NCBI GenBank assembly: GCA_017617805.1
Contig: JAFZVN010000038.1
Coordinates: 1 to 38,566, forward strand
Length of the DNA: 38,566 bases
Direction: 5' to 3'
Origin: Bacteroidaceae bacterium
Lineage (GTDB): Bacteria > Bacteroidota > Bacteroidia > Bacteroidales > Bacteroidaceae
Shown here: positions 1 through 38,566 of the stretch, one piece after another
How positions within the stretch are numbered: the first letter of the stretch is position 1
How the letters are laid out: each line of letters opens with the position of its first letter
Notes under the pieces: generated by a model
Told to the model about the DNA's origin: nothing
Seen by the model: only the letters and a program-made list of their open reading frames with translations
Database searches by the model: none
Program-made: the position numbers and the translations under genes

Positions 1-246
1 ACGGAAAAAAGCACGGCACGAAATTGAGATTGATGTCATGATTGTCATTGTCATGATTGTCAAAATGGTCTCGGAAACACTCGAACAACCGCCACTATAA
101 TAATAATTATATTATTTTATAGTGAGCCCAAATCCACTTCCCGAAATCGAAAATGACAAAAATGACTTTGACATTTTTGACATTGCTCCCCCAAAATCCC
201 TAAACTTGCCCTTCTAACGAATAATCATTTACCCTTTTTAACCATA
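1..246. other. Intergenic/accessory edge, no supported gene
   Basis: This stretch is AT-rich and full of short TGTCA/TGACA words (24-66 and 150-187). A plus-strand frame is open from base 2 to a TAA at 98-100, but its translation is low-complexity (repeats of Met, Ile and Val) and has no recognisable domain. It could be the tail of a gene beyond the window edge or a decayed remnant. No promoter is evident. The only clear structures are the palindrome at 93-124 and the terminator at 247-273. Confidence 0.5.
93..124. repeat. 32-bp AT-rich imperfect palindrome
   Basis: The segment begins CACTATA and ends TATAGTG, with complementary AT-rich arms that meet near the centre, so either strand could form a long hairpin. 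It follows directly on the stop of the edge frame at 98-100. It may be a weak bidirectional terminator or a transposition scar. No T-tract of normal length follows it. Confidence 0.5.
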
Positions 247-273
247 GGTGAGGATTTTTTCCTCACCTTTTTT
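247..273 (+). terminator. Rho-independent terminator
   Basis: A perfect 7-bp stem, GGTGAGG (247-253) and CCTCACC (261-267), encloses a T-rich 7-base loop and is followed by six T residues (268-273). The T-tract polarity fits termination of plus-strand transcription entering from the left edge. Confidence 0.75.
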
Positions 274-336
274 GTGGGCAGCTGTTCCCACCAACAAGGA
301 TTTTTCAGCGGAAGTTGAAAAAAAGAGGTGTGTTAC

Positions 337-367
337 TTGTTGGAGAGAAGAAAAAGATGTATCTTTG
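337..367 (+). promoter_or_regulatory. Bacteroidota-type promoter upstream of the BRO-N remnant
   Basis: TATCTTTG at 360-367 matches the Bacteroidota -7 box TAnnTTTG, and TTG at 337-339 lies 20 bp upstream in the expected -33 position. Transcription would begin near 374. It would drive the frameshifted BRO-N gene at 507-947. Confidence 0.65.
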
Positions 368-506
368 CAAATAATATCAAAACCTATGAGAATCCATCAG
401 AGCAAGAGATATGTCAACAGAAGATTTACAGAAACGGACGACCGTGATTAAAGATGGCCATCGGATTTCAGAAGCTTCACCTCGCTTAAAAAAACAACTC
501 AAAACA

Positions 507-947
507 ATGAAAACAAACAAAACAAACATTCTGATTTTCAAGAATGAGCAGTTCGGTGAAATCCGAACCATGACAGATGAGAAGGGCGAAACCTTCTTCC
601 GTAGGTAAGGACGTGGCAATGGCACTGGGATACAGCAATCCATTGAAAGCAATACGTGATCACGTCGATAATGAAGACAAGCTGGGTGAACGAATCGTTC
701 ACTCAGGTCAGAAAAGAAACGTCATCTTCATCAACGAGTCCGGTCTCCACTCTCTCATCCTCTCCTCCAAACTGGAACAGGCACGTCAGTTCAAGCGTTG
801 GGTGACAAGCGAGGTGCTGCCAGCCATCCGCAAGACCGGTCGCTACGAGATGACGCAATGGCGATTGTGGAGAACGGAGAGAGGTACAAGAATCTCATCG
901 ATAGAGGCGAAATCTGCAAAGGATACAATCTCGCTTTCAGCAGATGA
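507..947 (+). pseudogene. Frameshifted BRO-N (phage antirepressor-type) gene
   Basis: Three segments read as one BRO-N protein. The first starts at ATG 507 and runs to GETFF near 599. The frame then shifts by +1 at an extra C near 600 and continues as VGKDVAMALGYSN through LPAIRKTGRYE to 849. A -1 shift at 849 returns to the first frame, which reads DDAMAIVENGERYKNLI and stops at TGA 945-947. BRO-N domains occur in phage and mobile-element antirepressors that bind DNA. The match covers the usual N-terminal domain (a buried VGKDVAMALGY helix and the LHSLILSSKL and FKRWVTSEVLP motifs). There is no separate C-terminal domain. Two single-base shifts that cancel suggest a decayed gene. Sequencing errors or recoding are alternatives. 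An upstream promoter is intact. Confidence 0.75.
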
Positions 948-984
948 AACTAATGGGCTGATTTTATATATTATATATATGTGG

Positions 985-1860
985 TTAGTCAATGAATCGT
1001 TTGCTGAGTCCGCTGAACTCTTCGATGCGGCGATCGCGAAGGAAGGGCCACCAGCGACGTACATTCTCTGAGCGTTGGAGGTCGATGTTGATGACCTTCA
1101 CGCTTTCTTTGTTGATGGGGGCTTGATAGAGGATCTCTCCTTGAGGGCCTGCTACGAAGCTGCTGCCCCAGAACTGGATGCCGTTGGTCTGGCCGGAGGG
1201 GTCGGGCTCGTGGCCTGTACGATTCACGGCAATGACGGGAAGTCCGTTGGCCACGGCATGACCACGCTGGATTGTCATCCATGCTTCGCGCTGACGAGCC
1301 TGTTCTTCAGGTGTGTCGGACGATTCATAACCAATGGCGGTGGGGTAGATGAGGAGTTGGGCGCCTTGCAGGGCCATGAGACGTGCTCCCTCGGGGTACC
1401 ACTGATCCCAGCAAACCTGCACACCGAGGAGTCCGACGCTTGTCTGGATAGGATGGAAACCGAGGTCGCCCGGGGTGAAGTAGAATTTCTCGTAGTACGC
1501 AGGGTCATCAGGAATATGCATCTTGCGGTAGGTGCCGGCGATGGTTCCGTCACGTTCGATGACCACGGCTGTGTTGTGGTAGAGTCCTGGTGCACGCTTC
1601 TCGAAGAGCGATGTGACAATCACGATGCCTAATTCTTTGGCCAGTTTTCCGAACAGGTCTGTAGAGGGACCTGGAATGGTCTCTGCCAAATCAAAGTTCT
1701 GGGTGTCTTCCACCTGACAAAAGTAGAGCGAGTTGTGAAGCTCTTGCAACACGACCAGTTCTGCTCCCGCTGAGGCAGCTTTTCGGATGTTCTTGGCCAG
1801 ATTGGAGATGTTCGCCTCAATCTCCTTTGTGCACGTCTGTTGTATAATTCCAACTCTCAT
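985..1860 (-). CDS. aguB: N-carbamoylputrescine amidohydrolase
   Basis: A carbon-nitrogen hydrolase (nitrilase superfamily) of 291 residues that fits AguB, which hydrolyses N-carbamoylputrescine to putrescine, CO2 and ammonia in the agmatine route of polyamine synthesis. The Glu-Lys-Cys triad is visible: E40 in VVLQELHNS, K113 in YRKMHIPDD and C150 in GVQVCWDQWYPE. The C150 motif and the later GIQFWGSSFV are typical of the AguB subgroup. The frame is open upstream to 2337, but that extension runs over the divergent gene, and ATG 1858-1860 gives the normal family N-terminus MRVGIIQQ. The usual partner, agmatine deiminase (aguA), is not adjacent. The protein is cytoplasmic, with no signal peptide. 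A possible minus-strand -7 box (TAATTTTG) lies at 1900-1907. Confidence 0.9.
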   Translation of the reverse strand: MRVGIIQQTCTKEIEANISNLAKNIRKAASAGAELVVLQELHNSLYFCQVEDTQNFDLAETIPGPSTDLFGKLAKELGIVIVTSLFEKRAPGLYHNTAVVIERDGTIAGTYRKMHIPDDPAYYEKFYFTPGDLGFHPIQTSVGLLGVQVCWDQWYPEGARLMALQGAQLLIYPTAIGYESSDTPEEQARQREAWMTIQRGHAVANGLPVIAVNRTGHEPDPSGQTNGIQFWGSSFVAGPQGEILYQAPINKESVKVINIDLQRSENVRRWWPFLRDRRIEEFSGLSKRFID

Positions 1861-1949
1861 TTTGATGCTTGTTTCAATGTTTTTTGATGAATTTGGGCAC
1901 AAAATTATAAATTTTTTTCGAGATATTCTTTTATTGTTGAAAAAAATCA

Positions 1950-1957
1950 TACCTTTG
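1950..1957 (+). promoter_or_regulatory. Candidate -7 box for the sensory operon
   Basis: TACCTTTG at 1950-1957 fits TAnnTTTG and lies 42 bp before ATG 1999. A good -33 element is not obvious; the sequence upstream is T-rich. The 138-bp gap between aguB and the binding-protein gene must hold the promoters of both divergent units. Confidence 0.5.
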
Positions 1958-1998
1958 TGGCACTCGAAGCTCTTATTGGGTGTGATGAGACAAAGATT

Positions 1999-3045
1999 AT
2001 GCGACAATTGAATACATTTTTCCTGACGATTACCATGTTGATCTGCTCTGCTTTCTTGATGATGGCGAGAGCGGAGAAACCTGTGGATGCTAAGTCGCTG
2101 GAGCGTTTCAACTTCTCTACGGTTTGGAGGGCTCAGGCTGAATTCGCAGGGTATTATGTGGCCAAAGAAAAGGGCTTTTATAAAGATGTGGGGCTTGATG
2201 TGAACATCCAGCATCCCACGTTGACCAATTCTGTCTATCACCGCATGGAAACGGATGAGTGTGACGCCGGCATCTTGTCGATGATGTCTGCTATGGATTT
2301 CATCGGCAATGGCACTCCGCTGGTCAATATTCTGCAAACGTCGATGAACAGCAGCTATCTCATCGTTTCGCGAGGTGGCAAGAATCCCTTGGAAATGAAG
2401 GGGAAGCGAATCGCCATCTATCTGTCAGAACCCAACTACATGACTTTCTTCTTGGATCGCCAAAAGAAACTCAACTATCGATGGATTTATTTTATAGGTA
2501 ATATCAATGTGTTCCTTTCTGGTGGCGTGGATATGATCTCGGCCGTGAGCTACAGTGAATATCTGCTGCTGAAGCAGGCTGGTTTTGACCTGAACGAGAA
2601 GTGCATCTACCGATTCAGCGAACATGGCTACAACGTTCAGGAGAACGGTGTTTACGTGAAGCGTGCCTACTACGAGACCCACCGTGACCAGGTGAAGCGT
2701 TTTGCCGAAGCCAGCAAACGTGGATGGGAGTGGGCTGCCGCTCATCAGGAGGAGGCGCTGGACATTGTGATGAAATATGTGACACGCAACAAAGTGCAGA
2801 CCAACCGTGTGATTCAGCGTCTGATGTTGCAGGAGATTCTGCGTCTACAGGTGGATCGTGACTCGGGTAAACGTGAGTATCGTGTGCGTCCTGATATGGT
2901 GAAGCTGGCGAATGAGATGCTGAAAGTCACGAAACATATTGAACGTGACGTGACTTATGAGGAACTGATGGGAGGTGACACGCAGAGTCTCAGTATGAAG
3001 CAGCCCAAGAAGCAGGAACCCGGTAAACAACAAACCAAGAAATAA
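1999..3045 (+). CDS. NMT1/THI5-like periplasmic substrate-binding protein
   Basis: A 348-residue exported solute-binding protein. ATG 1999 was preferred to an in-frame ATG at 1957 because it begins a clean signal peptide, MRQLNTFFLTITML to about ARA at residue 24, and because 1957 overlaps the candidate -7 box. The mature N-terminus FSTVWRAQAEFAGYYVAKEKGFY is the hallmark of the NMT1/THI5/SsuA family, whose members bind pyrimidines, thiamine precursors, taurine or similar ligands. The C-terminal end is Lys/Gln-rich. No ABC permease or ATPase gene is adjacent. Instead it is followed after 11 bp by two dCache sensor genes. I infer that it feeds ligand to the sensors rather than to a transporter. 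The ligand cannot be read from the sequence. Confidence 0.85.
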   Translation: MRQLNTFFLTITMLICSAFLMMARAEKPVDAKSLERFNFSTVWRAQAEFAGYYVAKEKGFYKDVGLDVNIQHPTLTNSVYHRMETDECDAGILSMMSAMDFIGNGTPLVNILQTSMNSSYLIVSRGGKNPLEMKGKRIAIYLSEPNYMTFFLDRQKKLNYRWIYFIGNINVFLSGGVDMISAVSYSEYLLLKQAGFDLNEKCIYRFSEHGYNVQENGVYVKRAYYETHRDQVKRFAEASKRGWEWAAAHQEEALDIVMKYVTRNKVQTNRVIQRLMLQEILRLQVDRDSGKREYRVRPDMVKLANEMLKVTKHIERDVTYEELMGGDTQSLSMKQPKKQEPGKQQTKK

Positions 3046-3056
3046 CCATAGCAACC

Positions 3057-4595
3057 ATGCCGAGTATTATAACATACGTCCGCCAATCCTTATCCGCAAG
3101 GCTCAGTTTCTGGGTCTTTGTCAGCGTGGTGGTGCTCTTCATGGCTGCACTTGGCATTATGTTCCACTATTCGCGTCTGGCCGTGAAGGAGGAAGCCATT
3201 GAGAAGGCTTCGCAGACGTTGGAGGGAACCATGCTGAAGGTGGAAAACACCTTAGATGAGGTGGAAGTGGCCGCCAACAACATGAAATGGCTGGTGGAAC
3301 AGCACATGGATAATCCAGACTCCATGTTGGTGTTCAGCCGTAAGATTCTGGAGAACCATCCCAAGCTTAATGGTTGTTCCATCGCTTTCGAACCTTTCTT
3401 TTATGAGAAAGAGGGCATGTATTTCTCGGCTTACTCTTACAATGGTCCCGATTCGATAGAAACGGAGCAAGAGGGAAGCGAAATCTATGAATACTTTTAT
3501 GAGGATTGGTATCTCATCCCTCAATTGCTTGACAGGGCTGTATGGGTGGAGCCTTTCCAGGAAGACTTCACGGGTGGCGTTGAAACTCCCGATGTCATCG
3601 CCTCTTTCTGTCAACCCATTCGTGACAAGGATGGCAATAGTGTCGGCATTTTGTCGGTCGATTTGGCGCTCCAATGGTTCTCAAAGACCATCACGGAAAC
3701 CAAACCATTCCCCAACTCCTACAGCATCCTCATCGGTAAGGGTGGCACATTCCTGGTGCATCCCGATTCCACAAAATTATTCTATCAGACCATCTTTACC
3801 CCCACGTTGGAGCATCCTGACACGGCTATAACAGCTATCGGTAGGGCCATGATTGCAGGTGAAGAGGGCTACCGCTCTTTCCAGCGTGACGGTGAGACCT
3901 ACTATGTATTCTTCAGACCCTTCTCTCACACGGAATGGAGTGTCGGCATCGTCTGCTCAGAAAGGGATATTGTGGAGCCTTACAAACAGTTGCAGCAGAA
4001 CTTGATGCTCATCACGGTGATTGGTCTCCTGCTCCTGCTGTTCTTCTGTGTCCTCATCATCCGTCATAACCTGTATCCGCTCAAGCGCTTGTCAAGTTAT
4101 GCACGCCACATCTCAAGCGGAAACTTTGAGGAAACCATCCCTGACAGTAAACGCCGAGATGAGGTGGGTCATCTGGAGCATAGTTTCTCCATGATGCAGA
4201 AGTCCTTGTCTAATTACATCAATGAACTGCGCAATACGACTGACACGCTGACACAGCGTAATAACGAGCTGGTGAAAGCAAGCAAATTGGCAAAAGAAGA
4301 TGACCGTGCGAAGACGGCTGTCATCAACAATATGACCGATCAGATGGTAGAGCCAATCAACATCATCGTGAATGAAAATGAACTCATTCGCAAGGGGTAT
4401 AAGGAATTCTCGAGTGAGGAAATGGCACAACACGTGGATCGTATGCTCGAAAATACGGAGAACGTTACCCGACTGCTCAATGAGATTTTGGATGCATCAG
4501 AAAGGGCAATGGCTTATCATGCTCCTGGCGAAAATAATGCATCAACTGGTGGCGGCATCACCACAATGTCAAACCCTGAAAATGTAAAAGAATGA
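3057..4595 (+). CDS. dCache-HAMP sensor protein with degenerate kinase core
   Basis: A 512-residue membrane protein. A first transmembrane segment (about 15-36) is followed by a long periplasmic dCache-like region (about 37-315, with the motifs CSIAFEPFF and TEQEGSE), a second transmembrane segment (about 320-342), a HAMP linker (about 343-395) and a coiled DHp-like pair of helices. Where its paralogue downstream has the H-box TH427Q, this protein has TD428Q, so the phospho-acceptor His is replaced by Asp. The chain ends about 80 residues later with no HATPase domain (no N, G1 or G2 box). It therefore cannot autophosphorylate as a standard histidine kinase. It may act as a ligand sensor that dimerises with its neighbour. 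The stop overlaps the next start (ATGA), implying translational coupling. Confidence 0.85.
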   Translation: MPSIITYVRQSLSARLSFWVFVSVVVLFMAALGIMFHYSRLAVKEEAIEKASQTLEGTMLKVENTLDEVEVAANNMKWLVEQHMDNPDSMLVFSRKILENHPKLNGCSIAFEPFFYEKEGMYFSAYSYNGPDSIETEQEGSEIYEYFYEDWYLIPQLLDRAVWVEPFQEDFTGGVETPDVIASFCQPIRDKDGNSVGILSVDLALQWFSKTITETKPFPNSYSILIGKGGTFLVHPDSTKLFYQTIFTPTLEHPDTAITAIGRAMIAGEEGYRSFQRDGETYYVFFRPFSHTEWSVGIVCSERDIVEPYKQLQQNLMLITVIGLLLLLFFCVLIIRHNLYPLKRLSSYARHISSGNFEETIPDSKRRDEVGHLEHSFSMMQKSLSNYINELRNTTDTLTQRNNELVKASKLAKEDDRAKTAVINNMTDQMVEPINIIVNENELIRKGYKEFSSEEMAQHVDRMLENTENVTRLLNEILDASERAMAYHAPGENNASTGGGITTMSNPENVKE

Positions 4596-6511
4596 AAAAT
4601 CCTTTGACGAAAATACGGCATTCCTTGTCCCTGAGGCTCAGTCTCTGGATATTGTTCTTTGCTGTCGCGGTGTTTGTGGTCTCGCTGGGATTCATGTATA
4701 TCAAATCGCGTGAATATGTGCGTGAGGATGCGTTGAAGCGTGCTACGAAGGTGCTTGATAATACAGCCCTTCGTGTGACATCGATTCTGAATGAAGTGGA
4801 AATTGCCACGACCAACACGGAATGGCTTGTACGTACCCATCAGGACCCTGACTCTGTGGTGAAGTATTCTCGTCGTATCGTGGAATTGAATCCTCGATTC
4901 AATGGATGCTCCATAGCTTTTGAGCCATTTTTCTTCCCAGAAAAGGGAGAGTACTATTCCATTTATTCTGGTCATGAGTCTGATACGATTCAAACGGAAC
5001 AAGAGGGTAGCAAAGAATACAACTACTTTGATATGGACTGGTACACGGAACCCAAGCGTACCAAAGAGTCAGGTTGGATAGATCCGTTCTTTGACTTCTA
5101 TTTGGATGACGTCTATGTGCAGGAGATGATCACTTCTTATAGTAAACCCATCTTGGATCAAGAAGGACAATTTATCGGGGTAGTATCCACTGACATCTCT
5201 TTGAAGTGGCTCTCTCAAACCATGATGGAGACGCGACCCTCGGAACGATCGTACTGCTTTATGCTGGGCAAAGAGGGTAACTACTTCATTCATCCCGACA
5301 CGACAAAACTTGTATTTCAAACCATTTTCAGCGGTACAGACCCTGATCGTGATGCCGACCTTATTGACTTAGGTAATGCGATGGTGGGTGGAAAGAATGG
5401 CATGAAATCATTGACGCTCGATGGCGAGACCTGCTATGTGTTCTATCGTCACTTGGAACAGACAGGTTGGAGCATCGCCATTGTATATCCAGAAAGCGAG
5501 ATATTTAAGGGGTATAATCGTCTGTTCTACATTGTGATGGGCATCATCGTTGTTGGATTGATACTCTTGCTTATTCTATGTCGAAAAATTGTCAAAAGCG
5601 CACTTGTGCCCGTCAATCAGTTGGCTCGTCAAGCTCGCCATATCGCAGCTGGAAACTTTGATGAACGTATGGAACCGAGCGATCGCATCGATGCGGTGGG
5701 TCTGTTGCAGAACAGTTTCTGTAAGATGCAGAAGTTTATTGCTGGCTATATCAGCGATATTCAGATGATGAATAATGAAATAAAAAAGCGTAATGTCGAG
5801 TTGACAGCGGCTAATGCGCAGGCGCAGATGGCTTTGGAGAAAAAGACCGCTTTCATGCAGGATGTCACCCATCAGGTACGTACACCACTGAACATCATCA
5901 TCGGTTTCTCGCAGGTGATTCGAGATGACCACCAAGCCATTCCTGAAGAGGAGATGGAACTGATTCTCGATGCGATGGAAGAAAACTCTAAGAATATTCA
6001 AGGCATCATTCATAAGCTGCTTGCTGCGGCATACCTCGATAAGCAGAAGAGTTTGCCTAAGGACGCTGTGTATGCCTGCAATGACTTGTGCCGTGAGACG
6101 CTTGACGAGGTTAAACTCAAGTGTCCTGAAACGGTGAAAAAGGAATTCGTGACCTCCGTGCCTGATTCTTTGACGCTTCCTGCCTGCTCCAAAGCCATGA
6201 AGAAGATGTTGTTACAGATGCTTTCCAATGCCAATCAATTCACCAAGCAAGGTAGTATCACGTTGGAATGTCGTCAGAATGATGACCATACCGTTAGTTT
6301 CATCGTGACCGATACAGGTGTCGGCATTGCTGAAGAGGATCAGCAGCGCATCTTCATTCCATTCTTCAAATTGGACTACTACAGCGAGGGTTTGGGTATT
6401 GGCCTCAATCTTTGTCGTCGATGTGCAGAATTGCAGGGTGGCACGTTTGTCTGTGACCCAACCTACAAGGATGGTGCTCGCTTTATCCTCACTATGCCGC
6501 TTGATGAATAG
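4592..6511 (+). CDS. dCache-HAMP sensor histidine kinase
   Basis: A 639-residue paralogue of the preceding gene with an intact kinase core. Order: transmembrane segment (about 15-37), periplasmic dCache-like sensor (38-305; CSIAFEPFFF, TEQEGSK, SYSKPILDQEG), second transmembrane segment (about 310-332), HAMP (about 333-385), coiled coil, HisKA with H427 in DVTHQVRTPLN, then HATPase_c with LSNANQFT (N box), DTGVGIAEED (G1) and GLGIGLNLCRR (G2). There is no receiver domain and no response regulator gene in the window, so the phosphotransfer partner is encoded elsewhere. Its start overlaps the upstream stop by four bases. With the binding protein it forms a three-gene sensory operon. A weak hairpin (CATTTCC with GGAAATG) lies after the stop but has no T-tract. 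Confidence 0.9.
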   Translation: MKNPLTKIRHSLSLRLSLWILFFAVAVFVVSLGFMYIKSREYVREDALKRATKVLDNTALRVTSILNEVEIATTNTEWLVRTHQDPDSVVKYSRRIVELNPRFNGCSIAFEPFFFPEKGEYYSIYSGHESDTIQTEQEGSKEYNYFDMDWYTEPKRTKESGWIDPFFDFYLDDVYVQEMITSYSKPILDQEGQFIGVVSTDISLKWLSQTMMETRPSERSYCFMLGKEGNYFIHPDTTKLVFQTIFSGTDPDRDADLIDLGNAMVGGKNGMKSLTLDGETCYVFYRHLEQTGWSIAIVYPESEIFKGYNRLFYIVMGIIVVGLILLLILCRKIVKSALVPVNQLARQARHIAAGNFDERMEPSDRIDAVGLLQNSFCKMQKFIAGYISDIQMMNNEIKKRNVELTAANAQAQMALEKKTAFMQDVTHQVRTPLNIIIGFSQVIRDDHQAIPEEEMELILDAMEENSKNIQGIIHKLLAAAYLDKQKSLPKDAVYACNDLCRETLDEVKLKCPETVKKEFVTSVPDSLTLPACSKAMKKMLLQMLSNANQFTKQGSITLECRQNDDHTVSFIVTDTGVGIAEEDQQRIFIPFFKLDYYSEGLGIGLNLCRRCAELQGGTFVCDPTYKDGARFILTMPLDE

Positions 6512-6605
6512 CCTTTTTCTCGTCATTTCCGCTTCATTTTATGTTTTTCGTGAGGGAAATGGTAAAAAGTTAATCGGATAAGGGTGTTTTGCCATGAGAA
6601 TTTTG

Positions 6606-6613
6606 TACCTTTG
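6606..6613 (+). promoter_or_regulatory. Candidate -7 box for the aminotransferase gene
   Basis: TACCTTTG at 6606-6613 fits TAnnTTTG and lies 49 bp before ATG 6663. A TTTG at 6588-6591 is only 14 bp upstream, closer than usual, so the -33 element is uncertain. Confidence 0.55.
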
Positions 6614-6662
6614 CACTCATATTGCAATATTTTCAACGGTAAAACACTTTATCTAATTAGAA

Positions 6663-7862
6663 ATGCCTAAAATTTCCATACGAGGAACAGAGATGCCCAG
6701 TTCGCCTATCCGCAAGCTGGCTCCTCTTGCTGAAGACGCCAAGAAGCGTGGCATCAAGGTCTATCACTTGAATATCGGACAGCCCGATCTGCCCACTCCA
6801 CAGGTGGCGCTCGATGCGATCAAGAACATTGACAGAAAGATTCTGGAGTATAGTCCTTCGCAGGGCTATCGCAGTTATCGCGAAAAGCTGGTGAACTATT
6901 ATGCCAAGTATGATATTCACCTAACTGCCGACGACATCATCATCACCAGTGGTGGTAGTGAGGCTGTGCTTTTTTCATTCTTGGCTTGTTTGAATCCTGG
7001 CGATGAGATCATCGTGCCAGAACCTGCTTACGCCAACTACATGGCATTCGCCATCTCGGCTGGGGCTGTGATTCGCACGATTGCCACGACCATCGACGAG
7101 GGTTTCTCATTGCCGAAAGTGGAGAAGTTTGAGGAACTCATCAATGAGCGCACTCGTGCCATCCTCATTTGCAACCCCAACAACCCCACCGGCTATCTCT
7201 ATACACGTCGTGAAATGAATCAGATTCGCGACCTGGTGAAGAAATACGACCTTTATCTTTTCTCTGACGAGGTGTATCGTGAGTTCATCTATACAGGTTC
7301 TCCATACATTTCCGCTTGCCATCTTGAAGGAATTGAGCAGAATGTGGTGCTGATTGACTCTGTGTCGAAGCGTTACAGTGAGTGTGGTATCCGTATTGGT
7401 GCCCTGATCACAAAGAATGAAGAGATTCGTAAGGCGGTCATGAAATTCTGTCAAGCTCGTCTTTCTCCTCCACTCATTGGACAGATTGCTGCTGAGGCAA
7501 GTCTCGATGCACCTGAGGAGTATAGCCGTGACATCTATGATGAATATGTGGAACGACGCAAATGCTTGATAGATGGACTCAACCGTATTCCTGGCGTTTA
7601 TTCCCCCATTCCAATGGGTGCATTCTATACGGTGGCTAAGTTACCAGTGGATGACTGCGAGAAATTCTGTGCATGGTGCCTTTCCGACTTCAATTATGAG
7701 GGTGAGACGGTGATGATGGCTCCTGCATCGGGTTTCTATACGACGCCAGGCGCTGGTAAGAATGAAGTTCGTATTGCATACGTGTTGAAGAAGGAAGATC
7801 TTGTGAGAGCGCTCTTCGTGCTTCGCAAGGCACTTGAAGCATATCCCGGCAGAGTGGAGTGA
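6663..7862 (+). CDS. Class I/II pyridoxal-phosphate aminotransferase (aspartate aminotransferase-like)
   Basis: A 399-residue fold-type I PLP enzyme. The N-terminus has NIGQPDLPTP. The middle has SGGSEAVLF (phosphate-binding turn), CNPNNPTGYLYTRREM and the cofactor-contacting SDEVYREF. The Schiff-base lysine is K236 in DSVSKRYSECG. The C-terminal arginine motif is GKNEVRIAYVL, where the Arg would bind the substrate alpha-carboxylate. It probably exchanges amino groups between aspartate or another amino acid and 2-oxoglutarate. Exact substrate preference cannot be set from the sequence. It is cytoplasmic. Its stop overlaps the start of the following permease gene (TGATG), so the two are probably translated together although no functional link is obvious. 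Confidence 0.85.
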   Translation: MPKISIRGTEMPSSPIRKLAPLAEDAKKRGIKVYHLNIGQPDLPTPQVALDAIKNIDRKILEYSPSQGYRSYREKLVNYYAKYDIHLTADDIIITSGGSEAVLFSFLACLNPGDEIIVPEPAYANYMAFAISAGAVIRTIATTIDEGFSLPKVEKFEELINERTRAILICNPNNPTGYLYTRREMNQIRDLVKKYDLYLFSDEVYREFIYTGSPYISACHLEGIEQNVVLIDSVSKRYSECGIRIGALITKNEEIRKAVMKFCQARLSPPLIGQIAAEASLDAPEEYSRDIYDEYVERRKCLIDGLNRIPGVYSPIPMGAFYTVAKLPVDDCEKFCAWCLSDFNYEGETVMMAPASGFYTTPGAGKNEVRIAYVLKKEDLVRALFVLRKALEAYPGRVE

Positions 7863-9109
7863 TGGCTTTCGAACTTTGCATCGCGAAACGAATATATGCT
7901 GATAAGGCAGAGGACGGGGAAAAGTTTTCTCGTCCTGCCATTCGTATAGCGATGTTGGGTGTTGCCATTGGTGTGGCTGTCATGTTGGTGAGTCTGGCAG
8001 TGGTGCTGGGCTTTAAGCATGAGGTGAGTGAGAAGGTGGTGGGATTTGGTAGCCACATTCAGGTGTTGAGTCTGACGCAGGATCAGAACTATGAGATGTT
8101 GCCTGTGCTGACCAACGACACCTTGATTCAGAAAGTGAAGCGGGTGAAGGGCACGGGTCGTGTTCAGCGCTTTGCCACCAAAATCGGCATTTTGAAGACC
8201 GAAGATAATTTCCGGGGCTTGACCTTCAAAGGAGTGGGAGAGGACTATGACCTTTCGTTCTTTCAACGATGTCTGGTGGATGGAGAAATGCCGAAGTTCA
8301 CTTCCAAAAAGGCTACCAATGAGATACTCCTCTCGCAGAAAGTGGCTGGAGACTTGGGTGTGAAGACGGGTGATAAGATATTTGCCTACTTTATGGGTGA
8401 AGAATCGATGCGTGCACGTCGTCTGAAAGTGGCTGGCATTTTTGCCACCAACATGAACGACTACGATAAGAACTATGTCATCACAGACATCTACACGGTG
8501 AGGAAGTTGAATAATTGGGATGAGGAGATGTCGTCTGGATTGGAAATAACGGTGAATGATTTCGAGAGGGTAGAGGAGTTAACACAAAAGCTCCAATTCA
8601 TTCATCAGGGCACCGACCGCAATGGCGTGACCTATGGTGTGTTTAGCATCAAAGACATTGCTGCGCATACGTTTGCTTGGTTGGCTGTGCTTGATATGAA
8701 TGTGGTGATGATACTCGTGCTGATGATTCTGGTGAGTGCCTTTACAGTGGTGAGTGGACTGCTCATCATCATGCTCGAACGCATCAATATGATTGGTACA
8801 CTGAAAGTTTTGGGAGCGACCAATGCCTCTGTCAGGCGTATCTTCATCCAGTTCAGCGTCATGCTGGTAGGGCAGGGAATGTTGTGGGGCAATGTTGTAG
8901 GCTTGTTGCTTTGCTGGCTTCAACAGCGTTTCCATTTCATTTCGCTCGATGCTTCGGTCTATTACATCGACTCAGTACCTATTCAGTTCAACTGGTTGCT
9001 GATTTTGGCCATCAATGCCATCACGTTGCTGGTTTCGACTTTGGTCATCTGGGGAAGTTCGCATCTCATCAGTCTTGGCAAACCCTCACAAACCACTCGC
9101 TACGAATAG
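7862..9109 (+). CDS. LolC/LolE-type ABC transporter permease (FtsX-like)
   Basis: A 415-residue inner-membrane protein with the MacB/FtsX permease layout: a short cytoplasmic start (ELCIAKRIY), a transmembrane segment at about 30-50, a large periplasmic domain to about 270, then three transmembrane segments (about 275-300, 320-345 and 370-395). The N-terminal RPAIRIAMLGVAIGVAVMLV and the loop IMLERINMIGTLKVLGAT are typical of LolC/E lipoprotein-release permeases. The cognate ATPase (LolD) is not in the window. ATG 7862 overlaps the preceding TGA as TGATG; a GTG at 7859 is an alternative. The likely role is extraction of lipoproteins from the inner membrane for delivery to the outer membrane. 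Confidence 0.8.
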   Translation: MAFELCIAKRIYADKAEDGEKFSRPAIRIAMLGVAIGVAVMLVSLAVVLGFKHEVSEKVVGFGSHIQVLSLTQDQNYEMLPVLTNDTLIQKVKRVKGTGRVQRFATKIGILKTEDNFRGLTFKGVGEDYDLSFFQRCLVDGEMPKFTSKKATNEILLSQKVAGDLGVKTGDKIFAYFMGEESMRARRLKVAGIFATNMNDYDKNYVITDIYTVRKLNNWDEEMSSGLEITVNDFERVEELTQKLQFIHQGTDRNGVTYGVFSIKDIAAHTFAWLAVLDMNVVMILVLMILVSAFTVVSGLLIIMLERINMIGTLKVLGATNASVRRIFIQFSVMLVGQGMLWGNVVGLLLCWLQQRFHFISLDASVYYIDSVPIQFNWLLILAINAITLLVSTLVIWGSSHLISLGKPSQTTRYE

Positions 9110-9130
9110 GAAATAATGCAAGTATCTTAA

Positions 9131-9165
9131 TAAATTGTAAATAGTAAATCGTCAAATAGTAAATT
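9131..9165. repeat. Heptad-periodic tract before valS
   Basis: Consecutive 7-bp units TAAATTG, TAAATAG, TAAATCG, TCAAATA and GTAAATT fill 9131-9165, immediately before ATG 9168. A related tract follows valS. These look like degenerate members of a 7-bp repeat family also present at the right end of the window. Confidence 0.6.
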
Positions 9166-9167
9166 TC

Positions 9168-11918
9168 ATGATGGAATTAGCAAAAAATTATAATCCTTCA
9201 GATGTGGAAGGCAAGTGGTACCAGTATTGGATTGACCACAAACTCTTTGCCAGCAAGCCCGATGGTCGTGAACCCTACACGATTGTGATTCCGCCACCCA
9301 ATGTGACGGGTGTGCTTCACATGGGCCACATGCTCAACAACACTATTCAGGATATTCTGATTCGTAAGGCACGCATCGACGGCAAGAATGCTTGCTGGGT
9401 GCCTGGTACTGACCATGCTTCCATCGCTACTGAGGCTAAGGTGGTGAACCGCCTTGCTGAACAGGGCATCAAGAAGCGTGATCTGACTCGTGAGGAGTTC
9501 CTGAAACATGCTTGGGCTTGGACAGACGAACATGGAGGCATCATTCTCAAGCAGTTGCGTCGTTTGGGTGCATCTTGCGATTGGGACAGAACAGCTTTCA
9601 CGATGGATGAGAAGCGTAGCGAAAGTGTGTTGAAGGTCTTTGTAGATCTATACAAGAAAGGACTCATCTATCGCGGTCTCCGTATGGTCAACTGGGATCC
9701 TAAAGCACAGACGGTGCTTTCCACAGAGGAAGTAATTTATCGCGACGAGAAGAGCCACTTGTTCCACTTGAAGTACTATGTGGCAGACCCAGAGAATCTC
9801 ACTTCTGTAGGAAGCAAGGTTTCTCTTGACACCTTGGAGAAGGAGGGTAATATTATCCATAAGGATGCCAAAGGATATTATGCTGTGGTGGCTACCACAC
9901 GTCCAGAGACCATCATGGGTGATACAGCTATGTGTATCAATCCCAAAGACCCCAAAAACCAGTGGTTGCGAGGTCACAAGGTGATTGTGCCTCTGGTGAA
10001 TCGTGTCATTCCTGTTATCGAAGACCGCTATGTGGACATCGAGTTCGGTACTGGTTGTCTGAAGGTCACTCCTGCTCACGATGTGAACGACTACGCTTTG
10101 GGTAAAGCACATAACCTCGAAACCATTGACATCTTCAATCCTGATGGAACCCTCTCTGAGGAGGCTGGGCTCTATGTGGGCATGGACAGAATGGAAGTGC
10201 GCAAACAGATTGCCATCGACTTGAAAGAAGCAGGTCTGATGGAGAAGATTGAGGATTACGAGAACAAGGTGGGCTATTCGGAGCGCAACCAAGATACGGC
10301 TGTGGAGCCTCGTCTCTGCAAGCAGTGGTTCCTCTCGATGAAACACTTTGCTGATATCGCTCTGCCACCTGTGCTCGAAGGTAAGATCAAGTTCTATCCA
10401 ACTAAATATGTAACCACCTACCGCAATTGGCTCGAGAATATTCAGGACTGGTGCATCAGCCGTCAGCTCTGGTGGGGACACCGCATTCCTGCCTATTTCC
10501 TGCCTACTCCAGAAGGGGAGGAAGAGAAGTATGTGGTGGCACTTACAGCCGAAGAGGCTCTGGAAGAGGCAAAGAAGATTCCTGGCTACGAGAACATCAC
10601 CATTGACCAGTTGACTCACGATGAGGATGCGCTCGACACATGGTTCTCTTCATGGCTCTGGCCTGTTTCGCTCTTCGATGGCATCAACAATCCTGGCAAT
10701 GAGGAAATTAACTACTATTATCCCACCAGCGACTTGGTGACGGGTCCCGACATCATCTTCTTCTGGGTAGCTCGTATGATTATGGCTGGTGAGGAATATC
10801 TGAAAGATGTGCCTTTCCGCAATGTCTATTTTACAGGTATCGTACGTGATAAACTGGGTAGAAAAATGTCGAAGTCACTCGGCAACTCTCCAGACCCAAT
10901 TGGTTTGATTGAGAAGTATGGTGCTGATGGTGTGCGTATGGGTATGCTTTTGTCTGCCCCTGCAGGCAACGACATCCTCTTCGATGAGCAACTCTGTCAG
11001 CAGGGTGCAGCATTCTGCAACAAGATTTGGAATGCCTTCCGTCTCGTGCAGGGTTGGGAGGTGTCTGATTCGCTCGCCCAACCAGAGGAGAACAAGAAGA
11101 CCATCGCATGGATGGAGGCTACCATCAAGACTGCACTCGTCGAAATCAATGACCTCTACGCCAAGTATCGTCTCAACGAAGCCCTCATGGCTGTCTTCAA
11201 ACTCTTCACTGACGAATTCTCTGGTTGGTATCTGGAGATGATCAAGCCTGCTTATCAGGCTCCTATCGATGCTGAGACCTTCAAGGCCACGCTCAACTTC
11301 TTCGAGCAGTTGATGAAGATTATTCACCCCTTCATGCCATTTATTACGGAGGAACTCTACCAGCACATTGCTGAACGCAAGGAAGGTGAGAGCATCATGG
11401 TTGATACGCTCATTCTTGATGCGCCCACTGAGGCAGACAAGCAATTGATGGCTCAGTATGAGGAAGCCAAGCAAATCATCTCAGGTGTTCGTGCCGTTCG
11501 TCAGAGCAAGAACATCTCACCACGCGAGCCGCTTACACTCGAAGTGGTTATGGGTGGTAACGAAAAGAACATCACCCAATGCCCTTCTCTTGGAGCAATC
11601 ATCAAGAAGATGGCTTCTCTGGCTGACATCCTCTATGTGCAGGCCAAGAGCGATGGCACATCAGCTTTCATGCTTGGTACCACAGAGTATGCTGTGCAAC
11701 TTGGCAACCTCATTGACGCAGAGGCTGAAATCCAGAAGATGGAGGCTGAGCTGAAGCACTTGCAAGGCTTTTTGGTCGGTGTGAAGAAGAAACTCAGCAA
11801 CGAACGCTTCGTGGCCAATGCACCAGCACAGGTCGTGGAATTGGAACGCAAGAAGCAGCATGATGCTGAGACCAAGATTGCCACCCTCACTGAAAGCATC
11901 GCGAAACTGAAGGCCTAA
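9168..11918 (+). CDS. valS: Valyl-tRNA synthetase
   Basis: A 916-residue class I aminoacyl-tRNA synthetase that charges tRNA-Val. The nucleotide-binding HIGH-type motif is HMGH at 51-54, and KMSKS is at 566-570, followed by LGNSPDP. The CP1 editing domain is present ([24 protein letters not shown]). The anticodon-binding domain and a C-terminal coiled coil (about 850-916, Glu/Lys-rich heptads, the Val_tRNA-synt C-terminal arm) complete the protein. Length is usual for the family. Two tandem ATGs (9168 and 9171) are possible starts. The start follows a heptad-repeat tract, and another repeat tract follows the stop before uxaB. Confidence 0.97.
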
Positions 11919-11920
11919 GA

Positions 11921-11944
11921 TTGTAAATTGTCAAATTGTAAATC
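11921..11944. repeat. Heptad-like tract between valS and uxaB
   Basis: TTGTAAA, TTGTCAAA and TTGTAAA follow each other after the valS stop. Composition and spacing resemble the tract at 9131-9165, so valS is bracketed by related repeats. An in-frame TTG inside this tract (11928) could be mistaken for the uxaB start. Confidence 0.5.
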
Positions 11945-11951
11945 AATAGAT

Positions 11952-13430
11952 ATGTCACTTAAAGCATTGAACGCTCGCACGGCTCCGAAGAGCCATGCAC
12001 CTGAGAGAATCATCCAGTTTGGTGAAGGCAATTTCTTGCGTTGCTTTGTCGATTGGATTGTCTATAACATGAACCAGAAGACCGACTTCAACGCCTCGGT
12101 GGTGGTGGTTCAGCCTATTGAGCGAGGCATGGTCGATTGGCTCAATGGACAGGATTGTCTCTATCATGTCAATCTGCAGGGACGTCTGAATGGTGAGAAG
12201 GTCAACTCCCTCACCCGCATTGACTGCATCAGCCGAGCCCTCAATCCTTATAGCCAGAATCAGGCCTTCATGGCTTTGGCTGAGCAGCCAGAGATTCGCT
12301 TCGTCATCTCCAACACCACAGAGGCTGGCATCGCTTTCGACCCTGCCTGCAAGTTGGCTGATGCACCAGCCTCTTCCTATCCTGGCAAACTCACTCAGTT
12401 GCTCTATCGTCGCTTCAAAACTTTCAACGGAGCAGCTGACAAAGGACTCATCATCATGCCTTGTGAGTTGATTTTCTTGAACGGACATCATCTCAAGGAG
12501 TGCATCTACCAGTACATCGAACTCTGGAAAGATGACTTCGGTGCCGACTACGAAGCATTCAAGGCTTGGTTCACCAACTATAATTATGTGTGTGCCACAC
12601 TCGTTGACCGTATCGTGCCTGGCTTCCCACGAAAAGAGATTGCAGAGATTCAGAAGAAGGTTTGCTATGCCGACAACCTCGTTGTGCAGGGTGAGGCCTT
12701 CCACCTCTGGGTCATCGAGAAGCCAGAGAACATGGATATTGACACCCTCAAGGCTGAGTTCCCGGCTGAGAAGGCTGGTCTCAACGTGCTCATCGCGCCC
12801 AGCGAGAAACCTTACCATGAGCGCAAGGTGACGCTGCTCAATGGTCCTCACACCGTCCTCTCTCCTGTTGCATACCTCAGCGGCATCAACATTGTGCGCG
12901 ATGCCTGCAACGACGAGGTGGTGGGCAAGTACATCCACAAGGTGCAGTTCGACGAACTCATGCAGACACTTAACCTGCCGATGGAAGAATTGCAGCAGTT
13001 TGCCACTGACGTGTTGGAGCGTTTCAACAACCCATACGTTGACCATCAGGTGACGAGCATTATGCTCAATTCCTTCCCCAAGTACGAGACGCGTGACCTC
13101 CCAGGTGTGAAGGTTTATCTCCAGCGTAAGGGCGAACTCCCACAGGGTCTTGTTTTCGGACTCGCCGCAATCATCATCTACTACAAGGGCGGAACTCGTG
13201 CTGATGGCGCTCCCATCGAGCCTAATGATGCTCCTGAAATCATGCAGTTGCTCAAAGACCTCTGGGCTACAGGCGACACGCAGAAGGTGGCAGAAGGTGT
13301 CCTCGCTGCAGAGAACATCTGGCACGAAGATCTCAACAAGACCGTTCCTGGTCTCACAGACCTCGTCAAGAAAGACCTTGACCTCATTCAGGAGAAGGGC
13401 ATGCTTGAGGCCGTGAAGACCATTCTGTGA
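11952..13430 (+). CDS. uxaB: Tagaturonate reductase (altronate oxidoreductase)
   Basis: A 492-residue member of the mannitol dehydrogenase family. Near the N-terminus, RIIQFGEGNFLRCFVDWI is the NAD-binding signature of the UxaB branch. VISNTTEAGI, PCELIFLNG and CATLVDRIVPGFP follow, and the catalytic Lys/Asn/His region is HERKVTLLNGPHT. It interconverts D-tagaturonate and D-altronate with NAD(H) in galacturonate (pectin) breakdown. ATG 11952 gives the normal N-terminus; an upstream in-frame TTG at 11928 lies within a repeat tract. No other uronate genes (uxaC, uxaA, kdgK) are adjacent, so it is an orphan member of its pathway here. It lies 33 bp after valS. Confidence 0.9.
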   Translation: MSLKALNARTAPKSHAPERIIQFGEGNFLRCFVDWIVYNMNQKTDFNASVVVVQPIERGMVDWLNGQDCLYHVNLQGRLNGEKVNSLTRIDCISRALNPYSQNQAFMALAEQPEIRFVISNTTEAGIAFDPACKLADAPASSYPGKLTQLLYRRFKTFNGAADKGLIIMPCELIFLNGHHLKECIYQYIELWKDDFGADYEAFKAWFTNYNYVCATLVDRIVPGFPRKEIAEIQKKVCYADNLVVQGEAFHLWVIEKPENMDIDTLKAEFPAEKAGLNVLIAPSEKPYHERKVTLLNGPHTVLSPVAYLSGINIVRDACNDEVVGKYIHKVQFDELMQTLNLPMEELQQFATDVLERFNNPYVDHQVTSIMLNSFPKYETRDLPGVKVYLQRKGELPQGLVFGLAAIIIYYKGGTRADGAPIEPNDAPEIMQLLKDLWATGDTQKVAEGVLAAENIWHEDLNKTVPGLTDLVKKDLDLIQEKGMLEAVKTIL

Positions 13431-13480
13431 ACATACACTTGTCACGAACTATATTATTTATCGACTAAAAACCTACAATT

Positions 13481-15217
13481 ATGGATCAAGAATTGATTAA
13501 GCAGTGTACGGCGGAAGCCCAGAAGTGGCTCTCCCCAGCTTTTGATGCCGAGACACAGGCAGAAGTGAAGGCGATGCTTGATACAGAGGACAAGACAGCT
13601 CTCATCGACGCATTCTATCAGAACCTTGAGTTTGGAACGGGTGGTTTGCGCGGAATCATGGGTGCTGGCACCAATCGCATGAACAAGTACATCGTCGGCA
13701 TGGCCACTCAGGGCTTTGCCAACTACATCAACAAAGCGTTTGCAGGCAAGAAGGACATCAGCGTAGTGGTTGGTCACGACTGCCGCAACAACTCACGTCT
13801 TTTTGCTGAGACCGTGGCCGACATCTTCTCTGCCAATGGTATCAAGGCTTATCTCTTTGAGAGCCTCCGTCCTACGCCTGAGATTTCTTTCGCCATCCGT
13901 CAGCTCGGTGCACAGGCTGGTGTAAACATCACTGCCAGCCACAATCCACGTGAGTACAACGGCTATAAGGCTTATTGGGATGACGGCGCACAGGTGCTGG
14001 CTCCCCACGATACAGGTATCATTGACGAGGTGAACAAAGTGACCATCGATCAGGTGAAGTTCACACCCAACAACGACCTCATCCAGATTATTGGTGGTGA
14101 GATGGACATCGACTACCTGAACGCTGTGCATGAGGCACTCGTCGATCAAGATGTCATCAACCGCCAGAAGGATCTCTGTATCGTTTATTCTCCATTGCAT
14201 GGCACAGGCCGTGTCATCATCCCTGCTGCCCTCCGCACTTGGGGTTTCCAGAACATCAACGTGGTGAAAGAGCAGATGGTCATCGATGGTAACTTCCCAA
14301 CGGTTGTATCTCCTAATCCAGAAAACTCTGAAGCTATGACCTTAGGCATGCAGTTGGGCACCAAGCTCAATGCCGACCTCGTGCTGGCTTCAGACCCTGA
14401 TGCTGACCGTCTCGCTGTGGTGTGCCGCGACCCTAAGGGTGAATGGTGCATCCTCAATGGAAACCAAACTGCTCTCATGCTCTCCTATTATATTATTGAG
14501 AACAAAAAGAAACTTGGTCAACTGAAGGGCAACGAGTTCATGGTGAAGACTATTGTGACGACTGAGACCATCGCTGAAATAGCCAAGCGTAACAACGTCG
14601 AGATTCGCGACGTCTATACGGGTTTCAAGTGGATTGCTCGCGAAATCAAGCTCTCTGAGGGCGTGAAGAAGTACATTGGTGGCGGTGAAGAGAGCTTCGG
14701 CTATCTGCCATTCGACAAAGTGCGTGATAAGGACAGCCCAGCTTCTATCTGTCTGCTCTGCGAGATTGCAGCATGGGCCAAGGACAACGGCATGACACTT
14801 TATGACCTGCTCATGAAGATCTATCTCGACTATGGGTTTGCCTACCAAAACGCCATTTCTGTTACTAAGCCTGGCAAATCTGGAGCCGACGAGATCAAGC
14901 AGATGATGGAGGACTTCCGTCAGACTCCTCCCACTTCGTTGGGTGGCAGTCCTGTGGTATGTGTCAAAGATTACAAGACCCTCAAGCAGGTCTGCGACGG
15001 CAAGGAATCTGCCATCGATATGCCTGCTACCAGCAACGTGCTCCAGTGGTTCACAGCCGACGGCACAAAGATTAGTGTTCGTCCTTCTGGCACAGAACCC
15101 AAGATCAAGTTCTACGTTGAGGTCAAGGGTGAAATGGCATGCCCGAAGTGCTATCCATCCGCCACTGCTGACGCTAAGGCCAAGGTTGATGCGATTAAGC
15201 AGGACTTGGGGCTGTAA
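13481..15217 (+). CDS. Phosphoglucomutase/phosphomannomutase family enzyme
   Basis: A 578-residue alpha-D-phosphohexomutase. All four domains are marked by their signatures: GTGGLRGIMGAGTNRMN near the start; the phospho-serine loop TASHNPREYNGYK with S153; the Mg-binding loop ASDPDADRLAV; the sugar-binding loop GGGEESFGYL; and the phosphate-binding SGTEPKIKFYVEV. The length and the GTGGLRG motif fit the long PgcA-type phosphoglucomutases, which interconvert glucose 1-phosphate and glucose 6-phosphate for glycogen, capsule and nucleotide-sugar metabolism. It is cytoplasmic. It is followed by a clear terminator at 15344-15378. Confidence 0.92.
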   Translation: MDQELIKQCTAEAQKWLSPAFDAETQAEVKAMLDTEDKTALIDAFYQNLEFGTGGLRGIMGAGTNRMNKYIVGMATQGFANYINKAFAGKKDISVVVGHDCRNNSRLFAETVADIFSANGIKAYLFESLRPTPEISFAIRQLGAQAGVNITASHNPREYNGYKAYWDDGAQVLAPHDTGIIDEVNKVTIDQVKFTPNNDLIQIIGGEMDIDYLNAVHEALVDQDVINRQKDLCIVYSPLHGTGRVIIPAALRTWGFQNINVVKEQMVIDGNFPTVVSPNPENSEAMTLGMQLGTKLNADLVLASDPDADRLAVVCRDPKGEWCILNGNQTALMLSYYIIENKKKLGQLKGNEFMVKTIVTTETIAEIAKRNNVEIRDVYTGFKWIAREIKLSEGVKKYIGGGEESFGYLPFDKVRDKDSPASICLLCEIAAWAKDNGMTLYDLLMKIYLDYGFAYQNAISVTKPGKSGADEIKQMMEDFRQTPPTSLGGSPVVCVKDYKTLKQVCDGKESAIDMPATSNVLQWFTADGTKISVRPSGTEPKIKFYVEVKGEMACPKCYPSATADAKAKVDAIKQDLGL

Positions 15218-15343
15218 ATCACATGATTTAGGTACATCCTCAAGCACCTTGGAAAAGCCGCTCGTATTTACCCCTCCCCGAGGGTAAGCGACGATGAACC
15301 CGATAGGCAATATTTAATTGTCCCTTTGTGGCAGAATTTAATG

Positions 15344-15378
15344 ACCCTCTTAAAGCGATTGCTTTTCGAGGGTTTTTT
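15344..15378 (+). terminator. Rho-independent terminator after phosphoglucomutase
   Basis: The outer stem is ACCCTC (15344-15349) with GAGGGT (15368-15373), with an inner AAGC/GCTT pairing, and is followed by a run of T residues (15373-15378). It ends the plus-strand unit and separates it from the esterase gene. Confidence 0.8.
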
Positions 15379-15508
15379 CGTGGTTTTAAATTAAACCAAG
15401 AGAAAAAAAAGTGGAGGAAAATTAAACTTTTGGGAGATTAGACATTCTTATCAGTGTAAAACTATTCTAATCATTCATTTAATCAACCTAATCTCAGTAA
15501 AAACTAAA

Positions 15509-16480
15509 ATGATGAAGAGTTATTTGAAAGTGTTGGCACTGAGTGCTACACTGATGGGTTCTACAGCCATAATGGCACAGCCAGGTGGCGGTTTCGGTGG
15601 TTTCGGCGGCTTTCAGCAGCAGATTAAATTGGAAACCTCGAAAGAGTGGAAGGATGTGAACTATGCCGGCGATGACAAGGCATACCACACTTGCGACATC
15701 TATTTGCCCAAACAGGAAAAAGCTTCTTATCCTGTGGTGGTTCACATCTATGGCAGTGCATGGTTCTCTAACAACAGCAAGGGTGCCGCTGATTTGGGCA
15801 CTATCGTGAAGGCGCTTCTCGATGCTGGTTATGCAGTGGTTTGTCCAAACCATCGTTCGAGTGGTGACGCTCAATGGCCAGCTCAGATTAATGACATCAA
15901 AGCAGTTATTCGCTTCATTCGTGGAGAAGCCAAGACCTACAAGTTTGATCCCTCATTCATCGCTACCTCTGGTTTCTCATCTGGTGGTCATCTTTCTTCT
16001 GTATGTGGAACAACCAATGGCGTGAAGGTGGCTCAGGTAGGCAAAGAGAGTGTAGATATCGAGGGTGCTGTTGGTCCTTACACGAAGGAGAGCAGCTTGG
16101 TGAATGCAGCCTGTGACTGGTCTGGTCCTGTTGACCTGACCAACATGGATTGTGGCGAACACATGTCGATGGGTAATTCAAGTCCAGAGGATGTGCTGTT
16201 GGGTGGTACGAAGCTGTCTGAAGAACCTGACAAATATCTGAGTCTGAGCGCTACGAATTATGTGGACAAAACTGATGTGCCAATCATCATCTTCCATGGT
16301 GAAAAGGACAATGTGGTTCCATGTTGCCAAGGTAAGAAGTTCTATGAACTCTTGAAGGCTGCTGGTGTGAAGACTGAGGCTACGTTTGTGCCCGAAGGTG
16401 GTCATGGTATGGGCATGTATTCGGAGGAGAACTTGCAGAAGATGGTGAACTTCCTGAACGACGTCCGTGCGAAGAAATAA
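15509..16480 (+). CDS. Secreted alpha/beta-hydrolase esterase (BD-FAE/carboxylesterase-like)
   Basis: A 323-residue exported hydrolase. A signal peptide (about 1-24, ending IMAQ) is followed by a short Gly/Phe-rich stretch. The oxyanion-hole motif is VVHIYGSAWF, the nucleophile S157 sits in GFSSGGH, the acid is probably D267 in GEKDNVVP, and the base is probably H299 in EGGHGMGM. This arrangement matches the HGGG-type esterases that deacylate or deferuloylate plant polysaccharides, including the bifunctional BD-FAE group. Substrate is inferred only from family resemblance. It is a single-gene unit: a terminator precedes it and a bidirectional terminator follows. Two tandem ATGs (15509 and 15512) are possible starts. 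Confidence 0.8.
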   Translation: MMKSYLKVLALSATLMGSTAIMAQPGGGFGGFGGFQQQIKLETSKEWKDVNYAGDDKAYHTCDIYLPKQEKASYPVVVHIYGSAWFSNNSKGAADLGTIVKALLDAGYAVVCPNHRSSGDAQWPAQINDIKAVIRFIRGEAKTYKFDPSFIATSGFSSGGHLSSVCGTTNGVKVAQVGKESVDIEGAVGPYTKESSLVNAACDWSGPVDLTNMDCGEHMSMGNSSPEDVLLGGTKLSEEPDKYLSLSATNYVDKTDVPIIIFHGEKDNVVPCCQGKKFYELLKAAGVKTEATFVPEGGHGMGMYSEENLQKMVNFLNDVRAKK

Positions 16481-16496
16481 TTAAGTGTAAAATACA

Positions 16497-16538
16497 AAGA
16501 GCCCGTGCAGCAAGTCATGTTGCACGGGCTCTTCTTTT
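16497..16538. terminator. Bidirectional terminator between esterase and htpG
   Basis: A perfect 13-bp stem, AAGAGCCCGTGCA (16497-16509) and TGCACGGGCTCTT (16521-16533), with an 11-base loop, is followed by CTTTTT on the plus strand. It lies between convergent genes and probably serves both. Confidence 0.9.
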
Positions 16539-16555
16539 TATGTGGGTTGTCTGTA

Positions 16556-18436
16556 TTAGATCAGTTCGATACTTCTTTTCACAAACTTGTTCAGAGCTTC
16601 ACCTTTCAGCAGACCATTCTGGAGCAATGCCAAGTCGATGAGTTGGCTCACCACTTCTGTATTGGCATCCTTGATGTTCTGCTTGATGAGTGGGTGGTCG
16701 GTGTTGAGCACAAGGTTAAGCATTGTAGGCATATCACCATAGAACGCCATACCTGGCTGCAGACGTGACATGTCTTTCATACGGCGCATGTACTCGCTCT
16801 GGGTCATCACTACAGGTGCAGCCGTTTCGCCTAAGGCCTGTGGCTCCACGTTGAACTCGATTTTTTCAAGTTTAGGCAGGGCATTCTTGAAAGTCTCGGT
16901 GAGTACCTTTTTGTCATCCTCTGGCAGTTCCTCTTTCTTCTCGTCGCTCTTCACAATGAGTTTATCCACCACGTCGGAGTCCACACGAGTGAATCGACAG
17001 CGACCATCCTTCTTCTCGCCTTCGATGGTGAACTTCTCCTCGAAGAGATTACACATTGCTGGATCAAGCTGGCCATCCATCAGCAGCACATTGTAACCCT
17101 TGGCGTTGGCAGCATCGATGTAGCTGTACTGGTCATCCTTGTTGTTGGCATAGAGATAGACGATGTTGCCGTCCTTATCGGTCTGCTCGCTCTTGATGAG
17201 GGTCTGGTACTCCTCGAAGGTGTACATCTTGCCCTCTGTGTCCTTCAGCAGGGCGAATGACTTTGCTTTGTCGTAGAAGTCACTCTCTGAGAGCATTCCA
17301 TAATTGATGAATATCTTGATGTCATCCCATTTCTCCTCAAACTGCTTGCGGTCGCTCTTGAAGATGGATGACAGACGATCAGACACTTTCTTTGAGATGT
17401 ACGTTGAAATCTTCTTCACGTTGGCATCGCTCTGCAGATAACTGCGGCTCACATTCAGAGGAATGTCTGGTGAATCAATCACACCATGCAATAAAGTCAT
17501 GAAATCAGGTACGATGCCCTCCACATTGTCTGTTACAAACACCTGGTTGCAGTACAGGTTGATCTTATTTTTCTGGATGTCGAGATTTGTCTTCACTTTG
17601 GGGAAGTAGAGAATACCAGTCAAGTTGAAGGGGTAATCGACGTTCAGATGAATCCAGAACAGAGGTTCATCGCTCATGGGATAGAGCTTCTTGTAAAACT
17701 CCTTGTAGTCTTCGTCCTTCAGTTCGCTGGGTTTGCGCGTCCAGAGTGGGGTGGTGTCGTTGATGACGTCGTCCTCATCTGTCTCCACGCTCTTCTTCTC
17801 CTTGTCATCCCATTTCGTCTTCTTGCCAAAAGCCACAGCCACAGGCAGGAACTTGCAGTATTTGTTCAGTAGTTCGCTCACCTTGTACTTCTCCAAGAAT
17901 TCCTTGCAGTCATCGTCGATGTACATCACAATGTCTGTACCACGATCGGTTTTGTCTGCATCTTCAATAGAGAACTCTGGGCTTCCGTCACATGACCATT
18001 TCACGGCCTTGGAACCCTCCTGCCAACTTTTTGTGATGATTTCCACCTTCTTGCTCACCATGAATGCTGAGTAGAAACCCAGTCCGAAGTGGCCGATGAT
18101 GGCGTTTGCATCCTCTTTGTATTTATCAAGGAAGTCATTAGCACCAGAGAAAGCAATCTGATTGATATACTTGTCGATTTCCTCCTCGGTCATGCCTATA
18201 CCACGGTCGCTTACTGTCAACGTACCCTTATCCTTGTCAATGGATACATGCACAGTCAAGTCGCCAGCCTCCTCCTTCAACTCGCCCTTGCTGGCCAAGG
18301 TCTTGAGTTTCTGAGTGGCATCAACGGCGTTACTTACGATTTCACGGATGAAAATGTCATGGTCTGAATAGAGAAACTTTTTGATAACGGGGAAAATGTT
18401 CTCAGTCGTAACCCCGATGTTACCTTTTTGAGACAT
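16556..18436 (-). CDS. htpG: Molecular chaperone HtpG (Hsp90)
   Basis: A 626-residue bacterial Hsp90. The N-terminal GHKL ATPase domain shows FIREIVSNAVDATQKL (Mg-coordinating Asn), VSDRGIGMTEEE and GHFGLGFYSAFMV. The middle domain shows PLWTRKPSEL and GVIDSPDIPLNVSRSYLQ. The C-terminal dimerisation domain ends without the eukaryotic MEEVD tail. It is an ATP-dependent cytosolic chaperone. The acidic insert KKSVETDEDDVIND between domains is a charged linker. It is transcribed divergently from ftsZ across a 355-bp gap and convergently with the esterase. No CIRCE element was seen upstream. Confidence 0.96.
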   Translation of the reverse strand: MSQKGNIGVTTENIFPVIKKFLYSDHDIFIREIVSNAVDATQKLKTLASKGELKEEAGDLTVHVSIDKDKGTLTVSDRGIGMTEEEIDKYINQIAFSGANDFLDKYKEDANAIIGHFGLGFYSAFMVSKKVEIITKSWQEGSKAVKWSCDGSPEFSIEDADKTDRGTDIVMYIDDDCKEFLEKYKVSELLNKYCKFLPVAVAFGKKTKWDDKEKKSVETDEDDVINDTTPLWTRKPSELKDEDYKEFYKKLYPMSDEPLFWIHLNVDYPFNLTGILYFPKVKTNLDIQKNKINLYCNQVFVTDNVEGIVPDFMTLLHGVIDSPDIPLNVSRSYLQSDANVKKISTYISKKVSDRLSSIFKSDRKQFEEKWDDIKIFINYGMLSESDFYDKAKSFALLKDTEGKMYTFEEYQTLIKSEQTDKDGNIVYLYANNKDDQYSYIDAANAKGYNVLLMDGQLDPAMCNLFEEKFTIEGEKKDGRCRFTRVDSDVVDKLIVKSDEKKEELPEDDKKVLTETFKNALPKLEKIEFNVEPQALGETAAPVVMTQSEYMRRMKDMSRLQPGMAFYGDMPTMLNLVLNTDHPLIKQNIKDANTEVVSQLIDLALLQNGLLKGEALNKFVKRSIELI

Positions 18437-18585
18437 ATGTTAATCGATGTTTAGTTGTTTTGTTTAATAGTTATTTAGTTGATTGATTTGTATCCGAGTT
18501 ATGCTCATTATCAAAATATATGCCAGCTATTCATATGACTGACATTTTGTCGCAATGAAACTTAGTGTGGAATTAATAGAATTAT

Positions 18586-18622
18586 ATAATTTTACAGATT
18601 GTATTTACAATTGTAAAATTAT
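18586..18622. promoter_or_regulatory. 11-bp inverted repeat, possible operator
   Basis: ATAATTTTACA (18586-18596) and its exact complement TGTAAAATTAT (18612-18622) are separated by 15 bases. No T-tract follows, and the site is between two divergent promoters rather than after a gene, so a regulator-binding site is more likely than a terminator. This is inference. Confidence 0.4.
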
Positions 18623-18672
18623 GGCATGAAAGCAGAATTATTTCACATTTGTCAAAAAAAGAGCGGAACTTG

Positions 18673-18705
18673 TTTGGAGATTACTCCATCTTTTTCGTAA
18701 CTTTG
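18673..18705 (+). promoter_or_regulatory. Bacteroidota-type promoter of ftsZ
   Basis: TTTG at 18673-18676 and TAACTTTG at 18698-18705 are separated by 21 bp, fitting the -33/-7 consensus closely. Transcription would start near 18712, giving a leader of about 80 bases. Confidence 0.8.
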
Positions 18706-18791
18706 TAGCCGAGAATATATGATAAAGTGAGAAGCCAGCCTGAAGAGGGCTGGCATAAAAGAATTGTATAACTATTAAAATGGAGAATTGA

Positions 18792-20042
18792 ATGATGAAA
18801 GCGGAAGAATTGCCTCCTTTCAACTTTCCCATTGAGGACAAGTCGGAGAGAATTATCAAGGTGATCGGCGTCGGAGGTGGCGGCGGTAATGCGGTGCAAC
18901 ACATGTGGGAAGAGGGCGTGAAGAACGTCTCTTTCGTGGTGACGAACACGGACAGCCAAGTGTTGAAGGTGAACATGGTGCCGAGCAAAGTACAGTTAGG
19001 TGATGGACTTGGCACAGGTGGTGACCCCAAGAAAGGGCAGGAGATTGCCGAGAAGAACATCGAAACCATCAAGACAATGTTTGGTGAGGACACGCGTATG
19101 GTGTTCATCACTGCTGGTATGGGTGGTGGCACTGGAACGGGTGCTGCACCAGTGATTGCTCGTGTGGCAAAAGAAATGGGTATACTGACAGTAGGTGTTG
19201 TGACGTTACCGTTCAAGATGGAAATGCGTAAGCGGATGGACAAGGCACTGTTAGGTATGGAGGCGTTGAAGAAGAATGTGGATTCGCTCATTGTCATCAA
19301 CAATCAGAAGCTGTTAGAGAGTGAGCAATATAAGAGGTTGACACTGGAGGAGGGATTGAAGAAGGCAGATGAGGTGCTAACGGTTGCGACGAGGACAATT
19401 GCAGAGATTATTACGGTGAGAGGTAGCATCAACAGAGATTATAATGATGTGTCAACCGTGATGAAGGATGGTGGTGCGGCTTTGGTGTCAGTGGCGAAGG
19501 CAAGTGGGGAGAAGCGCATCTTCAAGGCTTTATCGGAAGCAATCAGTTCACCACTTGTTGCGAATGTTGAGAAGCAGAAGGTACGTCGGCTGCTATATAT
19601 TGTGTATAGTGGAGAACAGAATCCTGCCCGCATGGATGAGCTGGAGGAAATCAGTGAGTTCATGGAGAACTTTGACGAAAATCTGGATGTGCTATGGGGA
19701 CATTATCCTGATGACACGCTTGGAGATGAAATCAAAGTAGCTGTGGTGGCAACGGGATTTGATCAATCAGACGAGCGTCTGACACAAGAAGATACCACCA
19801 AACAGGATGAGATGAAGCGATTGAAGGATCTGCGTGAGAAATTCTATTCATATACGAATGTTGTGCCGAAACAAGAAGATAATCCTGATGAGATAAAAGT
19901 GGAGCCATCGGAAGAGATGGAGGGTGAGGAAATGTCTGAAATTCCAGCACAAGATGTGGACGAAGTGGATGAACCATCAAAAACGCCTTCATTTTTGGAT
20001 GTTCTCATAAAAAAACTGAAAGTTTTGATGGAAGAAGAGTGA
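18792..20042 (+). CDS. ftsZ: Cell division protein FtsZ (stand-alone, divergent)
   Basis: A 416-residue tubulin-like GTPase. The G-box GGGTGTG is at 111-117 in TAGMGGGTGTGAAPVIARV. The T7 loop carries N214, D216 and D219 in INRDYNDVSTVM, so GTP hydrolysis at subunit interfaces should be possible. GVGGGGGNAVQHM marks the first nucleotide-binding loop. The late motif WGHYPDDTLGDEIKVAVVATGF follows Bacteroidota FtsZ. The C-terminal tail is acidic and ends with an amphipathic-looking Leu/Lys segment (SFLDVLIKKLKVLMEEE), not the usual conserved FtsZ tail that binds FtsA. The gene is not in a dcw cluster: htpG lies on one side and ispE on the other. It may be a second FtsZ or a relocated only copy. 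Confidence 0.88.
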   Translation: MMKAEELPPFNFPIEDKSERIIKVIGVGGGGGNAVQHMWEEGVKNVSFVVTNTDSQVLKVNMVPSKVQLGDGLGTGGDPKKGQEIAEKNIETIKTMFGEDTRMVFITAGMGGGTGTGAAPVIARVAKEMGILTVGVVTLPFKMEMRKRMDKALLGMEALKKNVDSLIVINNQKLLESEQYKRLTLEEGLKKADEVLTVATRTIAEIITVRGSINRDYNDVSTVMKDGGAALVSVAKASGEKRIFKALSEAISSPLVANVEKQKVRRLLYIVYSGEQNPARMDELEEISEFMENFDENLDVLWGHYPDDTLGDEIKVAVVATGFDQSDERLTQEDTTKQDEMKRLKDLREKFYSYTNVVPKQEDNPDEIKVEPSEEMEGEEMSEIPAQDVDEVDEPSKTPSFLDVLIKKLKVLMEEE

Positions 20043-20061
20043 TGGATAAGATTTTTTTTCT

Positions 20062-20069
20062 TATCTTTG
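20062..20069 (+). promoter_or_regulatory. Candidate -7 box for ispE
   Basis: TATCTTTG at 20062-20069 fits TAnnTTTG and lies 20 bp after the ftsZ stop and 26 bp before the ispE ATG. The -33 region is poor, so ispE may be served both by this site and by read-through from ftsZ. Confidence 0.5.
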
Positions 20070-20094
20070 CCTCGTCAACCAAAAACGTAAAATT

Positions 20095-20922
20095 ATGATA
20101 GTATATCCTAATGCAAAGATTAACATCGGTCTGAACGTCGTGGAGAAGCGTCCGGACGGCTACCATAATTTGGAGACCGTGTTTTATCCGATTGGTCTGC
20201 AAGATATTTTGGAGATTCAAGAGATAGAGGGCGAAGCGCCTGCCTGTGGCTATCGTCTGAAAGTGACGGGTACCGTACTGGATGGCTCGCCGGCAGACAA
20301 TTTGGTGGTGAGGGCTTTCAAATTGTTGAAGAAAGATTTTGACCTCCCGCCTGTGAGTATAGGATTGTACAAGCATATCCCAACTGGAGCTGGTCTTGGC
20401 GGTGGCTCGGCTGATGCGGCCTTCACAATAAAGACATTGAACGATCGTTTCAAACTGGGACTGACCACTGAGCAGATGGAGGACTATTGCACACAGCTGG
20501 GGGCTGATTGTCCTTTTTTCATCCAGAACAAGCCTGTGTTTGCGACGGGCATTGGGAATGTGTTCCAGCCCATTGAATTGAATCTGAAGTACAAATCTCT
20601 GGTATTAGTGAAACCTGACACGTTTGTGTCAACGAAAGATGCTTATGCGAAGGTGAAGGTGAAACATCCAGAGAAGCAATTGCCAGAACTACTCTCACAG
20701 CCCATTGAAACGTGGAAGGATACGGTGGTGAACGATTTTGAGGTGAGTGTCTTTTCGAAGTATCCTGAGATTGCTGCTATCAAGGATCAAATGTACGACC
20801 TTGGTGCTGTGTATGCCAGCATGTCGGGTAGTGGGTCGAGCGTCTTCGGTATTTTCGAAGACCCTGTGGATAATGTAGATGAACTGTTCTGCGGCATGTT
20901 CTGCCGCCAACGTGAACTTTAA
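20095..20922 (+). CDS. ispE: 4-diphosphocytidyl-2-C-methyl-D-erythritol kinase
   Basis: A 275-residue GHMP kinase that phosphorylates CDP-methylerythritol in the non-mevalonate route to isoprenoids. The N-terminal motif [27 protein letters not shown] is diagnostic of IspE, and [14 protein letters not shown] is the ATP-binding glycine-rich loop. GADCPFFI and [12 protein letters not shown] complete the family pattern. It is cytoplasmic and of normal length. Its stop codon overlaps the stop of the convergent putative porin gene: both TAA codons share the bases TTAA at 20919-20922, and no terminator separates the two. Confidence 0.95.
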
Positions 20923-22979
20923 TCGTAGAAGTTCCAACTGATTCCAAAGCGGAGGCTGATGGGGTTCATCGGGTAACCTGGTGCCCATAGGTAGCGTCCA
21001 TCTGATTGGTTGGCATGGTGATACATGATGTAGAAACGTGTTCTCTTCAAATCAAAATTTGCATAGACGGAGATGAGGGAGTAATCCCCAATCTTCGTCT
21101 TTTTCAATGGATTCTGGTTCATAAACATACCAATGACTGGCGAATAGTCTGGTGCTTCGTACTCAGTGAAGTACTTCATGTCGGCACCAAATTCAGTCTT
21201 CAACACCTTGGCAATCTTGAAACGGAGATAGAGATTGGTGTAGAGCGAAAGGGTGGGCAAGGGCAACACGTCTGAATGGCTGCATGTTTGATAGGTGATG
21301 TCGTTGTCCCAATGCAGGATGCCCATCGTAAAGTTTTGACGAAGATTGGCATTAATAACTTGGATGTTGGAGGTACACTGCATGGGTGTCACATTGTTGG
21401 TGACAATGGGATTGTCAGTGTCTGTGTTTAGTGCAATACCTGTGTTCTGGAAATAACTGTAATTCTTGATGTTTTCCACTCCAACCGTGATGGTCGTGTT
21501 GGTGTGAGGGATATCTATCACGCCTTCGATACGTTGACGGAATTCCTTATCGGGGTTGTTGTCCCACCACGCATGCTTGCTGTGATAGGTGCCGAAATAG
21601 AAACTGGGCAGGATGTTTTTGACGTAGGCGTTGAGTGCAACCTGAGCTGTATCACCCATTACAGGAATGTTGACTTCTGCATGACCATCCACTTCGAACT
21701 GTCCAAGGTCGTAACCTCCCACGACCATTTCTCCGTCAAGGTTATAGTGAACCATAGTACCCTGTGAACGGATGATCTGTCCTCCCACAATCACATTGTG
21801 CTCATTATAATCCTGCTTGCCGATGCGTCCTGTCGTGTTGGTGTAGTAACCTCCGTACTGGGTAGAGTCGGGTAATGTGAACCGTTTGTATTCGTAACCG
21901 GCATAGAGATTCAGACCAAACATCGCCCATTTGTTAAACCCCTCGCAGAGAGAAATACCCAAGATGTTCTTTATGTAGAAATGTTTGGTTCGGTCTTCTG
22001 TCGAGTCGCCTGGGAGGTAGGTGTAGGAATGGTAATTCTCTGTCTCTTTGTAGGCACGGTTGTTGTGCATCATCTTGTTTAACTTCAGCGTATGGAAGAT
22101 TTTGCTGACAGGCACATACACTTCCTTCGTGGTGACAGAATCGATCTCTTCGTCTTGATAGAAACCGAAGTCATAGTGATGATTGAGAAACACAAGGTCA
22201 TGCTCCTGGCGGTTCCATGTGCTGGTCAGGTTGGTAGGAATGTCGTTGGAAGTGAATTGTCGCGCCATTCCTTCTGGGTTAGTGATGTAACTCTCATCAG
22301 TGATTCCACCATTTTCAGCATTCTTCATGAAGTTATGCTGATAGTAGAAATGGAGTTTATATTTGTCGTCAATGAAGGATGACCAAGCCGACGCATTCAT
22401 GAAAGAGGTGGACATCGCGTCGTAATAGCCTCGACCATATATGTAGTCGTAGATGGCACCAAAGTTGAATTTCTTGCCTGCATTGTTCGTAAAGGTAGCC
22501 TTCACATGGTCAGAACCCGTGTTTTTGGAACCGTTCCAATTGTAGGCGATGTTCATGAAGGGCGATTTCGTGTTGTAGAACCGGAACTGCTCGGTATCGA
22601 CAAAAAACATATCGAAGGGGTCTGTGAACATGAATTCAGCCATGATGGGACGCTCCATAAAGATACGTGACATACGTGGGGAACCTACATTACCCAACGT
22701 ATTGTAGTGTCCTTCGATGCCTTCAGGCAAGTCGGTGTTCATGAACAGATGGTGCAACGTGTCCACATAGGTCTCGGTCATGTTGCCGTATTTCTCATCT
22801 ACAACCCATGCACGAATGTCATTTGGCACCACTTTCTTGGTTTTGGTGGATGCAGAGTCTGGACGCGAATCCATCGACAGGTCAGTGTTAGTCTCCAACT
22901 CTGTCACAATTCGCTGTGCTAAACTCCTATGAACAAAAAGGAATAGAAAAAGAAGGGGAAGTAGATACCTTTTATCCAA
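20919..22979 (-). CDS. Putative outer-membrane porin (Bacteroidota porin family)
   Basis: A protein of about 686 residues whose sequence after the signal peptide alternates short hydrophobic and polar strands rich in Tyr, Phe, Trp and Asn, as expected for an outer-membrane beta-barrel. It resembles the Bacteroidota putative porin family (Porin_10). The signal peptide [20 protein letters not shown] lacks an ATG in a sensible place. TTG 22977-22979 is the best start and lies 17 bp after the upstream gene. The frame is open to 23135, but that part overlaps the upstream gene and looks like noise. Tyr- and Trp-rich barrel strands run to the C-terminal Phe-Tyr-Asp. It is the last gene of a three-gene unit, and its stop overlaps that of ispE. 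Confidence 0.75.
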
Positions 22980-22996
22980 AATGATTTGAAGCTTAG

Positions 22997-23263
22997 TTAA
23001 AACATGAACCGCAAATAGAATTCGACCAATTTGAGCGCAATAGCACCAAAGCCCACACTGAAGAATAGCACCCGTTGATCGGGGAGGGCAAAATAGATGA
23101 CGATGGCAACAGCAAAGCCCAACATAAATGCCCAATTGAGCACTTTTCGTGCTGTGTCAACTTGGGATGATTGGCTTTTGCCCTTGTGCCATTTCTTTTT
23201 GCTCTCTGCCTTACTCTCAGCTATGGCTTCAGCTATGATTTTATCTACGTCTTCTTGATTCAT
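22997..23263 (-). CDS. Small membrane protein of unknown function
   Basis: An 88-residue protein with an Ala/Glu/Lys-rich charged N-terminal half (about 1-40) and two hydrophobic stretches (about 43-62 and 66-85). It probably spans the inner membrane twice as a hairpin. No family was recognised. It starts 3 bp after the DUF4468 gene and ends just before the putative porin, so it is the middle gene of a tight operon and is likely translated with both. Confidence 0.7.
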   Translation of the reverse strand: MNQEDVDKIIAEAIAESKAESKKKWHKGKSQSSQVDTARKVLNWAFMLGFAVAIVIYFALPDQRVLFFSVGFGAIALKLVEFYLRFMF

Positions 23264-23266
23264 GGG

Positions 23267-23917
23267 TTATTTGTTGATGACTTCTGAAATTTCCTTTTTC
23301 AGTTCTGCCACAAAATCAATGGTTTTGACTCTGTAATTGCGTGGAATACGCAGGAGCTCACCTTTCTTGTTCAGGCTTTCTTTATCCGTAATCCATTCCT
23401 CTGCAGGGATGCGAATGAACTTTCCTTCGCCTTGATCTACATTGAAAGATAGGGTGTGAAGCTTAAATTCTACTTGGCCGTCGTTCACTTTCAAATCGAG
23501 CAAATAGAAAGCTTCTGTGAAGTTCTTGGCCAAAGGCTTCGAGGAGAACACCATTTCTTCTGCACCTTGACATTGAATGGTTCCGTTCTGCTTGTCTGCC
23601 ACCTTGATTTTGGCATATTCAAGGTTCTTGAAGAAGTTGGCATCTGAATAAACGCCCATCGTGCTGTTGGGCTCATAGCGTAAACTTGCCCATTGAGCTA
23701 ACTTGGTGTAAATGTCATTCTTGGTCTGTCCTGGAGCTGTGATGACATCCTTGAACACAACTTTACCATTTTCTTCAGGCACAGCGCCTTTGGCTGCGTA
23801 TGCCGATAAGTCAGCCTTGGCTCCTTTGGGAGTTTTACGACCGAATAAACCTTCACTCTGGGCTTGCATCACAAAAGGCAGTGCCGCTGCAAAGAGGGTA
23901 ATGATAATCTTCTTCAT
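23267..23917 (-). CDS. Exported DUF4468 (TBP-like fold) protein
   Basis: A 216-residue exported protein. ATG 23915-23917 was chosen over an in-frame ATG at 23947 because the latter lies inside the promoter -7 box, and because MKKIIITLFAAALPFVMQAQ is a typical Bacteroidota signal peptide. The mature part carries VVFKDVITAPGQTKNDIY and ends with PAEEWITDKESLNKKG and YRVKTIDFVAELKKEI, the pattern of DUF4468 proteins, which are common exported Bacteroidales proteins of unknown role. It begins the operon that ends with the putative porin, so a periplasmic or outer-membrane accessory role is possible. Confidence 0.78.
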   Translation of the reverse strand: MKKIIITLFAAALPFVMQAQSEGLFGRKTPKGAKADLSAYAAKGAVPEENGKVVFKDVITAPGQTKNDIYTKLAQWASLRYEPNSTMGVYSDANFFKNLEYAKIKVADKQNGTIQCQGAEEMVFSSKPLAKNFTEAFYLLDLKVNDGQVEFKLHTLSFNVDQGEGKFIRIPAEEWITDKESLNKKGELLRIPRNYRVKTIDFVAELKKEISEVINK

Positions 23918-23944
23918 ATCTTTGTATTTTATCAGTTTTGTTTG

Positions 23945-23976
23945 CAAAGGTAATGCTTTTACACTTTATGGTCAAA
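23945..23976 (-). promoter_or_regulatory. Bacteroidota-type promoter of the DUF4468-porin operon
   Basis: Read on the minus strand, TTTG (23973-23976) and TACCTTTG (23945-23952) are separated by 20 bp. Transcription would begin near 23938, about 20 bases before the chosen ATG. This rules out the longer start at 23947. Confidence 0.8.
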
Positions 23977-24016
23977 TTATTACTTCTAAATATTCTAAAA
24001 AAGCACATAATCAAAC

Positions 24017-24056
24017 AAAAAGAAGACACCAGATAGCTGGTATCTTCTTTCATTTT
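24017..24056 (-). terminator. Terminator after the Spy-like gene
   Basis: An imperfect stem, AGAAGA-ACCAG with CTGGT-TCTTCT, is flanked by A-runs on the left and T-runs on the right, so on the minus strand it ends in CTTCTTTTTG. It lies downstream of the Spy-like gene and upstream of the DUF4468 promoter. Confidence 0.75.
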
Positions 24057-24088
24057 ACCTTTTATAAACTAAACAATGCTTGTTCTGA

Positions 24089-24634
24089 TCATTTGCGGTT
24101 GTTGTTGTTCCAACCATTATTGTTCCATCGCGGTTGAGGATTGTTCGGAGTTTTGTTCATGTTGTTGTTACCTCTGCCAGGCTGGAAGCGGTTTAGGGCT
24201 TCTACTTGGAAACGTTGTAGAGCAATCCTGACAGCGAAAATCTTCTTCCACGACAAAACAGAATGAAATTTCTTGTAATAAGTCTGTTCTACTTTCTTAC
24301 TCTCCACCTCGAGTGCTGTCAATTTGGTGACAAGGTTTTCATACTCATCTTCATTTTGGTTGGCATTTTTCCAACTTTTCATCATTAGTTCTCTTTGTTG
24401 TCCTACGATTTGATGTTGCTTGGCGAACATTTCGTTGAGGAGAGGGAAGAACTTTGCTGATTCTGCTTCTGTCAGCTTTGCTTCTCGTGCCACAAATTCA
24501 TTCAATGTTTTCATGTATAGCTCAGGACTGAACTCTTTGCGTCCATTCTGAGTTCTACCACCATTGCCTGGATTCTGGGCACTGATGCAGATGCTGGTCA
24601 ACAACACTAACATGAATGTGATGATTTTTTTCAT
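24089..24634 (-). CDS. Spy/CpxP-like periplasmic protein
   Basis: A 181-residue exported protein. The signal peptide MKKIITFMLVLLTSICISAQ is followed by a charged, mostly helical body (about 30-135) with repeated Glu, Lys and Leu (LTEAESAKFFPLLNEMFAKQ) that resembles the helical Spy/CpxP/heavy-metal-sensor fold without a clear LTxxQ motif. The tail (about 150-181) is Asn/Pro/Arg/Trp-rich and low-complexity. It lies 40 bp after an anti-sigma gene. I infer that it is a target or modulator of the sigma/anti-sigma pair, acting in the periplasm, perhaps as an envelope-stress chaperone. Confidence 0.65.
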   Translation of the reverse strand: MKKIITFMLVLLTSICISAQNPGNGGRTQNGRKEFSPELYMKTLNEFVAREAKLTEAESAKFFPLLNEMFAKQHQIVGQQRELMMKSWKNANQNEDEYENLVTKLTALEVESKKVEQTYYKKFHSVLSWKKIFAVRIALQRFQVEALNRFQPGRGNNNMNKTPNNPQPRWNNNGWNNNNRK

Positions 24635-24674
24635 ACGTGTCTTGTTTTGTAGCTTTTAAGTGTGTTTACGAAAG

Positions 24675-25133
24675 TTATTCTTCCATGTTGTCTTCAGCGG
24701 ACAAATAGTAGTATACGTCCATGTTGTCCACCATTGTGTAGGTCATCAAGTCCTCATTATAGTTGTCATAGGCGGTGAATTCAGCCACCATGTCATCAGT
24801 TTGCTCAGTCGATGAAGCAGGCTTGGGGATGAACTTCAATGCCACGGTCACGATGAGAACGAGCGATGCCGCTATCGAGATAGCGCTAATCCACAAGTTG
24901 CGACGGCGGTTCTTGTTGATACCGATAAACTGTGTGTTCTTTTCTGGAACTGACTCTGATGCGTTGTTTTCAGCGACTTTAAGTTCTGCCTTCAAGCAGC
25001 TGGCTGTCGATGCCTCTTCTGCATCAATCCGCTCCATGATACGAGCAGTCAGATTATCGAAGTATTCGTCAGACACCTTGAATGGGTATCTGCCACCGCT
25101 TGGGCTTAATATTCGGTTATCTTTTGTACTCAT
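24675..25133 (-). CDS. Probable anti-sigma factor (single-pass membrane protein)
   Basis: A 152-residue protein with a cytoplasmic N-terminal part (about 1-78) starting YPFKVSDEYFDNLTARIMERI, one transmembrane segment (about 80-101, WISAISIAASLVLIVTVAL) after an Arg/Lys cluster, and an acidic periplasmic tail. Order and position, directly after an ECF sigma gene, fit a membrane anti-sigma factor that holds the sigma factor until an envelope signal arrives. No zinc-binding HxxxCxxC motif is visible, so it is not a ZAS-type anti-sigma factor. Confidence 0.7.
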   Translation of the reverse strand: MSTKDNRILSPSGGRYPFKVSDEYFDNLTARIMERIDAEEASTASCLKAELKVAENNASESVPEKNTQFIGINKNRRRNLWISAISIAASLVLIVTVALKFIPKPASSTEQTDDMVAEFTAYDNYNEDLMTYTMVDNMDVYYYLSAEDNMEE

Positions 25134-25202
25134 ATTTCTTTATGTTTTTAGTTAATGATATGACTAAATGATTTTAGAATGGTTTAATTTGTTGAGTATT
25201 TT

Positions 25203-25748
25203 TTATTCTTTTAATTTCAGAAAGTTAGTAATCTTTTCCACTGCAATATGGTAGGATGCCTTGAGTGCTCCGACACTGGTGCCAACCATCTCAGAAATTT
25301 CCTCGTATTTTCGGTCTTCGAAATATTTCATACAGAAAACCTGACGCTGTTTGGCTGGTAGGGTGGACACGGCTTGCATCAGCAACTCTTGCGTTTCATC
25401 ACCATCGAAGTATTCATCTGCAACGAAGTCAGCTTGCTCCACAAAATCCTCATCATCTATTGATGCCATCTGCTTGCGCTGTTTCAAAAAGGTCAGTGAT
25501 TCATTGTAAGCTATTCTGTAAAGCCATGTGAATACGGCCGATTCTCCCTTGAAATTCTCCAGTCCTTTCCAAGCCTTAATGAACGTGTTTTGTAGAACAT
25601 CATCTGTGTCATCGTGGTTCTGCACTAGATAGTGTATCTGCCAGTAGAGTTGCCGCGAATAGACATTGACAATCTGCTCAAAAGCTCGCCGCCTTGTAGT
25701 CGGGTCTTGAATCCTCCTCAGTATGTCTTGTTCATCTATTTTTGCCAT
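25203..25748 (-). CDS. RNA polymerase ECF-type sigma factor
   Basis: A 181-residue sigma factor with only regions 2 and 4. Region 2 shows DDTDDVLQNTFIKAWKGL and GESAVFTWLYRIAYNESL (core binding and -10 recognition). Region 4 shows LPAKQRQVFCMKYFEDRKYEEI followed by the helix-turn-helix VGTSVGALKASYHIAVEKI. It heads a minus-strand unit with an anti-sigma gene and a Spy-like gene, so it probably directs an envelope-stress regulon. The 162-bp region upstream contains a terminator for the preceding gene but no clear TAnnTTTG box, as expected if the gene is autoregulated from an ECF promoter. That promoter was not identified. Confidence 0.92.
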   Translation of the reverse strand: MAKIDEQDILRRIQDPTTRRRAFEQIVNVYSRQLYWQIHYLVQNHDDTDDVLQNTFIKAWKGLENFKGESAVFTWLYRIAYNESLTFLKQRKQMASIDDEDFVEQADFVADEYFDGDETQELLMQAVSTLPAKQRQVFCMKYFEDRKYEEISEMVGTSVGALKASYHIAVEKITNFLKLKE

Positions 25749-25810
25749 AGGAAAAACCCTATCATTTCTTTGGATGCAGTTAGATCAGAAAGGTTTAATA
25801 TTTCGTATAA

Positions 25811-25830
25811 TAAAAAGCGAAAGTCGCTTT
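25811..25830 (-). terminator. Terminator of the small sorting-domain gene
   Basis: The stem AAGCGA (25815-25820) with TCGCTT (25824-25829) and a 3-base loop is followed on the minus strand by TTTTTATT. It lies about 80 bp after the stop of the 106-residue gene and before the sigma factor gene. Confidence 0.65.
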
Positions 25831-25911
25831 GATCCTAACGGGAAAGCAGAACTTTCACTTCTCTATAACATATTGTATACAACTTCCGAAAAAGAAGTGT
25901 GCTTCAATTTT

Positions 25912-26232
25912 TTAATGCAGGTAAATTTTACGTGTGAATTTGCCAATTTTGACAATATAGTATCCACGTTGCATCTGTCCGAGTTCAACAGCTTTTGAAG
26001 AACCTTCAATACGCTGAGTGAAAACCTTCTCACCAGTCAGGTTAAAGACTTCCATGACAAGTCCATCAGCATTCTTCACACGAATACAAGAACCACTCAC
26101 AGAGATGTTAATTTGGTTCTGTTCCATCTCCACTTGACTTTGCTGAATGTCCTGTGCCATCATTGCTGCTGGCATCGACAAACAAATCATCAATAGAAGG
26201 ACTTTTAATGTGTTATGTAATGAATTTACCAT
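25912..26232 (-). CDS. Tiny secreted protein resembling a lone T9SS-type sorting domain
   Basis: A 106-residue protein. A signal peptide (about 1-27, ending AAMMAQ) leads to a short Gln-rich linker and then to about 70 residues that read as the beta-sandwich of a type IX secretion C-terminal domain: ISVSGSCIRV, VMEVFNLTGEKVFTQRI, MQRGYYIVKIGKFTRKIYL. In the usual case this domain sits at the end of a large secreted enzyme; here no cargo precedes it. It has its own promoter and terminator. It could be a remnant of a larger gene, an adhesin-like subunit, or a domain that only resembles the sorting signal. Confidence 0.65.
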   Translation of the reverse strand: MVNSLHNTLKVLLLMICLSMPAAMMAQDIQQSQVEMEQNQINISVSGSCIRVKNADGLVMEVFNLTGEKVFTQRIEGSSKAVELGQMQRGYYIVKIGKFTRKIYLH

Positions 26233-26252
26233 ATACTATGCATTTTATTTTG

Positions 26253-26284
26253 CAAAAATAGTGGTTTTTAGAATACGCACCAAA
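26253..26284 (-). promoter_or_regulatory. Bacteroidota-type promoter of the tiny secreted protein
   Basis: On the minus strand TTTG (26281-26284) and TATTTTTG (26253-26260) are 20 bp apart. The start site would be near 26246, about 14 bases upstream of the ATG at 26230-26232. Confidence 0.7.
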
Positions 26285-26323
26285 TTTTTTTTAAAAAAAA
26301 TGCACTTTTTCACAATAAATAAT

Positions 26324-26358
26324 AAAAAAAGGGGGTGACATTACTGCCAACTCCCTCT
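26324..26358 (-). terminator. Terminator after the PpiD-like gene
   Basis: CTCCCTCT (26351-26358) pairs imperfectly with AGGGGGTG (26330-26337). On the minus strand the hairpin is followed by seven T residues (26324-26330). It lies 60 bp after the stop of the ppiD-like gene. Confidence 0.6.
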
Positions 26359-26418
26359 TATATATATAATAATGTGTAATTCTTATACACAAAATGCTAT
26401 GTTTACAGAACCTGTGGT

Positions 26419-28569
26419 TTAGAAGAACTTGTAGCGCTTATCTTTCACGTTTGCCTTCAGGTAGAGCGTATTGATGATGGCACTTGAAGCGCTACGGAAG
26501 TTACTCATTGCCAAAGAAGCTTGTTCGGTTTTGGCATCGAACTTCTCAGATGTCTTGGTCTTGTTGATGACCTGCAACATATAAACACCCTTCTTGCCTT
26601 TCACAGGACCTGCAAATGCTCCCTTGGCTGTCTTGGCCGCCACGGCACTGATGATAGGTTCAGAAGCACCCGTGGCTGCAATGAATGTTGGAGCACTGAA
26701 TGATACATGCTTAACGGTGTCAACAACCACGTCTTTTATCTTCTGGGCATCAGCGAAATTCTTCACATTCTTAGCTGCTTCGTAGAGCTTTTCAATCTTC
26801 TTGTCAGCCTTGACTTCTTCTGTCAATTCGTCCTTCAGCTTGTCTGTTGAACGGTAGCCCTCTGGATTGATGTCGGTAAGTGCAACAAGGAGAAGATGGT
26901 CATTGCTACCACATTCATAGAGTTGTGAGAGATCACCTACTTTAGCATCGTCGAAGACCCACTTCAGAGCATCGCGAGTGGCACGGATATTGGCAATGCC
27001 GTGAGCTGCTGAAGTCACATCGTCAATTGGACGAACGGTATAACCGTTCTTGGATGCGTTGGCTTCCACCTGTTCCAAAGTAGTGTTAGCTGCTACGAAA
27101 GAAGAAAACTTGTTGTACTCCTGGCTATAGGTCTCATCAGAGAACTTCAGTTCCTTTACGATGGAAGCCACATTGTACTTAGTCACGGGATTAGCAGTCT
27201 TCATCACCTGAAGAACCACCGTCGCTCCATTCTCTAATTTCAAAAGCTTTGATTCGTTTGCGGTCATGCCGTAGAGCGTGTTGATGAAGAGGGAATTGTC
27301 TGCATCCAATGTTGCATTTTGGAACTGTGCTGTGGCAAGCCAAGTGGAATCGCCGGTCTGGTTGTACTTCTTGGCGAGATCCTTGAAGTTCGCACCGCTC
27401 TTCAGGGCTGTCATGATGCTGTCTGCCTTTTTCGCGATATCTGCTTCGTCTTTGCCGATGACACCAATCTGACGGAAAAGAACAGAGTCTGCCATTGTGG
27501 TCTTGCCCAACACTTTATATGTATAATAGGTATTAGTCATGGGGTCGAAGGATGCTGCTTTCACACTACCTACTGCTGTTGAATCGAGTGTGGCAGAAAT
27601 CATGTTTGGGAAAGCATCCTTTGTCTTGTACACATCTGAATAAGGAATCAGAGAGGTAGCCTGACGCACCACATTGCCTGCAATGGTATTGCTGGTTGCA
27701 GCAGCAAGTTTGTCTGCAGCATCTTTCATTTCTGCCTCAGCCGCCTTCTTGTCTGCATCGCTAGCTACGACCTGCACATCAATAACCTTAATGTCACGGG
27801 TCTCAATCAGCTGTCTGTACTGTTCTTTATCTTCGTTGTATTTCGCCTTAATTTCCTCGTCTGTAACTTTCACATCATCATCTTTCACCGATGAAGCGGG
27901 AAGGGCAGCGAGTAAGAGGTCTGACTCATCAGCACGGCTATCAAAAGCCAACTTTGCTTCTACTGGATTGGAAAGGAAGCTCTGAGAGAGCAGCACCTGA
28001 TACTTCTGAGCGAGCAACTGGTCACGAATTTGACGCTGTGCGAAAAGGTAGTACTTGTAAACCTTCTCATACTCGTCAGGAACCTGTGAACCGGCATCCT
28101 TCAGTTTCTTGTACTCGGTTAAGAAGCTGCTTACTGCTGAATAGTCATAACGACCTGTCTGCTGGTTCATGAACATAGGAACCTGCAACATCTGGCTGTA
28201 ACCGCTCTTCACTACCTCTGAGATTTCTTCATCACTGACGGCAAGACCTAATTCCTCACACTGCTTCTGAATCAGTTGCTGTTGGATGTACGTTTGCCAT
28301 GCTTCGTCCTTGATGCGATTCATTTCCTCCTCGCTGAAAGAACTCTTCTGCTGCACGATCTCATAATAGGTCTGCAGGTCATCAGTCAATTTCTGATAGT
28401 CTTGAATGGAAACAGATTTGCCTCCTATTTCACCTATCTGCTGACTGGATTGTTGAAAGAGGCTCTCAAGGCCTCTGAATAAGTCGCCAGCGACGAAAAG
28501 GAACAACGCCACGGCGATAACTGTTACAAGGAGCACGCCCTTGCTTCTAATTTTTTGTAATGCTGCCAT
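26419..28569 (-). CDS. PpiD-like peptidylprolyl isomerase (SurA_N/parvulin)
   Basis: A 716-residue inner-membrane foldase. A short cytoplasmic start (MAALQKIRSKG) and one transmembrane segment (about 12-30) are followed by a SurA-type N-terminal chaperone region (IGGKSVSIQDYQKL, MNRIKDEAWQTYIQQQLIQ), a parvulin-like segment (about 340-440, FRQIGVIGKDEADI and ANFKDLAKKYNQTGDSTW) and a long C-terminal region. It should assist folding of exported outer-membrane and periplasmic proteins in the periplasm. The parvulin active-site pattern is only partly conserved, so it may be mainly a chaperone, as for the first PpiD domain in other bacteria. It is a single-gene unit with its own promoter and terminator. 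Confidence 0.85.
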   Translation of the reverse strand: MAALQKIRSKGVLLVTVIAVALFLFVAGDLFRGLESLFQQSSQQIGEIGGKSVSIQDYQKLTDDLQTYYEIVQQKSSFSEEEMNRIKDEAWQTYIQQQLIQKQCEELGLAVSDEEISEVVKSGYSQMLQVPMFMNQQTGRYDYSAVSSFLTEYKKLKDAGSQVPDEYEKVYKYYLFAQRQIRDQLLAQKYQVLLSQSFLSNPVEAKLAFDSRADESDLLLAALPASSVKDDDVKVTDEEIKAKYNEDKEQYRQLIETRDIKVIDVQVVASDADKKAAEAEMKDAADKLAAATSNTIAGNVVRQATSLIPYSDVYKTKDAFPNMISATLDSTAVGSVKAASFDPMTNTYYTYKVLGKTTMADSVLFRQIGVIGKDEADIAKKADSIMTALKSGANFKDLAKKYNQTGDSTWLATAQFQNATLDADNSLFINTLYGMTANESKLLKLENGATVVLQVMKTANPVTKYNVASIVKELKFSDETYSQEYNKFSSFVAANTTLEQVEANASKNGYTVRPIDDVTSAAHGIANIRATRDALKWVFDDAKVGDLSQLYECGSNDHLLLVALTDINPEGYRSTDKLKDELTEEVKADKKIEKLYEAAKNVKNFADAQKIKDVVVDTVKHVSFSAPTFIAATGASEPIISAVAAKTAKGAFAGPVKGKKGVYMLQVINKTKTSEKFDAKTEQASLAMSNFRSASSAIINTLYLKANVKDKRYKFF

Positions 28570-28654
28570 TTTTTATTATTTATTTGTTGATGAATTATTC
28601 ATTATCATGCGAACGTCATCGGATGTATCCCTTTAGCCCTATCGCAAAAACATG

Positions 28655-28682
28655 CAAAAGTACGAAAAAAAACTCATTCAAA
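28655..28682 (-). promoter_or_regulatory. Candidate promoter of the PpiD-like gene
   Basis: TACTTTTG (28655-28662, minus) fits the -7 box. TTTG at 28679-28682 is 16 bp upstream, slightly closer than the usual 19-21 bp. The leader would be about 80 bases. Confidence 0.5.
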
Positions 28683-28773
28683 CGCGAAGTTCACCAAGAT
28701 TTTTTCATTTTCACTTCCTTTTTCCCTAATTTTGGTGCATTTCAAACCCTATTGTAGATTACATCGAACAGAA

Positions 28774-28807
28774 AGCAGGGCAACCATGTTGATATGATTG
28801 CCCTGCT
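28774..28807 (-). terminator. Hairpin after nqrF, probable terminator
   Basis: A 10-bp stem, AGCAGGGCAA (28774-28783) with TTGCCCTGCT (28798-28807), surrounds a short loop that can extend with CAT/ATG. It lies about 40 bp after the nqrF stop. The T-tract on the minus strand is weak (TTTCTGTT). Confidence 0.6.
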
Positions 28808-28849
28808 ATACAGAAAGTGATTACTCGTTGTTTTATCCTCTGATGCTCG

Positions 28850-30136
28850 TTATCCACCAAAGTTGTCGAAGCGGATCATGTCGTCTTCCACACCGAGAGA
28901 GTGGAGAAGGTCGAGCACGGTCTTTGCCATCATTGGAGGACCGCAGAGATAGTATTCGCAGTCTTCTGGGTTTTCATGCTGCTTCAGATAAGTATCGCCC
29001 ATCACTGGAGCAACGAATCCAGGAGTGTACTTGATTCCAGCCTCGTCTGCCTTTGGGTCAGGACGGTCGAGGGCAAGGTGGAAGTGGAAGTTTTCGAACT
29101 CTTTGTCGAGGGCGAGGAAGTCGTCGAGGAATGGAATTTCTTCGAGGGCGCGAGCGCCATAGAAGTAGTGCATTGGACGCTGGCGGTCTTCTGGGTTAAT
29201 GCCATTTCCCTTCAGCATGTGCATGATTTGTGCACGAAGTGGAGCCATACCAGCACCACCACCTACCCAAATCATCTCACGACCAGTGCCGTACTGTGGA
29301 CGGAACTCTCCGTAAGGGCCTGACATGATGACCTTGTCGCCTGGTTTGAGAGAGAAAATGTAAGACGATGCGATACCTGGGTTCACATCCATGAAGCCTG
29401 GACCTTGATCCTTTGGCTTGAATGGAGGTGTGGCGATGCGGACATTGAGCGTGATGATGTCACCCTCGTCTGGATAGTTTGCCATAGAGTATGCACGGAT
29501 GGTTGGGGTCTCGTTGACACACTTGAGTCCGAAGAGTCCGAATTTTTCCCAAGCTGGGAGGTAAGTGTCGCCAATAAGGCTCTTGTCGAAGTCTTTGTCG
29601 TAGTCAAGGAAGAAAGCAGGCACCTTGATTTGTGCGTATGAACCAGGCTCGAAGTCCATGTGTTCGCCTGGAGGCAATGCCACTTTGTATTCCTTGATGA
29701 AGGTAGCCACGTTCTTGTTGCCAATAACTGTGCATTCCCATTCCTTCACGCCCATCACGGAGTCGTCCACCTTGATTTGGAGATCGCCCTTGACCTTGCA
29801 CTGACAGCCCAAGCGATAACCAGCCTTGATCTGCTTGCGGGTGAAATGGCCCTTTTCTGAGTCGAGAATCTCTCCACCACCAGCAACTACTTGGCACTTG
29901 CATTGTCCGCAAGAACCCTTACCACCACAGGCAGAGGGAAGATATACGTCATGCGCAGCGAGTGTGGAGAGCAAGCTTGAGCCTTGCTCCACTTCGAGCT
30001 TGTCCTTTCCATTGATGGTGATAGTCACATTACCGCTAGGAGAAAGGTACTTCTTGGCAACGAGGAGGATGATAACGAGCACAAGCACGATTACCAAGAA
30101 CACTCCTATACTATATAATATAAATGTCATATCCAT
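28850..30136 (-). CDS. nqrF: Na+-translocating NADH:quinone reductase subunit F
   Basis: A 428-residue NADH-oxidising subunit of Na+-NQR. An N-terminal transmembrane anchor (about 5-27) is followed by a 2Fe-2S ferredoxin domain with C70, C76, C79 and C111 (PSACGGKGSCGQCKC, LGCQCKV), then an FAD domain (RAYSMANYP) and a NAD domain (GGGAGMAPLRAQI, YLCGPPMM). It takes electrons from NADH and passes them through the iron-sulfur centre to the membrane subunits. It is the last gene of nqrABCDEF, 21 bp after nqrE, and is followed by a terminator hairpin. Confidence 0.97.
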   Translation of the reverse strand: MDMTFILYSIGVFLVIVLVLVIILLVAKKYLSPSGNVTITINGKDKLEVEQGSSLLSTLAAHDVYLPSACGGKGSCGQCKCQVVAGGGEILDSEKGHFTRKQIKAGYRLGCQCKVKGDLQIKVDDSVMGVKEWECTVIGNKNVATFIKEYKVALPPGEHMDFEPGSYAQIKVPAFFLDYDKDFDKSLIGDTYLPAWEKFGLFGLKCVNETPTIRAYSMANYPDEGDIITLNVRIATPPFKPKDQGPGFMDVNPGIASSYIFSLKPGDKVIMSGPYGEFRPQYGTGREMIWVGGGAGMAPLRAQIMHMLKGNGINPEDRQRPMHYFYGARALEEIPFLDDFLALDKEFENFHFHLALDRPDPKADEAGIKYTPGFVAPVMGDTYLKQHENPEDCEYYLCGPPMMAKTVLDLLHSLGVEDDMIRFDNFGG

Positions 30137-30157
30137 AATTGCTATGTCCTTTCTTTT

Positions 30158-30787
30158 TTAGATTTTGAGACCAGAGAAACACATGAATGCCAATGCCATG
30201 AGACCTACGGTGATAAACGTGATGCCGAGACCCTGAAGGGGCTTGGGCACATCAGAGTAAGCCATCTTCTCACGGATAGCGGCAAGACCTACGATAGCGA
30301 GTGTCCAACCAATACCAGAACCGAGTGCGTAGGCAATGCAGTCGCCAACACCTGAAATGGCCTGAGTGGAAGTTTCAGGATCCATCAAGATGCGCTGCTG
30401 CATGAAGAGTGATGCACCCATGATAGCGCAGTTTACAGCGATCAGTGGCAAGAAGATACCCAATGCGGCATAGAGGGCAGGGGAGAAGCGCTCCACGACC
30501 ATCTCAACCAGTTGCACCATACCTGCGATGACTGCGATGAAGAGGATGAATGCGAGGAAAGTCAGGTCTACGCCTTCGGCCAAAGCACCGTTGGCGAGCA
30601 CCTTTGTCTGAAGCAAATAATCGACAGGCACTGTGATGAGGAGCACGAAAGTCACTGCCACACCCAGTCCGAACGAAGTCTTCACTGTCTTGGATACAGC
30701 CAAGTAAGAGCACATACCCAAGAAGAAAGCGAAAATCATGTTGTCCACGAAAATGGAGCGAACGAACAAACTAATGAAATGTTCCAT
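30158..30787 (-). CDS. nqrE: Na+-translocating NADH:quinone reductase subunit E
   Basis: A 209-residue integral membrane subunit with six hydrophobic segments. It belongs to the RnfA/NqrE family ([21 protein letters not shown] and [12 protein letters not shown], which carry the conserved Cys residues of the membrane iron centre shared with NqrD). Paired with NqrD, it forms the Na+ and electron path through the membrane. It lies 30 bp downstream of nqrD. Confidence 0.95.
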
Positions 30788-30817
30788 AATTTTGATTTTT
30801 ATTTAGGTATGTTACAC

Positions 30818-31453
30818 TTACACTTCTAAATCCTTATTGTACGCACGATGTGCCCAGATGACGCAAGCAACGATGATGAGTGCCATAGCTGGCATGGTCA
30901 TCATACCGTTGTTAATGTACAAACCTCCGTTCTCCACGTAAGCGCTGTCAGGAATGATCTGGAAGCCAAACAAAGTACCGAAACCGAGGATTTCACGGAT
31001 GAAACCGACAATTACCAATACGATGGCATAACCAAGACCATTGCCGATTCCATCGAGGAAACTCTCCCAAGGTCCGTTCTGCATGGCAAATGCCTCCAGA
31101 CGTCCCATCAGGATACAGTTGGTAATGATCAGACCCACATAGACCGAGAGTTGTACACTCACATCATAGACGTATGCTTTGAGGATGTTGCTCACAATCG
31201 TTACGAGTGCGGCCACTACCACCAACTGCACGATGATGCGGATGCGATTAGGAATGGTCTTGCGGAGTAAGGAAATAATTACGTTTGCGAATGCTGTGAT
31301 GACAGTCACAGAGAGTCCCATCACGATAGCAGGCTTCAACTGCGAGGTGACAGCCAGGGCCGAACATATACCGAGGACTTGAACTGCGATAGGGTTGTTC
31401 AAGTTGAGCGGACCCATGAAAACTTCGCCATTCTCTTTTGAAAATAAACTCAT
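30818..31453 (-). CDS. nqrD: Na+-translocating NADH:quinone reductase subunit D
   Basis: A 211-residue integral membrane subunit, homologous to RnfE and partner of NqrE. Six hydrophobic segments are visible, with VLGICSALAVT and GLIITNCILMGRLEAFAMQN carrying the conserved Cys residues. An N-terminal extension (SLFSKENGEVFMGPLNLNNP) precedes the first segment. It lies 15 bp after nqrC. Confidence 0.95.
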   Translation of the reverse strand: MSLFSKENGEVFMGPLNLNNPIAVQVLGICSALAVTSQLKPAIVMGLSVTVITAFANVIISLLRKTIPNRIRIIVQLVVVAALVTIVSNILKAYVYDVSVQLSVYVGLIITNCILMGRLEAFAMQNGPWESFLDGIGNGLGYAIVLVIVGFIREILGFGTLFGFQIIPDSAYVENGGLYINNGMMTMPAMALIIVACVIWAHRAYNKDLEV

Positions 31454-31468
31454 ATTCTTTGTCCTCCT

Positions 31469-32098
31469 TTAATTTTTGAATGCTTCAATTGTGCTCTGAT
31501 TGTCAGAGAGGCACTTTTGAATCATATCGTTAACACCATTGGAAGTCAGCGTTGCACCTGTCACTGCATCAACATAGTTCTCAGCGGGAAGACCTGCTGG
31601 AGCCTTGCCTTGCTTATAGACACCAAGGGCAACCTTGCCATCCTGATAAATTTTCTTGCCTTGGAACAAATCCTGGAACCACTGTTCTTTTATGCGGGCA
31701 CCAAGACCTGCTGTTTCAGATTCGTGGTTGAAGAATGTGCCATACACAGTCTCACCGTCCTTGTTGATGGAAACCCATCCCCAGAGTGGACCCCAAAGTC
31801 CAGCACCCTTCACGGCTACAACAAGTTTCTCCTCGCCATCAACATTGGCAGTGAGGGTAGGGCTGTTGAGTTCGCCGCTGGTGATTACCTCTGCATATTT
31901 GGCTTCTGCCTCAGCGTTGGAGAGGTCGCGAATGTTCAGTGCAGAAAGAATCTGCTTTTTAGTATCAAGAGCCACATTGGCCTCCTGTGTCGGTTTCAGA
32001 GCCGAAGCGACGAAAGCGAGAAGGAAAGCTACGATGATGACCATGACGGATGCATAAATAATTGTATATGCATTACCATTTGTGTTCAATTTTGCCAT
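31469..32098 (-). CDS. nqrC: Na+-translocating NADH:quinone reductase subunit C
   Basis: A 209-residue subunit with one N-terminal transmembrane segment (about 12-32) and a periplasmic FMN domain. The flavin is bound covalently to Thr in the S/TGAT motif; here T183 in DAVTGATLTSNGV. It is shorter than the well-studied Vibrio protein, but the FMN motif is intact and the length looks typical of Bacteroidota. It transfers electrons between the iron centre and NqrB. Confidence 0.94.
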   Translation of the reverse strand: MAKLNTNGNAYTIIYASVMVIIVAFLLAFVASALKPTQEANVALDTKKQILSALNIRDLSNAEAEAKYAEVITSGELNSPTLTANVDGEEKLVVAVKGAGLWGPLWGWVSINKDGETVYGTFFNHESETAGLGARIKEQWFQDLFQGKKIYQDGKVALGVYKQGKAPAGLPAENYVDAVTGATLTSNGVNDMIQKCLSDNQSTIEAFKN

Positions 32099-32113
32099 AT
32101 CTTGTGTCCTCCT

Positions 32114-33289
32114 TTACTTTTTGGCACGCTTAGCGCGCTTGTTGATATTAGCCTGTACAAAGAAATAGTCGAACAGAGGTGCAAATACGTTCATCAGCAG
32201 GATGGCGAGCATCATACCTTCTGGATAACCAGGGTTGAGCACACGGATGATGATGGCCATCGCACCAATGAGGAAACCGAAAATCCATTTACCACCTTCT
32301 GTTCGAGGGCTGGTTACAGGATCGGTTGCCATAAACACAGCACCAAAGCAGAAACCACCAACAGTGAGCTGTTCCCACCATTCGAAGTTCTGAGCACCGT
32401 CATAGCGGAGTAGGTAAGCCATCAGGGCACCACCTACAAAGGTGGAAAGCATGATTTTCCAGCTGGCGATGTTCGCCCAGATGAGGATAACTGCACCAAT
32501 CAGGATGGCAATCACAGAGGTTTCACCAATGGAACCGGGGATTGTGCCAATAATCGTCTGCATAGGAGTGGCCGAGACAGCTTCACCTGCAGCCAACTGA
32601 CCGAGTGGTGTGGCAGCCGATACTGCATCCACGGCAGGAGCACCGTTGATGGAATCGATGTAGTTACCATTCACCCAAACCTTATCGCCTGACATCATGG
32701 ATGGATAGGCGAAGAAAAGGAAGGCGCGAGTGACGAGGGCCGGATTGAAAATGTTCATACCCGTACCACCAAACACTTCCTTGGCAAAGATAACAGCGAA
32801 GGCCGTTGCAAGAGCAAGAATCCACAGTGGACAGTTTACTGGCACGATAAGTGGAATGAGGATACCTGTCACGAAGAAACCTTCATGCACTTCCTCTTTC
32901 TTCCATTGAGCCACAGCTATTTCGATGCCAAGACCTACAGCGTAGCTTACCACAATCTTAGGCAGCATCACTGCAAGACCATAGAGGAAATTGCCCCATG
33001 CATCAGCACAAGGACAAGCATCTGGAGTGCAGGCACCTATCACAAGCGCGTGCTGATAGCCAATGTTATACATACCAAAGATAATGGCAGGAATCAGGGC
33101 AATCACCACAAAGAAAATAGAGCGCTTAGAATCAATAGCGTCGTGAATGTGGGCGCCACGCACTTTAGCCGTCTCATTGGGTACAAAGAAGAAAGTCTCT
33201 GCCGCATCAAAGAGAGAGCCGAAAGCGCTGAGCTTACCTCCTTCTGAGAAGGTAGGCTTCAAGTTGTCAAGAATTTTCTTAAGTCCCAT
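32114..33289 (-). CDS. nqrB: Na+-translocating NADH:quinone reductase subunit B
   Basis: A 391-residue membrane subunit with about ten hydrophobic segments, homologous to RnfD. It binds FMN covalently on Thr in SAAT (T227 in DAVSAATPLG). GGTGMNIFNPALVTRAFLFFA and VTSPRTEGGKWIFGFLIG are hallmark stretches. It holds the quinone site and part of the Na+ channel. It starts 5 bp after nqrA and lies 15 bp upstream of nqrC. Confidence 0.96.
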   Translation of the reverse strand: MGLKKILDNLKPTFSEGGKLSAFGSLFDAAETFFFVPNETAKVRGAHIHDAIDSKRSIFFVVIALIPAIIFGMYNIGYQHALVIGACTPDACPCADAWGNFLYGLAVMLPKIVVSYAVGLGIEIAVAQWKKEEVHEGFFVTGILIPLIVPVNCPLWILALATAFAVIFAKEVFGGTGMNIFNPALVTRAFLFFAYPSMMSGDKVWVNGNYIDSINGAPAVDAVSAATPLGQLAAGEAVSATPMQTIIGTIPGSIGETSVIAILIGAVILIWANIASWKIMLSTFVGGALMAYLLRYDGAQNFEWWEQLTVGGFCFGAVFMATDPVTSPRTEGGKWIFGFLIGAMAIIIRVLNPGYPEGMMLAILLMNVFAPLFDYFFVQANINKRAKRAKK

Positions 33290-33294
33290 ATTGC

Positions 33295-34638
33295 TTATTC
33301 GTTTTCTTTACGCAGCATGTCGAGACCCTCTCGAACAATGCGCTGAAGTTCAACTTTCGAACTATCCACGAATTCAGCCAATGCAAAATCCTCTGGAGCT
33401 ACTTCATAGATGCCCAGGGCTTCCATGCGGTCAATGTCACCAGCAATGATGGCTTTGACCAGCTGTTCAGGATAGATGTCCATAGGGAAGACGGAATCGT
33501 ATTCGCCACTGAAGATCATGTGACGGTGACCGCCTTTCACGCGTGCGTCAAGCACATACTCTTTACTCTTTGGCATGAGCCAAGAAAAGTAAGAACGGCT
33601 AACGGAGAAGTTCTTGAGACGAGGAGCTATCCAACCAAAGAGTTCGTTGGCTTCATCGCCTTCAGGGATGGCAGAAATCTCGGTGGAATGGGCGAGAAGG
33701 AAATCGTTCTCGCTGGTTTTCATGCCTGTGAGTGGATTGCCGTCGATAAGACGCACCTTCGTGTCCGACTTCACATTGCCAGCCACGATGTCGCCAATCT
33801 TGGCACCAACGAGCACTTGCTTGTACTGTGGTTCTTTCATCTCAGAACCTGCCACAGCGATGGTACGAGTGAGATTCACCTTGCCTTCATTGAAAAGTCT
33901 GCCGATGAATATAACTTCTTCGGCTCCGAGAGTCCATACCACTTCGCCCTTGTTGATAGGGGAGATGTGGTTGATCTGCACACCTACGTTGCCAGCAGGA
34001 CATTTGCCACTGAAAATAGTTACCTCTGCATCTTGGGTGTTTGCTAGGGTGCTATCAGGCTTTACGCCTAAATAAACCTTGGCAAGTTTGGCCAGAGCGG
34101 AGATACCTGTCTGGAAATCAGCTTCATTGCCCTTCATCACTACGTCGATGTCAGCAGCGAGCGGCATGTCTGCGATGGCAGACACGAAGATACCCTTAGG
34201 CGTATCGTTAGGGTCGGCAACGATAGCATAAGGGCGCTGGATGAAGAAACCGAAGAGTCCGCTTTCGAGCAGGGCGGCTTTTACCTGTTCACCGCTCAGC
34301 GACTTAACGTCCTTCTTTCCGAAGTCCACATACGCTTGTTGCGCAGCGGCTTCCACCTGAACGCTCAAAACTTTACGACGGTCGCCTCTCTCCACGAGCG
34401 TTACCTTGCCCGCTACAGGAGAGACGAACTTTACTTCTGGATGCAACTTGTTGACAAACAAGGCATCGCCAGCCTTCACTTCATCCCCTTCTTTAACTAC
34501 AACTTTCGGCTTCATACCCCAAAATGCATCAGGAACCAGTCCATAGACCTTCGATGCAAGCGCGGCAGAAACCTGAGCAGCAGCCTTTCCTTTGAGGTTG
34601 ATGTTCAAGCCTTTCGTAATTTTAATTACATTCGCCAT
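33295..34638 (-). CDS. nqrA: Na+-translocating NADH:quinone reductase subunit A
   Basis: A 447-residue soluble-domain subunit that begins ITKGLNINLKGKAAAQV, the normal NqrA start, and includes LVPDAFWGMKPKVVVKEGDEV and YPEQLVKAIIAGDIDRMEALG. It is peripheral on the cytoplasmic face of the complex and contributes to quinone binding. It is the first gene of nqrABCDEF, driven by a minus-strand promoter at 34724-34731. Confidence 0.96.
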   Translation of the reverse strand: MANVIKITKGLNINLKGKAAAQVSAALASKVYGLVPDAFWGMKPKVVVKEGDEVKAGDALFVNKLHPEVKFVSPVAGKVTLVERGDRRKVLSVQVEAAAQQAYVDFGKKDVKSLSGEQVKAALLESGLFGFFIQRPYAIVADPNDTPKGIFVSAIADMPLAADIDVVMKGNEADFQTGISALAKLAKVYLGVKPDSTLANTQDAEVTIFSGKCPAGNVGVQINHISPINKGEVVWTLGAEEVIFIGRLFNEGKVNLTRTIAVAGSEMKEPQYKQVLVGAKIGDIVAGNVKSDTKVRLIDGNPLTGMKTSENDFLLAHSTEISAIPEGDEANELFGWIAPRLKNFSVSRSYFSWLMPKSKEYVLDARVKGGHRHMIFSGEYDSVFPMDIYPEQLVKAIIAGDIDRMEALGIYEVAPEDFALAEFVDSSKVELQRIVREGLDMLRKENE

Positions 34639-34723
34639 AATTTGTTAATGTTAACTATGATTTGTTTCTCTTTCTTTCTTACTTCTAATCCACCAAAAAT
34701 ACGTTGGTTTACAAAAGACGGTA

Positions 34724-34731
34724 CAAAGGTA
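34724..34731 (-). promoter_or_regulatory. -7 box of the nqr operon
   Basis: TACCTTTG on the minus strand matches TAnnTTTG. A partial -33 (TTTCGG) lies about 20 bp upstream. The leader to the nqrA ATG is about 80 bases. Confidence 0.6.
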
Positions 34732-34884
34732 CTGCTTTTTATTGGATTGCCGAAATTTTCCAACACATATTTCATAAAAAAACATAAAAAATACTTTCAA
34801 TTCGAAATTTAAGCATTTTTTTACAAATTGACAAAAAAGTTTTTCACATAGGAAATTCCACGATGAAATCGCGTTATTAACATA

Positions 34885-34927
34885 GTTATCAACAGTTTTG
34901 GCACCTAGGGTGTTGATAACTTTTTTC
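34885..34927. promoter_or_regulatory. Inverted DnaA-box-like repeat with T-tract
   Basis: GTTATCAACA (34885-34894) and TGTTGATAAC (34911-34920) form a perfect 10-bp inverted repeat followed by TTTTTT. The inner 9-mers TTATCAACA differ from the DnaA box TTATCCACA by one base. TTTTTCACA at 34840-34848 also fits TTWTNCACA. The repeat ends 14 bp before the dnaB -33 element. It resembles a terminator, but no plus-strand gene precedes it. Confidence 0.5.
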
Positions 34928-34934
34928 AAATCTG

Positions 34935-34966
34935 TTTGTTACATTCAATTATATTAACTAAATTTG
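34935..34966 (+). promoter_or_regulatory. Bacteroidota-type promoter of dnaB
   Basis: TTTG at 34935-34938 and TAAATTTG at 34959-34966 are 20 bp apart, an excellent fit. Transcription would start near 34973. Confidence 0.8.
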
Positions 34967-35021
34967 CAATCGATAAAGTGAAACCGTCACTCATTGTGTC
35001 CATTTTCTAAACACCCAGAAG

Positions 35022-36575
35022 ATGCCAGAACTAAGAAACTCAAACCGCAGAAAACCTGCTCGCAGCAGCGAACAAGACCAGCTTTCACAGTTAGGTCGTT
35101 TGCAGCCTCAAGCCGTTGAACTTGAGAAGGCTGTGATTGGTGCGTGTCTGATAGAGCAAGATGCGTTTGCTACGGTTTCTGATTTCTTGAAGCCGCATTC
35201 TTTCTATGAGTCAAAGCATCAGGTTATCTTCCAGGCCATTCAATCATTGGCAGCCTCTAATGCACCCATCGATGTGCTCACTGTGACTGAGCAGTTGCAG
35301 AAGAGCGAAGACTTGGAAAATGCTGGTGGCGCAGCTTATTTAGCTGAGCTTTCACGTTCCATGCTCTCTGCTGCCCACCTTGAGTATCATGCCAGGATAG
35401 TGGCGCAGAAAGCGCTTGCGCGTGATCTTATATCATACACGAGCAACATCCAAAAGATGGCATTCGATGAGACACAGGATATCCAGGAACTTATGCAAGT
35501 TGCTGAGGGCAATCTCTTTGAACTTTCCAAGTCGAACCTCAAGAAAGATTTCACTCAGATAGACCCTGTCATCAATGAAGCTTATGAATTGCTGAAGAAG
35601 GCTGCAGCCCGTACAGATGGACTTTCTGGCCTTCCTTCTGGCTTTGACAAACTTGATGCGATGACTTCTGGTTGGCAGAACTCTGATCTTGTCATCATTG
35701 CAGCTCGTCCAGCGATGGGTAAGACAGCTTTTGTGCTCTCGATGGCTCGTAATATGGCTGTTGATCGTAAGATTCCTATCGCCATGTTCTCACTCGAAAT
35801 GTCGAATGTGCAGTTGGTAAACCGTTTGTTGGTGAATGTGTGCGAGATCTCTGGTGAGAAAATCAAGAGCGGTCAGTTGGCCAATTATGAATGGGCTCAA
35901 CTGGATATGAAGATGCAGGAATTGTTTGGTGCTCCTCTCTATGTGGATGACACCCCTTCGCTCTCTGTCTTTGAACTTCGTACGAAAGCACGTCGATTGG
36001 TTCGAGATTTTGAGGTAAAGATGATCATCATTGACTACCTCCAACTGATGAACGCATCAGGCATGGCCTATGGTTCCCGTCAGGAAGAGGTTTCCACCAT
36101 CTCACGTTCACTCAAGGGGTTGGCAAAGGAACTCAACATCCCCATCATCGCCCTCTCACAGCTCAACCGTTCTGTAGAACAGCGCAGTAGCAGCGATCCC
36201 AATAGTCCTGATAGCAAGCGTCCCCAGTTGAGTGACCTTCGCGAATCGGGTGCCATCGAGCAGGATGCCGATATGGTGTGCTTCATTCATCGACCAGAAT
36301 ATTATAAGATATATAAGGATGCGCATGGTAACGATACCAAAGGAATGGCTGAAATCATCATCGCCAAGCATCGAAATGGTGCAGTTGGCGACGTGCGTCT
36401 GCGCTTCCGTAGTGAACATGCACGATTCCTGAATCTGGATGATGATTTGCCTCCTTTGCCTTCTGATGATGGCACCATCAAACCCATGCCGTCAAGGATG
36501 AACATGGAAGGGCAAAATGACGATTCCTTCGATAGTTATGACCTGTCAGCGATGCCAGGGAATGCCCCATTCTGA
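35022..36575 (+). CDS. dnaB: Replicative DNA helicase DnaB
   Basis: A 517-residue RecA-fold replicative helicase. The N-terminal DnaB domain (LEKAVIGACLIEQDAF) is followed by a linker and the helicase core: Walker A with K234 in ARPAMGKTAF, MFSLEMSNVQLVNRLL, Walker B IIIDYLQLM, the SQLNRSVEQR loop, and the motif DLRESGAIEQDADMV. No intein interrupts it. It unwinds DNA at the replication fork as a hexamer. It is a single-gene unit with its own promoter, followed by a terminator at 36777-36811. Confidence 0.97.
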   Translation: MPELRNSNRRKPARSSEQDQLSQLGRLQPQAVELEKAVIGACLIEQDAFATVSDFLKPHSFYESKHQVIFQAIQSLAASNAPIDVLTVTEQLQKSEDLENAGGAAYLAELSRSMLSAAHLEYHARIVAQKALARDLISYTSNIQKMAFDETQDIQELMQVAEGNLFELSKSNLKKDFTQIDPVINEAYELLKKAAARTDGLSGLPSGFDKLDAMTSGWQNSDLVIIAARPAMGKTAFVLSMARNMAVDRKIPIAMFSLEMSNVQLVNRLLVNVCEISGEKIKSGQLANYEWAQLDMKMQELFGAPLYVDDTPSLSVFELRTKARRLVRDFEVKMIIIDYLQLMNASGMAYGSRQEEVSTISRSLKGLAKELNIPIIALSQLNRSVEQRSSSDPNSPDSKRPQLSDLRESGAIEQDADMVCFIHRPEYYKIYKDAHGNDTKGMAEIIIAKHRNGAVGDVRLRFRSEHARFLNLDDDLPPLPSDDGTIKPMPSRMNMEGQNDDSFDSYDLSAMPGNAPF

Positions 36576-36776
36576 GAACTGATTATTAATCACAAGATAT
36601 AATGGAACGGCACGAGAATATTCGTGTAAGATTGAATGAAATAAACTAAAAAGATTCTTTAATTATGCCTCAATTCGTGAGAATGCAAGGCATACATTCT
36701 TTCATCGAAAGGTTGCGCGAGCAACGCATGCATGGGAGAATGATACAATTTTTTCTCACTTTATCAATTAGAAGGC

Positions 36777-36811
36777 GTGGATACTCCGATTTGGGGTATC
36801 CACTTTTATTT
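36777..36811 (+). terminator. Terminator downstream of dnaB
   Basis: A perfect 8-bp stem, GTGGATAC (36777-36784) with GTATCCAC (36796-36803), is followed by TTTTATTT. It lies about 200 bp after the dnaB stop. Confidence 0.75.
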
Positions 36812-36898
36812 GTGAGCAGTTGACCTTGAAAGTCAATGACCAATGATGTCTAGAAATAATAGGGCAAAATAAAAATGACCCCGTCGGTCAGGACTTTA

Positions 36899-36970
36899 CA
36901 GGGGTCAAAAACAAAAAGTTTTCAGGGGTCAACGTCGCTTTGCCCTCGGGGGTCAAACGCGCGCGGCTTT
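36899..36970. repeat. Three 24-bp direct repeat units
   Basis: Units begin at 36899, 36923 and 36947 with the shared core CAGGGGTCAA or CGGGGGTCAA and are exactly 24 bp apart. The rest of each unit has diverged. A further 24-bp step to the left (36875) contains the complementary word TGACCCC. The 24-bp length keeps reading frames, giving eight-residue peptide repeats in two frames, but neither frame is a convincing gene. Confidence 0.65.
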
Positions 36971-36993
36971 TCCAGATGAAAACAACATAATAG

Positions 36994-37021
36994 TTTCAAG
37001 GTTCAAGATTCAGGTGCTCAA
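36994..37021. repeat. Heptad tract before the Toprim gene
   Basis: TTTCAAG, GTTCAAG, ATTCAGG and TGCTCAA run in register immediately upstream of the Toprim coding region. Confidence 0.5.
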
Positions 37022-37039
37022 GAGTCGAAGCCATTTGAT

Positions 37040-37726
37040 TTGAGTCGTTATGAGCGTTTCTTTGAGCATCCTTGGCTGAATGATGAGGCTAAGAAGTTCC
37101 TCTTTGAGGAGCGTCATCTTGACCCAAGGGTGGTGCGCTGGTGTCGCCTGACTTCGTGGCGCGACAAGCAGGGTGTGCCTTGGTTGCAGATTCCATATTA
37201 TAATCAAGAAGGGAAGTTGGTGGGCATTCAGAACAGGAATCTTGGAAGTGAAAAGGGAAAAGTGAAAAGTGAACCTTTAGCTCGACGTAGTCAAAAATTG
37301 GCTACCGCACAGGGCAACTGTCAATTGTCAACTGTCAACTGTCAACTTGCTTCCGCTCCTCGATTCCGATTCCCCTATGGGTCACAATGCAGCATCTACA
37401 ACCTGCCTGTGCTGAACTTGCTGCACGAAGGGGAAGACCTCTACATCACCGAAGGATGCTCCGACTGCTGGGCAATTCTCTCGGCTGGACACAAGGCAAT
37501 AGCCATACCTTCTGCCACTCTGCTCAAACCCAAAGACGTGGAACAATTGTCAACTCTCAACTGTCAATTGTCAACTCACTTCCACATGTACCCGGATCGT
37601 GATGAGCCTGGTGAACGCCTCTTCCTTCAGCTGAAACAAATGCTGCCCAATCTGGAGCACCACCAACTCCCTCCAGACTGCAAGGACTATAGCGAATACT
37701 ATGTCAAGTTGAAAGTTGAAAGCTGA
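37040..37726 (+). CDS. Toprim-domain (primase-like) protein, N-terminally short, with repeat inserts
   Basis: A 228-residue protein with conserved blocks YERFFEHPWLNDEAKKFL and PYYNQEGKLVGIQNRNLG and a Toprim-like domain: E138 in YITEGCSDCW and D186/D188 in YPDRDEPGE, where Glu and the DxD pair would bind Mg. It resembles the Toprim part of CHC2-zinc-finger primases of Bacteroidales accessory regions. No zinc-finger domain precedes it; the frame is closed by a TGA at 36977, so the gene looks truncated. The best start is TTG 37040-37042; there is no ATG nearby in frame. Two stretches of NCQLST-type residues come from heptad repeats inserted between conserved blocks, and the stop lies in a third heptad tract. 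Function would be primase or nickase-like, if active. Confidence 0.62.
   Translation: MSRYERFFEHPWLNDEAKKFLFEERHLDPRVVRWCRLTSWRDKQGVPWLQIPYYNQEGKLVGIQNRNLGSEKGKVKSEPLARRSQKLATAQGNCQLSTVNCQLASAPRFRFPYGSQCSIYNLPVLNLLHEGEDLYITEGCSDCWAILSAGHKAIAIPSATLLKPKDVEQLSTLNCQLSTHFHMYPDRDEPGERLFLQLKQMLPNLEHHQLPPDCKDYSEYYVKLKVES
37248..37275. repeat. Heptad tract inside the Toprim gene (GTGAAAA type)
   Basis: GTGAAAA, GGGAAAA, GTGAAAA and GTGAACC are contiguous 7-bp units. They encode a Lys/Ser-rich linker after the IQNRNLG block. Confidence 0.6.
37315..37349. repeat. Heptad tract inside the Toprim gene (CAACTGT type)
   Basis: Five contiguous units: CAACTGT, CAATTGT, CAACTGT, CAACTGT, CAACTTG. They encode a Cys/Gln/Leu/Ser/Thr stretch that breaks the protein between conserved blocks. 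Seven-base units step through all three frames, repeating every seven codons. Confidence 0.85.
37544..37578. repeat. Second CAATTGT-type heptad tract inside the Toprim gene
   Basis: Five contiguous units: CAATTGT, CAACTCT, CAACTGT, CAATTGT, CAACTCA. It is the same repeat family as the tract 200 bp upstream and again sits between conserved blocks, just before YPDRDEPGE. Confidence 0.85.
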
Positions 37727-37733
37727 CAGATGA
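37706..37733. repeat. Heptad tract over the Toprim stop codon
   Basis: AAGTTGA, AAGTTGA, AAGCTGA and CAGATGA are contiguous, and the gene stop TGA (37724-37726) lies in the third unit. The last codons of the protein may therefore derive from the repeat. Confidence 0.65.
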
Positions 37734-37734
37734 C

Positions 37735-37812
37735 AAAGGCAGGTTATTGTACAATAAGTGCCCCTTATTTCCCAATAACCTGCCTTTATTAAGTGATAAC
37801 GGTGGGTTATTG
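37735..37812 (+). terminator. Long hairpin with an alternative downstream pairing
   Basis: AAAGGCAGGTTATTG (37735-37749) pairs perfectly with CAATAACCTGCCTTT (37773-37787), with a nested AATAAG/CTTATT stem inside the loop. The central strand can also pair with GGTGGGTTATTG (37801-37812) through ten Watson-Crick and two G-U pairs. It lies 9 bp after the Toprim stop. The T-tract is poor. Confidence 0.7.
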
Positions 37813-37874
37813 AAACACCTCAATCATCGCTCTAAAAAAAATTGAAAAATTATTGAAAATAAATGGGTAATCAC

Positions 37875-37905
37875 TTGCATGATTCAAATTATTTTCGTAA
37901 CTTTG
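37875..37905 (+). promoter_or_regulatory. Bacteroidota-type promoter of the HU-like gene
   Basis: TTG at 37875-37877 and TAACTTTG at 37898-37905 are 20 bp apart. The expected start site is near 37912, so the transcript would begin almost exactly at the first heptad of the following repeat. Confidence 0.75.
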
Positions 37906-37913
37906 CAATGTAA

Positions 37914-38002
37914 AAGTTGAGGGTTGAGAGTTTAGTGTTTAGGGCTGTCAAAGTATCGTCTTTAACTCCTTAAACTTTAAACCTTAAACTCTAAACTTTA
38001 CA
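37914..38002. repeat. Inverted heptad array in the HU-like gene leader
   Basis: AAGTTGA, GGGTTGA, GAGTTTA and GTGTTTA run in 7-bp register up to 37941. After a 19-base spacer, TTTAACT, CCTTAAA, CTTTAAA, CCTTAAA, CTCTAAA and CTTTACA fill 37961-38002, roughly the reverse complement of the first set. The RNA could fold into a long imperfect hairpin at its 5' end. Confidence 0.8.
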
Positions 38003-38076
38003 GAAAAAGCGGGAAGTGGTCACCCGATGTAGCTAGCCACACACAACACAAACACATCATAAACACAAACACAACT

Positions 38077-38566
38077 ATGATTGAACTTTATTTGAGTAAG
38101 GTGACCGAGAATTCGGAAACTGAGCAGGCGGGCAAGCTTTATGCCCGAGTGAGTTACAAGCAGGCCTTGACCATTCAGGACATGGCGCGCCACATGGCAG
38201 AGCACAACACGGTGTTCTCGGAGGGTAGCATCCTGGGGGTGCTGACCGACTTCGTGAAGTGCGTGCGCGAGATGCTGCTGATGGGCAACACGGTCAAGAT
38301 CGAGAACCTCGCCATCTTCAAGGCTACCGTGGAGGCCAACGCCCTTGAGACGCTCTACGACGCTGAGAACGACAAGGTGGCAACGGCAAGCATCGGTACG
38401 CTGGCAGAGGGTGCGAAGACTGGCGCAGCCGTGAAGACTGTGAAGCTCTTGGCTCAGAGCACAGGCGAGTTCACCCGCGACGAACTGAAGAAGGACGTGA
38501 AGCTGGCGTGGACGGACAAGACCAAGGCCGAGATTGCAGCTGCCAAGGGTGGCACCTCGAACGCTG
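38077..38566 (+). CDS. HU-related DNA-binding protein (partial)
   Basis: The gene starts at ATG 38077 and runs off the window end, with 163 codons visible. The sequence (IELYLSKVTENSETEQAGKLYARV, then FSEGSILGVLTDFVKCVREML, MGNTVKIENLAIFKATVEA) fits the Bacteroidales HU-related family that carries an extended C-terminal tail and lies next to primase genes in accessory islands. Ala/Lys/Thr-rich sequence follows after about residue 130. It probably binds and bends DNA. The leader contains the inverted heptad array and an AC-rich stretch (38037-38076). Confidence 0.85.
   Translation, partial: MIELYLSKVTENSETEQAGKLYARVSYKQALTIQDMARHMAEHNTVFSEGSILGVLTDFVKCVREMLLMGNTVKIENLAIFKATVEANALETLYDAENDKVATASIGTLAEGAKTGAAVKTVKLLAQSTGEFTRDELKKDVKLAWTDKTKAEIAAAKGGTSNA

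Follow-up and report, generated by a model that had tools for sequence, protein, structure and literature searches.

The STRR heptanucleotide repeats of cyanobacteria have a heptad period and are dispersed and intergenic; we know of no inverted pairing in them. H-type pseudoknots, for their part, are found among the leaders of ribosomal-protein genes.

In the available passages of MacGregor (2015; PMC4679880), TAACTGA heptamer direct repeats are described as dispersed, patchy and, in the main genome of that work, almost wholly intergenic; that genome has 169 direct sets and a single indirect repeat. They are reported there in Beggiatoaceae, Cyanobacteria and five Bacteroidetes, and regulator binding is proposed for TAACTGA upstream of start codons. 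The same text cites Mrazek (2007) on long simple sequence repeats with 7-nt units, for which slippage was proposed as the cause. Among leader RNAs, excerpts of PMC2864571 present the STAXI motif as a pseudoknot that occurs in two or three tandem copies in the vicinity of genes whose products bind or manipulate DNA, and those of PMC6061858 present the SAM-V riboswitches as H-type pseudoknot leaders.

The window considered here (the whole stretch of 38,566 nucleotides, contig JAFZVN010000038.1 of a Bacteroidaceae bacterium) harbors a paired heptad array and, immediately downstream, a pseudoknot, both in the leader of an HU-HIG gene. The array is a further form of the already known heptanucleotide repeat kind, and the pseudoknot is the better finding of the two; judging from the leaders compared, it is the pseudoknot that constitutes the conserved part of the leader, and not the array. 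Probably, the paired array represents a lineage-specific insertion from dispersed, genome-wide 7-bp repeats, accommodated where the leader tolerates extra sequence, in the slot that separates the transcription start from the functional part of the HU-HIG leader. The features of the locus are as follows.

37875..37905, + strand: promoter of the HU-HIG leader, with TTG at 37875-37877 and TAACTTTG at 37898-37905
37906..38008, + strand: variable slot from the -7 box to the pseudoknot, 103 b here and 9-127 b in homologs (46 leaders)
37916..37943, + strand: forward heptad arm, four in-phase units (GTTGAGG GTTGAGA GTTTAGT GTTTAGG), from TRF and the shuffle test
37970..37997, + strand: reversed heptad arm, four in-phase units (TTAAACT TTAAACC TTAAACT CTAAACT), from TRF and the shuffle test
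38010..38040, + strand: conserved H-type pseudoknot, from the per-sequence parse, S2 covariation and model R1
38077..38566, + strand: HU-HIG gene (PF18291; Pfam E 9.6e-12), running off the contig end

The TTG and TAACTTTG elements fit what we take to be a promoter of the Bacteroidota type. Upstream of the pseudoknot, 46 of the 50 homologous leaders have a TAnn(T/A)TTG box, and in all 46 leaders having this -7 box a TTG lies 18-26 b above it, which makes transcription from about 37910 likely; the placement of the array a few bases after a plausible promoter, proposed in the first-pass annotation, is supported. The promoter is separated from the upstream primase-like ORF by an inverted repeat at 37735-37787 (24-nt arms, 88% complementary, 5 nt between them), a possible terminator. 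The HU-HIG gene exists in three near-identical copies, i.e., those of the window, C52 (98%) and C71 (96%), all of them at contig ends; therefore, the multi-copy gene probably breaks the assembly. Carriage of the locus by a phage or plasmid was rejected, since neither of two collections, of phages and of plasmids, gave a DNA match to 37880-38565; a single viral contig matched the HU protein weakly, over 25 residues.

The heptad period of the array is pronounced: lag-7 identity across 37914-38002 amounts to 45/82, and none of 5,000 dinucleotide shuffles reached this value, whether lag 7 alone or all lags between 4 and 12 were considered. TRF reports two period-7 arrays, at 37916-37944 (score 30, equal to the threshold) and at 37970-38000 (score 48). 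Both the period and the opposite orientation of the two halves, with forward units on the left and reversed units on the right, agree with the original reading of this DNA. The six units counted then on the right were an over-count of four in-phase units, one partial unit (TTAC at 37998) and one unit (TTTAACT at 37961) lying one base out of phase. Likewise, the phase said to be kept in each half is kept over four units per arm and lost at the edges, where units are partial or out of phase. The arms are imperfect copies of each other, with an identity of 27/35 in a gapped local alignment and 0.70 without gaps. An assembly artefact is an unlikely source of the array because reversed heptads occupy the same slot in C46, from the same assembly, and in G008, from another.

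The comparison of leaders drew for the most part on 78 loci titled Prevotella, Prevotellaceae, Bacteroidaceae or Bacteroidales. Fifteen of them were left out as matches without an HU start, and of the 63 examined, 47 passed the pattern (including 5 identical copies) and 16 failed it, two of the latter (L103 and L104) being added back by eye. The 50 leaders compared are not independent of each other, several being near-copies, and slot statistics leave out the four without a -7 box, among them L102, which is cut by a contig end. The own genome of the window contributes four leaders of the window's HU-HIG family (the window, C46, C52 and C71).

In a scan of the 50 leaders for two adjacent units, forward and reversed units were found together only in the window. 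Reversed units alone are present in C46 (L064) and G008 (L139), and forward units alone in C52, C71, G026-C9 and L121; in the first three of the latter, an unrelated repeat of the ATCTGTG type follows. The slots of L077, L101 and L149 contain heptads belonging to other unit families; in L082, such heptads precede the motif. In G022, G024 and G026-C22, no array intervenes between promoter and pseudoknot, and since G022 and G024 belong to the same genus as the window, the array is not to be regarded as a conserved leader feature. Slot length falls into three classes, namely 9-18 b (n = 17), 26-50 b (n = 17) and 65-127 b (n = 12). The initial view of the array as belonging to the HU mRNA leader is not supported: homologous loci lacking it, which had been named beforehand as evidence against this view, do occur, and in the other 49 leaders scanned, it is absent, single-armed or replaced, with the pseudoknot and the gene persisting. 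From this pattern of presence and absence we infer an insertion, and the slot appears to accept varied insertions, the array being one of these.

Two further repeats were observed in the slot. The repeat ATCTGTGAAATCCGTGC(C/T)ATCTGTGTGA is found in L059, L065 and L056, i.e., in two own-genome leaders and G026, where it occupies the place of the reversed arm. Upstream of the pseudoknot, the long inserts of L089, L110 and L084 include a second hairpin in which the sequence CTGCGG(C/T)TC(G/A)GAAAAG occurs, apparently another repeat using the leader slot.

Heptads are by no means confined to this locus. The pattern GTTKANNGTTKANNGTTKA, representing GTTKA heptads, has 158 overlapping matches in the own genome versus 54 for its reversed control. 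Across 37 genomes of the genus, including the own, at least 10 matches occur in 21, 1-9 in seven and none in nine; of the 24 genomes taken from other families in the same order, two reach 10 matches or more. The control exceeds the pattern in G009 (211 vs 189) and comes close to it in G010 (68 vs 70), partly because the reversed control can itself match heptad arrays. The sampled density of heptad arrays is 16.1 per 100 kb in the own genome, a value biased upward because the sampled stretches were partly chosen around known matches, and 12.6-24.7 in five relatives; G023 yielded no arrays in the 110 kb sampled. When periods of 3-15 were scanned, 7 was the most frequent and its double, 14, the second in four of five genomes, the exception being G023, which had none. 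Most sampled arrays (155/222) are not contained in a mechanical ORF of 100 aa or more, and 67/222 are; in G008, 9 of 16 are contained in one. Collectively, the repeats have what defines a dispersed heptanucleotide tandem repeat: 7-bp units beyond chance and many dispersed, mostly intergenic copies. Selection acting on the period at the HU locus, suggested earlier, is consequently not supported, because the period is a property of this genome-wide class. Two further weak heptad tracts were reported by TRF in the window, at 9131-9164 (TAAATAG) and 11920-11943 (ATTGTAA). In the open-licence PMC literature, as represented by the titles and abstract starts listed and by some passages, no description of these heptads in Prevotella was encountered.

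An origin of the heptads as REP sequences mobilized by a RAYT (Y1 transposase) was considered and rejected, as the number of heptads in genomes of the genus does not go along with PF01797. Five genomes without a PF01797 match (G008, G009, G011, G015 and G022) contain 153-385 heptad matches, and four with strong PF01797 matches (G004, G014, G019 and G033) contain 0-2; there are opposite cases as well, e.g., G060 (four PF01797 matches, 137 heptad matches), G003 (weak, 284) and G024 (strong, 14).

Within the window, heptads also lie inside an ORF.

37246..37347, + strand: two heptad arrays, AGTGAAA-type followed by CAACTGT, contained in an insert that keeps the frame of the ORF 37040-37726

This primase-like ORF matches residues 100-297 of the CHC2 zinc-finger/Toprim-like protein of L118, the Toprim match of the primase-like protein being below the cut-off. 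The zinc-finger N-terminus is to be read as missing from the window ORF, because the rest of the L118 protein has no window match better than E 1. The ORF exceeds L118 by 33 residues at a single site, filled in frame by the AGTGAAA and CAACTGT heptads together with other repeat sequence. At the corresponding site, the paralog from C52 (L059) carries a different insert, built of AAGGAGC-type heptads, and L095 a short non-heptad one; the remaining 9 of the 10 other homologs with the segment listed have no insert, 6 of the 18 rows having no listed segment. One more heptad array was seen inside the primase-like ORF, at 37550-37577.

Pairing of arrays, too, extends beyond the HU leader. In the sampled stretches, neighboring arrays of the same family within 150 b of each other comprise 18 convergent, 3 divergent and 2 same-direction pairs, and a smaller count that disregarded the unit family yielded 12, 1 and 6, respectively; the window's own pair fails the pair criterion and is absent from these 23 pairs. 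Paired arrays are thus not unique to the HU leader, and the paired arms at other loci hint at a cause beyond random insertion. These counts bear on the possibility that each arm of the window array is a separate heptad array grown in place by polymerase slippage, the opposite orientation having arisen by chance. Such growth would agree with the occurrence of forward without reversed units in four leaders and of reversed without forward units in two, as well as with the divergence of the window arms from each other; the excess of convergent over divergent pairs speaks against it. Moreover, AGTGAAA arms are as alike across loci (0.945) as within them (0.948; 8 loci), which points to a shared element, unlike the outcome of slippage alone, so we regard independent growth of the arms as rather unlikely. 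For the AATKAGG family, arm identity within versus across loci is 0.952 versus 0.914 (4 loci), and for AATTGAN 0.961 versus 0.932 (2 loci). Arm-to-arm copying by hairpin-templated growth, examined on the same values, received no clear support, within-locus identity being close to that across loci; the AGTGAAA arms are thus arms of a shared element family, and mutual copying is not needed.

The AGTGAAA units make up 8 of the 18 convergent pairs, most of them with a core like AAAAATCTAAGTTACC...GGTAACTTAGATTTTT. The resulting palindrome, which looks like a bidirectional terminator or a MITE-like repeat, was recorded at eight positions.

L032 2681-2784: AGTGAAA-armed palindromic element
L046 16506-16600: AGTGAAA-armed palindromic element
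L043 518-664: AGTGAAA-armed palindromic element
L188 18415-18510: AGTGAAA-armed palindromic element
L190 18535-18635: AGTGAAA-armed palindromic element
L228 2717-2843: AGTGAAA-armed palindromic element
L216 13446-13542: AGTGAAA-armed palindromic element
L235 1993-2109: AGTGAAA-armed palindromic element

Copies of this element recur in the own genome, G016, G022 and G003, and in five of the eight pairs a distance of exactly 40 b separates the arms, so one might suppose that the window array is likewise a copy of a small palindromic mobile element with heptad ends. Yet in 1.76 Mb of fetched sequence, the window array (102 b) gave, besides itself, only matches of 22-38 b among the matches listed (22 of 60). 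Its arms are less alike (0.70 as compared with 0.85-1.0), it does not belong to the 23 pairs, and the REP-type transposase PF01797 is unlinked to heptad abundance. The window array, with arms 0.70 alike and no full-length second copy among the matches listed, does not resemble a MITE in these respects; a different heptad-armed palindrome does. We consider descent from such an element improbable. Strict whole-genome patterns for AGTGAAA pairs matched in convergent orientation in 2 of 61 genomes and in divergent orientation in none of 61, and these patterns are too strict, as known own-genome pairs were missed. A search of Rfam with the dispersed hairpin at L046 16480-16630 returned many microRNA families with E values down to 3e-6, none at the gathering score; a microRNA identity was rejected, the scores being read as generic hairpin likeness.

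Another type of hairpin, TTTGCTACCGC...GCGGTAGCAAA or close to it, was noted adjoining GTGAAAA or AGTTAAA heptads, seemingly (by eye) at gene ends.

L036, about 350-420: TTTGCTACCGC...GCGGTAGCAAA-type hairpin
L033, about 8010-8080: TTTGCTACCGC...GCGGTAGCAAA-type hairpin
L041, about 17190-17280: TTTGCTACCGC...GCGGTAGCAAA-type hairpin
L042, about 8390-8470: TTTGCTACCGC...GCGGTAGCAAA-type hairpin

Both arms of the window array are predicted to fold into one long hairpin: the 103-b segment from promoter to pseudoknot has a folding energy of -31.1 kcal/mol (z -4.5), with none of 300 shuffles equally stable, and for a longer segment of 172 nt the z value is -1.68, with 11 of 200 shuffles equally stable. 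It is conceivable that the inverted array has been kept as a 5'-terminal stem-loop protecting or regulating the HU-HIG mRNA, the heptads having extended an older short hairpin. Besides the window hairpin, the slot of C46 (z -1.9, p 0.037) is in line with such a role, and so are ten other leaders among the 46 whose slots fold significantly (p at most 0.003), either as short hairpins (L080, L094, L099, L106, L122 and L126) or within long inserts (L089, L110, L138 and L144); given these ten, a 5' stem-loop may have value. At the same time, no fold is predicted for the 17 shortest slots (9-18 b), the inserts of C52, C71 and G026-C9 (102-103 b) have z about 0, and G008 keeps its reversed heptads with an unexceptional fold (z -1.1, p 0.107), so maintenance of the array for its hairpin likewise appears improbable. 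By analogy with the proposal for TAACTGA upstream of start codons in the passages of MacGregor, the heptads could be viewed as a tandem row of sites at which a regulator of HU-HIG binds, as would suit their place in the 5' leader, but the units differ between homologous leaders or are absent from them, and 67 of the 222 sampled arrays lie inside mechanical ORFs, which renders this explanation very improbable.

If the array is a tolerated insertion of dispersed repeats, as we believe, the function of the leader is to be sought downstream of it. The pseudoknot consists of S1, a short loop, S2 and a loop of the ATGTAGY type, and begins 60-73 b before the HU-HIG start codon. In the window, S1 pairs CGGG at 38010-38013 with CCCG at 38023-38026, and S2 pairs 38016-38022 with 38034-38040, with one C-A mismatch (38021-38035); the latter kept the parsing script from finding S2 in this copy, which was read by hand. 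At least six consecutive S2 pairs are present in 47 of 50 sequences (four in L090 and five in L084), several offsets having been tried per row. Model R1 matches the window with 54 bits, the window being among the sequences from which R1 was built. Alignment A3, fitted with the model, contains 63 matches in 76 sources (56 distinct rows). Its S2 cells are paired in 92.1% of cases versus 72.2% in shuffles, two-sided changes occur at 7/7 pairs, and the covariation score reaches 0.596, where shuffles give 0.224 and slid controls no more than 0.154, so that it lies above 500/500 shuffles and all six slides; A3 leans towards the six modelled S2 pairs, the seventh (A-U in 52 rows, G-C in 4) lying outside the model. 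In 21 of the 56 rows the outermost S2 pair is not formed, and the further S2 pair types are not unusual, their value being reached by 111/500 shuffles. S1 is mostly invariant CGGG/CCCG, with CGGT/GCCG in four copies and AGGAG/CTCCT in L060 and L161, and is broken in L104; it is not countable by columns because of alignment gaps.

The pseudoknot is present at 49 of the 63 HU-HIG loci, two of these being the variants added by eye, and a model search, in which part of the candidates were scored, placed it in 7 of the 101 genomes searched, every one of the seven belonging to the same genus (7/45 within it). It also precedes a second HU-HIG subfamily, represented by L164 and L172 (from G008 and G022), whose proteins are 71% alike over 183 residues, pass the PF18291 cut-off and, over the matching parts, share about 30% identity with the window protein; in L165, L169 and L170, the locus fetched contains the pseudoknot and no match to HU. 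Rfam 15 gave no significant match at the pseudoknot, either in the window or in the 16 homologous loci searched. STAXI was rejected, there being no significant Rfam match at the motif itself; a search with RF01728 found nothing in the own genome and was equally silent in 14 controls, which makes this second negative weak. The FopS sRNA of Bacteroides matched over the pseudoknot in L127 (2422-2493, minus strand) below threshold (E 0.92); this match, on the opposite strand and absent from eight further loci, was dismissed as probably due to chance. The titles and abstract starts listed from the open-licence PMC literature contain no description of this pseudoknot, so it appears to be undescribed so far.

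The following sequence of events appears most likely. RNA polymerase would start just before the array, which, where present, would be transcribed and form a 5' stem-loop of little consequence, presumably having no sequence-specific role. The pseudoknot would then serve as the regulatory element, probably acting on the translation or stability of the HU-HIG mRNA, with putative autoregulation by the HU-HIG protein as the simplest hypothesis for its partner. Taken further, the leader pseudoknot might represent a new class of pseudoknotted cis-regulatory RNA controlling HU-HIG in Prevotella-type bacteria and possibly binding the HU-HIG protein, and the slot a site at which inverted repeats able to act as a 5' stem-loop, both heptad-built and other, have landed repeatedly, a proposal we put forward tentatively as a serious possibility. 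A striking but apparently dispensable repeat is thereby separated from the conserved element next to it, and the pseudoknot offers a concrete candidate element through which a family of nucleoid proteins may be controlled at the RNA level. Heptanucleotide repeats, in turn, emerge as a frequent and patchy component of genomes in one Bacteroidota genus, often in inverted pairs, so their spread can be tested between close species.

STRRs resemble the window heptads in period, dispersal and intergenic place, and differ from them in unit sequence and host group. As to the pseudoknot, it shares the two-stem H-type topology in a 5' leader with the ribosomal-protein leaders and with the SAM-V riboswitches as presented in PMC6061858, and is set apart from both by having no significant Rfam 15 match and by the HU-HIG genes downstream. 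Like STAXI in the excerpts of PMC2864571, it lies near a gene for a DNA-binding protein; in contrast to the tandem copies of STAXI, the HU-HIG leader has one. Compared with the long simple sequence repeats attributed to Mrazek (2007) in PMC4679880, the units here are degenerate and often form inverted pairs. With the TAACTGA system, its closest parallel, as far as the passages of PMC4679880 describe it, the class represented in the window shares 7-bp tandem units, dispersal, a mostly intergenic place and patchiness. The window units, of the GTTKARR type, are not TAACTGA units, and the units of this class (AGTTKAG, AGTTGAC, AGTGAAA, AATTGAN and AATKAGG) vary within an array; in contrast to the one indirect repeat in the main genome of that system, inverted pairs recur here.
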